Positions 1 through 64,000 of a stretch of 64,000 nucleotides of DNA are shown here, in pieces; positions within the stretch are counted from its first letter, which is position 1, and every line of letters starts with the position of its first letter. The translations under genes were made by a program, and so were the position numbers. The DNA comes from Candidatus Merdiplasma excrementigallinarum (GTDB lineage Bacteria; Bacillota; Clostridia; Lachnospirales; Lachnospiraceae). The notes below the pieces were generated by a model. The model was not told where the DNA came from. It was given only the letters and a program-made list of their open reading frames with translations, and ran no database searches. The DNA lies in the NCBI GenBank assembly GCA_018713435.1, contig DVOS01000036.1, positions 40,042-104,041 of the forward strand, given 5' to 3'.

Positions 1-1825
1 GTCCTTCTGTCACATCCGTCAGAGTGAACGTAAACTGTCCATCGCTCAGTGTCTGTCCCTTAAGATTCTTGGCCGCTTTCAGTGTTACCGAACCGCTGGC
101 TTTGAAATCATTGGTAAAGGTAGCACTCTCTACGCTTCCGCTTTCAGGTTTTACACCAAGATCATTCAGTACCTGGGTGATCACAGGAGCCGATACTGCC
201 AGTGTGCCGGTTCCATTATCAGTCACAGTCACTTCCACTTTATACTTAGCCTTTGAATAGGTCACGCCTTCAGCGCTTCCCGCCTCCTCTACTATATAGT
301 AGGTAAAGGTCTTTTCAGCCTCATAGCCGCCAGTAGCTTTAGCCAGATCATCCATGTCATAGGTAATCTGATCAAATGCAACCTCTGCGCTGTAAGTATT
401 GCTCTCAGCTGTGGCTGTTCCTGCCGGTACCTTTTTAGTCTGCAGCTCATTTTCTTCAGCATCCAGCAGCTGGAAGGTAAATTCATCTGCCGCAAAGTTT
501 CTTCCGGTCAGCACCTTCTTGGCTTTCAGCTCCACAGGACCTGTTGCCGCATAGCGGTTCTCGAAGGCTATGCTGCTGCCATCTCCGTCAACCTCTGTAA
601 TAGCAGGTGTCGCGGTGATTGTTCCGGTGCCGTTATCCTTCAGGCTGTACTCCACCTTAAATACGGACGTATCATTGGTGGTAGCATTGTTATCCGCAGC
701 GCCTTCCTCCTTCACATAGAGGATTACGGTTCCGGTGCCATTTTCCTTATCAGTAATATCGGCCTCCGTAAAGTAAACCGTGAAGCCAAATGTGCTCTCG
801 GTGGCATCCTGGTTCGCGCTCACAGATACCTGATTTTCGCTTACCCGTTTTGTAGGAGCTTTCTTTGCAGCCACATCTGCCGCATCGACTGCCAGCTGGT
901 TGCACCCTGCATCCGTATAAATACCGAATGTAAAGTCTCTCAGCGGGCCGCCGGTAACGGTCTTGCTGCCATTCAGGGTATCGGATCCACTGGAAGTATA
1001 GGTGTTGTCAAATACCACACCATCTTCCGCAGATGCCCAGGCTCCGTTCTCTCCGGTATTCGCCTTCACTTCCGCAGTCTCTGCATTCAGTGTTCCGTCT
1101 CCGTTGTCGGTTACGGTCACCTGCACCAGGAACTGCTGGCTGTTGTCCGCCAGGCCATTTCCTGCATTCAGATCCTCCTCGATCAGATAGTAATGGTCTC
1201 CTGTCTGATCAACCGTTTCGTTCTTGGTGTAGGAAATCTCATCAAATGTGAAGGTTCCCTTTGTCTTATCGGTGCTGTTTACCGCATTCTCTGCGGTATA
1301 GGTTGCTGCATTCGGCAGCGCTTCGCCGTCCTTATCCGTCTCCACCAGCTTGAACGTAAACTCTCCGTCCTTCTGGTATCTGCCGGTCAGGTTCTTATTG
1401 CCGGTCAGCTGCCATGTTCCGGCAGCTTCATAGCGATTGGTAAACTGTGCGCCATTCGGAGCTTCCGTACCATTCACACTGTAAGTCGTTTCAGCGACTG
1501 TCAGCTGGTTACCGGTCCACTGGGTGGTTACCTTCACGGTGTACACCGTTTCATCGTAGAGTATGCCGTCCTTCTTGTTCAGCACCTCTCCTTCATTTTC
1601 AGGATCTTCCGGGAGAACCTCTTTAATATAGAAGGTATACGGATTGTCCTCGCCTGCCACTCTGGTCAGTTCCACAGCGTCAAATTTTACATTGCCCTCG
1701 GCGTCATTGGCCTTAGTCTGCAGAAGCTTTCCTTCGTTGTTCAGCAGCTGGAACTCATATGCCCCTGCTGTCAGGTCTTTTTTCGTCAGATCCTTGCTGG
1801 CCTCCAGTTCAACCGTGGTCTTACG
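1..1825 (-). repeat. Tandem FctA/Spy0128-like pilin isopeptide-linkage domains (about five units, about 400-445 bp spacing)
   Basis: Units begin TVELEASKDLTKKDLTAGAYEFQLL (about 1822), TWQLTGNKNLTGRYQKDGEFTFKL (about 1425), SDTLNGSKTVTGGPLRDFTFGIY (about 990), PVELKAKKVLTGRNFAADEFTFQL (about 545), SVTLKAAKNLKGQTLSDGQFTFTL (about 105). Confidence 0.8.
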
Positions 1826-4800
1826 GATATTGGTTACCGTAACATCCTCAGTCTCCACTGTAGACTGTGTACCCGGAATACCCAGTACCCAGCCCGGGCA
1901 CTTGGTTGTTGTTCCATCTTGGTTAGCCACAGTAAGCGCTTCCGGCATTACCTCACCGATTTCAGTAGAACCTTCCGCCGTATTGCTGGTAGCCTCTGCG
2001 CCTGCCAGTTCATAGCCCGGCGCCGTGGAAGTTTCCACAATCACATAGGCCTTAAACCACAGCAGATCAGAGAAGGTCACCGTTCCATCTGAGCCGGTTT
2101 TTCCAGTCCATTTCGGCTGCATGCTGTTCAGGTCGGCATTCCGTGCCTCTTCATCTGAATTGAAGGGACCGTACACCGCAAAGGTTGCGCCCTCTACCGG
2201 TGTATTGGGATCATCCGCAGCCTCCTTGGTCACTACCAGATTTCGGTACAGCACCAGGCCCAGGTCCTTGGTGTGGTCATACACCTCATCTGTGGACGGA
2301 TGCAGGAAGAACCGCTCAGAATTCAGTGTAGTGGATGCTTTACTATTGGCTTCCCTGTAGTTGTTGTCTTTCGTCTCATTCTCATATGTGCTATACAGTT
2401 CCTCCAGATCCCGGGAATATCCTGCTCCTGCTTTTTCTGTTACCGCAAAGTTTCCGGACACATTCTGCAGATCCGCCACCAGTTTGTAGGTTGCCGGCGC
2501 GCTTCCCCTCAGCTTACCCACATTCAGGGACGCCACTCCGTCAGTCACTGTGTAGGCTTCGTTTTCATTGTCCGTCTTCAGGGTCGCAGGATCCAGCTTA
2601 TCAAAGGTGTACTCTGCTTTTGTAAGCCATGTCGTATCCGCTTTCGTATCATAGCCTACCTCCGTCGCAGTGCTGCCGCTGTATTTAACCAGCGTGATGC
2701 CGATATTATTCAGCATATCCTGTACAATCTTGTAGTTAAAGTAGCTGCCGCCGGTGCCATATACATACTCCCCATCCTGGCTGCCGTCATTGTTGGCGTC
2801 AATCCAGATATGGCCGCCCACCTTCACCTGTTCGGGAAGCAGGGTGGCGGAAACCACGTTGGAGCTGACATAGGATCCGGCATTGGACGCTTCGCTGGCT
2901 CCCCCGTCAGAAGCATCGCCGTCCGGTACGAAATTCCAGAAATGAGCCTGGAAATCGTTCATGGCGTTCTCAAAGGAGTCTTTTGCAAAAGCATCTTCAT
3001 CCGTATCGTACATTTCGGGTACGCTGGTACGGAACTCCACTACCAGCCGGTCGTCTGTCTCCAGAACAATGTCCTCCCGCAGCACTACCATGATCGCCGT
3101 GATCTGACTCTTCTCCGCGCCTGTCATGCCTTCCGTCAGAGTCTCCCATCCGGTAGGCGGAGCATCAAACTCAGCCGTATTTACCGCCGTGCGGTCAACA
3201 GCAGTTTCTGTTGTATAATATACCTTGTAATCACTTTCTGCCGCCAGCGTCTCTCCTGCTGCCTGCACAGAAGCTATGGAGAAAAACTCCAGTTTCCATT
3301 TACTGAAACGGGCTGTTCCATTGCCCATCGTATCATTCAACACAGGCAGAACATCTATCACTGCCAGGTGAGAGCGGTACTCCGAGGTGGACGTGTTTGT
3401 CACGGTCAGCCGGTAGTCTACCCATCCGCCGTTTCTTGTGGTACGGGCCAGACGGTTGGTCTGATAGCCGTCCGTATCCTTGCTGCCCTTGTTCTCCTTC
3501 AGCAGCGTAATGCCGGAGTTAGTAGTCCAGTTGGAGTCTGCGTAGTTCCAGAGATAACCGTACCCGGTCAGTCCCGCATTTTTCAGCAGGTCGGACAGTG
3601 CCTGTGCCCGGTCGGCTCCGATATCATTAATATCCTCTGCCACTTCCTCCAGTGTTCTGGCCCATCCGCCGTTTACATCCTTAAACGCGGAACCATTCTC
3701 GTTCTCCGCATCCACAATACCCTTGGTCTGTGTGGTGACAAACGCATAGTTCCTCATGGTATTTCCATAGTTTACCACGCCTCTGCCAACTTTTGCGGTC
3801 AGCTCCACTGTCACTGCTGCGCCCGGCTCCAGATCTCCGCTCAGCCGGATTATCGCAGCCGTATTCTCCTCCTTACTGGAGGCGGTCTGCTGCTGGATTG
3901 CCAGGTTACTTGCGCTGGTGCTTTCGGTTATTTTGGCAAAGCTATCGCCGGTCACGGTCACGCCCCGGGGCAGCAGATCAATAATCACCGGGTTAGGCAG
4001 ACTCTTTCCGCCTTTATCCGACTCGTTTGTCAGAGTGATCTCATACTTCACCGTTCCATCCAGGCTGACACTTCCGTATCCTTCTGCCGTCTTCTTGGAA
4101 ATAGTAATCCTGGGAGCGTCTTTCTCCTTAAAGCTGTTAGTCGCCACACTGTTCCGATGAATAGTTGTAGCCTCTACAGCCTGCTCTCCCTTTTCATTCC
4201 ACGTTCTGTAGGTCAGGGTAGCCTCCGCCGTATTTTCTATTTTGCGGATCACAGGAGCATAGGTCTGATCTCCGGTTTCTCCGTCAGTCTCGCCCTCGTC
4301 TGCACCTGTATTCTGATCCGGCGTCTCTTCGCCGGCATCCTGCCCGGTCTGGTCGTACAGCAGTACATCCAGGCTGACTGTGCCCGGCTTAAAGTCCGCG
4401 CCCAGCGCGTAGCCCTTCCCGCCGCCAAGGTCGCTGCTGTAGTCGATGCGGAAGCTCTGGATTCTGGCGTCAGCAGGAACGTTTGCATCCTGAAGTGTAA
4501 CCTTCCTGTCTGTTCCTCCATCCGATACCAGGATCTTTTGACTTGGATAATGATTTCCTTCAAAGTCAGTAAACGTAACGGTAGCGTACACATTCGCACT
4601 GGTGCCATCATCCGTATAGTGTTCCGTCTTGTGGGTTGCCTGTCCCAGCTCTATACTGGTAATGGAATACTGGCCTTTCAGGTCGATCTCGCCGCCGTCT
4701 TTGTCATAAGCGGTCAGTCCCGTATCCTCCAGCACAAAGCTGTCCAGGGGATAATTGGTGTTGGTCACCACAGGCGTTATGCTATAGGTAATCGTCTGGT

Positions 4801-7800
4801 TTCCTTCGTACAGACTGGGAAGATCCTCTGTTATGTTGGAGGTCTTCGTCAGAGTCAGGTCAACCTTGCCCAGCACATTATGCAGAGCGCATACTTCCTG
4901 CTCCTTCTGGTACTCTTCAATCTGTACTACTTTATACCAGACTACCCGCTTATCGCCCTTGATGATCGTGTCATATTTTTTCCCTTCGCCGGTCTCATGG
5001 CCTCTGGTCTCTGTCTCCACCACCAGGTAAGTCTTGCCCTGTTCCACGTCAAACATTTTGAAGGTGGTTTTACCATCGCCATCCAGCTGATCTGTCCAGC
5101 CCTGGCCATTCTCGATCAGGTTATTCGCAACCGCATAGGTGCTGATCTGATCATCCGTCAGAGACTGACCTTCTGTCAGTCCTGCTTCCTCCGGGATCTC
5201 ATAGACGGACACATAGGCTTCCGGTACAATGCCGGAGTTGCTTACATCGTCCTTTGTCACCTTCAGGCTCACCTTGGGAACATTGTAAACCTGGAATGTA
5301 TAGTCTCCGCTGATCAGATTTCCGTCCGGATTCAGCACATAGCCGGTTATTCCTTCTGCCACCTCAGTTGAAGCTGACAGCTCCGTTTCACCGTTCCATA
5401 CGCTGTCCACACCGGAATATCCCTCAACCGGCAGTTCCTCTGCCAGCGCGTACTTCTGGTCCTCACCGCCGGGCACATAGAAGGAAACCGTACCGTCAGT
5501 ACCGTCAGTACCGGTCGTCCCCTGAAGTTCCGTATCGGTGGACCATGTCGTTCCATCGCTGCTGTAGTACAGAGTAAAGCCTACGCCATCCAAAGGCTTT
5601 GCCTCTGCGCCGTGACGGTTGTCGAATTTGGTCACCGTGATGGTCACGCCCCTGGTATTGGGCATAATCAAAGCATCTCGCAGTTCATCTTCCGTCACGT
5701 TTTCCTTCTCTCGTGCCCCGTCATCATACTCTGTATGCACTCCGGGCCTCAGCGTTACGGTAATCGGCTCTTTGGACTTCTCATAGCCTGCGGGAGGCTG
5801 GGTCTCTGTAATCGTATACTCAGTGGCCTCCGTACTATACAGCATTACCTCAGCTGTGTATACGCCGGTTCCCACACCCTGGCTGGTGGTGATTTCTTCC
5901 AGACTAACCGTCTTGTCAGGGGCATCACTGGGCGCGATGGTAAACGCAGCGCCTGTCAGCGCGGGAGCCGTAGGATCGTCCTTATCAACCTTCAGGATCG
6001 TCACTTTGGCCTTCAGGTAGGTATTGGTGACGGATACCTGCAGGGTCCGGCCCGCATAATCCTTGGTTATTGTAATCGGGTATCTGCCATCGTCATTTGC
6101 CTCAATGTCGATAGTCGTATCTTTTTCGCTGTTCTCTCCCTTCAGAACCAGGGTGATGTTGGTCAGGGCATAGCCCGTTTTCGTTACCTCCTCCAGGTAG
6201 TACGTCTCGCCCAGAGCAAGGTTTTCAAACGTCCCTGCCACGCCTTCTGTAATTGTGACTCCATCCGCATCTACCTTGTTTCCGCTTTCATCATACAGGT
6301 TGAAGGTAAATTTATCCTCTGCGGGAGCTGCCAGATCAGAATCTGCCGCATCCGCCACAGTCTTGGTCACTTCCAGCTTGGCTTTGGGCTGATCCGCCAC
6401 AGTGAAGGAAGCCGCGTAGCTGTCATTTTCCTTCACATATCTGGTGTCCGTCCCCTCTGTTACTTCTACCTTTACATCCAGTCCGCCGGTGATCACTGTG
6501 TACTGGCCTTCCCCGTTCAGCATATAGCCTGTGGGGGCCTTTGTCTCCACAATATAGTAGATACCAGGCTCCAGATTGCCTTCGGTAGCCGTTCCGTTAT
6601 CTTTGGTGGATACAGTCTTATAGAATTCCCATCCATCCGGCAGGGAGGACGTATTCAGATTTCCGGCGCCAATCACTGCGGAATCTGTCATCGAAGTAAA
6701 CAGTTTCCGGTAAATGGTAAACTCAGTGCCTGCAAAACCGGTAGCCGTAGCTGAGTTCTTGGCGTCTTTTTTCTGGATCGTCAGGCTGCCCAGCTTCGGG
6801 TTCTTCACCGTCAGAGTTCCATCAAAGCCGTAGTCAGACAGTTTCTTCACCGCCGTCACCACCGGCTCACCGGCTTTAGTGCCTGTGGTAATTCCAAGCT
6901 CAATCCCTTCCCCTGACGGTACAAACTCAGCAATATCATCAGAAACTCCGTCCTGACCCGCAATGCCTGTCAGGTAATCGGTCAGGAAGCTGATGGAATA
7001 TCCGGACCCGCTCTCTGTCAGGTAGTAGGTGCCGCTGTCAATGGCAGTAAACTCTGCCACTCCGCTGCCATTGGTCAGCTTTGTGACTTCTGTTCCCTTC
7101 CCGTTTACAGGATTCAGCGTAAAGCTCCATCCGCTTACAGCGCTGCCCTTCATGTCTTCCTTTTTGATAGAGAGAGAAACCTTCTTCGGGTTGTACATAC
7201 TGATATGAAGGTTCTCATCCGTCACAGTAAAGTATCTGGCCGTTTCCGCCGTGCCGTACAGGCTCTCATAACCGGCGCTGCCTGTGCTGTCTCCGTTCTC
7301 AATAACCCGGTACTGGCCGCTCACCAGACCGTTGAGGAAACTGTAACTTCCGGAGTTCTGTGTTGTAAAGGTGGCTTTTCCGCCCTCTTTCTCACCCAGA
7401 TAGCAGAGATTGATATAGTCATACGCTCTCCACGTATCATCTTCCGTTGTGGTCGGATCGCCTGTATCCAGCCTCTCCAGCGTCATTGTCACGCCAGCCA
7501 GAGGCTGCCGGCCCGCATAATTCTTCTCAAAGTATCCATCCAGTTCTTCCGCTGTCTTCTCGGTGTTGACACCGTTTTCCGGCTCATAGCCGTACTTGCT
7601 GATGGTAACAGCGTAGTTATCCACGGGACGGTTCACCAGACGTACCTTATTCTCGTTGGAAGCCCAGTAAATACCTGCCGTTACATCCTCATCATCTGAC
7701 AGCTTCGGATTATCGCCCGCCTCGATAAAGTAGGCGTCATTCATCTCTACGGTGTCCTGCGCGCCTTCTTCTCCATTGTCAAGAGCCGCTTTGTCAAAAA

Positions 7801-10639
7801 CGACTTTCATATAGTGGGGCGTTACATCCAGGTTATAGCCTGCCGGAGCGGAAACCTCCCGCAGCGCCATCCGCACGATAATATCCTCGTCATTTTCGCC
7901 ACCTACTGTTGCAATACCTGCATCCAGCAGCGCGCTGGCAATCTTCGCATTCTTCTCAGCTTTTGTTTCAGCACTGTCGTCTTCTTCTATGGCGATGCCC
8001 AGCACATCTCTGGCGTAGTCCTCTCTGATCCACTCGTAGTACAGGAAGGACACAGCCTGAGCTGTCGGGGCTACATTATCATCTCCCTCATTTTCCAGAC
8101 CGGTGGTCACCCGGTCTACCTGATAGAGCAGACTTCCATTTTCATCTGTCAGCCAGATTTCAAAGGTTACATTTCCGAGAGGTTTGTAAACTTCCGTTTC
8201 GTTCTCCTGATCCGCCGCCCATTTGTTCAGGCGGATTCTGGCCGCATGAATATTGCCGGGCCCGGTGAGAGGATCGTTGGGTTTCTTATACTCGGTAACG
8301 GTATCCTTTATATACACCGCCGTAGCATTAAGATCGTTGGCAGATCCGTTCACATACTCTGTCGTATCACTGTGGAACAGCACCGGATTCTGGCCCTCCG
8401 TAATCTTATAGCCCGGAGCGGCTTTGGTCTCATAGAGCCAATATACCACGTTGTCGGCTGCCTCCAGAATATCCGTCGCGAACCAGCCGTCCACAGGATT
8501 GCCATCCTTGTCCGTCATGGTTCCGCTGGTATAATTTCCCACAACCGAATAGCCGCCTGTTTCTGCTGCCGCTGCTTTCGCATCAAAGGTCAGCCTGGCT
8601 CCGTCTGCCACCCCGTCCAGCACCTGCTTGTACAGAACAAACTGGCTGCCGTCGACCGCCTTTCTGCCGTTGGGCGTTTCAGGCGTTATATCAACCTGGT
8701 ATTTCTTATCAGCCTCCGTATCATCAAGATAGTTGGCATACTTGTACACCTGAATCTGTGTCCAGTGCTTCTCATTAAGCATATCTTTTCGCACTGTCAG
8801 ACCGTCGGTATGCTCTCTGGTGACATAATTGTAATTATTTAATTCATCTTCAGAAATTGTATCAGGTACTTCCGCCGGAATGGTGCCCTTGGCCGGCTCC
8901 AGGTAGGTATAGATACCGTCCTCCGGCATGCCTACCTCCACCGCGATGTAATCCAGATTGCGGTCCAGGCCGTCAAACAGCACCTCGCCCACCTGATTCG
9001 TGGTCAGGTAATTAACCAGCTCATCCTTCTCATTTCTCACCTGCACCAGCGTATATACACTGGTTTCATCGTCCGGGTCTTTCGCGTAGAGAGCGATGTC
9101 CACGCCGGAGAGCAGATAGGATTTACCGGTAAACTGGAACTCCCAGATATTCTTATAGGATTTCACTACCGTAAAGGTAGCGTTCTTCTTATTGACAATT
9201 TCAATGTCTTTGTTGTCCTCGCCGCAGGTAGTTACCGTAGCGTTTGCCTCCAGGGTCACCTCGATGGCTTCCCGGTTGAGGGAGTAGGTAGCGGGTGCTT
9301 CGATCTCTTTAATCACATAGGTGATCTTCTTTCCCTGTTCATCATAAACAGGCAGATCCTTAAATTCAAATGTACCGCTTCCGGCAACGGTTGTAACCGT
9401 ATCAAGTACATTTTCTTCGTTCGCTTCCTCACCTTTCTTCCAGATTCCGATGGTGGCTCCGCCCAGGGGCTTGTCATCTTCGTCCACCTTCAGTCCCTTC
9501 ACGCTTCCCGCGTTCTTCAGGTTCTGGATAGTGACAGCCTGCGCGTCGGCAGAGCTTGCCTCTGCCACGGTAATCTTAAAGTAGAACGCGCCTTCCGCAT
9601 CTTTATAGCCGTCCTTGTACAGAGCCGCATAGTCGCCATTGGGATCATTGGGATTCAGGGCGTCTGCCATGCCATCCGCCGTCTGCTCGCCTGTCTCTTT
9701 CAGATAATAGGTGCCCGCCGGAATCTGCAGTTCCTCTCCGGAGGTCAGCGTCACTTCCTTGCTGTCATAGTCTTTTACTCTTTCTAGATTCGTTAATATT
9801 CCGTCCGCGCCTTCTGTGGCCGTATACACCTCAAAGGTAACGCCGTTCACTACTTCGCTGGCAGTGCCGTTTACTACCTGCTTGGTCACCTTCACTTTGG
9901 GATCGGGCCGGTTCTGGATCGTAACCGTCTTCACATCCGCGGAAGAGGATACCGCAGACAGATCCACTGATTTTGAAGCATCTACCGGCTTGTACGTCTG
10001 AGGCCATTCTGTCTCGGTAACCGTATACTTTCCAGGATCCACCACATACAGCAGACCTTCTTCGGGAATCTCTTTATTATTAATAGTTTCCGCTTTATCA
10101 GCTACTGACAGATTTCCACCCTCTGCCGTCACCAGCTGGCCGCTTATTGCCTTACCCTCTGCGTCCGTCACTGTAACCTTAGAGCCCTTTACAAAACCAT
10201 CTGTATAGAGATATTCTTTCGTAATCTTCAGCAGGGCTTTCTTCTCCACGTTGGTGACCGTGGTAGAGTGGCTGAAAGTAACACCATCCGCAAATGTGTA
10301 GGCCTTCACAGCCTGCACGTCTTTTCCGTCAATCTTTACGGTTTCCACTTCCGATGTGGGTTCCAGCACATAGCTGCCGCTGTTCGTTCCGGTCTCCACC
10401 CACCAGTAAGTGACAGCCTGCCCACCTACTGCATTTATATCCAGATTGGTGGCCGTAATCTTGCCGTTTTCATCTGTGGTATAAGGCTCTTTATTTACCT
10501 TTGTAAGCTGGCCCGTTCCCACCTGTCTGTACAGGTCAAAGGTAAAGCCTGCAGCCGTATCATCCGTTACCTTGCTGCCGGTACTGAAGGTCACAAGTTT
10601 CTTGGTCAGCTCCAGTTCTCCGGTGCGGCTGTTTTTCAT
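1..10639 (-). CDS. C-terminal portion of a giant Cna-B/SpaA-type and FctA-like isopeptide adhesin; continues past the left edge and is in frame with the upstream ORF after a TAG
   Basis: Reverse-strand translation is open from 10639 to position 2 in the frame of ORF 10640..13468. It starts MKNSRTGELELTKKLVTFSTG and contains many repeats such as 'TYYLTESGSGYSISF', 'YYIVETKAPTGYMLNGEG', 'LEVTKTVADAADSDLAAPAEDKFTFNLYDESGNKV'. It is absent from the ORF track because it has no stop inside the window. Confidence 0.93.
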   Translation of the reverse strand, partial: MKNSRTGELELTKKLVTFSTGSKVTDDTAAGFTFDLYRQVGTGQLTKVNKEPYTTDENGKITATNLDINAVGGQAVTYWWVETGTNSGSYVLEPTSEVETVKIDGKDVQAVKAYTFADGVTFSHSTTVTNVEKKALLKITKEYLYTDGFVKGSKVTVTDAEGKAISGQLVTAEGGNLSVADKAETINNKEIPEEGLLYVVDPGKYTVTETEWPQTYKPVDASKSVDLSAVSSSADVKTVTIQNRPDPKVKVTKQVVNGTASEVVNGVTFEVYTATEGADGILTNLERVKDYDSKEVTLTSGEELQIPAGTYYLKETGEQTADGMADALNPNDPNGDYAALYKDGYKDAEGAFYFKITVAEASSADAQAVTIQNLKNAGSVKGLKVDEDDKPLGGATIGIWKKGEEANEENVLDTVTTVAGSGTFEFKDLPVYDEQGKKITYVIKEIEAPATYSLNREAIEVTLEANATVTTCGEDNKDIEIVNKKNATFTVVKSYKNIWEFQFTGKSYLLSGVDIALYAKDPDDETSVYTLVQVRNEKDELVNYLTTNQVGEVLFDGLDRNLDYIAVEVGMPEDGIYTYLEPAKGTIPAEVPDTISEDELNNYNYVTREHTDGLTVRKDMLNEKHWTQIQVYKYANYLDDTEADKKYQVDITPETPNGRKAVDGSQFVLYKQVLDGVADGARLTFDAKAAAAETGGYSVVGNYTSGTMTDKDGNPVDGWFATDILEAADNVVYWLYETKAAPGYKITEGQNPVLFHSDTTEYVNGSANDLNATAVYIKDTVTEYKKPNDPLTGPGNIHAARIRLNKWAADQENETEVYKPLGNVTFEIWLTDENGSLLYQVDRVTTGLENEGDDNVAPTAQAVSFLYYEWIREDYARDVLGIAIEEDDSAETKAEKNAKIASALLDAGIATVGGENDEDIIVRMALREVSAPAGYNLDVTPHYMKVVFDKAALDNGEEGAQDTVEMNDAYFIEAGDNPKLSDDEDVTAGIYWASNENKVRLVNRPVDNYAVTISKYGYEPENGVNTEKTAEELDGYFEKNYAGRQPLAGVTMTLERLDTGDPTTTEDDTWRAYDYINLCYLGEKEGGKATFTTQNSGSYSFLNGLVSGQYRVIENGDSTGSAGYESLYGTAETARYFTVTDENLHISMYNPKKVSLSIKKEDMKGSAVSGWSFTLNPVNGKGTEVTKLTNGSGVAEFTAIDSGTYYLTESGSGYSISFLTDYLTGIAGQDGVSDDIAEFVPSGEGIELGITTGTKAGEPVVTAVKKLSDYGFDGTLTVKNPKLGSLTIQKKDAKNSATATGFAGTEFTIYRKLFTSMTDSAVIGAGNLNTSSLPDGWEFYKTVSTKDNGTATEGNLEPGIYYIVETKAPTGYMLNGEGQYTVITGGLDVKVEVTEGTDTRYVKENDSYAASFTVADQPKAKLEVTKTVADAADSDLAAPAEDKFTFNLYDESGNKVDADGVTITEGVAGTFENLALGETYYLEEVTKTGYALTNITLVLKGENSEKDTTIDIEANDDGRYPITITKDYAGRTLQVSVTNTYLKAKVTILKVDKDDPTAPALTGAAFTIAPSDAPDKTVSLEEITTSQGVGTGVYTAEVMLYSTEATEYTITETQPPAGYEKSKEPITVTLRPGVHTEYDDGAREKENVTEDELRDALIMPNTRGVTITVTKFDNRHGAEAKPLDGVGFTLYYSSDGTTWSTDTELQGTTGTDGTDGTVSFYVPGGEDQKYALAEELPVEGYSGVDSVWNGETELSASTEVAEGITGYVLNPDGNLISGDYTFQVYNVPKVSLKVTKDDVSNSGIVPEAYVSVYEIPEEAGLTEGQSLTDDQISTYAVANNLIENGQGWTDQLDGDGKTTFKMFDVEQGKTYLVVETETRGHETGEGKKYDTIIKGDKRVVWYKVVQIEEYQKEQEVCALHNVLGKVDLTLTKTSNITEDLPSLYEGNQTITYSITPVVTNTNYPLDSFVLEDTGLTAYDKDGGEIDLKGQYSITSIELGQATHKTEHYTDDGTSANVYATVTFTDFEGNHYPSQKILVSDGGTDRKVTLQDANVPADARIQSFRIDYSSDLGGGKGYALGADFKPGTVSLDVLLYDQTGQDAGEETPDQNTGADEGETDGETGDQTYAPVIRKIENTAEATLTYRTWNEKGEQAVEATTIHRNSVATNSFKEKDAPRITISKKTAEGYGSVSLDGTVKYEITLTNESDKGGKSLPNPVIIDLLPRGVTVTGDSFAKITESTSASNLAIQQQTASSKEENTAAIIRLSGDLEPGAAVTVELTAKVGRGVVNYGNTMRNYAFVTTQTKGIVDAENENGSAFKDVNGGWARTLEEVAEDINDIGADRAQALSDLLKNAGLTGYGYLWNYADSNWTTNSGITLLKENKGSKDTDGYQTNRLARTTRNGGWVDYRLTVTNTSTSEYRSHLAVIDVLPVLNDTMGNGTARFSKWKLEFFSIASVQAAGETLAAESDYKVYYTTETAVDRTAVNTAEFDAPPTGWETLTEGMTGAEKSQITAIMVVLREDIVLETDDRLVVEFRTSVPEMYDTDEDAFAKDSFENAMNDFQAHFWNFVPDGDASDGGASEASNAGSYVSSNVVSATLLPEQVKVGGHIWIDANNDGSQDGEYVYGTGGSYFNYKIVQDMLNNIGITLVKYSGSTATEVGYDTKADTTWLTKAEYTFDKLDPATLKTDNENEAYTVTDGVASLNVGKLRGSAPATYKLVADLQNVSGNFAVTEKAGAGYSRDLEELYSTYENETKDNNYREANSKASTTLNSERFFLHPSTDEVYDHTKDLGLVLYRNLVVTKEAADDPNTPVEGATFAVYGPFNSDEEARNADLNSMQPKWTGKTGSDGTVTFSDLLWFKAYVIVETSTAPGYELAGAEATSNTAEGSTEIGEVMPEALTVANQDGTTTKCPGWVLGIPGTQSTVETEDVTVTNIRKTTVELEASKDLTKKDLTAGAYEFQLLNNEGKLLQTKANDAEGNVKFDAVELTRVAGEDNPYTFYIKEVLPEDPENEGEVLNKKDGILYDETVYTVKVTTQWTGNQLTVAETTYSVNGTEAPNGAQFTNRYEAAGTWQLTGNKNLTGRYQKDGEFTFKLVETDKDGEALPNAATYTAENAVNSTDKTKGTFTFDEISYTKNETVDQTGDHYYLIEEDLNAGNGLADNSQQFLVQVTVTDNGDGTLNAETAEVKANTGENGAWASAEDGVVFDNTYTSSGSDTLNGSKTVTGGPLRDFTFGIYTDAGCNQLAVDAADVAAKKAPTKRVSENQVSVSANQDATESTFGFTVYFTEADITDKENGTGTVILYVKEEGAADNNATTNDTSVFKVEYSLKDNGTGTITATPAITEVDGDGSSIAFENRYAATGPVELKAKKVLTGRNFAADEFTFQLLDAEENELQTKKVPAGTATAESNTYSAEVAFDQITYDMDDLAKATGGYEAEKTFTYYIVEEAGSAEGVTYSKAKYKVEVTVTDNGTGTLAVSAPVITQVLNDLGVKPESGSVESATFTNDFKASGSVTLKAAKNLKGQTLSDGQFTFTLTDVTEG
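2770..2822 (-). other. SdrD B-like segment within the adhesin
   Basis: Translated VGGHIWIDANNDGSQDGEY matches the SdrD B-type 'G..VW.D.N.DG.QD..E' signature. Confidence 0.6.
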
Positions 10640-13468
10640 CTAAACCTGCGTCACATTCGCAGTGCCAGTGCCTTCCTTGCCCTTCAGAGTCACGGTTTCG
10701 GAATAGACTGCACCGCTGGAAACAAGTTCCGTTTGCAGTTCTCCTTTCTCATTATAGGTTTCTGCTCCGCTCCATCCTGCGGGAAGGGTTTCCTTAAACC
10801 GGTACTGTATCGCCGTGCCGTCCTCGGCGTAAACCGGAACAGTCTCGGTAACAGCGCCGTTGTTCAGCTCCACTGCTTTATAATCGTCCCAGTTCTTTCC
10901 GCCATCCGCGGAGCTTTGCAGAACGAACTGATTCTTGAAGGTATCATTCAGAGAAGCGCCTACATTCGCATATTCACCTTTGAAATAATTCCAATACTGC
11001 TTCTGCAGACGAATCTGGGCGGTGTTGTGAATATTCGTATATTCCTTTTCCGTAACCTGATACTCTGTAACCGTTACGGCCACGGGTGTGCTATCCACCT
11101 TGTATCCTTCCGGCGCAGCTGTCTCTGCCAGCCAGTAGTCTCCGGGCAGCAGATTGTCAAATTTCAGAACGCCGGTTGTGCCGGTTTTGCCAGTCCATAC
11201 ATTTTCACCTGCGGCAGTCTTGTCTGCTTCGGCGTTATCAGATGTCTTTTTATACAGCTCATAGGAAACATTTGCAAGGGCCGCCGTCGCGCCATCCTTT
11301 GTACCCTCTTTGGTAATCTGAATCGCACCCAGCTTTTCTTTGTTGGTAAAGGTCAGGGACTTGCCGCCCTCCTCTTTTCCATTCACTTCTTTCACGCTGG
11401 TCAGCGTATAACTGCCGTCAGTAGGTTCCTCCGATACCGATACGAATTCCGTATTATCAGGAACACCGCTTTCTTCTATTTTATAATTGCCTGCATCCAG
11501 GTACACGGTAAGGGACCCGTTGCTGCTCACATTCCCCCCGGCGTTCTCTTCCGGCGACGGATTAATGATGATCTTGCCGTCAGTCGTTACAGACGTATAG
11601 GTGCCATCATCGTTTTTCTTATATAAGGTAACGTTGGTGTCCTCTGACTTACCTTCAACCCGGGTCACCTGGAAGGTGGCAGGGCCGGTAACGTAAGCGT
11701 TCTGTTCTCCGCCCTTCTTGTACTCACCTTTATCCATGCCGTCATAGCCCTGGATCTTTTTGGTAATGGTCAGCTTCGCGGGCTGGGTTACCTCTCCGAT
11801 TTCTACAGAATCGCCGGATTCCGCTGTGGTTGTCTCCTGGCCGCCAGCAAGCTGATAGGTCAGCGTAACCGTATTTTCTGCGGTCAGTTTCTCCTGATTC
11901 GCATCTGTGTAGTTCGCTACAAAGGAATCGTAGGAATAGGTAATCTCCAGTTTGTAAGAAGAATAATAGGGCGCGCTGTCCTCCACATTATTCAAGTCAT
12001 GTCCCGCACAGGTATCATAAGGCAGAGACACATTTGCAAGCTGATCTTCCACAGAGGTTGTTTCCGCAGTGAAAGTCTTCGCCGCATCCAAATCAAACTC
12101 CGGTGTGATCACTGCCTTGGAGGCCGCCAGAGGGTTCCCATTCCGATCCAGTACGCCGGGCACATCATGAAGGGTAATAGTAGTTCCCGCAAAAGGCGTC
12201 CGGCCATTTTGTGTATAGTTGCTGGGATCTGAAATCAAATTTTTATTATTAGCGATCATTCCCACTTCGATCTGGTAATACACGGTTACCGTACCGGCGG
12301 CGCGGTCTATGGTAACACCAGCAGGATCTCCGCTCGTTCCGCCCTGGTCTTCGTCCACCGTTTTTTTCACAATCCACTCGTCCGGTGAGGTCGTGGTCAG
12401 ATCCGGAATCTCCGGTGTTTTGCTTACCGTCTGCGAGTAGTTCTTCAGCACCTCGCTTTTTCCGTCAAATTTATTTATGACATCAAAGTTAGCGCTCATG
12501 GAAACCGCATTCTCAGGGAAGCTGTATGTAGTTCCAATGGCTTTTGTACCGTTTTTATCCGCCAGAGCGGTAATGGTAAAGGATTGATTGCTGTCAGAGA
12601 CGGCATCCATCGTCCCTTTTATCTTGAAAGTCCAGGCGTTGTTTCCAGCCGCCGTTATGTCCTCGATGTTCCCGTTATCCACCTTGATCTTGTTTATCAG
12701 ATCCTGCGTGATAGTCAGGCCTTCCGGCAGCTGAACAGTAACGGAAATTCCCTTGTATGTATCAATGAGAGACTGGGGCGGATTGTAGTCAAACAGGGGA
12801 GAGCCTTTTGTCCCATATGTTACCCTGTAGGTAATCTGGTCCCCCGTCATGATCGTTCCGTTTTCTCCCCCTGCTGTCTGTACCATGGACACGTCAAGCA
12901 TATCCAGGTAAGTATCAGATGAAGGATTTCCGAAGTAGGATTCCGCCATATCCTGCAGGTCCTGCAGGTCCGTTTTCTGTTCTTCATCCTCCCCCTCATT
13001 CAGAAGATTGATCTCATTCTCTTCCTCCTGCTCCTGGGGTTCGGTCTCGGTCAGGGCCATAAGGTCTTCTCTTACGTAGCCCTTTGTGCCCTCCGCTGTC
13101 TGCACCTCATACCATTTCAGGTCGTCCCCCGGAATGGTCAGCAGGTTCACTGCCGTCACAGCCGTATCCTTTGCCAGAGTAGCAAGGGAATTGCTCTCTG
13201 TGGTGGGCTGTTCCCGCAGGTTCACCGTGTCAGCGGTGATGATGCCCTGTTGGTTAATCACCTTTGTCTCCGTAGGTGTGAAGGCGCTGGTTTCGTCCCC
13301 TCCCCCGACATTTTCCGGATCTGTTTCCCCGGGCGTTGCTGCCGGAGCATTATTCTGGATGGAATATCCCACAATGTCCGCAAATACGCTCATGGTCTGA
13401 GTGGAACAGATCATTGACAGTGCCAGCACCACGGCCAGCAGTCTTTGCCATACTTTTCTCTTACCCAT
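10640..13468 (-). CDS. N-terminal portion of the giant adhesin: signal peptide, SH3-like domain, SpaA/Cna-B domains; ends at an in-frame TAG
   Basis: N-terminus MGKRKVWQRLLAVVLALSMICSTQTMSVFA (signal peptide), SH3b-like 'IITADTVNLREQPTTESNSLATL...KGYVREDL', Cna-B motif 'GDYWLAETAAPEGYKV'. RBS-like AAGGAGAACAAT before ATG at 13468. Confidence 0.93.
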   Translation of the reverse strand: MGKRKVWQRLLAVVLALSMICSTQTMSVFADIVGYSIQNNAPAATPGETDPENVGGGDETSAFTPTETKVINQQGIITADTVNLREQPTTESNSLATLAKDTAVTAVNLLTIPGDDLKWYEVQTAEGTKGYVREDLMALTETEPQEQEEENEINLLNEGEDEEQKTDLQDLQDMAESYFGNPSSDTYLDMLDVSMVQTAGGENGTIMTGDQITYRVTYGTKGSPLFDYNPPQSLIDTYKGISVTVQLPEGLTITQDLINKIKVDNGNIEDITAAGNNAWTFKIKGTMDAVSDSNQSFTITALADKNGTKAIGTTYSFPENAVSMSANFDVINKFDGKSEVLKNYSQTVSKTPEIPDLTTTSPDEWIVKKTVDEDQGGTSGDPAGVTIDRAAGTVTVYYQIEVGMIANNKNLISDPSNYTQNGRTPFAGTTITLHDVPGVLDRNGNPLAASKAVITPEFDLDAAKTFTAETTSVEDQLANVSLPYDTCAGHDLNNVEDSAPYYSSYKLEITYSYDSFVANYTDANQEKLTAENTVTLTYQLAGGQETTTAESGDSVEIGEVTQPAKLTITKKIQGYDGMDKGEYKKGGEQNAYVTGPATFQVTRVEGKSEDTNVTLYKKNDDGTYTSVTTDGKIIINPSPEENAGGNVSSNGSLTVYLDAGNYKIEESGVPDNTEFVSVSEEPTDGSYTLTSVKEVNGKEEGGKSLTFTNKEKLGAIQITKEGTKDGATAALANVSYELYKKTSDNAEADKTAAGENVWTGKTGTTGVLKFDNLLPGDYWLAETAAPEGYKVDSTPVAVTVTEYQVTEKEYTNIHNTAQIRLQKQYWNYFKGEYANVGASLNDTFKNQFVLQSSADGGKNWDDYKAVELNNGAVTETVPVYAEDGTAIQYRFKETLPAGWSGAETYNEKGELQTELVSSGAVYSETVTLKGKEGTGTANVTQV

Positions 13469-13541
13469 ATTGTTCTCCTTTCTCTATATCCCGCTATCTA
13501 TAATAATCAATCATGATTTCTCTGATTGTATTTTCCCTCTG

Positions 13542-13748
13542 TCATCCTGTACCGTCCTCCCCCGGCCCGGTACCACGCAGCTTCGTCTCCAGGGCGCTGT
13601 CCATCAGCTTCATCAGTTCCAGGGCGCTCCGGAATTTCTGTGTCCTGTTCTGATCCGCCCACACGACCTCACCCTGCCAGGTGGCGTTTTCGTAATGCTG
13701 CACATGGACGACGAAAGTTCCCAAGTCCCTTCGCTTGTCCTGTTTCAT
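13542..13748 (-). CDS. Small hypothetical protein with WQG/FRSALEL motif (paralogue 1)
   Basis: 68 aa: TFVVHVQHYENATWQGEVVWADQNRTQKFRSALELMKLMDSAL. Same motif occurs in the 13902 and 15591 ORFs. Confidence 0.75.
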   Translation of the reverse strand: MKQDKRRDLGTFVVHVQHYENATWQGEVVWADQNRTQKFRSALELMKLMDSALETKLRGTGPGEDGTG

Positions 13749-13901
13749 ACTCTGCCGTTTCCTCCCCTCAGTCGCTTTCCTTCTCTTTGTCTCTTTTATA
13801 TGGTAACAGAGCCGGTTTTACCCCGGACTCCCGCATCGTTTTCTCTATTATAACAGCTGCCCTATTTCCTCATCTCTTTCGTGAAACAGGTTTTTTTCCA
13901 T

Positions 13902-14351
13902 TTATCTGGCGCTGTCAAATAATTTTAACAACTCCAGGGCGCTTCGGAAGGTCTGGAGCCGCTGCCGCTCCGCCCAGAAGATCTCTCCCTGCCAGGTGGC
14001 GTTCTGCCGGTACTGCACGTGCACCAGAAAGGTGGCGCATCTTCCCTGCTGCCCGGCCACCTCCTCGGCCGATACTGCGGGGGTTTTCTCCCCCCGCCCT
14101 GTCTCCGGGTTCTTCTTTCCGTAGCTTCTCATCTCCACGGAGGCCTGGGGATAACCGATCCGGTCCATCAGTTCCTCCATCAGGGTCAGAAGCTGATATT
14201 CATTCTGAAACAGGCCCGGCTCCTTTCCGTACCGGTGGTACAGGCGGCCGCTGCTGCCTGCCGCCCCTCTCTCGTCGATGCAGACGCACATCAGGTCAGG
14301 CGCCGTCATGCCTCTAATGAAATGCTCACTCATGCTCCCTCTCCTTCTCAT
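13902..14351 (-). CDS. Small hypothetical protein with WQG/FRSALEL motif (paralogue 2)
   Basis: 149 aa, C-terminus TFLVHVQYRQNATWQGEIFWAERQRLQTFRSALELLKLFDSAR. Overlaps the stop of the upstream regulator by 4 bp (translational coupling). Confidence 0.8.
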   Translation of the reverse strand: MRRRGSMSEHFIRGMTAPDLMCVCIDERGAAGSSGRLYHRYGKEPGLFQNEYQLLTLMEELMDRIGYPQASVEMRSYGKKNPETGRGEKTPAVSAEEVAGQQGRCATFLVHVQYRQNATWQGEIFWAERQRLQTFRSALELLKLFDSAR

Positions 14352-15631
14352 CCCTTATCCCAGATGTCTGCCGAGCCGGAAAAACTGCGGCCGGTCTCCG
14401 GTATGTCCGGGCTGATCTCCGCCACAGAGGCCACGTAGAAGTCCACCTGGAACTCGTTCCTTCTCATTCTGCGCCGGAAGGCCCCGCCGATCCTGGCAGA
14501 TACCTTGCTGCAGTTTTCCTGGTTGATGCCGGAAAGCATCACCAGATACTGGCCCACATTGTACCGGGTGTAGAAGTCTCCCCGCCGCAGGGACTCCCGG
14601 ATGGCGTCCATCAGCATCCCGGACACTTCCCGGTTCCGCTCGTCCTCCCCCAGGACGGGGCCCTTGCTGTTTCGCAGGGTGCACAGCATAATGTAAACCG
14701 ACGTGCCGTTTCTCTCCATCATCCGGCTGATGATGTGGTAAATATCCACAAAGCTGGGGAAGGTGCAGAAGTAGGCTCCCTTCACCATCTCCCGCTCGAT
14801 GAGGCCCTGCTTGATATCCTCAATGGCTCCCGCCGACTGGGAAATCCGCTCGCTCATGAACCGGAACCGCTCCAGCATCTGGGGAGAGGGGGGCAGGCTC
14901 AGCTCATCGAAGAACAGCCTGGTGGTGGTCTGGTAAATCTCCATGGCTTCCTGGTAGCGGGCCATGGCGATCAGGCTGTCGATCCGCCAGATCTGCCATT
15001 CCTCAAAGGGATAAATGGCGGACGCCTGGGTGGTCAGCTGATAGATCTCCTCAAACTCTTCCTTCTCTTTCAGCCATCCGCACAGCTCCTCCAAACAGGA
15101 AAAGTACAGGTTCCGGTAATGGATGTTCCGCACGGTGACCCAGTCCTCGCCGATCATATCCGGCAGGAACTCTCCCGCGTAGAGGCCGCAGGCTTCCCGG
15201 TAAAATTCCATCTTTTTCTCAGTCTCTTCCTCCCGCTGCCCGGCCAGGACTTTCTCCTCAAACCGGCAGCAGTCGATTTCCACAGGGATCTCGGGATCCC
15301 AACGGCACATACCCTTCTGTATGTTGATGTAATTGCTCTCCGGCAGCCCTGCCGCTTTCAGCTGGCGGCGCAGGCGGAACAGGGTGTTGTTCAGGCTGCC
15401 GTTCCTGTTTTCCACATCCTCCCGGCCGTACAGGCCGTCGATGAGGCTGGTCTTGGCGATGCCGTCCTCCTGATGGAGCAGCACCATCTGTAAAAGCTGG
15501 GTTGTCTTGGAGACGCTGCTGCGGTCCAGGATCAGCTCTTTTCCCGCATACAGGAGGGAAAATCCGCCCAGCATTTTGACAATTAATCGATTATCCGGCA
15601 TATTCTCCTCCTCGTTTCTGCAATTCTTCAA
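14348..15631 (-). CDS. BTAD-domain (SARP-like) transcriptional regulator
   Basis: LIVKMLGGFSLLYAGKELILDRSSVSKTTQLLQMVLLH, 'NGSLNNTLFRLRRQLKAAGL', and a BTAD helical region 'MEFYREACGLYAGEFLPDM...IYPFEEWQIWRIDSLIAMARYQEAMEIYQ'. Start may be at MPDNRLIVK. Confidence 0.85.
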   Translation of the reverse strand: MKNCRNEEENMPDNRLIVKMLGGFSLLYAGKELILDRSSVSKTTQLLQMVLLHQEDGIAKTSLIDGLYGREDVENRNGSLNNTLFRLRRQLKAAGLPESNYINIQKGMCRWDPEIPVEIDCCRFEEKVLAGQREEETEKKMEFYREACGLYAGEFLPDMIGEDWVTVRNIHYRNLYFSCLEELCGWLKEKEEFEEIYQLTTQASAIYPFEEWQIWRIDSLIAMARYQEAMEIYQTTTRLFFDELSLPPSPQMLERFRFMSERISQSAGAIEDIKQGLIEREMVKGAYFCTFPSFVDIYHIISRMMERNGTSVYIMLCTLRNSKGPVLGEDERNREVSGMLMDAIRESLRRGDFYTRYNVGQYLVMLSGINQENCSKVSARIGGAFRRRMRRNEFQVDFYVASVAEISPDIPETGRSFSGSADIWDKG

Positions 15632-16079
15632 TCTTTTCCATCATATATCCCATCAGCTCCAGCACGCTGCGGAACTGGTAAACCCCGGCGTCCCCGGAGA
15701 AGTGTACGCTTCCCTGCCAGCTCACGTTCTGCCTGTAGCGCAGCGTGAGAAATACGGCAAAGAGTTCTCCCTTCATGGCGCCGAATTCCTTAAATTCATG
15801 GTAAAACCGGACTCCTTTTTCCTCTTCCCCCGACGGGCCGCCCTCCGGGCGAAGGGTACGCCTGGCGGGGCTGGCTTCCGGAAAGCCCAGGCTGTCGCAC
15901 AGCCTGTCAATCTTCAGGATCATATCCCCCATCCCCCGGAAGGGAAGCGGATTTTCCAGGCAGCAGTGGCAGATCAGGCCGGCTGGTTCCAGCCCCTCCA
16001 GCTTCTGCACGCAGATTTTTATGTCGTTCATAACTATTTTCAGGGAAAGCGGGGCAGCCGCTTCTGTCCGACTGTTCAT
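15591..16079 (-). CDS. Small hypothetical protein with WQG motif (paralogue 3)
   Basis: 162 aa: FAVFLTLRYRQNVSWQGSVHFSGDAGVYQFRSVLELMGYMMEKI. Overlaps the regulator start. Confidence 0.75.
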   Translation of the reverse strand: MNSRTEAAAPLSLKIVMNDIKICVQKLEGLEPAGLICHCCLENPLPFRGMGDMILKIDRLCDSLGFPEASPARRTLRPEGGPSGEEEKGVRFYHEFKEFGAMKGELFAVFLTLRYRQNVSWQGSVHFSGDAGVYQFRSVLELMGYMMEKIEELQKRGGEYAG

Positions 16080-16573
16080 CCTTTGGCCCCCTCTCTGTTT
16101 GCCTCCCGGCTCTGTTTTCCCGGGACGCCTGCCGCAGGGGCGGCAGTCTCCATGGTATTTTTATTCCATCTTATTCTTTAATTATAAATTGCAGCCAACA
16201 CAGTGTCAACCTGAAAAGGGGCGGACACCCGGCAATTTTTACCTGTTTTCACCCCGTTTGCGGTCCTTTTTTTGTAAATGTGGACAACTTTTTTCTTCCG
16301 GAAGGAGGTGTGGATAAGGCTCTGCCTGTGGATAACCCCGGGAAAGGGAGGGATTTGCGCAGGTTTCATAACCCTTTTGAGGTATGTGAGGTTATATATC
16401 ATATATTTAGGAAAAAATTTTCGGTTTTGAAGACGCAGAAAAAATTATGGTCTATTCCTTTGAGTCTGATGATACCGCAGAATATGCCTTCTCAGAGGCT
16501 GCCAGAGCCGGGATCTATGACATCTGGAGATTGATTTCAGTTCCATAGATATCCAAGCATAAAATAATAAGCC

Positions 16574-16602
16574 TTGAAAGGCCAGCATAGATATGCTATA
16601 TT
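16574..16602 (+). promoter_or_regulatory. Promoter of putative antitoxin RNA 1
   Basis: TTGAAA (16574-16579), 17 bp, TATATT (16597-16602) with an extended TGC; the same architecture is repeated 381 bp downstream. Confidence 0.75.
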
Positions 16603-16608
16603 GATACT

Positions 16609-16707
16609 AGAAAAGGGGAAGCCACAGAAGCGGCCTACCCTCAAATAGTAATTAGCAGTTACTTAGTAACAGCCGTTCACTATTGCAGTAGTGGACGGCT
16701 ACTTTTT
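16609..16707 (+). ncRNA. Putative type I antitoxin RNA 1 ending in an intrinsic terminator
   Basis: Follows the promoter above; ends with hairpin AGCCGTTCACTA-ttgcag-TAGTGGACGGCT then a T-run (16671..16707). Complementary to the 3' end of the toxin ORF at 16699..16791. Confidence 0.65.
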
Positions 16708-16791
16708 TCCCTTGAAGATCTCATAGCAAAGACCAACAAGAGCGACAATGAATATCATCAACTGGATTAAATCCGAGTATGTAACATTCAT
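16699..16791 (-). CDS. Small holin-like toxin of a type I TA system (30 aa)
   Basis: Reverse-strand ORF MNVTYSDLIQLMIFIVALVGLCYEIFKGKK with strong SD AAAGGAGGG. Single TM segment with a basic tail, as in small holin-like toxins. Confidence 0.75.
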   Translation of the reverse strand: MNVTYSDLIQLMIFIVALVGLCYEIFKGKK

Positions 16792-16954
16792 CGGCATCGC
16801 CCTCCTTTCTTTCGTCTGGAGGGTTAGCCCCTCCGATACGCGGAGGGCAAGCCGCCCGGCTCTGTGGTTCCCCATGCAGGAAGTATAACAATTTTATTTA
16901 AAAGTATTTTGATTCAGTAAGCTGATAGCTGTAAACTAATAAAAAAGATAAGTC

Positions 16955-16983
16955 TTGAAAGACTATCTACGATATGCTATATT
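16955..16983 (+). promoter_or_regulatory. Promoter of putative antitoxin RNA 2
   Basis: TTGAAA (16955-16960), 17 bp, TATATT (16978-16983). Confidence 0.7.
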
Positions 16984-16989
16984 GATACT

Positions 16990-17092
16990 AGAAAAGGGGA
17001 AGCCACAGGAGCGGCCTACCCTCACATACTTTACAACTTACATTTATACGATGTCAGCCGTCAGCTAGTTCCGGTAGTTGGCGGCTATTTTC
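16990..17092 (+). ncRNA. Putative type I antitoxin RNA 2 with terminator
   Basis: Near-copy of RNA 1 ('TGCTATATTGATACTAGAAAAGGGGAAGCCACAG-AGCGGCCTACCCTCA'); terminator AGCCGTCAGCTA-gttccgg-TAGTTGGCGGCT at 17056..17090. Confidence 0.6.
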
Positions 17093-17153
17093 GTCTGTCC
17101 TTGAAAATCTCGTAAGCAAAATCGACAAGGGAAACCATGAATATTCTTTCCAT
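17085..17153 (-). pseudogene. Degenerate or short second holin-like toxin copy (22 aa)
   Basis: MERIFMVSLVDFAYEIFKDRRK aligns with the C-terminus of toxin 1 (IFIVALVGLCYEIFKGKK); N-terminal half not conserved. Confidence 0.5.
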
Positions 17154-17173
17154 TATCCAGAAATGTTTTAAAG

Positions 17174-17202
17174 TTGCTTTTCTGTCATTTCCATGCTATA
17201 CT
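17174..17202 (+). promoter_or_regulatory. queT promoter
   Basis: TTGCTT (17174-17179), 17 bp, TATACT (17197-17202). Confidence 0.7.
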
Positions 17203-17210
17203 ATGACCTG

Positions 17211-17320
17211 CTGCAAAGCCCATTAAAACCAAGGTCTTTCCGGGCTTGCCGCCGATTCCCGGCGTAAAATGAATCGAGTGTTCGAGACCTTCCACTCGTA
17301 AAACAAAACTAAAGGAGAAA
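17211..17320 (+). ncRNA. Structured queT leader, candidate preQ1-responsive element (class not assigned)
   Basis: AAGCCC(17216-17221)/GGGCTT(17242-17247); CGCCG(17250-17254)/CGGCG(17260-17264); CGAGTG(17275-17280)/CACTCG(17293-17298). Loop AAGGTCT (17231-17237) is fully complementary to loop AGACCTT (17285-17291). RBS AAAGGAG at 17311. Confidence 0.6.
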
Positions 17321-17327
17321 ACTGAAT

Positions 17328-17828
17328 ATGAGAGACAAAAAGGTATTATTTCTGGTCCAGGCGGCTGCCATTGCAGCCATCTACGTGGTTCTGACGGTTG
17401 CGTTCGCCCCCCTTTCCTTCGGGGAAGTGCAGGTGCGGTTCGCGGAGGGGCTGACGGTGCTTCCCTACTTTACACCGGCCGCCATTCCCGGCCTGTTTGC
17501 GGGATGCCTGATCGGCAACTTCTTTGGCGGCGCCATTCCCGTGGATATTCTCTGCGGAAGCCTTGCCACCCTGGCGGGGGCTGTGATTTCCCGGCTGCTG
17601 CGAAAGCACAAATTCCTGGTGCCCCTTCCGCCCATTATCGCCAATATCCTGGTGGTGCCCTTCGTGCTCTTCTACGGATACGGCGTAAATCTTCCCATCC
17701 CATTCCTGATGTTGACGGTGGGGATCGGCGAGGTACTTTCCTGCGGCGTCATCGGCACCATTCTGCTGCTGGCCCTGGAGCGTTACAGAGGAACCCTCTT
17801 CGGGACGCACGGCTCCCTTTCCGCATAG
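17328..17828 (+). CDS. queT: QueT family queuosine precursor ECF transporter S component
   Basis: MRDKKVLFLVQAAAIAAIYVVLTVAFAPLSFGEVQVRFAEGLTVLPYFTPAAIPGLFAGCLIGNF is characteristic of QueT/COG4708. Confidence 0.92.
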   Translation: MRDKKVLFLVQAAAIAAIYVVLTVAFAPLSFGEVQVRFAEGLTVLPYFTPAAIPGLFAGCLIGNFFGGAIPVDILCGSLATLAGAVISRLLRKHKFLVPLPPIIANILVVPFVLFYGYGVNLPIPFLMLTVGIGEVLSCGVIGTILLLALERYRGTLFGTHGSLSA

Positions 17829-17890
17829 CCGGATACCCCGGCCCAGATATGGGCATACTTTTTCAGATCAAAATACCGACGGTATAGACC

Positions 17891-17939
17891 AAGGATGCTG
17901 TTTCATCATGGAATTCATGGTGGAGCAGCATCCTCTTTT
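17891..17939 (+). terminator. Intrinsic terminator after queT
   Basis: AGGATGCTGTTTCATCATGGAATTCATGGTGGAGCAGCATCCTCTTTT hairpin. Confidence 0.75.
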
Positions 17940-18102
17940 AATTAAGTAATGTTTTAGGCATAGGAAAACCACCCCAAAACTCAATTTTTCCGGCATCGTC
18001 GTCTCCCTTCATTGACAAGCCCTCCGCCGGAATCGTATAATGAGAAAAAGCCCCGGCGCATCCGGGACAAACGATTAAACAGTATGGGAGGTAGTTGCAT
18101 CT

Positions 18103-18495
18103 ATGGACAAAGCAGCACTATTTACAGGACTTTCCCACATCGGTCTTCCTACGGCGGATGTGGAGCAGACGGTGAAATTTTATGAGCAGTTCGGCTTTCG
18201 TATTCAGTGGAGCCAGCACAGCAGCCCGGAAAGCCACACGGTATTTATGGAGTGCGGCAGCTGTGTGATGGAGATCTATTACTTCGCCGACCCGGCAAAG
18301 GCCAACGGGGCGGTGGACCATGTGGCCCTGAACGTAACGGATATTGAAGCGGTTTACGAATATGTCCGCTCTCTTGGCTATACGCCTCTGGAGGAAGCCA
18401 TCACCTTCCTTCCCTTCTATGAAAAAGGGGTACGCTTCTTTACCATTCTGGGACCCAACCATGAGAAGGTGGAGTTCAGCCAGCGGCTGCAGTAA
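18103..18495 (+). CDS. VOC (glyoxalase-like) family protein
   Basis: LSHIGLPTADVEQTVKFYEQFGFRIQW... GAVDHVALNVTDIEAVYEYVRSLGY... ILGPNHEKVEFSQ. Confidence 0.88.
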   Translation: MDKAALFTGLSHIGLPTADVEQTVKFYEQFGFRIQWSQHSSPESHTVFMECGSCVMEIYYFADPAKANGAVDHVALNVTDIEAVYEYVRSLGYTPLEEAITFLPFYEKGVRFFTILGPNHEKVEFSQRLQ

Positions 18496-18593
18496 CGGCA
18501 AAAGCCGGCAGACGCCGAATCCTGGCGGACGGCGCCTGGGATGGACAGCGCCGCTGCCGCCCGCAGACTATATATAATAGGAAGGAACAGGTT

Positions 18594-19253
18594 ATGAATC
18601 ATTCGGAAATCTTATCTCATGTAGACCACACCCTGCTGGCGCAGACAGCCACCTGGGAGGAAATCCGGGCTCTCTGCGACGATGCCCTCCGCTTTGGCAC
18701 TGCCTCTGTCTGCATCCCGCCCTGCCGGGTGAAGCAGGCGAAGGAGTATCTGGGGGAGCGAATGGCGGTGTGCACGGTTATCGGCTTCCCCAACGGGTAC
18801 AGCACCGCTGCCGCCAAACTGGCGGAGACGAAGGAAGCTCTGGCCGACGGGGCCGATGAGATCGACATGGTCATCAATATCGGCACCCTGAAGGAGGGAA
18901 ATGAACAGCTGGTAAAGGATGAAATCGCCTGCCTGAAGGAAGCCTGCAAAGAAAAAATCCTGAAGGTAATCATCGAGACCTGCCTGCTGACAGAGGAAGA
19001 AAAAATCACCATGTGCCGCCTGGTGGCAGAAGCCGGCGCGGACTATATCAAAACTTCCACCGGCTTTTCCACAGCCGGCGCCACCTTCCAGGATGTGGCC
19101 CTGTTCGCCAGGCACATAGGCCCTCATGTAAAAATCAAGGCCGCCGGAGGCATCTCCTCCTTTGAGGACGCGGAGGAATTTCTGAAGCTGGGGGCGGACC
19201 GTCTGGGCACCAGCCGCCTGGTAAAAATCGAAAAAGCAGCCCAAAAGGCTTAG
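18594..19253 (+). CDS. deoC: Deoxyribose-phosphate aldolase
   Basis: SHVDHTLLAQTATWEEIRALCDDA, EIDMVINIG, LKVIIETCLLTEEEK, ADYIKTSTGFSTAGAT, VKIKAAGGI. Confidence 0.96.
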   Translation: MNHSEILSHVDHTLLAQTATWEEIRALCDDALRFGTASVCIPPCRVKQAKEYLGERMAVCTVIGFPNGYSTAAAKLAETKEALADGADEIDMVINIGTLKEGNEQLVKDEIACLKEACKEKILKVIIETCLLTEEEKITMCRLVAEAGADYIKTSTGFSTAGATFQDVALFARHIGPHVKIKAAGGISSFEDAEEFLKLGADRLGTSRLVKIEKAAQKA

Positions 19254-19266
19254 ACACAGCAAAAAA

Positions 19267-19318
19267 AGAGGATGTAACAAGAGGCGCTGCAGCCTTTTTG
19301 TCACATCCTTTTTTCTTT
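19267..19318. terminator. Bidirectional terminator between convergent genes
   Basis: AAAAGAGGATGTAACAAGAGGCGCTGCAGCCTTTTTGTCACATCCTTTTTT: AGGATGT/ACATCCT stem flanked by A- and T-runs. Confidence 0.75.
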
Positions 19319-19320
19319 CT

Positions 19321-21786
19321 CTACTCCGGTATATACGTCAGGAACACGTTTCCCGCTTCCTCAAACATGGCCGTGCTGTCATTCAGGCCGCCGTAATACC
19401 ATTCGGTTGTGCCCGGATCCAGAAGGAATACGTTGAACTCGTCATATCCTACAATGATTACCGGGCCCTGGAGAGTCTGGGCGATCACCGGGCTTCCGTG
19501 GCTGACAAAGTACAGCACCTGGTCCAGGGTGCAGCCGCTTACGTCCAGCACCCGCTGCTCTATTCCCTCCTGAAGCTGATCCGGATCTGTGGTGCCGGCC
19601 GTCACAGCCGCCGGAAGATCCTCCACCTGCAGTTCCGCCCGGGTCTGCCGGTCTCCTCTCACCCAGATATAATTCTGCTCTTCATCCACCACCAGCCCCA
19701 GCAGCTCATCCGCTTTCACCACGGCCTCGTTGGGCCAGGCGCATACATCCGCCAGCGCGCCGGAGGCGTATACATAGTACAGATGACGGTCCGGCCGGTC
19801 CGGAAGGATCTCCAGAGTGCCGGAAGCGCCGGAGGATAACACCCGGCTGCTGACCGTCTGCACATCGGAGGGGGAGATGGTGCCTCCTACCCGGAGGATG
19901 ACCTCTGTCTGCTTCCGGGCGCTGGTCTGGGTGGCGGTTCCCACCAGAACCTCCGACTCGGTATCCGTGCTGACGATGTGGTCCTCGGTTCCTTCCGCGA
20001 ACACGTCTCCGTTTTTCACCACCCGGGTCAGGGTCAGCATATTGTCGCTCTGCTCCACTTCCGTTACATAGGCTCCGGCAGGCTCATATTCCTTCACCGT
20101 GTTTCCTTCTCCGTCCCGGATGGTCAGCCGGTACATGGGGAAGATGCCGTTTCCGCCGTGGGAGACGTCAATATCCTCCGCCCGGGCCACGCCGTAGACC
20201 AGATCCTCTTTCATGTAGGCCACCGGACGGATCCTCTCATCCGCCCCGCAGGTAATCTCCTGGGTGGCCCCGGTCTCCAGATCCAGCACGTTCAGCGCGG
20301 TGGAATCCCCTGCATCCCCCTGGGGCAGCCAGGCAAAATACCGGCCGGACTGGGAGGCGGCATGGCAGTCCTCCGCCACGTCGGAAACCAGCACTTCATA
20401 GGTGCGGCTGTTTAAATCGATCTGGTAAACGTTTCCCTCCAGCAGCACGCAGAAGCGGGAGCCGTCCTGGGAAATATAGGCCAGGCTGTCCACGTCCCGT
20501 TTAAGGAATTCCGCGGATTCCATGCTGGAGAGGAAAATCTCTTCATTCACCGTGCTTGAGGCGGCTTCGTAGTAATAGACCGCCACGCCGTTTTCTCCTT
20601 CGTGAAGGCCCCGGTTCATGTAGCCCGCCACGGCGAACCACACGTCCCCCTCTCTGCCCACCCGCAGGATATGGATGCTGTGGGCGTCATAGAAGTCCCG
20701 GTAGTCCATATTTTCTTTCTGGGGAAAGCCGAATACTTTTGTCAGGGTTCCGTCCAGCCGCCGGTAGGTCCACAGCTCGTTCTCCTGCACAAAAGCGGTC
20801 ACCCGGTTTTCCTCATCTGTGACAAACTCCACGTCCTTGTCCGTAATGCCCAGGTTAATGCCGTTGTCCTGCAGCACGCTGTTCTCCGGATTGAAAATCT
20901 GGTCTGTGGTGCGCTCCAGGTTCAGCAGGTAAATACGGCTGTCCGTGTACCGCACCCGGTAGGATTCGTGCACGTTGTAAAGCTCCGTCTCACCGGAATC
21001 CGTCAGGGACGCGATCCGGTAGTCCATGGTCAGGGTGGCGGTATTCTCGTTGATCTCCCGGATGCGGGGCGTGGGCTTATAGTAAATCTGAGGATTCAGA
21101 TTTCCCCAGGTCAGCTGGTCCACGCTGTCGTGAATGTCCATGTAGGCCAGGGTCTGCTCCGCGTCGGTGGTTTCATCCGGCTCCACCGCGGCGCTCACTG
21201 CGCTCAGGTCCGTCTTGTTGACGCACTTGTCATAAAATCCCAGCACATAATCGATGTAGGCGTCTGTGTGCAGCCCGTCCGCCATCAGCACGTGGGTATA
21301 ATAGTAGATATTTCTTCCCCCGGAGTTCACCTGGATTTCCAGCATGTACTCCTGGTTCATCAGCATCTTGTTCTGCAGTTCCAGAGTGGCGTACAGGTAG
21401 TCCCCGTCCTGCTCCAGGGTCACCACCTTGGTCTGCTCCAGAGACTCCGTCCCGTCCAGGGTCAGCACCTGATAGGTGACGCTGTCAATGGAAGCGCCGA
21501 AGGCCTGGATCTGAATATCCAGGCGACGGTCCGCATTCAGGGGCGTAATGCTGTCCCTGATGTAGGATACGTCCATCTGGCCTGCATAGCCGTGAAGACA
21601 GTTAAAGCTGGTTCCGTCATCCTGCATGTACACCAGCGGGAAGGTGGAATCATCCATGATTTCCGCCGTATCCGGAGCCGTCCGGTTGATAATTCTGGAA
21701 AATACCAGCACAGAAGCCAGAAACAGCACTATCAGAAATAATATGTGCAGCGCCGCGTTCCGCGCCGTTCTCATTCGTCCCTTCAT
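19321..21786 (-). CDS. Large membrane-anchored hypothetical protein with C-terminal C39-peptidase-like segment
   Basis: Likely start MKGRMRTARNAALHILFLIVLFLASVLVF (one TM). The ORF-track extension upstream overlaps the separate ORF 21884..22315. C-terminus 'FVSHGSPVIAQTLQGPVIIVGYDEFNVFLLDPG'. Confidence 0.8.
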   Translation of the reverse strand: MKGRMRTARNAALHILFLIVLFLASVLVFSRIINRTAPDTAEIMDDSTFPLVYMQDDGTSFNCLHGYAGQMDVSYIRDSITPLNADRRLDIQIQAFGASIDSVTYQVLTLDGTESLEQTKVVTLEQDGDYLYATLELQNKMLMNQEYMLEIQVNSGGRNIYYYTHVLMADGLHTDAYIDYVLGFYDKCVNKTDLSAVSAAVEPDETTDAEQTLAYMDIHDSVDQLTWGNLNPQIYYKPTPRIREINENTATLTMDYRIASLTDSGETELYNVHESYRVRYTDSRIYLLNLERTTDQIFNPENSVLQDNGINLGITDKDVEFVTDEENRVTAFVQENELWTYRRLDGTLTKVFGFPQKENMDYRDFYDAHSIHILRVGREGDVWFAVAGYMNRGLHEGENGVAVYYYEAASSTVNEEIFLSSMESAEFLKRDVDSLAYISQDGSRFCVLLEGNVYQIDLNSRTYEVLVSDVAEDCHAASQSGRYFAWLPQGDAGDSTALNVLDLETGATQEITCGADERIRPVAYMKEDLVYGVARAEDIDVSHGGNGIFPMYRLTIRDGEGNTVKEYEPAGAYVTEVEQSDNMLTLTRVVKNGDVFAEGTEDHIVSTDTESEVLVGTATQTSARKQTEVILRVGGTISPSDVQTVSSRVLSSGASGTLEILPDRPDRHLYYVYASGALADVCAWPNEAVVKADELLGLVVDEEQNYIWVRGDRQTRAELQVEDLPAAVTAGTTDPDQLQEGIEQRVLDVSGCTLDQVLYFVSHGSPVIAQTLQGPVIIVGYDEFNVFLLDPGTTEWYYGGLNDSTAMFEEAGNVFLTYIPE

Positions 21787-21883
21787 AATCGTTCCTTTTC
21801 CCCTTAATTCCAAACGTGCCCAAAAGTCCGGGGGCATTTCAAGATGCCCCCATTCTATCAGACTTTCCGCCGGCACGCAACCG

Positions 21884-22315
21884 CTAGATTGGAAAGCCCG
21901 GGGCCCAGATCCGCTGCCTGCGCCTCTGCCGCCGGCAGCGCCGCCTGCAGATTTCATCCGCCAGCAGCACCCGGGCCATCTCCTCCAACCAGGGTTCTTC
22001 CTTTTCTTCCCGGTCCGGATCCATTTCCCGGGCCGCCTCTTTTGCCATCTTGCTTGCCAGCAGCCGTACCATGAGCCGGTCCGGGTACTCATCGTACATC
22101 AGGCTTCCCTCATACTCCATTTTGTCGCAGTTTTCTTCCGCCTGCCTCCAGAGCCTTCTGGCCGTCTCCGGATAATAGGACCGCATTTTCCAGACTTCCT
22201 CCCGCAGCAGCCGCTCCCTGGACAGCGCGTCCTCCGCAGCCGGAAACAGGCCGGCGCCTGGGGAAAGGTCCCCGAAATCTTGCCTTTCCATCCGTTTCTC
22301 CTCTCCCGGTATCAC
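21884..22315 (-). CDS. Conserved-looking hypothetical protein
   Basis: 143 aa: ERLLREEVWKMRSYYPETARRLWRQAEENCDKMEYEGSLMYDEYPDRLMVRLLASKM. Confidence 0.65.
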   Translation of the reverse strand: MIPGEEKRMERQDFGDLSPGAGLFPAAEDALSRERLLREEVWKMRSYYPETARRLWRQAEENCDKMEYEGSLMYDEYPDRLMVRLLASKMAKEAAREMDPDREEKEEPWLEEMARVLLADEICRRRCRRQRRRQRIWAPGFPI

Positions 22316-22348
22316 TATTATCTTATGCGAAGCCGGGCAGAGAGTGTC

Positions 22349-22765
22349 TTACTTTTCCTGTCTGGCGGCCCTGGCATTGGTATCCAGGGATTTCCCGAAT
22401 ACGAAGAACCGGTCGTAGAGATATTCCAGGACAAAGTTGGCCGCCATGTTCAGCACGGTCACCGCCAGCCCGTTCCAGCCCAGAGTCTCCGCCAGATAAT
22501 TTCCCAGCACCGTGCTCACCGGGGTAAATACGCAGTAAAATCCCGCCACCAGGGCCATGGCCCGGGGTACGTTGCCGGCTGACCGGAAGGTATACTGCCG
22601 GTTCAGGGTAAAGTTCCACAGCACGGACAGGATCAGGGCGATCAGATAGCAGGGCCAGTAATCCCAGCCGGTGACCGTATCCAGCAGGGAAAAGGCCGCC
22701 AGCTCAATCACGCCCGCCGATATGGAAAACAGGGCAAATTTTATTGCCCGCGCGGATTCTTTCAT
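22349..22765 (-). CDS. GtrA family membrane protein
   Basis: KFALFSISAGVIELAAFSLLDTV... LSVLWNFTLNRQYTFRSAG... NFVLEYLYDRFFVF. Confidence 0.88.
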   Translation of the reverse strand: MKESARAIKFALFSISAGVIELAAFSLLDTVTGWDYWPCYLIALILSVLWNFTLNRQYTFRSAGNVPRAMALVAGFYCVFTPVSTVLGNYLAETLGWNGLAVTVLNMAANFVLEYLYDRFFVFGKSLDTNARAARQEK

Positions 22766-22776
22766 GTGTTTCCTCC

Positions 22777-24405
22777 TTATGATTCCCGGGCTTCCCGGTT
22801 CAGGGCCAGGAAGTTCTTCCGGTTGCTTTTATACAGCTGCCGGAATACCTGATAGTACCGGTCGTAGATCTGTTTTTTGGCCTGGTCGGGCCGGAATGTT
22901 TTCCGGACCGGGATCATCTCCTCGATCTGCTCCAGGCTTTCTATTTCCCCCAATCCTGCCGCCGCCACGGCGGCCGCTCCCACAGCTCCCACGTTCTGAG
23001 GGCTGTCCACTACCTGGACGGTTCTGCCGGTAATGTCCGCCAGGATCTGGCTGGTTACGTCCGACAAAGCCCCGCCGCCGCAAAAGCGCACCGCGTCGGA
23101 GGTTTTTGCTTTCCGTTCCTGGCACTCCAGCATCCAGCGCAGGTGATAGCAGATTCCTTCCAGCACCGCCCGGATCATCTGCGTCTTTCCTGTCTCCAGG
23201 GAGATATTGAAAAACATGCCCGCTGCGTTGGGATCTTCAAAGGGACACCGGTTCCCGTGAAGCCAGGGGGTAAACAGCACCCCTCCCGCTCCCGGCTCTA
23301 TGTTTTTTACCGTCTCTGTCAGGTAGTCGTACAGGCTGGTATACACCGCCTCCTGGCCGCTGGTAATGTCCCGGCTTTCCAGGTAGACGCCGATTTCGTC
23401 CAGCGCCAGGTGATCCTTTACCCACTCCAGACATTTTCCCGCCGTCTCCATCTCCGCGAAGTAATTGTATCTTCCCCGCTGAACGCCCACCACCGCCGCC
23501 ATCATGCTGCCGGCGTCTGCCATCCGCTTCTCCACCACCGTGGATACCCAGCCGGATGTGCCGGAATAGATATGGGTTTTTCCCGGCTTTACGCAGCCGG
23601 AGCCCACTCCGATCAGGGAAGCATCCCCGCCTCCGCCAAATACCAGGGTTCCCGGCTTCAGGCCCAGCTCCTCTGCGGCTTTCGCTGTCAGGGTTCCCGC
23701 CGGCTCGCAGGCCCCGATGATCCGGGGCAGATGCTCCGGGCGGACCCCCAGCATCCGGCAGAGTCCCTTATTCCACCCTTCTTTTCCTTTTCTGCTGTCG
23801 TACAGGAAGGTGGAAAAAGCGGTATCTTCCGTCATCACAAATTCGCCGGTGCACCGGGCAATCAGGTATTCTTTCACGTCCAGCCACTTGTAGACCCGGG
23901 AGAACGCCTGGGGTTCATGGTTTTCCACCCATTTGTACTTCCACACCGGGTCTTTTACGCTGCTGGCCACCGCCCCGTTTACCAGGAGGCTTCGCAGCAG
24001 CTTCCACACATTGGCCCCGGCGATCTGGGGGCCGTAGGCGATGCCTTTTTTTATCTCTTCCCTGGCCCTCTGATCCATATAGCTCATGGGCCTGCGCACC
24101 GGCACGCCCTGCCGGTCCACCAGCACCAGCCCCTGCATCTGGGAGCAGAAAGATATGCCTGCCACCTGCTCCGGCTCCGCCTGGGCTTTCTGAAACACTT
24201 TGGCGGTGGTGACCCGCATGGCCTCCCACCATTCCCGGGCGTCCTGCTCCGCCCCGCCGTTCTCCGTCATATACAGGCCGTACCCTTCATGGGCGCTCTC
24301 CAGCAGCCGGATGGCGTCTCCCACCTGGAACAGGCAGGTTTTTACTCCTGTGGTCCCCACATCATACGCCAGCACATAAACCATTCCTCTTCCTCCCTCC
24401 CGCAA
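22777..24405 (-). CDS. FGGY-family carbohydrate kinase (xylulokinase-like)
   Basis: VYVLAYDVGTTGVKTCLFQ... GISFCSQMQGLVLVD... RFCGGGALSDVTSQILADITGRTVQVVDSPQNVGAVGAA. Confidence 0.92.
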   Translation of the reverse strand: MREGGRGMVYVLAYDVGTTGVKTCLFQVGDAIRLLESAHEGYGLYMTENGGAEQDAREWWEAMRVTTAKVFQKAQAEPEQVAGISFCSQMQGLVLVDRQGVPVRRPMSYMDQRAREEIKKGIAYGPQIAGANVWKLLRSLLVNGAVASSVKDPVWKYKWVENHEPQAFSRVYKWLDVKEYLIARCTGEFVMTEDTAFSTFLYDSRKGKEGWNKGLCRMLGVRPEHLPRIIGACEPAGTLTAKAAEELGLKPGTLVFGGGGDASLIGVGSGCVKPGKTHIYSGTSGWVSTVVEKRMADAGSMMAAVVGVQRGRYNYFAEMETAGKCLEWVKDHLALDEIGVYLESRDITSGQEAVYTSLYDYLTETVKNIEPGAGGVLFTPWLHGNRCPFEDPNAAGMFFNISLETGKTQMIRAVLEGICYHLRWMLECQERKAKTSDAVRFCGGGALSDVTSQILADITGRTVQVVDSPQNVGAVGAAAVAAAGLGEIESLEQIEEMIPVRKTFRPDQAKKQIYDRYYQVFRQLYKSNRKNFLALNREARES

Positions 24406-24416
24406 AAAGAAGGGCG

Positions 24417-24456
24417 AGCCTCACCGGGGATGTCTCCTTCATCCCTTCCGCTCGCC
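24417..24456. terminator. Stem-loop between kinase and aldolase genes
   Basis: GGGCGAGCctcaccGGGGATGtctccttCATCCCttccGCTCGCCC. Confidence 0.5.
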
Positions 24457-24466
24457 CCTGCCTGTT

Positions 24467-25633
24467 CTATTTCAGTTTTGAATATTTTCTCTGGTAAATC
24501 ATCCGCTCCAGCCAGGCGTGGGCCAGGCTGACGGGTTTTACTCCCTCCGTCCGCTCCGCCAGCAGGGCGGCCTGACAGCCTTTCTCCAGTACAGCCGCCA
24601 CAGCCCGCGCGTCATCTGGCGTTTTTCCCACGCAGATGGCGCCGTTGTCCTTAAGCAGCACGGCGCTTCTTCCCAGAAGGGCCGCTTCCAGCCGTTTCGC
24701 CTGACGGCCTGTAAATTCTCTGTCCGGTATGCAGCACAGGGTCAGCCCCACGATCTGCACCGCATCATCCAGATACCCTTTCAGGGTTTTGCCCTCCATG
24801 CTGGCCGCCATCACATAGGGAGTCCGCACATGGAGCACGCAGTTTTTTTCGGTATGCCGGTAGATGATTTCATGCAGCCGAAATTCCGGGGCCCGGCGCC
24901 CGTCCGGTCTTTTTCCCAGGCGGTACACCTCTTTTCGGTCTCCCAGCCGGAAGGCCGCCCTGTTTCCTCTGCGCAGGCTGCGCCCGTAGCTTCCCCGGGC
25001 GGACAGCTTTTCCGACTGGAAAATGATTCCCGTTTTATCCTGATACAGTTTTTCGCACACCTGCTCCAGGGTATGGGCCACCTCAAAGGCCTCGTCCTCA
25101 TCCCGGCCCATGCAGAGGGCTCCGTGGTTTCGCATCAGCACGGCCCTGCTCTCCGGATACTCCTGCGTCATCCGGGCCACATTCTCCCGGAGTTTTTTTG
25201 TGCCGGACAGCCCGTAGGCCGCGCAGGGTATGCCCCCTCCCAGGATTCGGATCTGCTCCGCCCCGTTATCCTGGCTCATCATCAGATCCGCCGCGGATAT
25301 ATGTTTTCCCAGAATGCTCCAGGCGGAAGCGGCGGCCTGGTGGGTGTGAATCACAAAGTTTACGCCGGGCCGCGTCCGGTATACGTCCGCGTGGATCCCT
25401 TTCTCGCTGGAAGGCTTCTGGTCCCCCTCCCAGGAACAGTCTTCGATCTTTACTACTACGATATCCTCCGGCTGCAGCGTCTCATAAGCCCTGCCGCTGG
25501 GGGTAATGGCAAAATGGGTGTCGGAAATCCTGGCGCTGATGTTCCCCCAGGTTCTGGCCGTCAGCCCTTTTTTTACCAGCCGGTGTCCTGCCTGCACAAT
25601 GATTCTGCGGGCCTCTTCTTCTGTGTATACCAT
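24467..25633 (-). CDS. Double class II aldolase/adducin domain protein
   Basis: MVYTEEEARRIIVQAGHRLVKKGLTARTWGNISARISDTHFAITPSGRAYETL... VIHTHQAAASAW... RAVLMRNHGALCMG; a second related half follows (SAVLLKDNGAICVGKTPDDARAVAAVLEKGCQAALLAE). Confidence 0.87.
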   Translation of the reverse strand: MVYTEEEARRIIVQAGHRLVKKGLTARTWGNISARISDTHFAITPSGRAYETLQPEDIVVVKIEDCSWEGDQKPSSEKGIHADVYRTRPGVNFVIHTHQAAASAWSILGKHISAADLMMSQDNGAEQIRILGGGIPCAAYGLSGTKKLRENVARMTQEYPESRAVLMRNHGALCMGRDEDEAFEVAHTLEQVCEKLYQDKTGIIFQSEKLSARGSYGRSLRRGNRAAFRLGDRKEVYRLGKRPDGRRAPEFRLHEIIYRHTEKNCVLHVRTPYVMAASMEGKTLKGYLDDAVQIVGLTLCCIPDREFTGRQAKRLEAALLGRSAVLLKDNGAICVGKTPDDARAVAAVLEKGCQAALLAERTEGVKPVSLAHAWLERMIYQRKYSKLK

Positions 25634-25635
25634 AT

Positions 25636-27126
25636 TCAGCCCTCCAGTCTGCCGCACTTGGCGAAAACCCGGTCAAAGCGGGCGATTACGTCGTCGATCA
25701 TTCCCTCATTGTAGGCAGCGCTGGTGTAGAGCCTGGACCCCGCCAGGGTAATCAGCCCTTCCGCCATATAGGCGGCGCCCATGTGTTCCATCTCTTTCTG
25801 CCGGATGCCGGTTTCTTTGAGCACGTGGGGAATGGTCCAGGGTTTTTTCCAGTTCACCACAAAGTGCATGGTTCCTACGTTGTCCAGATGGCAGATGGAG
25901 CCCTGGTTGAATACTACGAAGGGCAGCCTGTGTTTTCTCACGGAGCGCTGCAGGCCTTTCGCCAGCCGGTCTCCCATCCTGCCCGCCTGCTCGCAGGCGT
26001 TGGTGCGCTCAATCTCGCACAGGGTATAGTAGCCTGCCACGCAGGAAATGGGCGTGGCCGCCAGGGTGCCGCCGCACATGGCTTTGGACACTTTTTTGCC
26101 GGAGGAATCCAGCCCTGCTCCCAGGTGGATCATACAGTCTCTGTGTCCGCCTACGCCGCCGGCTCCCGGATAGCCTCCCGCCACGATTTTTCCGAAAACG
26201 GTCAGGTCCGGATCCACCCCGAAGAAGCCCTGGGCTCCTCCCGGGCCGATGCGGAATCCCGTCACCACCTCGTCAAATACCAGCAGGGCCCCGTATTTGT
26301 GGGCCAGCCGCTCCGCGCCTTTGATAAATTCTTTTGATACGGGCCGGGTTCCGCTCTCCGGTCCCACCGGCTCGATAAACACAGCGGCCGTGCCGCCGTC
26401 CAGCTGGTGCCGTTTCAGCTTTCTCTCCAGATCCTCCAGGTCATTGGGGAAGAATTCGTCCGTGTGCTTAAACACGAAGCCCGGCACGCCCTTTGACATG
26501 AGGCCCTTTGTGCCCGGCACCCGCATACCGTAGGCCAGCTGGTCGGACCAGCCGTGGTAGGCGCCTCCCATCTTCAGAATATTTTTCTTTTTCGTTTTCA
26601 GCCTGGCGATCCGGGCCGCCACCATGCAGGCCTCCGTGCCGGAGCCCAGCATCCGGAACATTTCCACAGACGGCACCATCTGGGAAATCTTTTTCGCCAG
26701 CTTGTATTCGTACTCGTGGAACAGACCGGTGGAGGGCCCGCAGGTATTCAGCAGTTCGATCACCTGCTCCCGCACCGCCGGCGGATTGCTTCCCAGAATG
26801 GTGGGGCCGCCCGCCTGAAGCAGATCGTAATACCAGTTTCCGTCCAGGTCATAGAGTTTTGCCCCCTCCGCCTTTGTAATCACAATGGGGAAAGGATAAT
26901 TGAAGGCCAGATTGTGCTGAACCCCGCCGGGGATCACCTTCTTCGCCTCCTCGATCATCTCCTTTGACTTTTGGCATCTCTTGTTAAAGTACTCCTCCTC
27001 GTACTCCCGGAGATACTGCTTCTTAATGGTATATACCGGTTTTTTAATCAGTTTATCCAGCCTGCGCGTCACGGCCTCCGCGTCCAGGTACTGGTCAATC
27101 GCATATCCGTTGTAAGCCATATTCAT
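25636..27126 (-). CDS. Class III aminotransferase (glutamate-1-semialdehyde aminomutase-like)
   Basis: GSGTEACMVAARIARLKTKKKNILKMGGAYHGW... LVFDEVVTGFRIGPGGAQGFFGVDPDLTVFGKIVAGGYPGAGGVGGHRD. Confidence 0.92.
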   Translation of the reverse strand: MNMAYNGYAIDQYLDAEAVTRRLDKLIKKPVYTIKKQYLREYEEEYFNKRCQKSKEMIEEAKKVIPGGVQHNLAFNYPFPIVITKAEGAKLYDLDGNWYYDLLQAGGPTILGSNPPAVREQVIELLNTCGPSTGLFHEYEYKLAKKISQMVPSVEMFRMLGSGTEACMVAARIARLKTKKKNILKMGGAYHGWSDQLAYGMRVPGTKGLMSKGVPGFVFKHTDEFFPNDLEDLERKLKRHQLDGGTAAVFIEPVGPESGTRPVSKEFIKGAERLAHKYGALLVFDEVVTGFRIGPGGAQGFFGVDPDLTVFGKIVAGGYPGAGGVGGHRDCMIHLGAGLDSSGKKVSKAMCGGTLAATPISCVAGYYTLCEIERTNACEQAGRMGDRLAKGLQRSVRKHRLPFVVFNQGSICHLDNVGTMHFVVNWKKPWTIPHVLKETGIRQKEMEHMGAAYMAEGLITLAGSRLYTSAAYNEGMIDDVIARFDRVFAKCGRLEG

Positions 27127-27402
27127 CCTCCCGTTTCAGCATAAACACTCCATAAGTCAATAGTATTCTTTTTTCAGACAAGAGTCAATCAATGTCTGAA
27201 AATTTTATTCTCCAGTCCCGCCCACAGGCGTCCGGTACCTACTGGCTGTGCCGGCATCCCGCAGGGATGGCGGACACAGACAGGGGGAACCGGGCGCAGG
27301 GGAGGCGGTACGCCTCCTAAGCCCCGGGCATAAGCTGGCTACAGCGACCGGCTGCGGACAGGATGGACGCAGACGGGCCCGGGGCCTGAGGGCGGAGCGC
27401 CT

Positions 27403-28572
27403 CTACCGCAGCAGCCGCTCCAGCGTGGGCTCCACGTGCAGCGCCTCCATACACCGGCGCAGTTCCTCTTCCGTTGCCCCTTTCTGCTCTGCCTCCCGGG
27501 GCAGACGGATTTTCTTCTGCTTTTTCACCGCCCGGATCATAATGTTTTTGGGCGTGTGCTCCATATCAATAAACTCCAGCACCTGCACCTGATAGCCATG
27601 CTGTTCCAGCAGGGAGGCCCGCAGGCCGTCCGTAATCAGAGCCGCCATCCGCTCTTTCAGAAGGCCGTAGCGAAGAACCGGCTCCAGGGTCTCGTTTCGG
27701 ATCTGTCCATTCAGTTCATGCTGGCAGCAGGGCACGGACAGAATCGCCCTGGCATTCCACTCCACCGCTCTGGCCAGCGCATAGTCCGTGGCGGTGTCGC
27801 AGGCGTGGAGCGTTACCACCAGGTCTACCTGATCCACTCCCTCATAATCCGCGATATCCCCTGCCAGAAACTTCAGCTTTTCATAGCCGAACCGCTCCGC
27901 CAGCTCATTGCAGCGGCGAATAACATCCTCCTTCAGATCCAGGCCGATAATCCGCAGGTCAAATCCCTGCAGTTCCCGAAGATAATAGTACATGGCAAAC
28001 GTCAGGTAGGATTTTCCGCAGCCGAAATCAATCATGGTCAGTTCCCGTCCTCTGGGAAGCGCCGGACAGATATCCCGGATAAATTCCAGGAACCGGTTGA
28101 TCTGCCGGAATTTATCATACCGGCTGTTTACCACCTTTCCCTCCGGGGTCATCACTCCCAGCTCCACCAGGAACGGCACCGGCGTTCCTTCTTCCAGAAT
28201 ATAGTGCTTTTTCCGGTTGTGGGACAGCTCCGCCTGGCCCGAAACCCGGGGCCGCTGTTTCTTCTTCACGGTTACCTTTCCTTTTTTGCTTACCAGCACC
28301 GAGGCAGTCAGCTGTGCCGTCTCCGCCTGCATCTGCCGGTAATCCGTTTCCACCCAGCCGGCCGCCGCCTCTATGAGGTCCTCTTTTTCATAATTGATAT
28401 GGGTTTCCTTCTTTCCATCCCAGAAAGCCGCCTGGTATCTGAGGTCTCCCTTCACCGCCAACGGCCGCACTCTGACCTTTACCGCCGCCTGCGGCCGCTT
28501 TGTTCCGCTGAATACTATCCACAGCAGGTCCCTGTTTAAAATTTCTTCCAGTAATTTTCTGTATTCTTCCAC
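27403..28572 (-). CDS. SAM-dependent methyltransferase
   Basis: ELTMIDFGCGKSYLTFAMYYYLRE... IIGLDLKEDVIRRCNELAERFGYEKLKFLAGDI... VVTLHACDTATDYALARAVEW. Confidence 0.87.
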   Translation of the reverse strand: MEEYRKLLEEILNRDLLWIVFSGTKRPQAAVKVRVRPLAVKGDLRYQAAFWDGKKETHINYEKEDLIEAAAGWVETDYRQMQAETAQLTASVLVSKKGKVTVKKKQRPRVSGQAELSHNRKKHYILEEGTPVPFLVELGVMTPEGKVVNSRYDKFRQINRFLEFIRDICPALPRGRELTMIDFGCGKSYLTFAMYYYLRELQGFDLRIIGLDLKEDVIRRCNELAERFGYEKLKFLAGDIADYEGVDQVDLVVTLHACDTATDYALARAVEWNARAILSVPCCQHELNGQIRNETLEPVLRYGLLKERMAALITDGLRASLLEQHGYQVQVLEFIDMEHTPKNIMIRAVKKQKKIRLPREAEQKGATEEELRRCMEALHVEPTLERLLR

Positions 28573-28721
28573 AATCGGCCTCCCTCTGCCCTTCTCCTGA
28601 CCCTGTCAAAAACTTTCTGCATACTGTATGGCTATTATAGTAAGCGTTTCTCCCATCGTCAAGAACGGGCTTTGAGGGCCCTTCCCCCGTGCTGCCGTCC
28701 CGACACAGGAAGCAGTCAAAA

Positions 28722-28831
28722 ATGACGATTTTGCAGGAAAACGGCAAAACAAAAATGACGATTTTGGGGTAAAATGGCAAAATAAAAATGACGATTTTGG
28801 GGAAAAAGCGGTTGATGAAAATGGCGATTTT
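28722..28831. repeat. Four direct repeats with exact 33-bp period
   Basis: ATGACGATTTT at 28722, 28755, 28788 and ATGGCGATTTT at 28821, separated by similar GSNGGNAAAANGGCAAAAYA-type sequence. Confidence 0.9.
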
Positions 28832-28840
28832 GGGTATAAT
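28812..28840 (+). promoter_or_regulatory. Promoter of DUF4143 ATPase gene, overlapping the last repeat
   Basis: TTGATG (28812-28817), 17 bp, TATAAT (28835-28840); RBS AAAGGAGG at about 28846. Confidence 0.75.
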
Positions 28841-28864
28841 CAGATAAAGGAGGAACTGCAAACC

Positions 28865-30193
28865 ATGTTTAAAAGAAAAATCTATGACCGTCTGCTCCAG
28901 TGGAAAAAAGAATCCAACGGCAGGACCGCATTGCTTCTGGAAGGCCCCAGACGGGTGGGAAAGTCCACGGTAGTAGAAAATTTCGGAAAAAATGAATATA
29001 AAAGCTATCTGCTGATTGATTTTTCTGTTGCCTCCCAGGCAGTAAAAGATCTTTTTTATGATCTTTCCGATCTGAATTTCTTTTTCCTTCAGCTTCAGCT
29101 TTATTGCCGGGCAGACCTGACCGAGCGGGATTCTCTGATTATTTTTGACGAAGTACAGCTGTTCCCTCCCGCACGGCAGGCCATCAAGGCGCTGGTCAAA
29201 GACGGCAGATATGATTACATTGAAACAGGTTCCCTGATCTCTATCAAAAAAAATGTAAAGGATATTCTGATCCCCAGTGAGGAGCGCCGGATCAGTATGT
29301 ACCCCATGGATTACGAAGAATTTCTGTGGGCGCTGGGGGACCGAAACACCTTTTCTCTGCTGAAAACCCTCTTCGAAAACCGGAGACCGGCAGGTGAAGC
29401 CCTGAACCGCAAGCTGATGCGGGATTTTCGGCTGTACATGCTGATCGGAGGGATGCCTCAGGCGGTAGACGAATATCTGAACAGCAACAATTTTAAAATG
29501 GTTGATGCAGTCAAGCGGGATATCCTGAATCTGTACGAAGATGATTTCCGGAAAATCGATCAGACAGGAAAGCTGTCCCTTCTGTTTGATTCTATTCCTG
29601 CCGAGCTGAATAAAAATGCCTCCCGCTATCAGGTTTCCAGTGTGCTGGCAAATGAGCGGGCCGACAGTATTCTGGAAGAAATCGCCCAGCTGGCAGATTC
29701 AAAGACGGTCATTGCCGCCTATCACGCCAATGATCCCGGGGCCGGCATGGCCAACCACAAAGATCTTGGAAAGTTTAAACTGTTCCTGGCAGACACCGGT
29801 CTGTTTACCACCCTTGTGTTTAAAGATCGGGATTTCACTGAAAACAGTATCTACGAAAAGCTGCTGAGCGACAAGCTGCCTGCAAATCTTGGATACTTAT
29901 ATGAAAACGCGGTGGCGCAGATGCTCACCGCCAGCGGAAACGAGCTGTTTTACTATACTTTCCGAAATGAAAAAACGAAGCACAACTATGAGATTGATTT
30001 TCTTCTGTCCCGGAAAAACAAAATATGCCCTATAGAGGTAAAGTCCTCCGGTTACAAAACCCATGCTTCACTGGATCGCTTTTCCGAAAAATATTCCGGC
30101 CGGATTCTGAACAGATACCTGGTCTATACAAAAGATCTGCAAAAGGATCGGGACATTCTCATGCTTCCTCTCTATATGGTGCCGTTTCTGTAA
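28865..30193 (+). CDS. AAA family ATPase with DUF4143-type C-terminus
   Basis: LLLEGPRRVGKSTVVENF (Walker A), LIIFDEVQLFPPARQAIKALVKDGRYDYIETGS, C-terminal nuclease-like 'YEIDFLLSRKNKICPIEVKSS'. Confidence 0.93.
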   Translation: MFKRKIYDRLLQWKKESNGRTALLLEGPRRVGKSTVVENFGKNEYKSYLLIDFSVASQAVKDLFYDLSDLNFFFLQLQLYCRADLTERDSLIIFDEVQLFPPARQAIKALVKDGRYDYIETGSLISIKKNVKDILIPSEERRISMYPMDYEEFLWALGDRNTFSLLKTLFENRRPAGEALNRKLMRDFRLYMLIGGMPQAVDEYLNSNNFKMVDAVKRDILNLYEDDFRKIDQTGKLSLLFDSIPAELNKNASRYQVSSVLANERADSILEEIAQLADSKTVIAAYHANDPGAGMANHKDLGKFKLFLADTGLFTTLVFKDRDFTENSIYEKLLSDKLPANLGYLYENAVAQMLTASGNELFYYTFRNEKTKHNYEIDFLLSRKNKICPIEVKSSGYKTHASLDRFSEKYSGRILNRYLVYTKDLQKDRDILMLPLYMVPFL

Positions 30194-30194
30194 G

Positions 30195-30248
30195 CAAAAG
30201 AACGGACAGGGTGGCTTTCGATGCCGTCCCCGTCCGTTTTGCTTTGTT
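30195..30248 (+). terminator. Intrinsic terminator after ATPase gene
   Basis: GCAAAAGAACGGACagggtggctttcgatgccgtccccGTCCGTTTTGCTTTGTTTTT. Confidence 0.75.
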
Positions 30249-30270
30249 TTTATGCTCTTCTATAATCCGT

Positions 30271-31773
30271 TTATCTGTAGTACACCGAATTCCATCTCAG
30301 CTCATTCTTCAGGCTCCGGATCGTGGTGTCGTTGTCAATATAGACAGCCTCAATTCCCATGGCAGCCGCCCAGTCGCCCATCTGCTCCGCCGTCAGGTCA
30401 TAGGAGAAAGCGGTATGGTGAGCGCCGCCCGCCAGAATCCAGGCTTCCGCGCCGGTGGCCAGATCAGGCTGAGGCGTCCAGAAAGCGGTAGCTACCGGCA
30501 GCTTGGGCATGGGTTTCTCTGTCTTTTTGCAGTCCACATTGTTGATAATCAGGCGGAACCGGTTACCCAGGTCCACCAGGGATGTGGCGATAGCCGGGCC
30601 GGTCTTGGAGGTAAATACCAGGCGGGCCGGATCCTCTCTGTCACCCATGGACAGGGGCTGCACCTTGATGCTGATGGGGCCCTCCGCAATGGTGGGGCAG
30701 ACCTCCAGCATATGGGCTTCCAGAATGCCCTCTTTGCCGGGCACCAGGTTATAGGTGTAATCCTCCATGAAGGAAGTTCCCTTGGCGTCCTTCTTGCCGG
30801 CAGTCATAATCTTCATCAGGCGGACCATGGCAGCCGTCTTCCAGTCTCCCTCACCGCCGAAGCCGTAGCCTTTCTCCATCAGGCGCTGGATTGCCAGGCC
30901 GGGAAGCTGCTTTAAAGCGCCCAGATCGCCGAAGTGGGTGACAATCGCCTGGTAATTTTTCTCCTCCAGGAACCGCTCAAAGCCCAGCTCAATCTGCGCC
31001 TGCACGGCCACATGGCGGCGGAACTCCTTCTCATCTCTTCCCTCCAGCAGAATCTGGTATTTATCATAGTATTCTTCCACCAGGGCATTGGTGTCCGCCT
31101 CGCTGACCGCGGCCACTGCCTCGGCAATCTCATTTACCGGATAGGCGTCGATCTCCCAGCCGAATTTGATCTGTGCCTCTACTTTATCGCCTTCGGTAAC
31201 CGCCACGTTCCGCATGTTGTCCGCTATCCGCATCACCCGGATATGGCTGCTCTCCATGATGCCCACCGCCGTGCACATCCAGTCGGCAATCTTTTTTGCC
31301 ACCGCGGGATCGCTCCAGTGGCCCACCACAACTTTCCGCTCGATCCCCATGCGGGTTACGATATGACCGTATTCCCGGTCGCCGTGGGCGGACTGGTTCT
31401 CGTTCATGAAATCCATGTCAATGGTATCGTAGGGGATCTCCTGGTTGAACTGGGTATGCAGGTGCAGCAGCGGCTTGCGGTACTCCTGGAGTCCCAGAAT
31501 CCAGGACTTGGCAGGGGAGAAGGTGTGCATCCAGGTAATCACGCCGGCGCACTCTTCATCCGCGTTAGCCTCATTGAAAGTCTTTCTGATCAGCTCGTTG
31601 GTGATCAGGGTGGGTTTCCACACAATCTCATAGGGAAGCAGGCCGGAGGCATTTAAAGCGTCCACCATCTTCCTGGAATGCTCCGCCACTTTTCTGAGGC
31701 ACTCATCCCCGTAGAGGTCCTGTGATCCGGTTGCGAACCAGAATTTGTAGTTTTTTCCTGTTTTCATGTTCAT
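30271..31773 (-). CDS. araA: L-arabinose isomerase
   Basis: KFWFATGSQDLYGDECLRKVAEHS... CAGVITWMHTFSPAKSWILGL... LHLHTQFNQEIPYDTIDMDFMNENQSAHGDREYGHI. Confidence 0.97.
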   Translation of the reverse strand: MNMKTGKNYKFWFATGSQDLYGDECLRKVAEHSRKMVDALNASGLLPYEIVWKPTLITNELIRKTFNEANADEECAGVITWMHTFSPAKSWILGLQEYRKPLLHLHTQFNQEIPYDTIDMDFMNENQSAHGDREYGHIVTRMGIERKVVVGHWSDPAVAKKIADWMCTAVGIMESSHIRVMRIADNMRNVAVTEGDKVEAQIKFGWEIDAYPVNEIAEAVAAVSEADTNALVEEYYDKYQILLEGRDEKEFRRHVAVQAQIELGFERFLEEKNYQAIVTHFGDLGALKQLPGLAIQRLMEKGYGFGGEGDWKTAAMVRLMKIMTAGKKDAKGTSFMEDYTYNLVPGKEGILEAHMLEVCPTIAEGPISIKVQPLSMGDREDPARLVFTSKTGPAIATSLVDLGNRFRLIINNVDCKKTEKPMPKLPVATAFWTPQPDLATGAEAWILAGGAHHTAFSYDLTAEQMGDWAAAMGIEAVYIDNDTTIRSLKNELRWNSVYYR

Positions 31774-31787
31774 TCTCCTTTTTTTGT

Positions 31788-32897
31788 TTAATTTATTTCG
31801 TTCAGAGCCGACCCCCGCAGATCCGCGGCGGAACTTCTCTGACAGATTTCCGGTACAAATTCATAAGTGGCATTAAAGCTGGGATTCTTGATAAGCCGCA
31901 GCAGATTCTCCGCCGCCTTCTTTCCCATGGCCTCCGTGGGATGGGCCACAGAGGTCAGAGGAACCGCATTCAGCCCGGACAGTTCCGAATTGTCAATGCT
32001 GACCAGGGACAGATCCTCCGGAATCCGAATCCCCGCTCCGGCGCAGATCTCCGTCAGGGCGTGGGCCACCTGGTCGTTGTAGCAGACGCAGGCGGTACAG
32101 CCGGACAGGCGGGCTAAAAGCCGGTCTCCCTCCTGCTTCAGGCTGTCCTGATCCACGGTGTCAATCCACCGGACCTGTTTTTCCGTGATGGGAAGGCCGT
32201 TTCGCCGCAGCGCCTCCAGATAGCCCTGGTACCGGCACCTTCCCTGGCCGTCGTCCGATTTGAAAATCCCTCCGATCCGGGTATGCCCCCGCTCAATCAG
32301 GTACTCCGCAGCCAGCCGGCCGGCCGCCCTGTCGTCCATGCTCACATGGGGCAGTTCCAGTTCCGGGTAAAAGCTGTTGAAAAACAGAATGGGAATTCCT
32401 TTTTCCCGCAGCTTTCTGTAAAAATTCAGGTTGGGGTTTGGCAGGCCGCTCATAACCGGTTCCACGATCAGGGGATCCTGGCTGTTTTCCTCCAGCATAC
32501 GGTTCAGCAGCTCCCGCTCCTTTTCCAGGTGGTTGCCGGTAAACATAATCCGGGCGCTGTAGCCTGCCTTTTCCAGGGTTTTGACCATGGACTGCAGCAG
32601 CTTCGGAAAAATATAGCTGTCCACGTATGAACTGATAATCGTCACCGTGCGGGACAGCAGAGGCGCTCCTTCCCGCTGTCTCCAGGTCCTCACGTAGCTG
32701 CCGCTGCCCTGAATCTTCTCCAGCAGCTCCTCCCGCTCCAGCTGTTCCAGGCCGTGCCGGACGGTCTGGCGGCTGATGCCGAATCGTTTCCCTATTTCCT
32801 GCTCTGTCTCCAGCTTATCCCCGTCCCTCAGTTCTCCCGTCTCAATCCGGTTTTTGACCCAGTCCACTACCTGCTTGTATTTCGCTGTTTTCGCCAT
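31788..32897 (-). CDS. araR: GntR-HTH / LacI-type sensor regulator, AraR-like
   Basis: VVDWVKNRIETGELRDGDKLETEQEIGKRFGISRQTVRHGLEQLEREELLEKIQGSGSYV plus periplasmic-binding-like C-terminus. Adjacent to araA; start assigned at MAKTAKYKQVV. Confidence 0.88.
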   Translation of the reverse strand: MAKTAKYKQVVDWVKNRIETGELRDGDKLETEQEIGKRFGISRQTVRHGLEQLEREELLEKIQGSGSYVRTWRQREGAPLLSRTVTIISSYVDSYIFPKLLQSMVKTLEKAGYSARIMFTGNHLEKERELLNRMLEENSQDPLIVEPVMSGLPNPNLNFYRKLREKGIPILFFNSFYPELELPHVSMDDRAAGRLAAEYLIERGHTRIGGIFKSDDGQGRCRYQGYLEALRRNGLPITEKQVRWIDTVDQDSLKQEGDRLLARLSGCTACVCYNDQVAHALTEICAGAGIRIPEDLSLVSIDNSELSGLNAVPLTSVAHPTEAMGKKAAENLLRLIKNPSFNATYEFVPEICQRSSAADLRGSALNEIN

Positions 32898-32929
32898 CTT
32901 CCAGCCCCGTTTCCTTTTTTTCGCGGCAT

Positions 32930-32994
32930 ATATGTACAAATTTTTATGTCTTGAAAATTTGTACTGTTTTTATCTTTTGTAAATATGTACAAAT
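32930..32994. promoter_or_regulatory. Cluster of AraR-type operator boxes
   Basis: ATATGTACAAAT at 32930-32941 and 32983-32994, and ATTTGTAC at 32957-32964, resembling AraR half-sites ATTTGTAC/GTACAAAT. Confidence 0.7.
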
Positions 32995-33101
32995 CAAGCT
33001 CTTCCTTTTTGTGCACTCTGCCGGCGCCGTTCCCGTTTTTCCCTGTAAATCTAAGGTTATTATAGGTTTGTTCCCTGCCCGTGTCAAGAAAAAACCAAGA
33101 A

Positions 33102-33142
33102 AAAACCTGCGGAAATATTTATACATATTTCGCAGGTTTTTG
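33102..33142. terminator. Terminator-like inverted repeat
   Basis: AAAAACCTGCGGAAATAtttatacaTATTTCGCAGGTTTTT. Confidence 0.65.
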
Positions 33143-33169
33143 AAAATTTGTATTCTTTTTTAATATCCC

Positions 33170-34348
33170 CTATTTCCAGTAAATCGTGATCAGGCAGAAG
33201 TCATCGTCCGTATGGTACCTGTAGTTCCAGCTGGTGGTCCCGTTTATCTCCATCAGGTACTGGCCCGGGTCGTTCAGCATATTGTTCTGGAACAGCTCGT
33301 ATTTGGCCGTCTCATAGCCGTCCTGGGTGCCGAATTTCATCACGATGTAGCTCTCATCCGACCAGACGGAGTTCATCAGGGCATTGTATATGGTATTGTA
33401 ATCAAATGTCTCGTAGTACATCTGATTCATTTTGTAATAATTATAGCTGTCGTCCGTACACGCAGGCAGCGGCACGCTCACATCCGGGATATGGGTCTTG
33501 TAAATCTCCTGGTCCGTACAGCACAGATAGTTGTAATTCATGGCGGAAGCGGAGGACTGATTTTCCATCTGCCCCACAAACACCGGATCTCCCCAGGTCA
33601 CGTCCACATGATAATACTGATCCCCGATGCGCACAATATTCCAGCCGTGGTCTCCCCCGTCCATGGTCTGTCCCGTCACATAGGTACAGAACATTCCCAT
33701 CCGGTGAAGGATGTACTGAAACGCCTTGGAATACCCGGCGCACACGGAGCTGTGATTTAAAAGAGCGCTCTGTATGTTCTGGTTGTCCGGGCTTGCGCTG
33801 TTGTAATCGGTGGTATTGATGATATATTCATATACCATCCGGATTCTTTCGTAATCGGAGGCCGTGGAGGGGATCTGGCCGATGCACTGATCCGCCGCCG
33901 CCTCCAGCTGGGCCCGCAGATAATCCCGGCTCTCCGGATCCACGGTAGTGGACAGCTGGTAGCTGACTACCTGGCCGGTCAGGGAATTTTCGCTGATCTG
34001 AGCGCTGCTCCCCACCCAGAAAAATTCCGGGTGATCCGCCAGCACCGCGTAGTAAGCGGTCCAGAACTGGTCCTCGCTTACAGAGGCGTAAAGCTGGGCG
34101 GAATCCTCATAATTTTTTATCCGGTCATACAGTTCCCGGTAGATCTCATTCAGTTCGCTGGGGATCTGGTTGAAATAGTATTCCTCTATATCGCCGTGAT
34201 CCCACCAGGTATCCCCCAGCTGATAGTAGGGGCTTTCCGCCACGCCTGCCTTCACGGCCGCCGCCTCCAGGGTTCCGCACCCGGCCGCGCACACGCTCAG
34301 TCCCGCCAGGACTGCCGTCAGAAGCAGGTTTCTGATTTTTCCTGTCAC
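33170..34348 (-). CDS. Transglutaminase-like domain lipoprotein
   Basis: Lipobox LSVCAAGC; core 'SSVCAGYSKAFQYILHRMGMFCTYVTGQTMDGGDHGWNIVRIGDQYYHVDVTWGDP' (Cys-His-Asp triad context). Confidence 0.9.
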   Translation of the reverse strand: MTGKIRNLLLTAVLAGLSVCAAGCGTLEAAAVKAGVAESPYYQLGDTWWDHGDIEEYYFNQIPSELNEIYRELYDRIKNYEDSAQLYASVSEDQFWTAYYAVLADHPEFFWVGSSAQISENSLTGQVVSYQLSTTVDPESRDYLRAQLEAAADQCIGQIPSTASDYERIRMVYEYIINTTDYNSASPDNQNIQSALLNHSSVCAGYSKAFQYILHRMGMFCTYVTGQTMDGGDHGWNIVRIGDQYYHVDVTWGDPVFVGQMENQSSASAMNYNYLCCTDQEIYKTHIPDVSVPLPACTDDSYNYYKMNQMYYETFDYNTIYNALMNSVWSDESYIVMKFGTQDGYETAKYELFQNNMLNDPGQYLMEINGTTSWNYRYHTDDDFCLITIYWK

Positions 34349-34361
34349 GCCTGTCTCTCCT

Positions 34362-35972
34362 TTATCTCTCCCACTTGTCGCACAGTTTGTTGATTTCCTC
34401 TGTGAACTTCTTCAGGTCTTTGTTGGCACCGCCCTCATTCTTCCGGATCACTCCCATCAGGCGCTGGCCTGCCTCAAGCAGCCGGGCAAAAATACCGGCG
34501 GCTTTGGCGACGGGCGCCCCCGGCCTCTCCTCTTTTTTCACGGGCACAGGCTCCGCCTCTACCAGGTACCTGCCCTGGGCCAGGTCATACACCGACCCGG
34601 AGTAGGGGGCGCTGGCCGCAAGTCCCAGTTCCCGGATCAGCCGGTTTTTAAACAGGTCGCAGACCTGATCTTCGCCGTGGGTCACAAATACCATCTTCGG
34701 CTTCTCTTTCAGGGAAGAGATCCAGCGGATCAGCCCCTGATTGTCCGCGTGGCCGCTGACGCCGGGCATCCGGCAGATCTCCGCCCTCACTTCAATCTCC
34801 TCACCGAACAGCTTTACGTGCTTTGCCCCTTCCAGCAGGCTGCGGCCCAGAGTCCCCACTGCCTGGAAGCCCACAAACAGCACGGTGCACTCCGGTCTCC
34901 ACAGGTTATGCTTCAGATGATGCTTGATCCGGCCTGCGTCGCACATACCGCTGGCGGATATGATCACCTTGCATTTGGGATCGAAGTTGATATTTTTTGA
35001 GTCCTCGCTGGTCACAGAGGTTTTCAGCCCCGCAAAGCCGATGGGGTTAATGCCCTCCGCCAGCAGCGCCTTCGCCTCCTCGTCAAAATCCTGGTACATT
35101 CTTTTCCTGAAAATCTCCGTGGCCTCAATCGCCAGGGGACTGTCCACCCAGACTTCAAAGCCGTCATGGTTTTTTACCATGCCCTCTTCCTTGATTTTCC
35201 GGATAAAGTACAGCATCTCCTGGGTTCTGCCCACCGCGAAGGAGGGGATCACCAGGTTGCCGCCCCGGTCAAAGGTCCGCTGGATCACTTTTGCCAGCTC
35301 CGCCGCATAGTCTCCCGGGTGCTCGTGGCTGCGGTCCCCGTAGGTGGATTCCATCACCACGTAATCCGCCTCCTCCGGGTATACCGGGTCGCAGATCAGG
35401 GGCTGGTTCAGGTTGCCGATATCGCCGGAAAACAGCAGCTTTCTGCTTACGTCCTCCTCCTGAAGCCAGACTTCAATGGACGCGGAGCCCAGCAGATGTC
35501 CGGCGTCTGTAAAGCGCACCCGGATGCCCGGCGCCACAATCTTCTCTTCCCCGTATTCCACGCCCACAAAACAACGGATCGCTCCCTGGGCGTCATTCGT
35601 ATCGTAAAGGGGTTCCACCAGAGGCCGGCCCGCTCTGGCGGCCTTTCTGTTTTTCCACTCCGCCTCAAACATCTGGATGTGAGCGCTGTCCATCAGCATA
35701 ATCTGGCACAGCTGGGCGGTTCCCGGCGTAGAAATAATCTGTCCCCGGAAGCCCTGCTTGTAGAGCAGCGGCAGTTTGCCGGAATGGTCCATGTGGGCGT
35801 GGGTGAGCAGCACCATGTCAATCTCTGCCGCGTTCACCGGAAGCGACACGTTTTCAAACAGATCCTGTCCCTGCTCCATGCCGCAGTCAATCAGTATTTT
35901 CTTTCCGCAGGCTTCCAGATAATAACAGCTCCCCGTCACCTCGTGGGTAGCTCCCAAAAAAGTCAGTTTCAT
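34362..35972 (-). CDS. MBL-fold beta-CASP metallo-hydrolase (RNA-processing type)
   Basis: MKLTFLGATHEVTGSCYYLEACGKKILIDCGMEQG... LLTHAHMDHSGKLPLL... VMESTYGDRSHE... VIISASGMCDAGRIKHHLKHNLW... GVSGHADNQGLIRW. Confidence 0.93.
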   Translation of the reverse strand: MKLTFLGATHEVTGSCYYLEACGKKILIDCGMEQGQDLFENVSLPVNAAEIDMVLLTHAHMDHSGKLPLLYKQGFRGQIISTPGTAQLCQIMLMDSAHIQMFEAEWKNRKAARAGRPLVEPLYDTNDAQGAIRCFVGVEYGEEKIVAPGIRVRFTDAGHLLGSASIEVWLQEEDVSRKLLFSGDIGNLNQPLICDPVYPEEADYVVMESTYGDRSHEHPGDYAAELAKVIQRTFDRGGNLVIPSFAVGRTQEMLYFIRKIKEEGMVKNHDGFEVWVDSPLAIEATEIFRKRMYQDFDEEAKALLAEGINPIGFAGLKTSVTSEDSKNINFDPKCKVIISASGMCDAGRIKHHLKHNLWRPECTVLFVGFQAVGTLGRSLLEGAKHVKLFGEEIEVRAEICRMPGVSGHADNQGLIRWISSLKEKPKMVFVTHGEDQVCDLFKNRLIRELGLAASAPYSGSVYDLAQGRYLVEAEPVPVKKEERPGAPVAKAAGIFARLLEAGQRLMGVIRKNEGGANKDLKKFTEEINKLCDKWER

Positions 35973-36112
35973 GCGATACCCCCTGTATTGCCATAGTTTT
36001 TATTATTATATCCCATCCGAAAATTTTTGTATAGTGCGGCTTGACTTTTCAGGGGGAAAGGCTAAACTTAAGACAGACCTGTTTACTGCAAGTTCCATTT
36101 TCAGGAGGAAAT

Positions 36113-37186
36113 ATGAAAAAAATCGTTTTAACCGGAGGCGGCACCGCCGGCCATGTGACTCCCAACATCGCCCTGATGCCCAAATTAAAGGAACTGGGAT
36201 ACGAGATTTACTACATCGGATCCTACGATGGAATAGAAAAGAAGCTGATTGAGCAGATGGGGATCCCCTATTACGGCATCTCCTCCGGCAAGCTGCGCCG
36301 GTATTTTGACTGGAAAAATTTTACAGACCCCTTCCGGGTCCTGAAGGGCTTTGGAGAAGCCAAAAAGCTGTTAAAAAAGCTGCAGCCTGACGTGGTATTT
36401 TCCAAGGGAGGCTTTGTAACCGTTCCTGTGGTCCAGGCGGCAAAGCGCTGCCATATCCCCACCATCATCCATGAGTCGGATATGACCCCGGGACTGGCCA
36501 ACAAGCTGGCTATCCCGGCCGCCACGAAGGTGTGCTGCAACTTCCCTGAAACCGTGAAATATCTGCCGGAGGGGAAAGCGGCGCTCACCGGCTCTCCCAT
36601 CCGCCAGGAACTTCTCCACGGAAACCGGCTGGCCGCCTTAAATTTCTGCGGCTTTACATCCGGCCGTCCTGTCCTGCTGGTTATCGGGGGCAGCCAGGGT
36701 TCCGTGGCTGTAAACACCGCCATCCGGAATATTCTGCCGGATCTGCTGAAAACCTTCCAGGTCATTCACCTGTGCGGAAAGGGCAACCTGGATACCGGCC
36801 TGGAACATACAGATGGATACGTCCAGTTTGAATATATCCAGAAAGAGCTGGCCGATCTATTCGCCCTGGCGGACGTGGTGGTCTCCCGGGCAGGCGCCAA
36901 CGCCATCTGTGAGCTGCTGGCCCTGCGAAAGCCCAACCTGCTGATTCCCCTGCCGGCTTCCGCCAGCAGAGGAGACCAGCTGCTCAACGCCAGGTCCTTC
37001 CGGCAGCAGGGATTTTCCATGGTCCTGGAGGAGGAATCCATCACCAGTGAAACACTCCTCTCCTCCATCCTGGAACTGTACCGGGACCGGGACGTTTACA
37101 TCCAGGCCATGAAGCAGAGCGGCCAGAGCGATGCCATTGCCATGATCGCGGGACTCATCGAAGAGGCGGCGGAAAACAAAGCATAA
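36113..37186 (+). CDS. murG: UDP-GlcNAc--lipid II N-acetylglucosaminyltransferase
   Basis: MKKIVLTGGGTAGHVTPNIALMPKLKELGYEIYYIGSYDGIEKKLIEQ... RAGANAICELLALRKPNLLIPLP. RBS AGGAGG before ATG at 36113 (ORF-track start is further upstream). Confidence 0.95.
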   Translation: MKKIVLTGGGTAGHVTPNIALMPKLKELGYEIYYIGSYDGIEKKLIEQMGIPYYGISSGKLRRYFDWKNFTDPFRVLKGFGEAKKLLKKLQPDVVFSKGGFVTVPVVQAAKRCHIPTIIHESDMTPGLANKLAIPAATKVCCNFPETVKYLPEGKAALTGSPIRQELLHGNRLAALNFCGFTSGRPVLLVIGGSQGSVAVNTAIRNILPDLLKTFQVIHLCGKGNLDTGLEHTDGYVQFEYIQKELADLFALADVVVSRAGANAICELLALRKPNLLIPLPASASRGDQLLNARSFRQQGFSMVLEEESITSETLLSSILELYRDRDVYIQAMKQSGQSDAIAMIAGLIEEAAENKA

Positions 37187-37196
37187 AAAAAAGGAC

Positions 37197-37299
37197 GCTG
37201 CAAAAAGATTTCATTGCTTCCGGTACATCCGGTGTTCACTTTGTCCTATCGACATCTGTCCACCTGGATGTACCGGAAGCATATGTACTTTTTTGCAGC
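37197..37299. repeat. Long two-part inverted repeat between convergent genes
   Basis: Outer GCTGCAAAAA/TTTTTGCAGC (10 bp) and inner TGCTTCCGGTACATCC/GGATGTACCGGAAGCA (16 bp perfect), 35-nt loop. Confidence 0.85.
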
Positions 37300-37333
37300 T
37301 TTCCTTCACATTTATGGCCGAAAGACTTCTTTG

Positions 37334-38146
37334 TCATATTATGGAAAGTTCCTTTAACAGCCTGTATATCCCGTCATGGTCATGATCGGCTGTTACATAT
37401 TCCGCTTTCTGCCGGATCTCCTCCGGCGCGTTCCCCATAGCGGCTCCCCGGCAGAGCTGCAGCATCTCCAGGTCATTGTAATTGTCCCCAAAAGCCAGGG
37501 TTTCCCGGGGGCTGATTCCCCAAAAGCGGCACAGCCATTCCACGGCCCGGGCCTTATGGATGCCTCCCGCCATAATCTCAATCAGAATGGGGGAGGACTT
37601 TGCAATCGAATGCCCCGGGAAGCGCTCCGTCAGTTTTTCTTCGATCTCCAGCGTTTTTTCCGGGTCACAGATGCACATCAGTTTGTAGATCCGGTCTCCC
37701 TCCGGCAGAGACGAAATGCTTCCTTCCCTGGCGCAGATCCCTACGATCTCTTCTTCCTTTCTGATTCGGGGATCTTTTCTGTCCTTTACGATCCACTGAT
37801 CCAGTGAATAGGCGCACCAGGCAAGAGGCAGCTGCTGCTCCTCCGCCCAGCGGATGATTTCCCCGGCCTCCTGCTGTTCCATTCCCTGCTCCCAGAGGAC
37901 CTGTCTGTTTTCATCCAGGATCAGCCCGCCGCTGCAGGCAATAAACGGGCAGCGCAGTCCGTACTGCTCCAGTATGGGATAAATCTCCCCGGGACTTCTG
38001 GCGGATACAAGGGCGAACGGGATCCCCTGCTCGTTCAGGCGCTCTATGGCCTCTATGGTCCGGGGCAGCACTTTATGATCTGAATCAAGAAACGTCCCGT
38101 CAATATCACTGAAAACCCCGCCGCATCGTTTCATTTTGCCCTCCAT
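37334..38146 (-). CDS. Cof-type HAD family hydrolase
   Basis: GVFSDIDGTFLDSDHKVLPRTIEAIERL... ALVSARSPGEI... TLAFGDNYNDLEMLQLCRGAAMGNAPEEIRQKAEYVTADHDHDGI. Confidence 0.94.
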   Translation of the reverse strand: MEGKMKRCGGVFSDIDGTFLDSDHKVLPRTIEAIERLNEQGIPFALVSARSPGEIYPILEQYGLRCPFIACSGGLILDENRQVLWEQGMEQQEAGEIIRWAEEQQLPLAWCAYSLDQWIVKDRKDPRIRKEEEIVGICAREGSISSLPEGDRIYKLMCICDPEKTLEIEEKLTERFPGHSIAKSSPILIEIMAGGIHKARAVEWLCRFWGISPRETLAFGDNYNDLEMLQLCRGAAMGNAPEEIRQKAEYVTADHDHDGIYRLLKELSII

Positions 38147-38147
38147 T

Positions 38148-38561
38148 TTACGGAAACAGTTTCAATACTTCTTCTTTTACCTCATCTGTCAGTTTGCCCG
38201 GCTCCCAGGTCAGCTTCACCTGCTTTTCGTCTCCCTTGAATCGGGGGATCAGATGGATATGGAAATGGAAAACGGTCTGCCCCGCGGCCTCTCCGTTGTT
38301 CTGCACTACATTCAGGCCGTCGCAGTTCAATCCCTTTGCCAGGACGCTTCCCACCTTCTTGGCCACCACCATGGCTTTGGCCGCCAGCTCGTCCGGCAGC
38401 TCGTACAGATTGGCGGCATGTTCCTTGGGCAGAATCAGGGCATGTCCCTTGGATGCCGGCCCCAGATCCAGTATCACCCGGAAGTCCTCGTCCTCGTAAA
38501 GAGTGGCGGAAGGGATCTCCCCGTTTGCAATTTTACAGAAAATACAGTTATCGTCTCTCAT
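38148..38561 (-). CDS. HIT family protein
   Basis: DNCIFCKIANGEIPSATLYEDEDFRVILDLGPASKGHALILPKEH... GQTVFHFHIHLIPR (HxHxH). Confidence 0.95.
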   Translation of the reverse strand: MRDDNCIFCKIANGEIPSATLYEDEDFRVILDLGPASKGHALILPKEHAANLYELPDELAAKAMVVAKKVGSVLAKGLNCDGLNVVQNNGEAAGQTVFHFHIHLIPRFKGDEKQVKLTWEPGKLTDEVKEEVLKLFP

Positions 38562-38647
38562 CTTATCTGGCCTCCTGTCTGTTTGCCCGCCCGACGCGGC
38601 TCTCCTTCTGCCGCGTCCGAAACCGGGAGTATTCGCCTATCATTATA

Positions 38648-39274
38648 TCACAGTTCCCAGGCCTCGGGTCCTGGATTTCTTCTTTTTTTGCGGTACAGCA
38701 GCACTGCCAGAAGGAAGCCTGCCGCCAGCCCGCCGATGTGCGCCGCGTTATCCGTTCCCGTATCGGCAAAGCCCTGCAGAACCATAAGAACCAGCATCAT
38801 CCCCATCCGGCCTGCCGTCCCGCTCCCCACCTGGCCTCTGCCCCGAAGCACCACATAGAAAAGGGCGCCCATCACTCCGAAAATCGCCCCGGAAGCCCCC
38901 GCTGATACCGCGAAGCTGCCGCTCCTTAGTTCCAGTCCCATGGAAAGCAGGTTGCCTGCCAATCCGGCCCCCAGATAAATCACCGCGTATCGGACAGAGC
39001 CTACGATCTCTTCCAGATAATTGCCCATGAGCAGCAGACAGAGCATATTGTAGGCGATATGGTAAATGCCGAAATGGAGAAACATCCCCGTAAACAGCCG
39101 GTAATATTCTCCTTCCAGGATAGCCGGCGTATAACAGGCTCCGTGCCGGAGCATAAAATATCCGTCCTCCGTGTCTCCCATGGCGGAGAGCACCAGAAAG
39201 ACAAGAATGTTGGCCGCCGCAAGAAGCAGATTCACTTTGTTTTTTGATCTGAAAAAATTTTCTAAGCCGTTCAT
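38648..39274 (-). CDS. Rhomboid family intramembrane serine protease
   Basis: YRLFTGMFLHFGIYHIAYNMLCLLLMGNYLE... VSAGASGAIFGVMGALF... NAAHIGGLAAGFLL. Confidence 0.93.
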   Translation of the reverse strand: MNGLENFFRSKNKVNLLLAAANILVFLVLSAMGDTEDGYFMLRHGACYTPAILEGEYYRLFTGMFLHFGIYHIAYNMLCLLLMGNYLEEIVGSVRYAVIYLGAGLAGNLLSMGLELRSGSFAVSAGASGAIFGVMGALFYVVLRGRGQVGSGTAGRMGMMLVLMVLQGFADTGTDNAAHIGGLAAGFLLAVLLYRKKRRNPGPEAWEL

Positions 39275-39319
39275 TCTTTCAGTATAGCCCCCGACGGGGC
39301 AAAAAACAAGCGGCGTTCC

Positions 39320-40735
39320 TTAAAATTCCCTGATTTTCACCCGATAATGGAGGTTTGCAAAGCTGACTCTGTCTCCGCTGCACAGGCGCCGTTTTTCATT
39401 GGGATGAAGCCTCTCGCCGTTTACAAAGGTTCCGTTCATGGAGTTCAGATCCGTCACAAAACCGCACTCTTCTGTCCGTTCCAGCCTGGCATGGACCCGG
39501 CTGACCGCCTCCATCCTCACCCACAGATCTACCTGGTCCCGCTTTTTTCCCAGCAGGGCCGTGCTTCCTTCCACCTCCAGATCCGGATATTTTTCCGGTT
39601 CCTGGCTCACCAGCCGAAGCCGGGCGCGAAAGGCCGGCTCCGTCAGGCACCGGGTCTCACCCTCCGGCTCCCTGTCCGGAAAAACGGCCGGCTTTGAAGC
39701 CGCCGGTTCCTCTTTGCCGGCGTAAATTTCCGCCAGCACCGCCTCCATAAAAGCATCCTCATCTTCCTCTTCCTCATCTTCCGGCCATATTTTTTTCTCT
39801 CTGTCCTTTCTTCCCGCAGCCGCCCGGTAAATCCCCCATATCACAGCCAGACAGAAAAAAGCCAGCCCGCCGGTCTGGGTCAGATCCAGATCCGCCAGAT
39901 ACACGATCCCCATAAAAATTCCGGTGCCTGCGGCTACCGCCAAACCGCACAGCGCCAGACTGGCCGCTTTCTTCTTTTTTTCGCCCGGCTTCCGGTTCTG
40001 CCCCGGCTCTTTTCTTCCCCTCTTTTCCTGCCGTCCCGGTCCTTTTTTCTCTTTCTTCTCTTTCTTTTCCTGCCGTTCCGGAAGCACCCTTCCTTCTTCT
40101 TTTTTAAAATCCCCTTCTGTCCGCCCGGCCTCCTTTTCTTTCACGCTCCTGCCCTCCGGTTCTGTGGAAAACGCGGCGGCCCCTTTCAGCACTTCCCCCA
40201 GGCTGAAATTATCCGCTGAAACCCGGGCAAACAGTTCATACCCCAGGTCCACCGCCCGCCGGTCTCCATGGTCCAGCCTTTTAAGGAGAAATTCCGCCAG
40301 ACGGCGGAAGCCTTCCTGGCCCCGCTCCTCCCCGCCTTCGTTTCCCGGCATGTAGCAAAGCCAGATCTTCCCCGTATTCATGTCTGAGAATACATACTCC
40401 GGGGCAAAAATAAGCGCCTGTCCATCCAGCAGATAAGGACGCATCCGCTCCAGCACCTGGCTGATGCCGTACAGCAGGCTTTCCATAGCGGCGCTCTTCA
40501 TGGTGCGGGTCTCATACAGATGGGTCAGGGGCTGCTTTGAGGTAATCTCATAGTACAGATAAATTTTTCCGTCCATTTTTCTTACGCTCAGGGGAAGAAG
40601 CCCCTCGATCTGATTTTTCTCCAGCATCCGCACGGTATACTCTTCCCCGGTTATTCCCGGCGTCTCCGTAATCATATAATTCCGGTTCAGATCTCTCTGA
40701 TAACTTACTTCCAAGATTTCACCCCTTTGCAGCAT
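39320..40735 (-). CDS. FHA-domain protein with N-terminal DUF6382-like region (Tad locus)
   Basis: C-terminal FHA 'STALLGKKRDQVDLWVRMEAVSRVHARLERTEECGFVTDLNSMNGTFVNGERL'; two TM segments in the middle. Confidence 0.88.
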   Translation of the reverse strand: MLQRGEILEVSYQRDLNRNYMITETPGITGEEYTVRMLEKNQIEGLLPLSVRKMDGKIYLYYEITSKQPLTHLYETRTMKSAAMESLLYGISQVLERMRPYLLDGQALIFAPEYVFSDMNTGKIWLCYMPGNEGGEERGQEGFRRLAEFLLKRLDHGDRRAVDLGYELFARVSADNFSLGEVLKGAAAFSTEPEGRSVKEKEAGRTEGDFKKEEGRVLPERQEKKEKKEKKGPGRQEKRGRKEPGQNRKPGEKKKKAASLALCGLAVAAGTGIFMGIVYLADLDLTQTGGLAFFCLAVIWGIYRAAAGRKDREKKIWPEDEEEEDEDAFMEAVLAEIYAGKEEPAASKPAVFPDREPEGETRCLTEPAFRARLRLVSQEPEKYPDLEVEGSTALLGKKRDQVDLWVRMEAVSRVHARLERTEECGFVTDLNSMNGTFVNGERLHPNEKRRLCSGDRVSFANLHYRVKIREF

Positions 40736-41195
40736 CCAGCATAGCCCGCAGTCCCCTGACTTTCCGTATTGTCCCGGCAGGATCCTGCAGCTTTCTGGTC
40801 CAGCTTTTTTCTATCCGGCCCAGGTCCTCTCCCAGCAGCCGCCCAACCAGGCCCGGCACATAGAAGTTTCCGCTGCAGGATACTTTCACTTCCGACTCTG
40901 AAACAGCCAGGGTCATGCTGCTGTCCCTGGTTCCGAGAAGCCGTCCCTGCAGCAGTTTTTTTCGTTTCTGTTCCATAAGCGCCTCCCTGTCAGGCTCCGT
41001 CCGAAGCGTACTTCCCACCGCCGCCAGTTCGCAGGCGGCCCCCTGCATCACAGCACAGTCATGCAGATAGAAGCTGCCGTACAGCAGCGCGGTCAGCACC
41101 GGAATAATAAGAGTCATCAGCAGGGCCGCCTCCACCGTAAAACTTCCTTTTTCTTCCGCCACCGGCCATTCCTCCCTTCTAGTTTCCGAATCCAC
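40719..41195 (-). CDS. TadE-like pseudopilin
   Basis: EKGSFTVEAALLMTLIIPVLTALLYGSFYLHD, prepilin-like N-terminus with conserved Glu. Confidence 0.8.
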   Translation of the reverse strand: MDSETRREEWPVAEEKGSFTVEAALLMTLIIPVLTALLYGSFYLHDCAVMQGAACELAAVGSTLRTEPDREALMEQKRKKLLQGRLLGTRDSSMTLAVSESEVKVSCSGNFYVPGLVGRLLGEDLGRIEKSWTRKLQDPAGTIRKVRGLRAMLDAAKG

Positions 41196-41637
41196 TCTGT
41201 CTGAGAACCCCGGCCATCACACAGATCTGCGCGGCAAACAGAAACGGCACAAAAGGAATCGCGTCCTTTCTTCCCGCCTTCTTAAACAGGAGCAGAATGG
41301 CAGACCAGACCGCCGCCAGGCATACTGCCAGGGCAAAAACGCAGAAGGTCTGCGCAAATCCCACCGCCGCGCCGCAGGCCGCTACCGTCAGCCCGTCTCC
41401 GTACCCGATGGCCTCCCCGGTCAGTCTGGCCGCCGCCAGCAGTCCCAGCCCCACCAGGATCCCCCCAAAGAGGCTGATCCAGTCCGCGTCCCTTAAAAGG
41501 ATGTGGAACAGAAGCATCCCGGCGGCAAAAATCAGCGGAACCGGCCTTCGAATCCTTTTGCTTTTAAAATCCGCTGCCCCGCAGATACCCAGAAATACTG
41601 CCGTCAGTATCTGGGCCCAGATTCTGCCTTCTTCCAT
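41179..41637 (-). CDS. A24-type prepilin peptidase (TadV/CpaA-like), copy 1
   Basis: ICGAADFKSKRIRRPVPL... TGEAIGYGDGLTVAACGAAVGF (D in 'ADFKS', GYGD). Confidence 0.82.
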   Translation of the reverse strand: MEEGRIWAQILTAVFLGICGAADFKSKRIRRPVPLIFAAGMLLFHILLRDADWISLFGGILVGLGLLAAARLTGEAIGYGDGLTVAACGAAVGFAQTFCVFALAVCLAAVWSAILLLFKKAGRKDAIPFVPFLFAAQICVMAGVLRQSGFGN

Positions 41638-41656
41638 ACACCCTCCTTTTCCCTGC

Positions 41657-42574
41657 TTATCCCACGGTCTGCCCGCATCTGGAACAGGCCCTCATGTGGG
41701 AGACGTCCTCCAGATCCACTTCTTTAATCGTTCTCTTCAGACCGCTGCATTCCAGCGTCGAATGGTATTTGTTTCCGTCGCTGGTAATATATACCCGGCT
41801 TCCTGCTTTGTCCCCACATTTTTCGCAGGGATCGTACCCGGCTCCGTATGTATTTCGCAGGCTGTCCACCTGACTTGCGGACACCGGCCGGATGGTCAGC
41901 TTAATATGGCTGCACTGCAGGTCCCGGTGGTAGACCGTTCCGAATTCTGTCACATACACCTTAACGCCTGTCCCGTCCTGCCCGGCGTTTCCCGCCGTAC
42001 CGTCTGATCCGGCCCGGCCGGTCCAGGCCCTTACGCTCCCCCGCTGCAGGAAGAAAACCCCCGGTATTTTCACACCTCTCACCACAGTCTTTACCTGGTA
42101 GGTCATCACCAGATCCACCATCTGCTCCTCCTTCAGGAAAGACGAGAGAAGGAAGTTTACGTTCTTGACATTCTCTGGATTTCCCGCTTTCCCCAGCACC
42201 TGGCTCTGGGCATAGACCGCGGAAAGTCCGGCAGCCAGAACGCCGGGGCCCTCTTCATCGTCAGCCGCGTACGCCGCTGCCGCCAGCTCCTGGGCGGTCT
42301 CGCACAGGGCGCTTCCAAATTTCCCCGCCGTCTCCATCACCTGGATAAACTGCATACAGGCGGCCATGCACAGCACGAAAACAGGAAGAACCACAGCGGC
42401 CTCTACGGTAAGGGCCGCTTTAAGCGGAGCAAGAAAGAATGCTCTTCTTCTGCCCGGAATCGCCTTTTTTATTTTGGGAGAGAGAGTTTCCTTTCTTAGA
42501 AAAGCTGTGTTCGAACCTTTTCGAACCGTACTTTGACAGGATATAGAGATATGCATTCGGCATCCAAAGAGCAT
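41657..42574 (-). CDS. TadE-like pseudopilin fused to two tandem Cys/His metal-binding-like modules
   Basis: LKAALTVEAAVVLPVFVLCMAACMQF; C-terminal repeats VYVTEFGTVYHRDLQCSHI...YDPCEKCG and VYITSDGNKYHSTLECSGL...RACSRCG. Confidence 0.78.
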   Translation of the reverse strand: MLFGCRMHISISCQSTVRKGSNTAFLRKETLSPKIKKAIPGRRRAFFLAPLKAALTVEAAVVLPVFVLCMAACMQFIQVMETAGKFGSALCETAQELAAAAYAADDEEGPGVLAAGLSAVYAQSQVLGKAGNPENVKNVNFLLSSFLKEEQMVDLVMTYQVKTVVRGVKIPGVFFLQRGSVRAWTGRAGSDGTAGNAGQDGTGVKVYVTEFGTVYHRDLQCSHIKLTIRPVSASQVDSLRNTYGAGYDPCEKCGDKAGSRVYITSDGNKYHSTLECSGLKRTIKEVDLEDVSHMRACSRCGQTVG

Positions 42575-42589
42575 TCTTTCTCACCCCGC

Positions 42590-44140
42590 TTAGTTTTCAT
42601 AGGTAAAACCGCTGTCTGCTGTCACCAAAAGCCCGGAAGAGGGCACTCCCAGAAACACGGCCGGCACCCTGGCAAACACCGGACGGATCCTCCAGGAGGA
42701 CCGGGCGCGTATGCCCACCACGCAGTGGTCCGCCTGGAAATTGGAAAGGCCCGGCACAGAGGAAAGATTCAGTTCCACCAGATCCACCGCCCGCTTCTTC
42801 TGCGTGGAAACAGACTGCAAATTCAGCAGAATACGAAGGTGCGCCCGGTAGTCCTCCCCTTCTTTCCTGGAAGCCCCGTCCTCCCGCAGAAGCCCCTCTA
42901 TGTTTGTTAGCTTATCCAGGGTAAGCCGCCAGGTAGCCTCTGTCTTTGCCATGGGAACGCTTCCGCCGTCCATCAGGGTTTTTACATCCAGCATACTTTC
43001 CCCATAGGCCCAGGAGAGCAGAAGGGCATGCTTCATAACGGTAATCAGGGGCGGAACGCCCAGCCATCCCACCAGCAGGGCAGCCAGAGCTCCCGCCTGC
43101 GTATTCATCTCTCGGTTGGCCACGCAGTACACATAATTGCAGCCCTCCCGCAGCAAAAGGAGTTTGTTCACCACTGTCTTCAGATTTTCCCGGTCTGACC
43201 GTTTTCCGCCGATCACATACTCTATCTGATAGTTCAGCTTTTCGCCCTCTTTCCTGTCCTGATAGCCGGGAAAATGATCCAGCAGATATTCCCGGAAAAG
43301 CAGGTTGGCGGTCAGGCCTCCGTTTTCAGAAGGCAGTTCCATGGTACCGGTTTTCTTCCTTCTCTTGGAGGCAATCTGGCTTTTGGATACAGTCTGCCCG
43401 GACACGCCGTACTTGCTGCAAAGCACATCCAGCATACTTTTGCTCTTCAGCTGTTCCACCGCATCAAAAGGGTTCTCCGCGTCCGGCGCCTGGGACGGCT
43501 GGCCGCCTACAATTACCATGCTCCCGTCCCCGGCGCTTTCCGCCTGGGCCGCCTGCTCCTCCAGCTCTTTTTTCTTCTCCGCTTCCTGCTGCTCCAGATT
43601 CTCCATCTGCTCCTGCGAACTGTTTTCGTTTCGTTTAAATTCTTCCTGGTCGCTTTTGGCTGACTGGGCATCGTGGTGGTACTGAAACAGTTTCCCGATG
43701 GTTCCCGTCACCGCGGTCTGCTTCATATAGGAGACCGCCTGCTGGTAAAAGGCTTCTCCGCCCCGGTCCGTCAGGAGAGCGTACTCCAGAATCTCGCTCT
43801 CCTGAAGTTCCAGCTGCCAGGGCTCAAAGCACAGGCCGGCCAGCCCCTTTACCTCCTTTCCGGCATTTTTCCCCATGAAATCCCGAAGCCTGTCATTGAC
43901 CCGGTCCATGGAAAAATCTCCCGTCCCGTAGGAGGCATCCAGGGCAAAAATCTCATACTCTTCCAGGAGCCTTTTTTCAAACTCTCCAAACACGGAATAA
44001 TTTCCCATGTCCGCAATATTGGCCGCCTGCGCCCTGGCTCCCTGGATCCTGGCGGATTCCGCCGCGGTACAGATGAGGGACAGAAACAGCACGCTGACCA
44101 GGCTGAAAAAAACCGTGATGGCTCCCCTTTCTTTTCTCAT
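42590..44140 (-). CDS. TadG-like protein (DUF5702-like)
   Basis: MRKERGAITVFFSLVSVLFLSLICTAAESARIQGARAQAANIADMGNYSVFGEF. Confidence 0.82.
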   Translation of the reverse strand: MRKERGAITVFFSLVSVLFLSLICTAAESARIQGARAQAANIADMGNYSVFGEFEKRLLEEYEIFALDASYGTGDFSMDRVNDRLRDFMGKNAGKEVKGLAGLCFEPWQLELQESEILEYALLTDRGGEAFYQQAVSYMKQTAVTGTIGKLFQYHHDAQSAKSDQEEFKRNENSSQEQMENLEQQEAEKKKELEEQAAQAESAGDGSMVIVGGQPSQAPDAENPFDAVEQLKSKSMLDVLCSKYGVSGQTVSKSQIASKRRKKTGTMELPSENGGLTANLLFREYLLDHFPGYQDRKEGEKLNYQIEYVIGGKRSDRENLKTVVNKLLLLREGCNYVYCVANREMNTQAGALAALLVGWLGVPPLITVMKHALLLSWAYGESMLDVKTLMDGGSVPMAKTEATWRLTLDKLTNIEGLLREDGASRKEGEDYRAHLRILLNLQSVSTQKKRAVDLVELNLSSVPGLSNFQADHCVVGIRARSSWRIRPVFARVPAVFLGVPSSGLLVTADSGFTYEN

Positions 44141-44157
44141 CTGTACCTCCTCCTTTG

Positions 44158-44334
44158 TCAGATACTGTTGCTCTGGCTGGTAATCTTGCCCAGTATGCTG
44201 TTCACCAGGCTGGTGAGCTGCTTTTTAAAGATAATCACAAGAGAGATCAGAACCACCAGTATCAGAATAATCTCCACAATTCCGACTCCGTCCTGTTCCC
44301 GAAGAAAAGAAACGATATGTCCCTGTTTTCCCAT
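44158..44334 (-). CDS. Flp1-family type IVb pilin (58 aa)
   Basis: Translated MGKQGHIVSFLREQDGVGIVEIILILVVLISLVIIFKKQLTSLVNSILGKITSQSNSI; prepilin motif G|VGIVE. Absent from ORF track (under 60 aa). Confidence 0.9.
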   Translation of the reverse strand: MGKQGHIVSFLREQDGVGIVEIILILVVLISLVIIFKKQLTSLVNSILGKITSQSNSI

Positions 44335-44366
44335 CTACTTCCTCCCTTCCCGCCATGCGTTCTCCG

Positions 44367-45722
44367 TTACATTGACAGAAAAGCCGGTACAATCAGAACC
44401 GTCAGCACAACCCCGAACATCATTGCCATGGGAAACAGCAGCTTTGTCCCCGCCTGTTCTCCCAGCTTTCTGGCCATATTCTGGCGCTCTTCCATGGAAG
44501 AGGCCGCTTCCTTTTCCAGAATGGATGCCAGTCCTTTGGAGCCTTTTTTCAGGTTCTGGGACAAAAGGGAGCCCAGCTTGATATACTGGGGGAGGCCGCA
44601 CCGCCTGCCGAAATTTTCGTAGGCCGTGCTCTCCGGCACCCCGCTCTTCATCTCGCCGCAGGCAAACAGCATTTCCTCATAGGCGTACCGGATCTGGCCG
44701 GTACGGTTTTTCCGATACTCTGCCGCGATTTTCAGAAACGTTCCCCGGATGGTCAGGCCGGCTCCCAGAAGCATGGTCATTTTCCACATCAGTTCCGGGT
44801 AGTCCAGCGCCATCTGCAGCCTGCGCTCCCCGGCCTTCTGCCGGACCTTCTGGTCCCGCTGCAGCCAGAGGCAGAGCGGCAGAATGACAGTCAGGGCCAG
44901 AAAGAGGGGAACCAGCGCCTCCCTCTGCCGCAGCCAGGTTGCCTTCCGCCCTTCTACCTGCCCGGGCAGGTCAAGGACCTCATCCCGGGCCCCCTCTTCG
45001 TCTGCCCGCTTCACTTCGCTTTCCACCGCCTGCCAAAGCTGCTCCTGTTCTGACAGTACCGGAGGGTAGACACAGACCGCCGTCTCATAAATCAGCTCCT
45101 GCTCCTGGCAGGTGAGAACCGCCTGTATCTCCACCACGCTCCCCTGTTCATCCGGCTGTCCGGTGATCTGCCCATTCTCATCAATCATTCCGTAGGGCAT
45201 TGTCATCCATTCAACCGTCACTGCCCCGTTTTCCAGGGAGGATGGAAAATTCAGCCCGCTTCTCACCGCGTCCAGCGATTCATTTTCTCCCGGCAGAAGC
45301 TCCTCCAGTGTATCTCTGCCCTTTTCCAGCAGTTCTTCCGCCTGTCGGCTGGTGTATCTGCGTCCCTGCACGGTCACAGTCATCTCAAACGGCTGCGTCT
45401 CCCCTTCCAGCTGCACCTCCAGCTCCTCTTTTCTGTCGCCCATCCCGTATCCCGGCCGCTGCAGCTGATTGTTTTCCACAAGCCGGCTGCCTCGGTCCAC
45501 GGTGAAATAAACCACAGCGCACAGCAGTCCCATAACCGCCCCGAGAAGGAGGCAGTCCGCGATTTTTTTCGCGTAATATGCCCTTCCCGCCTGCCGTTTC
45601 CGTCCGGCCAGCGCTGTCAGATCTCCCACCAGCCCTTTATTTTTTCCTTCCGGACTCGCCATTCCCCATTTATCCGCAAGAAATTCTCCCAGTCTGAGAA
45701 GTGGATTTTTCGGTGCTTTCAT
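44367..45722 (-). CDS. tadC: Type II/IV secretion system F-domain protein (TadC-like)
   Basis: DYPELMWKMTMLLGAGLTIRGTFLKIAAEYRKNR... YEEMLFACGEMKSGVPESTAYENFGRRCGLPQYIKLGSLLSQNLKKGSKGL. Confidence 0.85.
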   Translation of the reverse strand: MKAPKNPLLRLGEFLADKWGMASPEGKNKGLVGDLTALAGRKRQAGRAYYAKKIADCLLLGAVMGLLCAVVYFTVDRGSRLVENNQLQRPGYGMGDRKEELEVQLEGETQPFEMTVTVQGRRYTSRQAEELLEKGRDTLEELLPGENESLDAVRSGLNFPSSLENGAVTVEWMTMPYGMIDENGQITGQPDEQGSVVEIQAVLTCQEQELIYETAVCVYPPVLSEQEQLWQAVESEVKRADEEGARDEVLDLPGQVEGRKATWLRQREALVPLFLALTVILPLCLWLQRDQKVRQKAGERRLQMALDYPELMWKMTMLLGAGLTIRGTFLKIAAEYRKNRTGQIRYAYEEMLFACGEMKSGVPESTAYENFGRRCGLPQYIKLGSLLSQNLKKGSKGLASILEKEAASSMEERQNMARKLGEQAGTKLLFPMAMMFGVVLTVLIVPAFLSM

Positions 45723-45755
45723 ACTTCATCTCCGTCCTGCTTCTGTCTTCACCTT

Positions 45756-46415
45756 CTATACCTCTATCGTCATAATTTTCCTGCCCCACAGGCAGGCAGC
45801 CCCATAGATTGCAAGGCAGACTGCCATCACGATTTTTCCTGCCGGACTGGTGTACATAACCTCCAGAAACTCCGGCGAGGTGAGGGAAACGTACCCCAGA
45901 ATCAGCATGGGTATCGCACTCATCATGTTCTGCTCCATCATCTTGCCCGCCAGCGTGGTTTCGATCTCCATCCGGGTCTCCTGCCGCTGCTGAATGCTGG
46001 ATATGGTGTTTCGCATAATCGCCATCAGATCCCCTCCGGTCCGCTTCGCCGTGTAAAAAACTTCCGCAAAATTTCGGATATCCTCCACCCGGCTTCTCTC
46101 CCCCAGATCCTCCAGCAGCGATTCGATAGAACGGTTCAGCCCGGTCTGTACTGTCAGATATGTAAATTCCGACACAATAAAGGATTCTTCGGAATAAATC
46201 TTTTTCAGTTCCTTCAGAGCCTCCCCGAAAGCGTTCTCCACCGCGTATCCGGCCTGAAGAGACGTACACACCAGCTGTATCCCTGTCAGAAACTGCTCCT
46301 GCATATCCCTTCCCCGCCGGCGGACCAGCTGCCTTTTCCGGTCCTTCAGAAAAAGAGGCAGTCCGCCAAGGAAAAGAAGCCAGGGGATCCAGGCGCGGAA
46401 GAACAGGAAACTCAC
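45756..46415 (-). CDS. tadB: Type II secretion F-domain protein (TadB-like)
   Basis: EQFLTGIQLVCTSLQAGYAVENAFGEALKEL... RNFAEVFYTAKRTGGDLMAIMRNTISSIQQRQETRMEIETTLAGKMMEQNMM. Confidence 0.87.
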   Translation of the reverse strand: MSFLFFRAWIPWLLFLGGLPLFLKDRKRQLVRRRGRDMQEQFLTGIQLVCTSLQAGYAVENAFGEALKELKKIYSEESFIVSEFTYLTVQTGLNRSIESLLEDLGERSRVEDIRNFAEVFYTAKRTGGDLMAIMRNTISSIQQRQETRMEIETTLAGKMMEQNMMSAIPMLILGYVSLTSPEFLEVMYTSPAGKIVMAVCLAIYGAACLWGRKIMTIEV

Positions 46416-46504
46416 GGCCGCGTCCAGCCCCAGATAAATGAGACTGTAAAAAACTCCTTCTCTGAAAGACAGGCGGTACCGGCCGTAATCCCGGGCCGGC
46501 CTGT

Positions 46505-47725
46505 TCAGGCCAGCCCGGCCCGCGCCAGCTTCTGCCGTTTCTGCAGTTCTCCTTTTTTTACCAGACTTCCTGATATTTTTCCCTCCTCATCCTCTCCCTG
46601 CTCCTCAAACTCAAACAGGGAATGGGTCTGTATTTCCCCCAATCTGTAGTCATACCCGGTGATCTCCAGTATCTCCAGAACCTTGCGGCTTTTGTCCCGC
46701 ATCCGCCCCAGGTGCACCATCAGGTCAATGCCGGAGGCGATCTGCCGCCGCACTGCCTGCACCGGAATCTCCAGTCCCATCAGCACCATGGTCTCCAGCC
46801 GGGAGAGCATATCCCGGGGGCTGTTCCCATGACCGGTGCTCAGCGACCCGTCATGCCCCGTATTCAGGGACTGCAGCATATCAATGGTTTCTTCTCCCCT
46901 GACTTCCCCCACAATAATCCGGTCCGGCCGCATCCGCAGGCTGGCCCGGATCAGATCCCGGATTGTCACCTCATTATCCCCTTCTTCATTGGCCCTCCTG
47001 GCTTCCAGTCGCACCAGATTTCTGGCTCCCTGCAGCTGAAGCTCCGCGTTGTCCTCAATGGTCACAATCCGCTCGTCCCGGGGAATATAGTGGGAGAGGG
47101 CGTTCAGGAAGGTCGTTTTTCCGGATCCGGTTCCGCCGCTGATAAAAATGTTGTACCCGGCCCGCACCAGTTTTTCCAGGAACAGGGCTGCCTCCCGGGA
47201 CACGGTGTTCCAGGCGATAAGCTGCTCCATGGATATGGGATGATCCGGGAAGCGGCGAATGGTAATCACCGGCCCCTCAATAGCCACCGGCGCCATCACC
47301 ACATTCACTCTGGCTCCATTTTCCAGCCGCGCGTCTACAATGGATACCGCCTCATTTGCCACCCGGTTGCACTTTGCCACAATCTGCTGCACGATATCCT
47401 CCAGCTTTTCCCTGGAAGAAAATTTCCGATCCCACTGAAAAAGCCGGCCCTGCCTCTCCACATAAATATTTTCCGTGCCGTTTACCATGATCTCCGTCAC
47501 CGTGTCATCGTCCACCAGCTCCTGCAGAATATCCAGACGGCGGACGGAATTGAACAGTTCCTTCCGGACCTGCTCTCTCTCGGAAAGCCGGATATAGGAA
47601 TCCCTGCCGCACTCCAGCATCAGTTCATCGATCAGCCGACAGATCTCCTGATCCGTAACTTCCTGGTACTCCTCCAGCCGCTTCATCAGCCGGGCACGCA
47701 GATCCCGGAACCGTTCTCCCGTCAT
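46505..47725 (-). CDS. tadA: CpaF/TadA secretion ATPase
   Basis: YNIFISGGTGSGKTTFLNALSHYIPRDERIVTIEDNAELQL... ASLRMRPDRIIVGEVRGEETIDMLQSLNTGHDGSLSTGHGNSPRDMLSRLE. Start assigned at MTGERFRDLRARL. Confidence 0.95.
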   Translation of the reverse strand: MTGERFRDLRARLMKRLEEYQEVTDQEICRLIDELMLECGRDSYIRLSEREQVRKELFNSVRRLDILQELVDDDTVTEIMVNGTENIYVERQGRLFQWDRKFSSREKLEDIVQQIVAKCNRVANEAVSIVDARLENGARVNVVMAPVAIEGPVITIRRFPDHPISMEQLIAWNTVSREAALFLEKLVRAGYNIFISGGTGSGKTTFLNALSHYIPRDERIVTIEDNAELQLQGARNLVRLEARRANEEGDNEVTIRDLIRASLRMRPDRIIVGEVRGEETIDMLQSLNTGHDGSLSTGHGNSPRDMLSRLETMVLMGLEIPVQAVRRQIASGIDLMVHLGRMRDKSRKVLEILEITGYDYRLGEIQTHSLFEFEEQGEDEEGKISGSLVKKGELQKRQKLARAGLA

Positions 47726-48744
47726 GGTTCGCCTCCTTCGTCCCGTCCCGTCTCCAAGAGCTGACGCACATACCGTCCCAGCGTTCCTCCCGCCAGGGTC
47801 TGGGGCAGTTCCAGTTCTTCGCCCCGTCCCCACCGGGGCAGGTGAAGGCGCACCAGTTTTTCCTCCACCTCCCCGCATTCCAGCGCCCTCAGATTTTTCT
47901 CAAACTGAAGGAGCTTCGCTCTGGAAACCGGGTCATCCAGAACCGGCATGTAGACCCGCCCGCATCTTTTCAGAATCTGAAACACGTCCTCAATCTGGCT
48001 CCCCAGGTCGAGAATGATAACTTCATAGTCCCCCCAGGCCTCAATCCGGGAAAAAAGCGAAATCCATTCCTCATGTCCCACATCCCGCAGGTCTCCGGGG
48101 GAAAACGCGGGAGGAATATAGTCCAGCCGCCCCAGGGAGCGGATCATGCCGCTCAGCCTGTAAATCAGGTTTCCCTCGTTCTGCCTGGCAAAATAAAGCA
48201 AATCGGAAATATCCGCGGAATAATTCTGATCAAACAGCGTCTCAAACCCGTTGAAATTTTCCAGGTTCAGATACAGCACTTTCTTTTTTTCACCCAGTAT
48301 TTCGCCCAGGGTCAGAGCAAAAGCGGTTTTGCCAAGCCGTCCCAGGGGCGAATACACCCCGATCAGCTCCGTGGCGGAGAGGGACAGCGGCTCCGGCATA
48401 ACCTGCGGTCCGGTCTCCGCGTAGTATCCCATCACCTCCGCAATCAGCTGGTCGGAGGGCTGATACTTATAGACAAAGGGATTCTCCCCGATATCCGCCA
48501 TCGTTTCTCCCTCTGAAAGAATGATAATTCTCTCCACGTCCATCTGCTTCACCCTGTCGCACATGGCGTTCGTGGAAATCAGAAGCAGTTCGATGTGATT
48601 TTGGGAGGCAAAATCCTCCAGGCTGTCCAGATTTGTAAAGGCCTGTACCTCGAAGGGCGCATGGCGCCGCTCATTCATGTACTCCGCCAGGTTTCTGGCA
48701 TAAGACGCTTCCAGGTCGCAGACCGCAAATATGCTTTTTTTCAT
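47722..48744 (-). CDS. TadZ/CpaE-like ATPase
   Basis: MKKSIFAVCDLEASYARNLAEYMNERRHAPFEVQAFTNLDSL (receiver-like) plus 'GVYSPLGRLGKTAFALTLGEILGEKKKVLYLNLENFNGF'. Confidence 0.87.
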   Translation of the reverse strand: MKKSIFAVCDLEASYARNLAEYMNERRHAPFEVQAFTNLDSLEDFASQNHIELLLISTNAMCDRVKQMDVERIIILSEGETMADIGENPFVYKYQPSDQLIAEVMGYYAETGPQVMPEPLSLSATELIGVYSPLGRLGKTAFALTLGEILGEKKKVLYLNLENFNGFETLFDQNYSADISDLLYFARQNEGNLIYRLSGMIRSLGRLDYIPPAFSPGDLRDVGHEEWISLFSRIEAWGDYEVIILDLGSQIEDVFQILKRCGRVYMPVLDDPVSRAKLLQFEKNLRALECGEVEEKLVRLHLPRWGRGEELELPQTLAGGTLGRYVRQLLETGRDEGGEP

Positions 48745-48747
48745 TAA

Positions 48748-49251
48748 TTACCGGCCACCTCCCAGCATGGTCAGAAGTCCCAGCAGAATCGGCACAGAAA
48801 AACAGAACTGCCCGTCCCCGTCATTTTCCCTGCGGTAAGGACTCCACTGGCCCGTTTTTAATAATTGCGTGATATAAGTTCTGAAATAGAACAGACGTAC
48901 AAAAAGATTATGTCTTTTTACAACCAGAAAGGCAGAAATGATTCCGCCAAACAGAATCGCGCGAAGCATACAGAAAAAACAGGGGACAGGCCCCAGAAAG
49001 CCTCCGATTACACACAGCAGTTTCACGTCCCCGGCTCCGATCATGCGGAGCCAGTACAGGCCCCCGAAAAGCAGGACCGGAAGCGCCGCGCCCGCAAGCC
49101 AGCAGGCAAGTCCCGCTCCCCGGGATAATATGGCCTGTCCCGCCGCTCCGCAGAGCAGGCCTGCCGCAATCAGACCGTTGGGGATCTTCCCCCCGATCAG
49201 ATCCGCCGCTGTTCCAATCGCTATCAGGTGCAGAAGAACTGTCATCTCCAT
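48748..49251 (-). CDS. A24-type prepilin peptidase, copy 2
   Basis: AIGTAADLIGGKIPNGLIAAGLLCG... WLRMIGAGDVKLLCVIGGFLG (GAGDVKL motif). Confidence 0.9.
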   Translation of the reverse strand: MEMTVLLHLIAIGTAADLIGGKIPNGLIAAGLLCGAAGQAILSRGAGLACWLAGAALPVLLFGGLYWLRMIGAGDVKLLCVIGGFLGPVPCFFCMLRAILFGGIISAFLVVKRHNLFVRLFYFRTYITQLLKTGQWSPYRRENDGDGQFCFSVPILLGLLTMLGGGR

Positions 49252-49583
49252 CCTTCTCCTCCTGTCAGAAATCCGAAAGACTGTCCCTGTTTCTCCGGTT
49301 CTTTGTCTTTTTTATCCCATGGCCGTCCCTCCTTTGCCTCTGCATACCGCCGCAACAATGTCATCATTCACAACACTCTGAAGATAAGCAGGAAATTCCG
49401 ACAGACGGACACATGTCCCAGATATGAAAATAGAATTCTCAGAATGGCTGCTGCCTCAGAAAATCTGCTTGTGTGTATCATAGCACAGCGCCGCAGATAA
49501 TGCAACACATTTCTGAAATTTATTTTTACTATTTGTTTTAAGTCCTCTTATTATATGTTATATTTTATTCCTTTCCTTTTTTT

Positions 49584-50153
49584 TCAGACCGTCTTTTTTT
49601 TCAGCACCGCCGGCTTCACGGTATCCATCACCAAAAAGGTCAGCGGGCTGAAATACAAAAAACAGGTCAGCACACAGTAAATGGGAACCAGAAGTGCAAA
49701 CTGAACCAGTCTGCCCGGAATAATCGTAAAGAAATTATACCCCTGGAACAGCACCAGTCCGGATGTTGTCAAAACAAGTGAACTGATCGCCGCAGTCGCC
49801 ACAATGGTAAGTACAATGCCCACCGTTTTGCCTTTTCGGCTCCTTCCGGCATAGAAATATTTCGCCAGTCCGGGGATCAGTCCCCAGCAGGCAGCGGCAG
49901 CGGTGATAAAGGGGTCCACCGCATATCCTTTCATGAAACATCCCAGGATGTCCGCCGTAAAACCGCAGACAGCTCCTGCTGCCGGTCCCATCCAGAGACC
50001 GGCCAGAATCGTACAGACACTTCCCACCGAAATCCGGTAAGCACCCAGTTCCACCACAAGCACTCTGGTAAGCACCAGATGCATTGCTACGAGAAGAGCC
50101 ATGAAGACAAGAGTCCTCACATTCCAGTAAGTCCTGCAGCTGTTTTTCTGCAT
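49584..50153 (-). CDS. folT: Folate-type ECF transporter S component
   Basis: VFMALLVAMHLVLTRVLVVELGAYRISVGSVCTILAGLWMGPAAGAVCGFTADILGCFM; THF-riboswitch-like leader upstream. Confidence 0.88.
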   Translation of the reverse strand: MQKNSCRTYWNVRTLVFMALLVAMHLVLTRVLVVELGAYRISVGSVCTILAGLWMGPAAGAVCGFTADILGCFMKGYAVDPFITAAAACWGLIPGLAKYFYAGRSRKGKTVGIVLTIVATAAISSLVLTTSGLVLFQGYNFFTIIPGRLVQFALLVPIYCVLTCFLYFSPLTFLVMDTVKPAVLKKKTV

Positions 50154-50221
50154 AATAAAAACACCTCCATAATGCTTTCATACGGTCAGAGTCGTTACCA
50201 TAAATAATAATCCCTCCACAT

Positions 50222-50348
50222 TATGAGATGTTCTCATATGCAGCAACGGGTGCGGAAAATATATCGTAAGCCTTCTTATCAGCAGCTTTTCGTTTCACGG
50301 CGACTCCCCAGCCAATGAACACTTAACGCATAAATTCCTACTTCGCTA
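50222..50348 (-). ncRNA. THF riboswitch (class I-like) upstream of folT
   Basis: Reverse strand: AGTAGGAATTTATGCGTTAAGTGTTCATTGGCTGGGGAGTCGCCGTGAAACGAAAAGC...CCGCACCCGTTGCTGCATATG. Conserved GCGTTAAGTG, GGGGAGTyGCC, AACGAAA and GCACCCGTTGCTGCAT elements. Confidence 0.88.
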
Positions 50349-50434
50349 TTATTTACTTGTTTCAAAGTATAGCATACTTTACAGATAATGCAATGTCTAT
50401 TTGTTCTTTCCGGCTTTTCCGCTTTATAAAAAGC

Positions 50435-50479
50435 GAATCTTCCAAAAACACCGTCTTTGTCAATGCTTTTGGAAGATTC
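50435..50479 (-). terminator. Terminator downstream of GH36 gene
   Basis: GAATCTTCCAAAA/TTTTGGAAGATTC, 13-bp perfect stem. Confidence 0.7.
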
Positions 50480-50511
50480 TTTTGTCAGTTCAGGATCCCA
50501 TGCTTCCGCCC

Positions 50512-52614
50512 TTATCTTGCCAGTCTCACTGCCACGGCCTTCCAGTTCTCCTTCGGGGCGTAGCGCAGCTTTCCGTTCTCAATCGTCACCTCTTCCGCTG
50601 TATCAGAGAAGATTTCTTCTGCTCTGGCAGGCACGCCCTGAGGAAGATCTATGGCAATCTCCTCCGGCAGTTTTCCGCCGAACGTATGAATCGTCAGGTA
50701 CGCTTCCTCCTCCCCTGCCCGCAGAAGGATCTGCCAGCCTTCCGGATGGCGCATACTCTTCACTTCGCTTCCGAAATGGTAGGACTGTCCCTTTGCAATC
50801 ACCGGGGCGATCTTTCTGTAAAAGGCCATGCCTCCCTCCAGAACCGCCCACTGCTCCGGCGTCAGATGCAGTACGTCGCCGGAGATGCACATACGGCCAA
50901 GGAACGTGTTGATCACAGAGTAGGCCATTCTCTTCAGCGAATCCGTCTCCCGGATCACCGCCCAGATCTGGCTCTGCCTGGGCAGGATTACCCGGTGAAG
51001 GTTGGCCGCAATGATGGGAATCTCCACGCACTCATGGGCGTCGGAGAAAGAGGCCATGCTGCAGCGCTTCATAAAGCCGGGCTCCAGCCGGTGCCCGCCG
51101 GAAGCGCAGTTCTCCACGATCAGGCCCGGGATCTCCTTTGCCATTTTTTCAAAGAAGTCATAGGTGGCCTGCATATTCTGCCGCAGCGCCTCTCCCTGGG
51201 ATTCGCATCCGTCCGCGCCGATGCCGAAATCATCGTTGTAGTCTACCTTAATGTAGCCGAAGCCATACTTTTTCAGCGTTCCGATCACTGTTTCCTCCAG
51301 ATAGTCCTGCACCCAGGGATCCCGCATGTCCCAGAACCGGCGGCGGTGGGTGGTAATGCTGACTCCATCCCTTTTCAGGAAATGCTCATTTTTCCGGTAC
51401 GCTTTGGATGCCGGACCCGCATTTTCAATCTCAAACCAGATGCCGGGCCTCAGCCCCGCTCCTTTGATGGCCTCCACGGTCTTTTCCAGGCCCTCCGGGA
51501 ACAGGAAGGGGGAAACCTGGTAATCTCCCATACTCAGCTCCCACACGTCTCCCTCCTGCTTGTACCAGCCGCAGTCAATGACAAAATAGGAGAAACCTTT
51601 GTCCTTAATGGCGTCCAGGATCTGCAGAATATTCTCATGGGAGGGGTCGCCCCAGGTGGTGCAGTACTCATTAAAAATAATAGGCAGTTCCTTTTCCAAT
51701 TCCGGAAGAGAAGCCAGTACTTCTTCCCCCGCATCTGTCAGGCGCTTCGCCATCACGTCCAGCTCCTCCGTCTGGCACACCGTCACAATGGCCTGGGGAG
51801 AGGCAAAGGCTTCACCCGGCGCAATTCTTTTCAGCCAGTGGCCGAACTCCCGGTCCGCCAGGCCGCCGTCCACCGCAATATTGTCATCCATCCGGTAAAT
51901 TTCCATCTGCCAGGAAGAGGGGGATTCCAGATGGGCTCCCCAGAACACATGGTTTTCCCGGTCCTCCAGGGCCAGGAAGGGGAAATATTTGTTGACCGGC
52001 ATGGAGCCGATACTGCCAAACCGTTCACAGCGCACGGCTTCCCTGGTCCAGGAGGTTTCCAGCTGCAGTTCCTCCATGGTCTGGCTCTCCAGACGGCCCT
52101 CCTCGCTCCAGCGCCCCCGGATCCGGTGCACCATGATCTGATTGTGGCAGTCTCCCTCAATCCAGGGAGAGATCCCCTGGAGGGAAAAGCTGGCCAGCAT
52201 CTCCAGAGATACAGGCTCATCGCTGTGATTTTCAAACACCGTCTCCATCCGCACATAGGGCGCTCCCTGGTTCCAGAGCAGACGGTGCAGGGCCTCGCAG
52301 CCCCTTTCATCTGCCAGCCTGGTTTCAATGCGCAGGCTGTTGGTTTCCTTATCTTCCAGTACCTTCTGCTCCCGGAAGCGCAGCTGTTTTACGCTGCCTC
52401 CCTCTCGCATGGTCTGGCCCGGGGCAAAGGCTCCGTTATACTCGTCTCCCGCCAGTTTAACCTGCACCAGGCTGTCCACGGCGGCCGATTTGTCTGCCCT
52501 CTGCTTCTCCGCCAGGGCTGTAGGGCAAAGCAGCAGTCCCACCTTGCCGGACTCATCCGTCTCATAGCAGGCGGTCATATCTCCCAGCACATGCCGGGCA
52601 ATCTCTCTTTTCAT
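50512..52614 (-). CDS. Alpha-galactosidase, GH36 family
   Basis: YFVIDCGWYKQEGDVWELSMGDY... GFGYIKVDYNDDFGIGADG... ETVIG...IVENCASGGHRLEPGFMKRCSMASFSDAHE. Confidence 0.93.
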   Translation of the reverse strand: MKREIARHVLGDMTACYETDESGKVGLLLCPTALAEKQRADKSAAVDSLVQVKLAGDEYNGAFAPGQTMREGGSVKQLRFREQKVLEDKETNSLRIETRLADERGCEALHRLLWNQGAPYVRMETVFENHSDEPVSLEMLASFSLQGISPWIEGDCHNQIMVHRIRGRWSEEGRLESQTMEELQLETSWTREAVRCERFGSIGSMPVNKYFPFLALEDRENHVFWGAHLESPSSWQMEIYRMDDNIAVDGGLADREFGHWLKRIAPGEAFASPQAIVTVCQTEELDVMAKRLTDAGEEVLASLPELEKELPIIFNEYCTTWGDPSHENILQILDAIKDKGFSYFVIDCGWYKQEGDVWELSMGDYQVSPFLFPEGLEKTVEAIKGAGLRPGIWFEIENAGPASKAYRKNEHFLKRDGVSITTHRRRFWDMRDPWVQDYLEETVIGTLKKYGFGYIKVDYNDDFGIGADGCESQGEALRQNMQATYDFFEKMAKEIPGLIVENCASGGHRLEPGFMKRCSMASFSDAHECVEIPIIAANLHRVILPRQSQIWAVIRETDSLKRMAYSVINTFLGRMCISGDVLHLTPEQWAVLEGGMAFYRKIAPVIAKGQSYHFGSEVKSMRHPEGWQILLRAGEEEAYLTIHTFGGKLPEEIAIDLPQGVPARAEEIFSDTAEEVTIENGKLRYAPKENWKAVAVRLAR

Positions 52615-52644
52615 CTCCGCAAATTCCTCCTGAAATAGCTTTCC

Positions 52645-53517
52645 TTATCCTTTCACCGCGCCTACCGTCATGCCCTTGATAAAATATTTCTGCAGGCACA
52701 TGAACAGAATGGCAATGGGCAGCACGGAAATCACAATGGCCGCCATGGCGGTGGTATAGTCGCTGGACTGGGCGGAAAACAGGGACTGTATGGCCACCGT
52801 CAGGGTCTTAAGCTGCTTCTTGCTTACATACAGGCTGGCCAGCAGGTAGTCGTTCCAGATCTGGAAGGCTTCCATAATAATCAGAGTGGCCATGGCCGGC
52901 TTCAGCAGGGGCATAACCACGGTAAAATACGTCTTAAACACCGAGCAGCCGTCGATCCGGGCCGCCTCCTCCAGTTCTACCGGCACGGTGCTCATAAAGC
53001 TGGTCATCATAAAGACGCCGAAGGAAATACCGGTGGCCACATACATGAAGATAATGCCGTACCGGGTGTTGGTCAGGTTCAGTTTATAGCCGATGGTATA
53101 GATGGGCAAAAACAGAGCCTGATAGGGAATCAGGATACCCACGATAAAATACACATAGGCAAACTTGAAAAATTTCCGTTTGCACCGGGCAATAGCCCAG
53201 GCTGTCATGCCGCACAGCAGCGCCAGGATCAGCACGCTTACCGCCGTATAGAAAAATGTGTTGAAAAACGTGGTGGCCAGGTCCAGCTTGTCAAAGGCCT
53301 TCTCGTAGTTCTCCAGATTCAGGGACTGGGGCAGCGACAGGGGGCTTCCCAGATACAGTTCCTTTTTCGTCTTAAAAGAGTAATTTATAATAATAAACAG
53401 AGGCGCCAGAAACAGAATGGCGAACACGGTCATCACAATCTGGGTGATCAGCGTGGTTCTGGTATAAGGCTGGCTGGGAACCAGGTCCTTTTCTTTCTTT
53501 CTTTTTCCGATTTTCAC
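52645..53517 (-). CDS. Carbohydrate ABC transporter permease (MalG-like)
   Basis: EEAARIDGCSVFKTYFTVVMPLLKPAMATLIIMEAFQIWNDYLLA (EAA motif). Confidence 0.94.
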   Translation of the reverse strand: MKIGKRKKEKDLVPSQPYTRTTLITQIVMTVFAILFLAPLFIIINYSFKTKKELYLGSPLSLPQSLNLENYEKAFDKLDLATTFFNTFFYTAVSVLILALLCGMTAWAIARCKRKFFKFAYVYFIVGILIPYQALFLPIYTIGYKLNLTNTRYGIIFMYVATGISFGVFMMTSFMSTVPVELEEAARIDGCSVFKTYFTVVMPLLKPAMATLIIMEAFQIWNDYLLASLYVSKKQLKTLTVAIQSLFSAQSSDYTTAMAAIVISVLPIAILFMCLQKYFIKGMTVGAVKG

Positions 53518-54407
53518 TACTGCTGCACCTCCTTGCTTCTAAGGCCTTTCACCTGGATCAGAGCTACCAGCAGCAGCACCACCACCAGGGTAACGGTCAT
53601 GGCGGAGCCGTATCCGTACTGCCGCCCGTTGATGGCTGTGGCGTAGGTCTGGTAAATCACCGAGGTAGACGCCCGGCCCGGGCCGCCCTTGGTGGAAGAT
53701 ACCAGCAGGTCGTACACCTTCAGGGATCCGGTGGTGATTCCCACCACGCAGATGGTGATGGCCGGCGCCAGCATGGGAATGGTCACGTTAAAGAACCGCT
53801 TCACCGCTCCCGCTCCGTCGATCTTGGCGGCTTCATACAGCTCCGCAGGCACGGACTGAAGTCCCGCCAGGTAAATCAGCATCCAGTAGCCGATCCACTG
53901 CCAGTTGTTGGCGATCAGAAGGCCGGTCAGAACTGTCTCGCCCTTTCCGAACAGGCCAAAGTCAATATTGGTGCCCAGCAGATCATTCAGGGCCGGCAGC
54001 ACATTGGAGTACATTTTCAGCCATACAAAACCAACGATGATGGCGCTGACCAGGCAGGGAATAAAGAAAGCCGCCCGGTAGAATTTCTGGGCCTTGATGC
54101 CGGAATCCAGGGCCACCGCAAACAGCAGCGCCGCCACATTCTGGATCACCGTATTGAAAATGGTAAACCGGATGGTAAACCACCAGGCGTCCCGGAAATT
54201 CTGGTCTTTGAACAGATCAATATAATTCTGCAGCCCTACAAATCCCATCTCCTTTGACATGCCGTCCCAGTCTGTCAGGGAATAGCGGAAGGAGAGGAAG
54301 AGAGGGATGATCAGGCCCACCGTAAAGATCAGCATCCCCGGCAGCACCATGATCAGATACTGGCGGAACATTCTCTTTTCCATTCCGCCGATTTTTTTCT
54401 TTGTCAT
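53517..54407 (-). CDS. Sugar ABC transporter permease (MalF-like)
   Basis: YEAAKIDGAGAVKRFFNVTIPMLAPAITICVV (EAA motif). Start assigned at MTKKKIGGMEKRMF because the ORF-track extension crosses a stem-loop. Confidence 0.92.
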   Translation of the reverse strand: MTKKKIGGMEKRMFRQYLIMVLPGMLIFTVGLIIPLFLSFRYSLTDWDGMSKEMGFVGLQNYIDLFKDQNFRDAWWFTIRFTIFNTVIQNVAALLFAVALDSGIKAQKFYRAAFFIPCLVSAIIVGFVWLKMYSNVLPALNDLLGTNIDFGLFGKGETVLTGLLIANNWQWIGYWMLIYLAGLQSVPAELYEAAKIDGAGAVKRFFNVTIPMLAPAITICVVGITTGSLKVYDLLVSSTKGGPGRASTSVIYQTYATAINGRQYGYGSAMTVTLVVVLLLVALIQVKGLRSKEVQQ

Positions 54408-54447
54408 GTTATCAGCCTCCCCCGGCATTTGCCGTTTCAAAAAGAAG

Positions 54448-54494
54448 GGGGTGCCGCAAAAAGATTTTTTACTCTTTTTGCAGCAGCCCCATTC
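54448..54494 (-). terminator. Stem-loop between solute-binding protein and permease genes
   Basis: GGGGGTGCCGCAAAAAGAttttttacTCTTTTTGCAGCAGCCCC. Confidence 0.65.
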
Positions 54495-54517
54495 TTTCAA
54501 TCTCTATGGATTTACGG

Positions 54518-55780
54518 TCAGCTTGCGCTGCTGGTATCCACTCTCGCATCGGATGCGGCCAGGCATTCCTCAAAGGTAATATCGCCCTGCAGCCATGCCG
54601 CGATGTCTTTGGCGTTCTCCTCCTGGAAGCCGCCCCATACCAGCTGGTTGTTGCCCAGGGTTACGTCCACAATCTGTCCTTCTGCCGCGTAAGCGTCAAT
54701 GTCCGTCTGGCTGGGATTGTCGAAAGTGGGGCTCACGTCCTTCAGCATGGAGGCCGTCTTGGTGTAGTCGTAAATTTCCACTGCCAGCTCCTGATCAGAG
54801 GTCAGCACATCCAGAACCGCGTTCACCGCATCCTGATGCTCTGTCTCCGCGCTGGTCATAATGGTGATGTTGGGCTCGAAAATCAGCTTGGAATCGCCGG
54901 TCTGGTTGGGGAACGGGAAAATTCCGAAATCAAAGGACTCGTCGATATCCAGGAAGTTCTGGATGGACCAGGAACCGGAAACCTTCATGGCTGCCTCGCC
55001 CAGCACCATTCTGGCGTCGCAGTCGGTCTGCTCGGTGGAGAAAGTATCCTCGTAGGTGTTGTCAAAGATCAGTTTGTTGTAGTTATAAGCGGTCTGGGCT
55101 TCCTCGCTGTCTGCGAAGCTAACCTCGCCGGCACGGAACTTGTCGCCCCACTCCGGATCCTTATTGAATACGTCGTTCATCATGAACTGCATGGTCACAT
55201 TTCCGATGGACCAGGTATCTACCATATGGCTGGCAAAAGGCACGATGCCCTTCTCGTTGCAGTCATCAATAATCGCCTGCAGTTCATCGATGGTTTTGGG
55301 GATCTCCCATCCGTTCTCCTCAAACATGGCTCTGTTGTAATAAACGCCCTGGTACAGCGCATTGTAAACCAGTCCGTAGGTGGTGCCGTCGATGGTCACG
55401 TTCTCTCTGGCGGCATCCAGCCCCTTGTCCAGATAGGTCTCGTCGATGGGGGCCAGAACACCCATGGGAGCGTAGGTGGCCACATCCTGGGCTTTTCCGA
55501 TCATGATATCCGGCAGTCCGGACTGCAGATACTGCTGCATTTTCGGCTGGAAATCATTTCCCCAGTCCACACATTCCCACTCCAGGGTTACCCAGGGATA
55601 CTTCTCAGCCAGAGCCTCGTCGATCATGTCCTCAATGCCTGCGTCCGTGGTGGACTGGCCTGCCAGAACGGACAGTGTCACCGGCTCATGCTCTTCCTCC
55701 GCCAGTGCGGTTACACCGAAGGAAGCCACCATAGCGCCGCAAAGAAGAACGCTCATTACTTTTTTCATCATAAATCTCAT
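54518..55780 (-). CDS. Extracellular sugar-binding protein of ABC transporter
   Basis: Signal peptide MMKKVMSVLLCGAMVASFGVTALAEE; VTLSVLAGQSTTDAGIEDMIDEALAEKYPWVTLEWECVDWGNDFQPKMQQYLQSG. Confidence 0.92.
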   Translation of the reverse strand: MRFMMKKVMSVLLCGAMVASFGVTALAEEEHEPVTLSVLAGQSTTDAGIEDMIDEALAEKYPWVTLEWECVDWGNDFQPKMQQYLQSGLPDIMIGKAQDVATYAPMGVLAPIDETYLDKGLDAARENVTIDGTTYGLVYNALYQGVYYNRAMFEENGWEIPKTIDELQAIIDDCNEKGIVPFASHMVDTWSIGNVTMQFMMNDVFNKDPEWGDKFRAGEVSFADSEEAQTAYNYNKLIFDNTYEDTFSTEQTDCDARMVLGEAAMKVSGSWSIQNFLDIDESFDFGIFPFPNQTGDSKLIFEPNITIMTSAETEHQDAVNAVLDVLTSDQELAVEIYDYTKTASMLKDVSPTFDNPSQTDIDAYAAEGQIVDVTLGNNQLVWGGFQEENAKDIAAWLQGDITFEECLAASDARVDTSSAS

Positions 55781-55896
55781 TCCCTCCTGTTCCTTTTATG
55801 TTGGGCGGAAGCCCTCCTTCCGCCTTCGGTTTTGTAACGCCAGTATAGCAAAGAGAAAAGGAAAAGAGGTAGTAATTTTTTGGCTGAAATACTTGG

Positions 55897-57486
55897 TCAA
55901 TTTTGAACTTTTTCCATCTGCTCCCTGAAGTCCCTGGGGCTCATGCCCTCCGACTTGCGGAATACCTTATTGAAATAGGTATAGTCGTCATACCCCACCA
56001 TAAACGCGATCTCCGTCAGGTTTCCGTTTCCCTTCCGGATGTACTCTTTGGCCTTTTCAATCCGGATTTTCGTAATATACTGCAGCAGGCTGGTGCCGAT
56101 CTCCCGGCGGAATATCCGGGAGAAATAGGAGTGTTCCACATGGTAGCGCTCCGCCAGCTCCCGCAGGGTCAGCGGTTCAAAATAGTGCTCCTGGATATAC
56201 TCCGCCGCCTGGCGGACGGTTCCCCGGGTGGTGTCCCCCTCTGACTGGGACAGGGCGGTGCAGCTGTCTATGTAATCATGCAGCAGTTCACACAGCCCCT
56301 TCCCGTCCAGGGCCTCCAGCTCCTTGTCCAGCACCTGATCCAGATCCTCGGTTCCCGCCGGCTGGTTCTGGGAGAGATCGGAAAAATATTCTGTCAGGAA
56401 CATGGCCACCCGCTTGACGGTCTGGCGCACCTCCAGGTAGGACCAGTTTCCCTGGCAGTCTTCCAGTCCGATCTCATGGAGGATATACTGCCTGGCCTCC
56501 TCCATCTGTCCCCGCTTCAGCAGCGTCAGCAGTTCATTTTTCTGCCGCTCGCTGAAATGGTTCCGTATCTCCTCCTGGGCCCCGGCCCCTTTCCCGGTGG
56601 AAATCACCTGGCTTACCGGCGCAAACCGTCTGGTCATCAGCAGGGAAACTGTCTGGATATAGGCCTGGTGGATGCTGTCCATGGAAAAGGAATGGTCGCT
56701 GAAAATCACCGAAACGGGGGACTCCGCTTCCTGTTCCAGCTTCAGGGAAATCTTCTCAAACAGCGGCCGCAGCTCCTGGTTTTCCTTCTCGGATACAATG
56801 ATAAACTCGTTGGAGCGGTACACATGGTTGAAAATGATGGCGTCCTCATCCCCCATCAGTTCATGAAGCTGGCGCTTGACCGCAAAGGAAAGCCGGTTCA
56901 TATCATAGCCGTACCGGCCGGACAGCGTTTGCAGACGGTGGATTTTCAGCAGGATCAGGGTCACGCCCGCATAGTCAATCTCCCCGTTTATGGTAATATT
57001 GGGCATAAACGGGGTTTCCTTCCGTTCCAGAAGCTGGCTGAACTCCCGGTCCTGCAGGAAGGAAGCGGCCCGCAGGGTTTCCTCCTTCTGCTGCCTTCTT
57101 TTGCTGATCAGCTCCAGGGCCTTGGTCAGGGCGTTAATCAGGTCAATGCGTCCCACCGGCTTTACCAGGTAGTTGATGGAGCCCGCCATAAAGGAGTTTT
57201 TTACATAGTCAAAATCGTCATACCCGCTGATCACGAAGGTTACCACCTCCGGATACTTCTCCTGAAGGATCCGCAGCAGCTCCACACCGTCCAGATAGGG
57301 CATATTGATGTCTGTGATCACAATGTCCGGATGATGCTCCTCCATTTTCCGCAGCACATCCTCCCCGTCCACAGCCGGTTCCAGAAACAGCAGGCCGTAC
57401 TTGTCCCACTGGATCATTCTTCTGATCTTTTCTCTGGTCCAGTATTCATCGTCCGCAATCAGTATTTTGTATTTTTTGCTTTCCAT
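55897..57486 (-). CDS. YesN-like response regulator with AraC-type HTH
   Basis: KILIADDEYWTREKIRRMIQWDKYGL... DIVITDINMPYLDG... AEYIQEHYFEPLTLRELAERYHVEHSYFSRIFRREIGTSLLQYITKIRIEKAK. Confidence 0.95.
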   Translation of the reverse strand: MESKKYKILIADDEYWTREKIRRMIQWDKYGLLFLEPAVDGEDVLRKMEEHHPDIVITDINMPYLDGVELLRILQEKYPEVVTFVISGYDDFDYVKNSFMAGSINYLVKPVGRIDLINALTKALELISKRRQQKEETLRAASFLQDREFSQLLERKETPFMPNITINGEIDYAGVTLILLKIHRLQTLSGRYGYDMNRLSFAVKRQLHELMGDEDAIIFNHVYRSNEFIIVSEKENQELRPLFEKISLKLEQEAESPVSVIFSDHSFSMDSIHQAYIQTVSLLMTRRFAPVSQVISTGKGAGAQEEIRNHFSERQKNELLTLLKRGQMEEARQYILHEIGLEDCQGNWSYLEVRQTVKRVAMFLTEYFSDLSQNQPAGTEDLDQVLDKELEALDGKGLCELLHDYIDSCTALSQSEGDTTRGTVRQAAEYIQEHYFEPLTLRELAERYHVEHSYFSRIFRREIGTSLLQYITKIRIEKAKEYIRKGNGNLTEIAFMVGYDDYTYFNKVFRKSEGMSPRDFREQMEKVQN

Positions 57487-59330
57487 ATGTCAATCTCCTC
57501 CATGCGAACACTGGGAATTACCAGGGAAACCTTTGTCCCCTCCCCGATTCGGCTCTCAATGGTTACGCCATAGGATTCTCCGTACAAAATCTTCATACGG
57601 GAATGAATGTTGTTAAGGCCAATGGACTTAGTATGGTTTTTCCGATCCGGATTCAGCAGTTCCCGGCGCTCTTCTTCCGGAATGCCAATGCCGTTGTCCT
57701 CCACGGAAATCACCAGATTTTCCCCGTCCTTCCCGGCTGTAATCACAATCTTTTTCTTTTTTCTGGAGCCCCGCAGCCCGTGGGTCAGGGCGTTTTCCAC
57801 CAAAGGCTGAATGGAAATCCGGGGCATGGTGCTCTTCAGGATAGAATCCTCCACATCAAATACGTACTCCACGTTTTCCTGCATCCGCACGTTCATTACA
57901 TAAATATAGTTTTTCAGATGTACAATCTCCCCTGCCACGGTGGAAAAAGGATTCTTCATATCCAGGCTGTAGCGGAAAATATTGGACAGAGACTGGCTGA
58001 GGGCGCTCACCTCCGGACAGCCCCGGATATCGGCAATGCTGCTCATGGTATCCAGGGTATTGTACAGGAAATGGGGATTGATCTGCGCCTGCAGGGCATT
58101 GTACTCCGCCTGCTTCAGCAGCAGTTTTGCCTCATATTCCCGGCTTACCAGGGTCTCGATCCGGTCCAGCATTTCATTAAAGCTTCTCCCCAGCTCTCCC
58201 AGTTCGTCCTCCTTGCAGTCGGTGATCCGCAGCCGGGTATCGCCGTCCCGGATCTGTTTTACCGTAGCCGTCATCCGCTCCAGGGGCCGGGACAGGGTGC
58301 GGGAAATAAAAGTCGAAATCAGCACGGCAAGCACAATCACCAGCCCCGCGATCAGGAACAGGTTCCGGGTCAGCGTTCTCTGATTTTCCTGCAAAAGGGA
58401 CTGGGGCATCAGCGCGTAGGCGGAAAGGTTGTACTTATTCTGGGCCGCCTTGAAAAACACCCGGTCAGAGTGGGAAAACAGCTGGGCCGCCGCTTCGCCT
58501 CCCGCCTCAATGCTCTCCGCCAGCATCCGGAACTTTTCTTCATCCTGGTTTCCCAGATCCCCCAGCTGATAGACCGGCGCGTCCCCCTCCGGCTGCAGCC
58601 AGATAAAGGCGTCGTCATTGATCCGGTATTTTTCCATGAGATACTGGATCACCTTGATGTCTGCGTCGCATACCACATAGCCGATTGTTTCGCTGTTGGT
58701 GCCGCTGGTGTAAATTTTCAGCACAAACCGGAGAATGTTTTTCTCCCGGTAGGGATTATAATAGCTGGTAATCAGGGTCACCGCATTGTCGGATTCCACA
58801 TACTCCCGCACTTTTTCCCCGCCCCCGAACTCTCCGTCCTCGTAGATATCCGTGGGATAGTTGTGTTTGGGCGTCACGGCCCGCCGGTAGGTGCTGATAA
58901 TCTCATGGTCCATGTTGTAGAGGTAGAGGGCCACCACCGCGCTGGACGTATCGAAGCTGCCGGTTCCCAGGTCAAAGGCCAGCCGGTAGTATTCATCCCG
59001 CATGTAGGAGATATCCCTGCCTGCTTTCAGATCCAGCACGAAATCATTCTCATTGTAGATATCAATCATGCCGCTCTCCATGGTCTTAATCAGGCTGTAC
59101 ATATCGTCCTGCAGATTTTCCAGGGACTTTCCCATCTCTTCCTTGCTCTGGGTGTAAATCAGATCCGAGGAAGCCTGCTGGAACAGAAACGTCTGCAGCA
59201 GCAGCGCCGCCAGGGCGCATCCCAGGCACAGCGCCAGGATTTTCATGTGCATTTTCTGAAAGCAGCGGAAATGAAACCGCGTCTTCTCCGATGCTCTGTT
59301 TTTTTCTTTTCCCTGTGTTTTCTCCCTCAT
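57459..59330 (-). CDS. YesM-like sensor histidine kinase
   Basis: LLKQAEYNALQAQINPHFLYNTLDTMSSIADI... ISIQPLVENALTHGLRGSRKKKKI... ISVEDNGIGIPEE; two TM and HAMP-like region. Confidence 0.95.
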   Translation of the reverse strand: MREKTQGKEKNRASEKTRFHFRCFQKMHMKILALCLGCALAALLLQTFLFQQASSDLIYTQSKEEMGKSLENLQDDMYSLIKTMESGMIDIYNENDFVLDLKAGRDISYMRDEYYRLAFDLGTGSFDTSSAVVALYLYNMDHEIISTYRRAVTPKHNYPTDIYEDGEFGGGEKVREYVESDNAVTLITSYYNPYREKNILRFVLKIYTSGTNSETIGYVVCDADIKVIQYLMEKYRINDDAFIWLQPEGDAPVYQLGDLGNQDEEKFRMLAESIEAGGEAAAQLFSHSDRVFFKAAQNKYNLSAYALMPQSLLQENQRTLTRNLFLIAGLVIVLAVLISTFISRTLSRPLERMTATVKQIRDGDTRLRITDCKEDELGELGRSFNEMLDRIETLVSREYEAKLLLKQAEYNALQAQINPHFLYNTLDTMSSIADIRGCPEVSALSQSLSNIFRYSLDMKNPFSTVAGEIVHLKNYIYVMNVRMQENVEYVFDVEDSILKSTMPRISIQPLVENALTHGLRGSRKKKKIVITAGKDGENLVISVEDNGIGIPEEERRELLNPDRKNHTKSIGLNNIHSRMKILYGESYGVTIESRIGEGTKVSLVIPSVRMEEIDIWKAKNTKY

Positions 59331-59357
59331 AATGAAATTACCTCGTAAACACTTCTC

Positions 59358-60680
59358 CTAAATGCAGAAAGCCGCATAGAGAGGAACAATCTTTTTATTA
59401 TCCTCGCGTCCAAAGTTTTTAGCTGACAATTTTATGGCGTAAGCCGGCTTATACATATCCATATATACTTTCAGGCTCTTGGCTCTGGTATTATCAGCCG
59501 ACTTTACCTCTATCGGAATCAGCTGCCCTTCTCTCTGAATAATAAAATCAATCTCCGCTCCTCTGGCGGATTCCCAGTAATACGTTCTGTAGCCATTTAT
59601 GGACAGCTGTACATTTACATAATTTTCCGCCATGCCGCCTTTAAAGTCATTGATTTCATCTACCATATAAAGAATATCGTTTGCGGTCAGATCCTTTTTT
59701 GCGCAAAGCAGTCCCAGATCCGAAACATATATTTTAAATGCGGCTATGTCCCTGTAATTTTCCAGAGGTTTTTTTACCTGCTCCACTTTAAAAACCCGGG
59801 ATACAATACCGGACAGAGTCAGCCATTCTATGGCGTTTTCAAATTCTGAAGCTCTTCCGCCCTTTTTAATCAGTTTATACTGGAAACGTGTATTTTTTTT
59901 AGACAGCTGGGCTGTAATCGTATCGTAGGCAAGTCTTGTTTTCTTTATTTCATTCTGATTGTTGTACTTGCTCATATCGTTGAGATAGCTTGCCAGAATC
60001 GTATCCTGGGTATGGCGCACCAGTATATAATCCCCGGTTTCCGCAAACTGCATAACACATTCCGGCATTCCCCCTACTACAAGGTACTGCCTGTAGAGCC
60101 CCATTGCCGCGTCATGAAGAGCTGACGGAAGGGGCGTATCGGTCTGAAAACAGCTCCTGATCTGGGAAACCAGTTCCTGTTCCCCTAATGCCAGCATAAA
60201 CTCCTCCAGGTCCATGGGATAAAGTGTTTTCATATCGACTTTCCCTACAGGAAATGAAAATGTTTGTCGGTTTACCGCCACTCCCAGCAGGCTTCCCGCG
60301 CTGATGATATGATAATCCGGTTCATTCTCGTAAAAGTACTTCAGGGAAGTCAGCGCCCGCTCACACAGCTGTATTTCATCAAAAATGATCAATGTCTTCT
60401 CTTTGATAATCGTCTGCCCGGCAATATGAGATAAAATAGGGATCAGGTAATCCGGAGTGATGTTCTCCTCAAAGGTGGCATTCAGTTTTGGATTCGTTTC
60501 AAAATTGAAGTAAGCCACATTTTCATAATGCGTTCTTCCAAATTCTAATATGGAATAGGTTTTTCCTACCTGTCTTGCTCCCTGAAGAATTAATGGTTTG
60601 CGGTGCCTGCTGCTCTTCCACTTTTCTAAAAAATCTATAATCTTCCGATACATATGTGTCCTCCATGCCATCTTAAGCAA
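59358..60680 (-). CDS. AAA family ATPase with DUF4143-type C-terminus (second copy)
   Basis: KPLILQGARQVGKTYSILEFG... TLIIFDEIQLCERALTSLKYFYENEPDYHIISAGSLLG... ESARGAEIDFIIQREGQLIPIEVKSADNTRAKSL. Confidence 0.94.
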   Translation of the reverse strand: MLKMAWRTHMYRKIIDFLEKWKSSRHRKPLILQGARQVGKTYSILEFGRTHYENVAYFNFETNPKLNATFEENITPDYLIPILSHIAGQTIIKEKTLIIFDEIQLCERALTSLKYFYENEPDYHIISAGSLLGVAVNRQTFSFPVGKVDMKTLYPMDLEEFMLALGEQELVSQIRSCFQTDTPLPSALHDAAMGLYRQYLVVGGMPECVMQFAETGDYILVRHTQDTILASYLNDMSKYNNQNEIKKTRLAYDTITAQLSKKNTRFQYKLIKKGGRASEFENAIEWLTLSGIVSRVFKVEQVKKPLENYRDIAAFKIYVSDLGLLCAKKDLTANDILYMVDEINDFKGGMAENYVNVQLSINGYRTYYWESARGAEIDFIIQREGQLIPIEVKSADNTRAKSLKVYMDMYKPAYAIKLSAKNFGREDNKKIVPLYAAFCI

Positions 60681-60812
60681 AGATTATCATTAATTCATGT
60701 AAATTTCAATGGTATTTTTTATGATTTTTACATTAAATTGCGCGTATAGAAAAAAGGTCATACTATTAGCTCCATTCCTTTACGGTTTCACGCAGGCATG
60801 GAGCTGTTTTAA

Positions 60813-61988
60813 TCATTTTTCCAGTCGGCCGCAGGCATATAATCCCATCAGTAAAAGTACCGGGAAAATTATCGCTGCAAGAATTCCCATTTTCAAATTA
60901 TCATTAAAATATCCGGATATTGTACCTGCCAGGGTAGGACCGCCGGAGCATCCCAAATCGCCTGCCAGAGCTAATAATGCAAACATAGCTGTTCCGCCAT
61001 TCTTAAGCGCCGCAGCCGCTTTGCTAAAGGACCCCGGCCACATGATACCTACAGAAAGACCGCAAACGGCACATCCAATCAATCCCACTACTGGATTCGG
61101 CACCAAACTGATGCACAGATATGAAAAAATACACAGTATTGTACTTCCCTTCATAAACCGGTCCAGATTTATTTTCTCCCCATATTTTCCATAAAAAACC
61201 CGGGCAGCTCCCATCATCGCCGCAAACGCCATAGGTCCGGCCAGATCCCCTACGGTCTTACTTACACCCAGCCCCTTTTCCGCAAATGTAGACGCCCACT
61301 GGCTTACCGCCTGCTCACTGGCGCCTGAACAGGTCATCATAAGTAATAATACCCAAAAAATTTTCTTTGAAAAAAGTTCTTTTAACGTATATCCTCTCTC
61401 GCCTTCCTCTACAAGCGGTGCTATCGGTACCCAGATAAACATAAGGGTATTTACAGCCGGAATTATCGCCCATAGTATAGCCAAAATTCTCCAATTCGCT
61501 ACACCAAAAATTCCAAAAAAAATAGTTGAAATCAAAACGACTCCTACATGGCCCCAACAGTAAAAAGAATGAAGCAGGCTCATGGCCTTTTCCTTATTCT
61601 TTGTAGGACACGCCTCTACCATAGGGCTAATTAACACTTCAATTAATCCGCCGCCCACTGCATAGAGAATAACAGCAGCAAGCAATCCTGTAAAAGGATC
61701 CCGCAGTATATCCGGCAAGACTGCCAATAAAACCAGCCCGGCCGCAGAGCATATATGCGCGGCTATTGCTGCCGCTCTGTATCCTATTTTATCTATAAAT
61801 TTTGTGGACAGCAGATCCACTAGCAGCTGCACGCCAAAATTAATCGTAACCAACATGGTTATATGGGATAGGAGAATTTTATAGCTAGTCTGAAATGTAA
61901 GAAACAGCAGCGGAGCAAAATTATTAACGATTGCCTGAGAAATATAGCCAACAAAGCACGCATTCATTGTATTTTGATAATTTTTCAT
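60813..61988 (-). CDS. Major facilitator superfamily transporter
   Basis: 391 aa with about 12 hydrophobic segments; FVGYISQAIVNNFAPLLFLTFQ... GVQLLVDLLSTKFIDKIGYRAA. Confidence 0.87.
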   Translation of the reverse strand: MKNYQNTMNACFVGYISQAIVNNFAPLLFLTFQTSYKILLSHITMLVTINFGVQLLVDLLSTKFIDKIGYRAAAIAAHICSAAGLVLLAVLPDILRDPFTGLLAAVILYAVGGGLIEVLISPMVEACPTKNKEKAMSLLHSFYCWGHVGVVLISTIFFGIFGVANWRILAILWAIIPAVNTLMFIWVPIAPLVEEGERGYTLKELFSKKIFWVLLLMMTCSGASEQAVSQWASTFAEKGLGVSKTVGDLAGPMAFAAMMGAARVFYGKYGEKINLDRFMKGSTILCIFSYLCISLVPNPVVGLIGCAVCGLSVGIMWPGSFSKAAAALKNGGTAMFALLALAGDLGCSGGPTLAGTISGYFNDNLKMGILAAIIFPVLLLMGLYACGRLEK

Positions 61989-62048
61989 GTTTTCTCCATT
62001 GTAAAATGAGGGCGCTGTAAATACAGCCCCCTCATATATTCTAATCTT

Positions 62049-64000
62049 TTAATCCACAAAACGGAATTCCGAACCATTCGTAGTAAATACCGGAATGACA
62101 GATAAAGGCGCATCGCACTGGACAGTTATACCGCCTTCATAAACCTTGCCTGTCTGTACTTCTTTCCATGTACGTCCCGCAGGAAGATATACGCTGCGCT
62201 CCCGCATTCCTTCGTACAGAATGGGCGCTACCAGAATGTCGGGGCCAAACATGTACTCATCATTTACATCCCAGCAGGCCGGGTCATCAGGATTGTCATA
62301 AAACAGCGGCCGAATAACCGGTGTTCCTTTTTCATGAGCCTTCACCATCTGTTCCTTCACGTATGGACGAAGAGTTTCTCTTGTGTCTACCAGACCTTTC
62401 AGAATTTTATATACATCCTCTCCATAGCTGTAAAGCTCGTTTTCTGCGCCGCTTCCAAACGGCTGGTTCCACATTTTTGCAGCATTAGAAATAGAAAAAT
62501 CAATCGGATCGCGGAAGCCGTGCAGTCTGGTTACAGGGCAAAACAGTCCAAACTGGAACCACCGTATCAGCAGTTCATGGAACTTGGGATCATGAATGTT
62601 TCCTCCCGTAAATCCTCCGATGTCAGTTGTCCACCACGGAATGCCGGATAATCCCACGTTCAGTCCTGCTGCCAGCTGATTTCTCAGGAAGTCAAACGTC
62701 GAATGTGTATCTCCCGACCAAAGCAGCGCGCCATATCTCTGACTTCCTGCCCAGACGCATCTAAGCAGATTCAGAATATTTTCCTGGCCCTCTTTCTCCA
62801 TGCCTTCATAAAATGTCTTTGCATATTCAACCGGATAAAAATTGGACACTTTAACTGCCGGTCCTTTAAAATATCTGAAGTTGTCATAATCATAGTGGAA
62901 CATAAAATCTGGTTCCGCTTCATCCAGCCAGAATATCTTTATACCGTATTTGTAATAATTTTCTTTTGCTTTGTTCCATACGTATTCTCTGGATTCCGGA
63001 TTGAAAGCATCGAAAAGATATTCATTCCCCATAAACTGCATCTGCACAGCATTTGCTCTGTCTGAGCGTACCAGCAGTCCCAGTTCTTTCATCTCTTCAT
63101 AATTTTCACTGTTTACATCCACTGTCGGCCAGATAGAAACCATCAGTTCTATTCCCATCTCTTTCAGTTCATCCACCATAGCCTGGGGATCCGGCCAGAA
63201 TTTAGGATCAAATTTCCAATCTCCCTGATTGGTCCAGTGGAAGAAATCGCAGACGATTACAGAAATAGGAATTCCCCGCTTTTTGTACTCTCTCGCCACA
63301 TTCAGCAGTTCTTCCTGCGTTTTATAGCGAAGCTTGCACTGCCAGAAACCGGTAGCGTAATCCGGCATCATCGGAACTTTTCCGGTGGCATTTGCATACG
63401 CTTCTTCAATCTCTGCCGGTGTATCTCCAGCCGTAATCCATAAATCCATATGCTGTGAGCACTGCGCTTCCCACTCTGTCAGATTGTTTGCAAACGTAGC
63501 CCGTCCTATGGCCGGATTGTTCCAGAGAAAGCCGTAGCCTTTATTAGAAAGGGCAAATGGAATACTGGACTGCGTGTTTCTCTGTGCCAGTTCCAGGCAG
63601 CAGCCCTTCATATTAAGCTGCTTCTCCTGCCGCTGTCCCATACCAAATATTTTTTCTCCGTCCTGTCCCTCAAAGCGCAGCGTAATCTTATAATCGCTGG
63701 AACCGATGATCGGTTTATACTCTCGTCCGCAGATGGCCAGAGGACTTGTCTTTTCTCCGCCATTATTTACCCGCCAGCGTTCTTCCAGCAGCACTTCGCC
63801 CTTTTGATTATAATAGGTCAGCCAACCAAATTCGTTGAAAGAAGCCGTTATTTTTCCATTGGTAATGCTGGCAGTCTTCCCTTCCACCTTAATCTGGGCT
63901 TTGCAGGGAACCGGATCCAGCAGTGCCCAGGGTTCCTGAGAAATTTCTTCCGTTTTTGTTCCCCGCACCCGCAGGCTGTTTTCGCCCCAGGGCTCAATCT
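62049..64000 (-). CDS. Glycoside hydrolase family 31 (alpha-xylosidase/glucosidase-like); 5' end beyond right edge
   Basis: WQCKLRYKTQEELLNVAREYKKRGIPISVIVCDFFHW... KIFWLDEAEPDF... LWSGDTHSTFDFLRNQLAAGLNVGLSGIPWWTTDIGGF. Frame stays open to 64000 with GH31-like N-terminal sequence IEPWGENSLRVRG. Confidence 0.93.
   Translation of the reverse strand, partial: IEPWGENSLRVRGTKTEEISQEPWALLDPVPCKAQIKVEGKTASITNGKITASFNEFGWLTYYNQKGEVLLEERWRVNNGGEKTSPLAICGREYKPIIGSSDYKITLRFEGQDGEKIFGMGQRQEKQLNMKGCCLELAQRNTQSSIPFALSNKGYGFLWNNPAIGRATFANNLTEWEAQCSQHMDLWITAGDTPAEIEEAYANATGKVPMMPDYATGFWQCKLRYKTQEELLNVAREYKKRGIPISVIVCDFFHWTNQGDWKFDPKFWPDPQAMVDELKEMGIELMVSIWPTVDVNSENYEEMKELGLLVRSDRANAVQMQFMGNEYLFDAFNPESREYVWNKAKENYYKYGIKIFWLDEAEPDFMFHYDYDNFRYFKGPAVKVSNFYPVEYAKTFYEGMEKEGQENILNLLRCVWAGSQRYGALLWSGDTHSTFDFLRNQLAAGLNVGLSGIPWWTTDIGGFTGGNIHDPKFHELLIRWFQFGLFCPVTRLHGFRDPIDFSISNAAKMWNQPFGSGAENELYSYGEDVYKILKGLVDTRETLRPYVKEQMVKAHEKGTPVIRPLFYDNPDDPACWDVNDEYMFGPDILVAPILYEGMRERSVYLPAGRTWKEVQTGKVYEGGITVQCDAPLSVIPVFTTNGSEFRFVD

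Follow-up and report, generated by a model that had tools for sequence, protein, structure and literature searches.

Does the in-frame TAG in a giant surface protein gene cut one protein in two, or does it mark the border of two genes, and what kind of stop is it? The window, meaning the whole 64,000-nucleotide stretch of DNA that was analysed, lies inside a 104-kb contig of the draft genome (2.07 Mb in 78 contigs, 73% complete) of a Lachnospiraceae-type bacterium. Read from the sequence, the TAG occupies positions 10640-10642 on the minus strand and is codon 943 of its frame, where the minus-strand letters are ...GTG ACG CAG GTT TAG ATG AAA AAC AGC CGC ACC GGA... The upstream ORF (10640..13468, minus; 942 aa) ends in ...TGTANVTQV at the TAG, and the same frame resumes with ATG AAA AAC AGC CGC ACC, the ATG (10637-10639, minus) standing directly 3′ of the stop. 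The shared frame has 942 codons before the TAG and 5,194 after it. The downstream frame is open for all of those 5,194 codons, running well past the left end of the window (in-window part 2..10639, minus) to an end outside it, at L003:15055 (G000:C3). Counted from its ATG at 13468 through to the last stop, the whole frame measures 6,137-6,138 codons. Codon 943 is its sole internal stop, and the 18.4-kb gene has no second lesion besides it.

The whole frame is a giant (about 6,100 amino acid) sortase-type fibrous surface protein, with a putative adhesive role suggested by its domain families. At the gene's own start is a ribosome-binding site, AAAGGAG (13475..13481, minus; duplex energy -9.0), and the N-terminus of the upstream ORF, MGKRKVWQRLLAVVLALSMICSTQTMSVFA, is signal-peptide-like by eye and by hydropathy over about residues 1-31 (13376..13468, minus). 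Pfam finds an SH3_3 domain and SpaA-type domains in the upstream half, whose last domain is truncated. The downstream frame carries SpaA/Cna_B-like and FctA-like repeats: a Pfam scan of 1,880 downstream residues gave twelve SpaA stretches, and nine FctA (Spy0128-like) stretches turned up in the final 1,647. PF17802 and PF12892 score above cut-off in several stretches apiece, so that tandem SpaA/FctA isopeptide-type domains are present, and NCBIfam recognizes pilin isopeptide-linkage repeats (TIGR03786). A search of solved structures gave no significant match. At its C-terminus the frame has the sortase-type motif NVKTG followed by hydrophobic residues and a basic terminus; against the anchor profile PF00746 it reaches 14.1, short of the cut-off of 20. 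The genome has one sortase match (PF04203) above cut-off.

A signal peptide and a C-terminal sortase motif thus both exist, but the TAG parts them and they do not share one open frame. The upstream half has the signal peptide and no anchor; the downstream half has the anchor and no export signal, its N-terminus not being hydrophobic. This agrees with the earlier note, which had assigned a signal peptide to the upstream part only. The same note had called the downstream half anchorable, a term that holds for its NVKTG tail but only formally, since a product with no export signal would not reach sortase.

The surroundings of the gene can be described briefly. Upstream of it are three small paralogous proteins (13551-13748, 13902-14351 and 15591-16079, all minus) with a common C-terminal pattern, Asn-x-x-WQG ... 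FRSxLEL. The two of the three that were scanned had no Pfam match above cut-off, and none of the three was found in the related loci examined. Among them, just upstream of the adhesin, is a BTAD-type (SARP-like) transcriptional regulator (14348-15631, minus; PF03704, 48 bits), which has distant relatives in three same-genus genomes and may control the adhesin. Directly behind the adhesin gene is a gene for an Rpn-family recombination-promoting nuclease/putative transposase (L003:13607-14659, minus). About 17 kb past the left end of the window, toward the 3′ end region of the adhesin, is a secreted-looking 310-aa protein with a long run of (A/V)P(Q/A/V)TE units (APQTEAPQTE...; L003:12016-12948, minus).

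Whether the two halves belong to one protein was judged from homologues. A first scan with the 80 aa that follow the stop brought up no relative, a 380-aa query from just downstream of the stop had no match in 60 relatives, and twelve other genomes of the same genus gave no orthologue, their matches to the N-terminal half being short SH3 or SpaA stretches. With X in place of the stop, a query run against 397 family genomes gave two key homologues, and three more came from searching 392 genomes of the order with a profile. These five genomes, from two other genera of the family, span the stop position with one uninterrupted frame each, of 4,032 codons in G233 and 5,182-5,204 codons in G356, G587, G703 and G648; four of the five belong to one genus and are mutually close, so the set amounts to about two independent comparisons. 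The giant SpaA/Cna_B-repeat proteins of G356 (a record of Clostridium sp. 12(A)) and G233 (Lachnospiraceae MAG MO.6_7) are collinear with the window gene at about 26-28% identity across thousands of residues and end in LPKTG or LPSTG tails; unlike the window gene, they have no stop at the matching point. The G356 protein (5,170 aa) starts with a signal-like N-terminus and ends in an LPKTG tail. Its residues 488-1230 align with the upstream half of the window gene, and its residues 1247-3954 align with the downstream half, beginning at the first residue of that half. The halves therefore map back to back, and in relatives they sit side by side within a single protein. An origin as two ancestral genes was ruled out, the relatives being fused.

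A six-sequence alignment, in which the stop of the window gene was entered as Gln purely as a placeholder, locates the cut more closely. In CnaB-type domains an isopeptide bond from a lysine to an Asn/Asp joins the first and last strands, with the assistance of a glutamate (PMC5487036). Three columns of the alignment are invariant: Lys823 (11000..11002), Glu893 (10790..10792) and Asn946 (10631..10633), all on the minus strand, which are candidates for the isopeptide lysine, the catalytic acid and the isopeptide asparagine of a domain with approximate limits 10598..11026 (minus). The stop lies after Lys823 and Glu893 and three codons before Asn946, and a stop so placed cuts the domain within its last strand. 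Judged from the alignment and the published CnaB layout (PMC5487036), the TAG is thus inside an isopeptide-type domain and not between domains; the earlier note had instead taken its position for what looked like a normal last-strand-to-next-domain junction. Were this a natural gene end, it should lie 3′ of the Asn. The broader claim of that note, that the TAG interrupts one protein, is borne out by the uninterrupted homologues, by the adjoining of the two halves on one protein and by the splitting of the Lys/Glu/Asn set; comparison of this codon across the two other genera gave no stop in five of five genomes.

It remains to say what the TAG does. Among 296 ORFs of 150 aa or more, picked mechanically from 414 kb of the genome, 48 terminate in TAG, which upholds the earlier argument, from the use of TAG as a genuine stop elsewhere, against global amber recoding. 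Programmed or leaky readthrough at this one codon, which would yield a short secreted form together with small amounts of anchored full-length protein, would hold the downstream frame under selection and so suits its being fully open, but we consider it very improbable. TAG is an ordinary terminator here, and a stop at this point is kept in no homologue. No tRNA with a CTA anticodon is among those found in the 73%-complete draft, where many isoacceptors are missing, and the best profile match to a pyrrolysyl-tRNA synthetase reaches 29.5 bits against a cut-off of 178, and 13 of 14 control genomes show weak PylS-like matches of similar size. The RNA fold around the stop is no better than that of shuffles (z -0.40), and no Rfam family matches there. 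One literature search turned up no description of an adhesin of this sort with stop-codon readthrough, although this does not prove that none exists. That the TAG is leaky on purpose, so that the secreted short form is accompanied by a little of the anchored 6,137-residue protein, seems to us more doubtful still. In a stranger version both pieces would be made and rejoined by an isopeptide bond, much as in an engineered catcher/tag pair, since the cut separates the Lys and Glu of the first piece from the Asn of the second; this is very unlikely because the second piece has no export signal. Restart at the ATG, yielding two separate proteins, draws on the direct adjacency of TAG and ATG and ranks among the least credible readings, given a weak ribosome site at that ATG (duplex energy -3.3, against -9.0 at the true start), a second product that could not be exported, a split lying within a domain and a single protein in the relatives. 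The adjacency itself looks like chance, since about 0.7% of the codons one step from a stop in this gene have ATG next (4.9% have any start codon) and 38% of its in-frame ATGs are as good in ribosome-site energy.

The main rival is that the stop is a consensus error or mixed-strain artefact of the assembly and the organism's own gene is intact. We think this unlikely while giving it more weight than any of the translational schemes: the genome is a fragmented draft and the remainder of the 18.4-kb frame is perfectly open, but repeat collapse is unlikely because the region is unique in the genome save for a 26-base partial match and has no long repeats, and a typical indel error is unlikely because the frame is kept. 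A base substitution in a mixed-strain consensus is possible. Surface adhesins are often targets of phase variation, and reversible on/off switching of this one through the TAG codon would be in keeping with that; nevertheless we give it hardly any credence, as the stop has no simple-sequence tract, inverted repeats and long direct repeats are absent nearby, and the genome has no second template copy beyond the 26-base match. A diversity-generating retroelement or recombination switch was ruled out on the same absence of template copy and repeats. Some indication of age comes from the rest of the frame, in which 2,085 of about 55,233 possible single-base changes would give a stop. The lack of a second stop limits unconstrained drift since the lesion to less than about 79 substitutions (0.4%) at 95%, a bound that counts nonsense changes only. 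This leaves three options: a young stop, an unreal one, or continued production of the protein. Among the explanations that the earlier note had listed, nonsense mutation and assembly or consensus error remain, while readthrough, on/off variation and stop-start reinitiation are left without positive evidence.

We consider it probable that the TAG is a recent premature amber stop, an ordinary loss-of-function allele in a giant sortase-type surface protein gene. Translation would end at codon 943, and the 942-aa N-terminal piece would be exported but, because it lacks a wall anchor and its last domain is incomplete, would be shed or degraded; the 5,194-codon remainder would not be made in useful amount and, for want of a signal peptide, would have no route of export. 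The strain would thus be without the adhesin, and the TAG allele is possibly a polymorphism in the strain's population. Counting against such a nonsense allele is the intact frame over 18.4 kb on both sides of the TAG, which also fits an unreal stop or a protein still made; a suppressor tRNA is likewise still conceivable, many tRNA genes being absent from the draft. The distinction matters for annotation, as gene callers would give a 942-aa secreted protein and a separate signal-less 5,194-codon protein for what is a single giant surface protein with an interruption. Should the stop be real, the locus is one more natural loss of a costly surface protein via a single nonsense change.

Loss of the anchor from Gram-positive surface proteins through premature stops or truncations is already documented (PMC3268755, PMC5417603). 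The scl1.3 allele of Scl1 in group A Streptococcus has a premature stop known from many isolates; as in the window gene, one stop codon takes the wall-associated part off a Gram-positive surface protein with repeats, and the truncated form would be secreted (PMC3268755). The cases differ in that Scl1 is a short collagen-like protein and its allele comes from many isolates, whereas the window gene encodes a 6,137-codon SpaA/FctA-repeat protein in one draft genome. Listeria monocytogenes has truncated forms of the surface proteins InlA and Lmo0514, truncated Lmo0514 being without its LPXTG anchor (PMC5417603). The likeness to the window gene is that of truncated surface proteins; the domains are other ones, and the population data and invasion assays belong to the Listeria case. 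The stop in the window is most likely a further example of this ordinary, documented kind and not a new translation mechanism.

Follow-up and report, generated by a model that had tools for sequence, protein, structure and literature searches.

The stretch analyzed here, called the window in the following, comprises 64,000 nucleotides of an assembly of 2.07 Mb that is 73% complete; judged by the genes of the window, its nearest relatives are Lachnospiraceae. On the minus strand a small protein of 162 aa, a regulator, two further small proteins of 149 aa and 68 aa, and a giant adhesin are encoded in this order. The three small proteins share a module with the motif WQG and are therefore named WQG proteins. 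The features are as follows (other loci and genomes are denoted by L and G numbers, respectively):

16181..16209, minus strand: sigma-70-type promoter, predicted by consensus alone, with a perfect match (TTGACA, 17 nt, TATAAT; 12/12 consensus positions), 5' of the first WQG gene
15591..16079, minus strand: WQG protein 1, 162 aa, C-terminal module ~15627-15764, family profile E 2e-37
14348..15601, minus strand: SARP-type regulator, winged helix ~15311-15508, BTAD ~14876-15277, degenerate GGDEF domain ~14414-14761
14576..14587, minus strand: R-R-G-D, the RxxD motif of the regulator, located where GGDEF domains have their inhibitory (I) site
14546..14560, minus strand: N-V-G-Q-Y, replacing the catalytic GG(D/E)EF of the regulator
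13902..14351, minus strand: WQG protein 2, 149 aa, N-module ~14157-14291, C-module ~13908-14048, predicted tandem beta-beta-beta-alpha
13542..13748, minus strand: WQG protein 3, 68 aa, short single-module form, directly upstream of the adhesin
2..13468, minus strand: giant LPxTG-type adhesin with SpaA/prealbumin-like repeats and an SH3 domain, extending past the window to G000:C3:35096

The likely start of the regulator is ATG 15601, which has GAGGAGG just 5' of it. From this start the regulator overlaps the 162-aa WQG ORF by 11 bp, and thus the overlap at its 5' end is real. For WQG protein 2, ATG 14333 (143 aa), with AAGGAGAGGGAGC just 5', is a likelier start than ATG 14351. An overlap at the 3' end of the regulator needs the start at ATG 14351, and the start at 14333 results in a gap of 14 bp. 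An earlier interpretation of this DNA (the sequence-only reading) had proposed overlaps at both ends; the first was retained, and the second is lost if ATG 14333 is used. It had also described that the cassette leads into the adhesin, which is correct for the gene order. The 68-aa ORF lies 73 bp away from the adhesin ATG, and 153 bp separate it from the ORF on its upstream side, so that it overlaps neither in the window genome, while in relatives a short WQG gene often overlaps the start of the next, exported protein by ~10 bp (L038, L040, L076, L099). Candidatus Limivivens (L057), an uncultured relative, shows the gene order of the window as well, with an additional short WQG gene. In Blautia sp. 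An81, a commensal relative that has been cultivated, the order is regulator, long WQG, short WQG and a large surface protein. Within the window's own genus, one genome (G540, 94% complete) has neither WQG nor the regulator, showing that the cassette is variably present.

The adhesin has ~6,100 residues in all, and ~5 kb of its gene lie beyond the edge of the window. The gene encodes SpaA/Cna-B-like repeats (Pfam SpaA, E 1.3e-16) and a C-terminal sorting signal, VKTGD, together with a hydrophobic stretch (membrane anchor) and RKRRR, as is typical for LPxTG/SpaA adhesins. It contains one in-frame TAG at 10640-10642, and the frame runs on for ~5,200 residues; the TAG may be an assembly error, a polymorphism or a true interruption. 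Two further observations were made in the window. Between 16600 and 17150 two similar stretches encode short hydrophobic peptides (e.g., MNVTYSDLIQLMIFIVALVGLCYEIFKGKK) and adjoin a repeated agggtaggccgct.ctgtggcttcccctttt hairpin, which is reminiscent of type I toxin-antitoxin pairs, and a THF riboswitch is located at 50242-50347 on the minus strand.

The three minus-strand WQG ORFs were found as described before. They share 11 invariant columns in ~46 (N..WQG...FRS.LEL), and with the 149-aa protein as query the other two copies were matched with E 1.8e-15 (62% identity over 47 aa) and E 6.5e-10. This likeness is far beyond chance, and the family recurs in many genomes, with 72 carriers among 397 Lachnospiraceae genomes and 34 among 399 genomes sampled across the phylum. 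The conserved core reads P, R, G, RQ(N)..WQG...W...F.S.LE, and its polar hairpin RQN..WQG was near-invariant in 71 sequences. The statement that the motif has no named function was upheld, as no consistent match was obtained with Pfam, NCBIfam or PDB sequences, and no significant match with Foldseek (best E 0.75 for PDB and 0.096 for viral structures). The PUR-, ERH- and HicA-like Foldseek matches were non-significant and regarded as noise, and a HAT-repeat model, which matched one member alone (E 9e-4), was judged to be unrelated. By these sequence comparisons, WQG is an undescribed family. No account of it or of a SARP-GGDEF regulator was found in the open-licence literature, which is weak as evidence of absence.

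The AlphaFold model of WQG protein 2 is confident (pLDDT 85.8) and has two beta-beta-beta-alpha units. The two halves are homologous (hhalign E 4e-6; score 33.9 vs. at most 16.3 for 20 column-shuffled controls), and according to this half-versus-half profile comparison the long form is a tandem duplication. Short forms consist of one unit, and forms of ~300 aa gave two WQG matches. The modules are small and have no signal peptide. A phage origin of the family was not adopted, because phage matches were limited to two unannotated faecal contigs deposited as 'Bacteriophage sp.' (MT836211.1 and MT837964.1). These encode WQG relatives and could be either phages with the module or pieces of bacterial DNA. 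At one locus (L036, G015:C35) several genes around the WQG gene are part of a large inverted duplication, possibly an assembly artefact.

The regulator is a SARP-type protein composed of a winged helix, a BTAD domain and a C-terminal degenerate GGDEF domain. Its BTAD domain, correctly recognized by the sequence-only reading as bracketed by WQG ORFs, matched PF03704 with E 2e-12 and 48 bits (cut-off 22.1), and BTAD was also present in 12/12 relatives. The winged helix of the window regulator reached 16.4 bits, which is below the Pfam cut-off alone, and 12/12 relatives matched an OmpR-like winged helix (best E 6.5e-9). A profile of the regulator matched AfsR over both domains (E 4.5e-16). The GGDEF domain and the connection to cyclic-di-GMP (c-di-GMP) had been overlooked before. 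The domain was revealed by a profile match of the C-terminus to the diguanylate cyclase 3ign (E 2.8e-9) and by Pfam GGDEF matches in 7/12 relatives, and the structure model of the regulator resembles AfsR, EmbR and GGDEF structures.

The catalytic GG(D/E)EF of an active diguanylate cyclase is absent from the regulator, being replaced by NVGQY in the window and kept in 0/103 relatives. The R and the D of RxxD were kept in all 103 relatives with the right I-site spacing; these relatives are not independent, and no probability was attached to the pattern. In the RRGD of the window regulator the D lies six residues ahead of the degenerate motif, which is the canonical spacing. RxxD was also found in 19 of 28 canonical GGDEF domains from genomes carrying WQG; as it is thus common in active domains, its conservation in the regulator is suggestive, not proof. 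Among regulator ORFs from loci without WQG it was present in 20/22, and one of the two exceptions is a fragment. The invariance of both residues beside drifted catalytic residues, together with the retention of the motif at loci without WQG, suggests selection on the site. These features suggest a c-di-GMP receptor such as Listeria PssE, and the regulator probably binds c-di-GMP.

The linkage between WQG and the regulator was analyzed in the same 397 Lachnospiraceae genomes, with the regulator counted at a profile E <= 1e-40. It was detected in 69 of the 72 WQG-bearing genomes versus 27 of the 325 WQG-less genomes (p ~1e-50), and the co-occurrence proposed before was thereby supported. WQG without the regulator was seen in 3/72 genomes, and the regulator without WQG in 27 of the 96 regulator-bearing genomes. 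The regulator was encoded on the same strand, at most three genes upstream, for 11/29 WQG genes of the first Lachnospiraceae sample, 68/89 of the named loci and 27/40 of the phylum-wide sample; the named loci had been gathered with a query close to the window, and therefore the other two samples are fairer. WQG is strongly linked to the BTAD regulator. Regulators in WQG-less genomes often adjoin large surface proteins, and since they also keep RxxD, WQG looks like an accessory of the regulator. The idea of a dedicated regulatory or biogenesis cassette was therefore supported in part: the linkage to the regulator agrees with it, but the regulator also occurs without WQG, and no evidence was found for a role in biogenesis. 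One BTAD-WQG fusion was encountered (L107 and L267, which are the same contig); it was given little weight, because its linker resembles the translated read-through of intergenic DNA.

Next to the pair, genes of at least 700 aa were enriched directly downstream in three sets, with 9/18 vs. 21/278 (p 9e-6) and 20/59 vs. 45/811 (p 5e-10). N-terminal hydrophobicity of the downstream gene, used as a test for export, reached significance phylum-wide (p 1.6e-4); the signal was weak for the named loci (p 0.02), and the first Lachnospiraceae set gave no significant result (p 0.30). At L272 the downstream genes encode an LPxTG pilin and a sortase besides a VWA/SpaA protein, and at L270 FctA-repeat adhesins. 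A VWA/SpaA protein is also encoded at L037, where camelysin-like and signal-peptidase-like genes come next. In many genomes the pair stands ahead of TasA/SipW fibre operons or other LPxTG proteins; SipW and/or TasA-type genes were seen downstream of it in other families (L170, L174, L191, L194, L200, L202). At L037 a pseudopilus-type operon (T2SSE, T2SSF, DUF4860, transglutaminase-like) adjoins the regulator divergently, and genes similar in number and size are divergent to the regulator at several other loci. At L114, L117, L125 and L136, genes of the size and type of this operon are inserted between regulator and WQG; they have the same orientation and are followed by a surface protein of 1.5-1.75 kaa. 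At ~10 Lachnospiraceae loci (L116-like) the pair is located amid housekeeping genes with no adhesin nearby. The proposed linkage to giant adhesins thus holds for the enrichment of large downstream genes, but the pair is not exclusive to giant Cna-B adhesins, and the link of WQG to giant surface proteins is looser than that to the regulator.

These arrangements bear on the question of whether WQG acts on the regulator or on the product of the next gene. WQG proteins might act post-transcriptionally by binding the adhesin mRNA, the ribosome or the nascent chain and coordinating translation or export, and the linkage to the regulator would then reflect a shared operon. The small modules without signal peptide would suit this role, as would the short WQG genes directly 5' of giant exported proteins, which in several genomes overlap their starts, also away from any regulator gene (L040, L043). 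However, the two-module form is found with the regulator also at loci that lack a large exported protein downstream, few genomes have WQG but no regulator, and nucleic-acid-binding folds such as PUR gave just non-significant matches, so that a post-transcriptional role is considered unlikely. A role as partner of the regulator is favoured, because WQG depends on the presence of the regulator but the regulator does not depend on that of WQG, the gene of the long form accompanies that of the regulator, and the short form is coupled to translation of the next, exported protein.

Cyclic-di-GMP is a bacterial signal for staying and for building biofilm. According to Rfam scans, 21 of 36 phylum-wide loci have c-di-GMP riboswitches of classes I and II, e.g., between WQG and the next gene (L168, L199) or just ahead of a TasA-like gene (L174, L200). 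Of the 148 c-di-GMP riboswitches counted genome-wide in 27 genomes, 35 are no more than 5 kb away from a WQG gene, versus at most 0.77 expected. The excess is ~45-fold; its p-value is nominal, since neither tandem riboswitches nor sister species are independent of each other. Such riboswitches near WQG occurred in 19 of the 27 genomes, mostly on the same strand and downstream. None was detected in the eleven Lachnospiraceae and Pygmaiobacter loci scanned, and none in the window; the link comes from other families. At these loci and in the window, the regulator alone may carry the c-di-GMP input. The genome of the window encodes five GGDEF proteins, and no EAL gene was found in its 73%-complete assembly. 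One c-di-GMP-I riboswitch was found in this genome (G000:C46:30203-30290; L274, G000:C46:24000-40000). It lies just after the PilT-like ATPase gene of a pseudopilus-type operon, and part of the region downstream reads N.

As riboswitches regulate surface genes directly, their clustering does not prove c-di-GMP sensing by the regulator or by WQG. The degenerate GGDEF domain could instead be a relic that serves dimerisation or as a scaffold, with the pair answering an unrelated signal and the c-di-GMP links arising from the general control of biofilm genes by this nucleotide. That the riboswitches act on surface genes and not on the regulator, their absence from the Lachnospiraceae loci scanned and the general frequency of RxxD in GGDEF domains would agree with this explanation. 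It appears improbable, however, in view of the invariant R and D next to drifted catalytic residues and of the motif's presence in nearly all regulator ORFs from WQG-less loci.

In one genome a WQG double module is fused to a complete EAL phosphodiesterase domain (E 3.7e-66; G046, L055, G046:C1:2957047-2958252). This fusion, the strong clustering with c-di-GMP riboswitches, the near-invariant polar hairpin and an N-x-S-x-x-G that resembles one PilZ motif ([DN]xSxxG) could indicate that the WQG module is itself a cyclic dinucleotide receptor, which would gate the regulator and represent a c-di-GMP effector of a new class. PilZ is likewise a small beta-rich module of c-di-GMP systems. In contrast to the PilZ barrel, WQG has a predicted beta-beta-beta-alpha repeat without RxxxR and without a Pfam PilZ match, and an identity with PilZ was therefore rejected. 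No other known c-di-GMP domain was matched, and a candidate site is already present in the regulator. A receptor function of WQG itself is thus very unlikely.

In the preferred reading, to which a probability of about one half is given, the locus is a self-regulated surface-adhesin operon, and its SARP regulator, a probable c-di-GMP sensor, has the WQG proteins as dedicated partners. The regulator would be a DNA-binding activator, acting through winged helix and BTAD on the adhesin promoter of its own operon, and its catalytically dead GGDEF domain would probably sense c-di-GMP through the kept RxxD site. The WQG proteins would be small cytoplasmic partners in physical contact with it. The long two-module form would be made together with the regulator, and the short one-module form just before the adhesin, to which it would be translationally coupled in many relatives. 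The amount of the short form would thus report adhesin synthesis, and this form may exert feedback on the regulator or adjust how the regulator responds; the coupling to the next exported protein would suit such a feedback. A wider version is put forward only tentatively and is rather doubtful: WQG could be a new signalling-domain family of Bacillota that couples c-di-GMP to the production of giant adhesins and TasA-like fibres and reports adhesin translation to the regulator; as adaptor or ligand receptor, it would be dedicated to SARP-type c-di-GMP-sensing transcription factors of a new class.

Several known systems share parts of this arrangement. The N-terminal winged helix and BTAD are common to the window regulator and the SARP/AfsR-EmbR regulators. 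AfsR carries NTPase/TPR domains and EmbR an FHA domain, whereas the window regulator has the degenerate GGDEF domain at this place, and it is linked to surface fibres, not to antibiotics or arabinan. PelD and Listeria PssE have also lost GG(D/E)EF and kept RxxD in a surface-matrix context, and PssE binds c-di-GMP with a Kd of 0.79 uM (PMC4125290). Unlike these two proteins, the window regulator has its degenerate domain fused to a DNA-binding activator, and its c-di-GMP binding is putative. Control of matrix or adhesin transcription by c-di-GMP, the logic proposed here, is exerted by VpsT, BldD, FleQ and MrkH, but their DNA-binding and sensing domains differ from those of the window regulator. 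No example of a SARP-type c-di-GMP-responsive transcription factor was found in the open-licence literature. The genes downstream of the pair are of the kinds present in TasA/TapA/SipW fibre operons and SpaA-type sortase pili. In Bacillus such fibre operons are under SinR/SinI control, whereas those associated with the pair are preceded by regulator and WQG.

The known transcriptional c-di-GMP receptors come from Gram-negative bacteria and Streptomyces, and to our knowledge there are few from gut Clostridia, for which surface fibres and adhesins govern colonisation. If the proposed reading is true, nearly one fifth of the Lachnospiraceae and parts of other Clostridia would gain a candidate c-di-GMP receptor and a new family of partner proteins, and it would become possible to test directly, for example in cultivated Blautia or Lacrimispora strains, how giant adhesins are switched on.

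Follow-up and report, generated by a model that had tools for sequence, protein, structure and literature searches.

Background

The preQ1-I RNA is a model riboswitch and has mostly been studied as a molecule of about 33-45 nt without any upstream sequence. The type I members of this class (RF00522; Carnobacterium antarcticus, Haemophilus influenzae, Neisseria gonorrhoeae and the Listeria monocytogenes queT leader) have in common with the RNA described here a 12-nt loop of the form UUCGNRACCNUC, a UU on top of the P1 5' strand, a UC before the 3' strand, an A-rich L3, a tail combining CUA with the Shine-Dalgarno sequence, a queT gene downstream and translational control, which is predicted in our case. 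The Listeria queT switch, a regulator of translation, binds two molecules of preQ1 (PMC12519234). The preQ1-II (COG4708) and preQ1-III riboswitches respond to the same ligand and serve related target genes, but their folds differ. The guanidine-II riboswitch offers a different kind of parallel. There, too, two hairpins of one leader are joined by a loop-loop helix, although the kissing helix follows ligand binding in that RNA, whereas here it would oppose it.

The RNA described here differs from the type I examples in its low Rfam score (see below), in its P1 of 6 bp and in having a pseudoknotted spacer and, upstream, a conserved kissing hairpin, neither of which appears in the consulted sections of the review and structural papers. 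No description of an upstream kissing partner of preQ1-I was found in the open-licence literature. The extra 5' hairpin carried by preQ1-I leaders in many gut bacteria is apparently undescribed, and it probably competes with the metabolite for the binding loop. We consider it likely that the leader as a whole is a preQ1-I type I riboswitch that controls queT translation and is equipped with an accessory 5' kissing hairpin.

The queT leader contains a preQ1-I type I aptamer

The leader, read over positions 17209-17327 of the window (the whole stretch of 64,000 nucleotides that was analysed, from Candidatus Merdiplasma excrementigallinarum), precedes queT, a gene of queuosine precursor transport (Table 1). 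Its predicted start near 17209 is supported by the extended -10 element TGCTATACT together with the TTGCTT hexamer upstream of it. The same -10 box, similarly placed, is found in most relatives' leaders, and AAAGGAG or AAGGAG is present in nearly all of them. A sequence-only reading of this DNA had described three hairpins and an exact 7-nt reverse complementarity between AAGGTCT (17231-17237) and AGACCTT (17285-17291), and had proposed a preQ1 riboswitch candidate ahead of queT. The hairpins and the loop-loop match were all found at these coordinates, and that reading was right about the gene, about the leader as a preQ1 riboswitch candidate and in treating the loop-loop match as meaningful.

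Table 1. Features of the queT leader, in window coordinates.
Feature	Position	Strand	Details	Basis
Promoter	17174..17202	+	TTGCTT 17174-17179, 17-nt spacer, extended -10 TGC-TATACT with hexamer 17197-17202	sequence
Hairpin 1 (H1), 5' hairpin	17213..17249	+	stem AAGCCC 17216-17221/GGGCTT 17242-17247; outer GC 17213-17214/17248-17249	
H1 loop	17222-17241	+	20 nt, A-rich	
AAGGUC in H1 loop	17231..17236	+	complement of aptamer-loop GACCUU 17286-17291; pair 17237-17285 incidental	comparison
Hairpin 2 (H2), mini pseudoknot	17250..17274	+	stem CGCCG 17250-17254/CGGCG 17260-17264	
H2 pseudoknot pairing		+	AUUC 17255-17258 with linker GAAU 17271-17274, across spacer UAAAAU	
preQ1-I type I aptamer	17275..17310	+	P1 17275-17280/17293-17298; loop UUCGAGACCUUC 17281-17292	RF00522, P1 covariation, own model
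Hairpin 3 stem (P1)		+	CGAGTG 17275-17280/CACTCG 17293-17298	
Aptamer tail parts		+	A-rich L3 from 17299; A30-C31-U32 equivalents 17308-17310	
Shine-Dalgarno AAAGGAG	17311..17317	+	3' end of riboswitch tail, expression platform	sequence
queT, ECF S component for queuosine precursors	17328..17828	+		Pfam PF06177 (QueT), E=3e-46

That reading had also suggested a divergent or new riboswitch class, which turned out to be mistaken: judged by sequence, hairpin 3 and its A-rich tail are an aptamer of the known preQ1-I type I, with every ligand-contacting position present. Pocket positions U6, U7, U16, C17, A30, C31 and U32, as given in the structural papers (PMC8752633, PMC11625349), are matched by UU 17281-17282, UC 17291-17292 and ACU 17308-17310, together with the A-rich L3. 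In the same papers, the hallmarks of type I are the UU atop the P1 5' strand, the UC ahead of its 3' strand and a CUA within the tail; all are in place, the last at 17309-17311.

An ordinary Rfam scan of the leader missed the preQ1-I aptamer. With high sensitivity, RF00522 was matched at 17270-17318 over the full model (1-45 of 45) with 24.7 bits and E=0.0074, below the gathering score of 39, and the same scan gave no match to preQ1-II or preQ1-III at E<=10. The search for a known class therefore returned a full-length, sub-threshold answer. Matches to GP20-b (19.6 bits, cut-off 36.2) and TCL6_3 were taken as chance. Comparable full-length, sub-threshold RF00522 matches occur in many genomes of the same family.

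Across 57 loci carrying QueT relatives, hairpin 3 and the tail hardly vary among those that have the aptamer. Within P1, 100% of cells are paired, four of the six pairs show two-sided changes and the covariation score exceeds all 500 shuffles; compensating variants of the strand include CGAGTG, CGTGTG, CGTGAG, CGTCAG and GGTGAG. A model trained on these loci found close relatives of the aptamer in 266 of 397 same-family genomes. The Rfam gathering score overlooks a widespread group of type I aptamers in this family. At the level of sequence, comparison of relatives establishes the identity of the aptamer, as it does hairpin 1, the conserved hexamer in its loop and the hairpin 2 pseudoknot.

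A conserved hexamer matches the aptamer loop

Viewed in one sequence, the loop-loop match is no more than suggestive. For the window alone, dinucleotide shuffles give p=0.012 for a leader match to the aptamer loop of at least 7, and the overall stability of the leader is ordinary (z=-1.0), so that single-leader folding was discarded as uninformative and the case rests on the relatives. We therefore compared 222 dereplicated aptamers, of which 139 have the loop GACCUU and 83 have other loops. AAGGTC lies within 150 nt upstream in 60 of the 139 GACCUU leaders, against a shuffled mean of 4.0 and maximum of 9. It is also the top hexamer within 60 nt upstream of these aptamers (47/139), ahead of the -10 box TATACT. 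Only one of the 83 leaders with other aptamer loops has it (Fisher 4.5e-14, uncorrected for kinship). Carriers of the hexamer group together on the QueT tree, with 8 changes against a shuffled mean of 14.5, so the leader counts are not independent. The complementarity is conserved beyond chance.

What is conserved is a match of 6 bp (AAGGUC/GACCUU), rather than the 7 bp first proposed. The seventh position shows no association, with T in 33 of 44 leaders that have A in the aptamer loop and in 13 of 17 that have another base, and a seven-base-pair kissing helix was ruled out accordingly. Two-sided covariation of the kissing helix was likewise not seen, since both strands are invariant among carriers; the support from related leaders for the upstream element is comparative in other ways. 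Among the 83 leaders with other loops, one has a hexamer within 60 nt that matches its own loop, and a search that took in leaders from other families of the order along with the rest, 83 of them with other loops, gave no convincing two-sided covariation.

Single-base variants of AAGGTC are rare, scattered and at background level where the hexamer is missing, which indicates that it is either kept whole or lost. On this sequence evidence the hexamer is optional, being absent from 79 of the 139 GACCUU leaders. AAGGUC is predicted to be unpaired more often than the remaining leader (0.67 vs 0.48), and its duplex with GACCUU is calculated at -6.3 kcal/mol, compared with -7.9 for the 7 bp of the window and -3.5 for the aptamer loop with the Shine-Dalgarno tail. 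The same six letters appear in differing settings, including CCCCGUACC-AAGGUC hairpins (leaders L163 and L203) and a position beside the predicted start (L223), and the spacing between hexamer and aptamer varies from 14 to over 120 nt.

It is improbable, in our judgement, that the leader is a plain type I riboswitch, in which hairpins 1 and 2 act as a 5'-end stabiliser and a spacer while AAGGUC owes its conservation to something else, such as inheritance or a protein or ribosome site. The 79 apparently working queT leaders that have the same aptamer without AAGGTC would fit such a reading, as would the clustering on the QueT tree and the near absence of some leaders altogether (L013, L031). 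Against this stand the all-or-none retention of the hexamer while the flanking stem varies, and its tie to the GACCUU loop. AAGGUC is, furthermore, neither a good Shine-Dalgarno sequence nor a GGA-type site. A plain ribosome standby site is made less likely by the UC of AAGGUC, which is complementary to the GA in the aptamer loop but has no counterpart in the Shine-Dalgarno consensus. A ribosome site of a leader peptide was also considered and rejected, as no start codon is conserved at the right distance.

The 5' hairpins

Hairpin 1 is itself supported by comparison. There are 43 distinct, compensating stems in 60 leaders, among them AAGCCC/GGGCTT, CCCCA/TGGGG, TTCCA/TGGAA, GAAGCC/GGCTTC and AAACCC/GGGTTT, and the mean stem score is 13.8 against 9.3 for shuffled sequences. 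In most carriers AAGGTC lies within a loop of the form NNAAAANNAAGGUC atop a stem of 4-9 bp.

The mini pseudoknot of hairpin 2, in which the loop AUUC pairs with GAAU adjoining P1, is seen in 24 leaders. Two-sided changes include AUUC/GAAU, AUUC/GAGU (wobble), GUUC/GAAC and G(U)CAC/GUGC (with a bulged U), and the stem covaries between GC, CG and AU. It occurs without hairpin 1 in L172, and so is a separate spacer module. This compact covarying pseudoknot, and the Rfam score below the gathering cut-off, might be thought to point to a new queuosine-related aptamer class or to a second aptamer within hairpins 1 and 2. We regard both as very improbable: the type I signature positions are all present, hairpin 2, whose two helices have no loop between them, is too small for a pocket, and many homologous leaders lack it. 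Strong matches to a joint model of hairpins 1 and 2 are, moreover, queT leaders or leader copies, and on the same grounds a dispersed repeat was rejected.

Two further variations were noted in these leaders. Another type of 5' hairpin, with an A-rich loop ending in CAA or similar, occurs in L038, L041, L057, L199, L210 and L214; it resembles hairpin 1 but lacks the UC, and the GG that follows is paired in the stem. Long structured insertions are found between hairpin 1 and the aptamer, or inside hairpin 1, in L002, L007, L016, L020, L025, L027, L202 and L228, with AAGGTC and the aptamer intact. One of them holds GCAGCCTGCCACTGGCAGCC, and they look like small palindromic elements.

A proposed mechanism

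The hexamer's partner, 17286-17291, is the counterpart of positions 11-16 in the type I RNA of C. antarcticus. In that structure, A12 belongs to the pocket ceiling triple and U16 contacts the second preQ1, at the beta-site. As the equivalents of both residues lie within the kissed segment, the pocket and the kissing complex are expected to be mutually exclusive. We infer that the two loops kiss in the RNA, that kissing and ligand binding are exclusive and that expression is affected; the direction of the effect is proposed by analogy with published structures only.

Without preQ1, AAGGUC of hairpin 1 would pair with GACCUU of the aptamer loop, the Shine-Dalgarno tail would be free and queT would be translated. 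Once preQ1 is plentiful enough, a stacked pair of ligands together with the A-rich tail would close the pseudoknot, the kissing helix would open and the Shine-Dalgarno sequence would be occluded. Since hairpin 1 is transcribed before the tail, it could act first during transcription: hairpin 1 and P1 would form and kiss on emerging, and preQ1 and the tail would later displace the kissing helix. Hairpin 1 would in this way set the threshold or the timing of the switch. The wider reading, in which metabolite and upstream hairpin compete for one aptamer loop throughout the lineage and an intramolecular anti-aptamer kissing complex tunes a two-ligand cooperative sensor, seems to us somewhat favoured. 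If the kissing hairpin is functional, the regulatory unit in many gut Lachnospiraceae would be about 110 nt long, its ON state would be a defined structure and the ligand threshold would be set by loop-loop competition.

A variant of this model appears doubtful but deserves mention. In the ligand-free RNA, the aptamer loop could trap the AAGG of the Shine-Dalgarno sequence with its CCUU, and hairpin 1, as the better partner, would chiefly compete with the tail for CCUU, freeing the Shine-Dalgarno sequence and raising the ON level with little change in ligand affinity. The duplex energies given above favour hairpin 1 over the Shine-Dalgarno pairing (-6.3 vs -3.5 kcal/mol), both AAGG stretches come after A-rich strands, and the tail tends to be one A shorter in those aptamers that have ACCAUC. 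However, CCUU/AAGG is not used as P2 in the published type I structure, and on that basis we rejected this pairing as a conserved P2. Most predictions of the variant are also common to the competition between hairpin 1 and ligand that we prefer.

Orphan aptamers and other loci

Several preQ1-I type I aptamers were found without a Shine-Dalgarno sequence or queT: L030:984-1025, L033:1695-1730, L157:2089-2123, 4079-4113 and 5291-5325, L114:2215-2250(-) and one in the middle of L277 (minus strand). Their tails diverge right after AAAACAAAAC(U), and for several there is an upstream promoter as well as an intrinsic terminator about 60-200 nt downstream. On the same strand, a real queT leader follows those of L030, L033, L157 and L277 at a distance of 1-17 kb. 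Going by sequence, preQ1-binding small RNAs and relics of leader duplication are the candidate readings.

Elsewhere in the window, a THF riboswitch (RF01831, 73.1 bits) lies at 50242-50347(-), ahead of an ORF at 49584-50153(-) that resembles an ECF folate S component. Among the other loci, L059-L064 have at their centre Rfam-grade preQ1-I aptamers whose P1 differs (GACTGG), and some of these precede ORFs resembling nucleoside hydrolases (MNARKVIIDCDPGIDDALALML..), perhaps acting in queuosine salvage. Finally, the queT leader at L055:2900-2995 has an aptamer-like hairpin, CGAGTG..CACTCG, whose loop and tail contain longer inserts; it may be a divergent preQ1-I.
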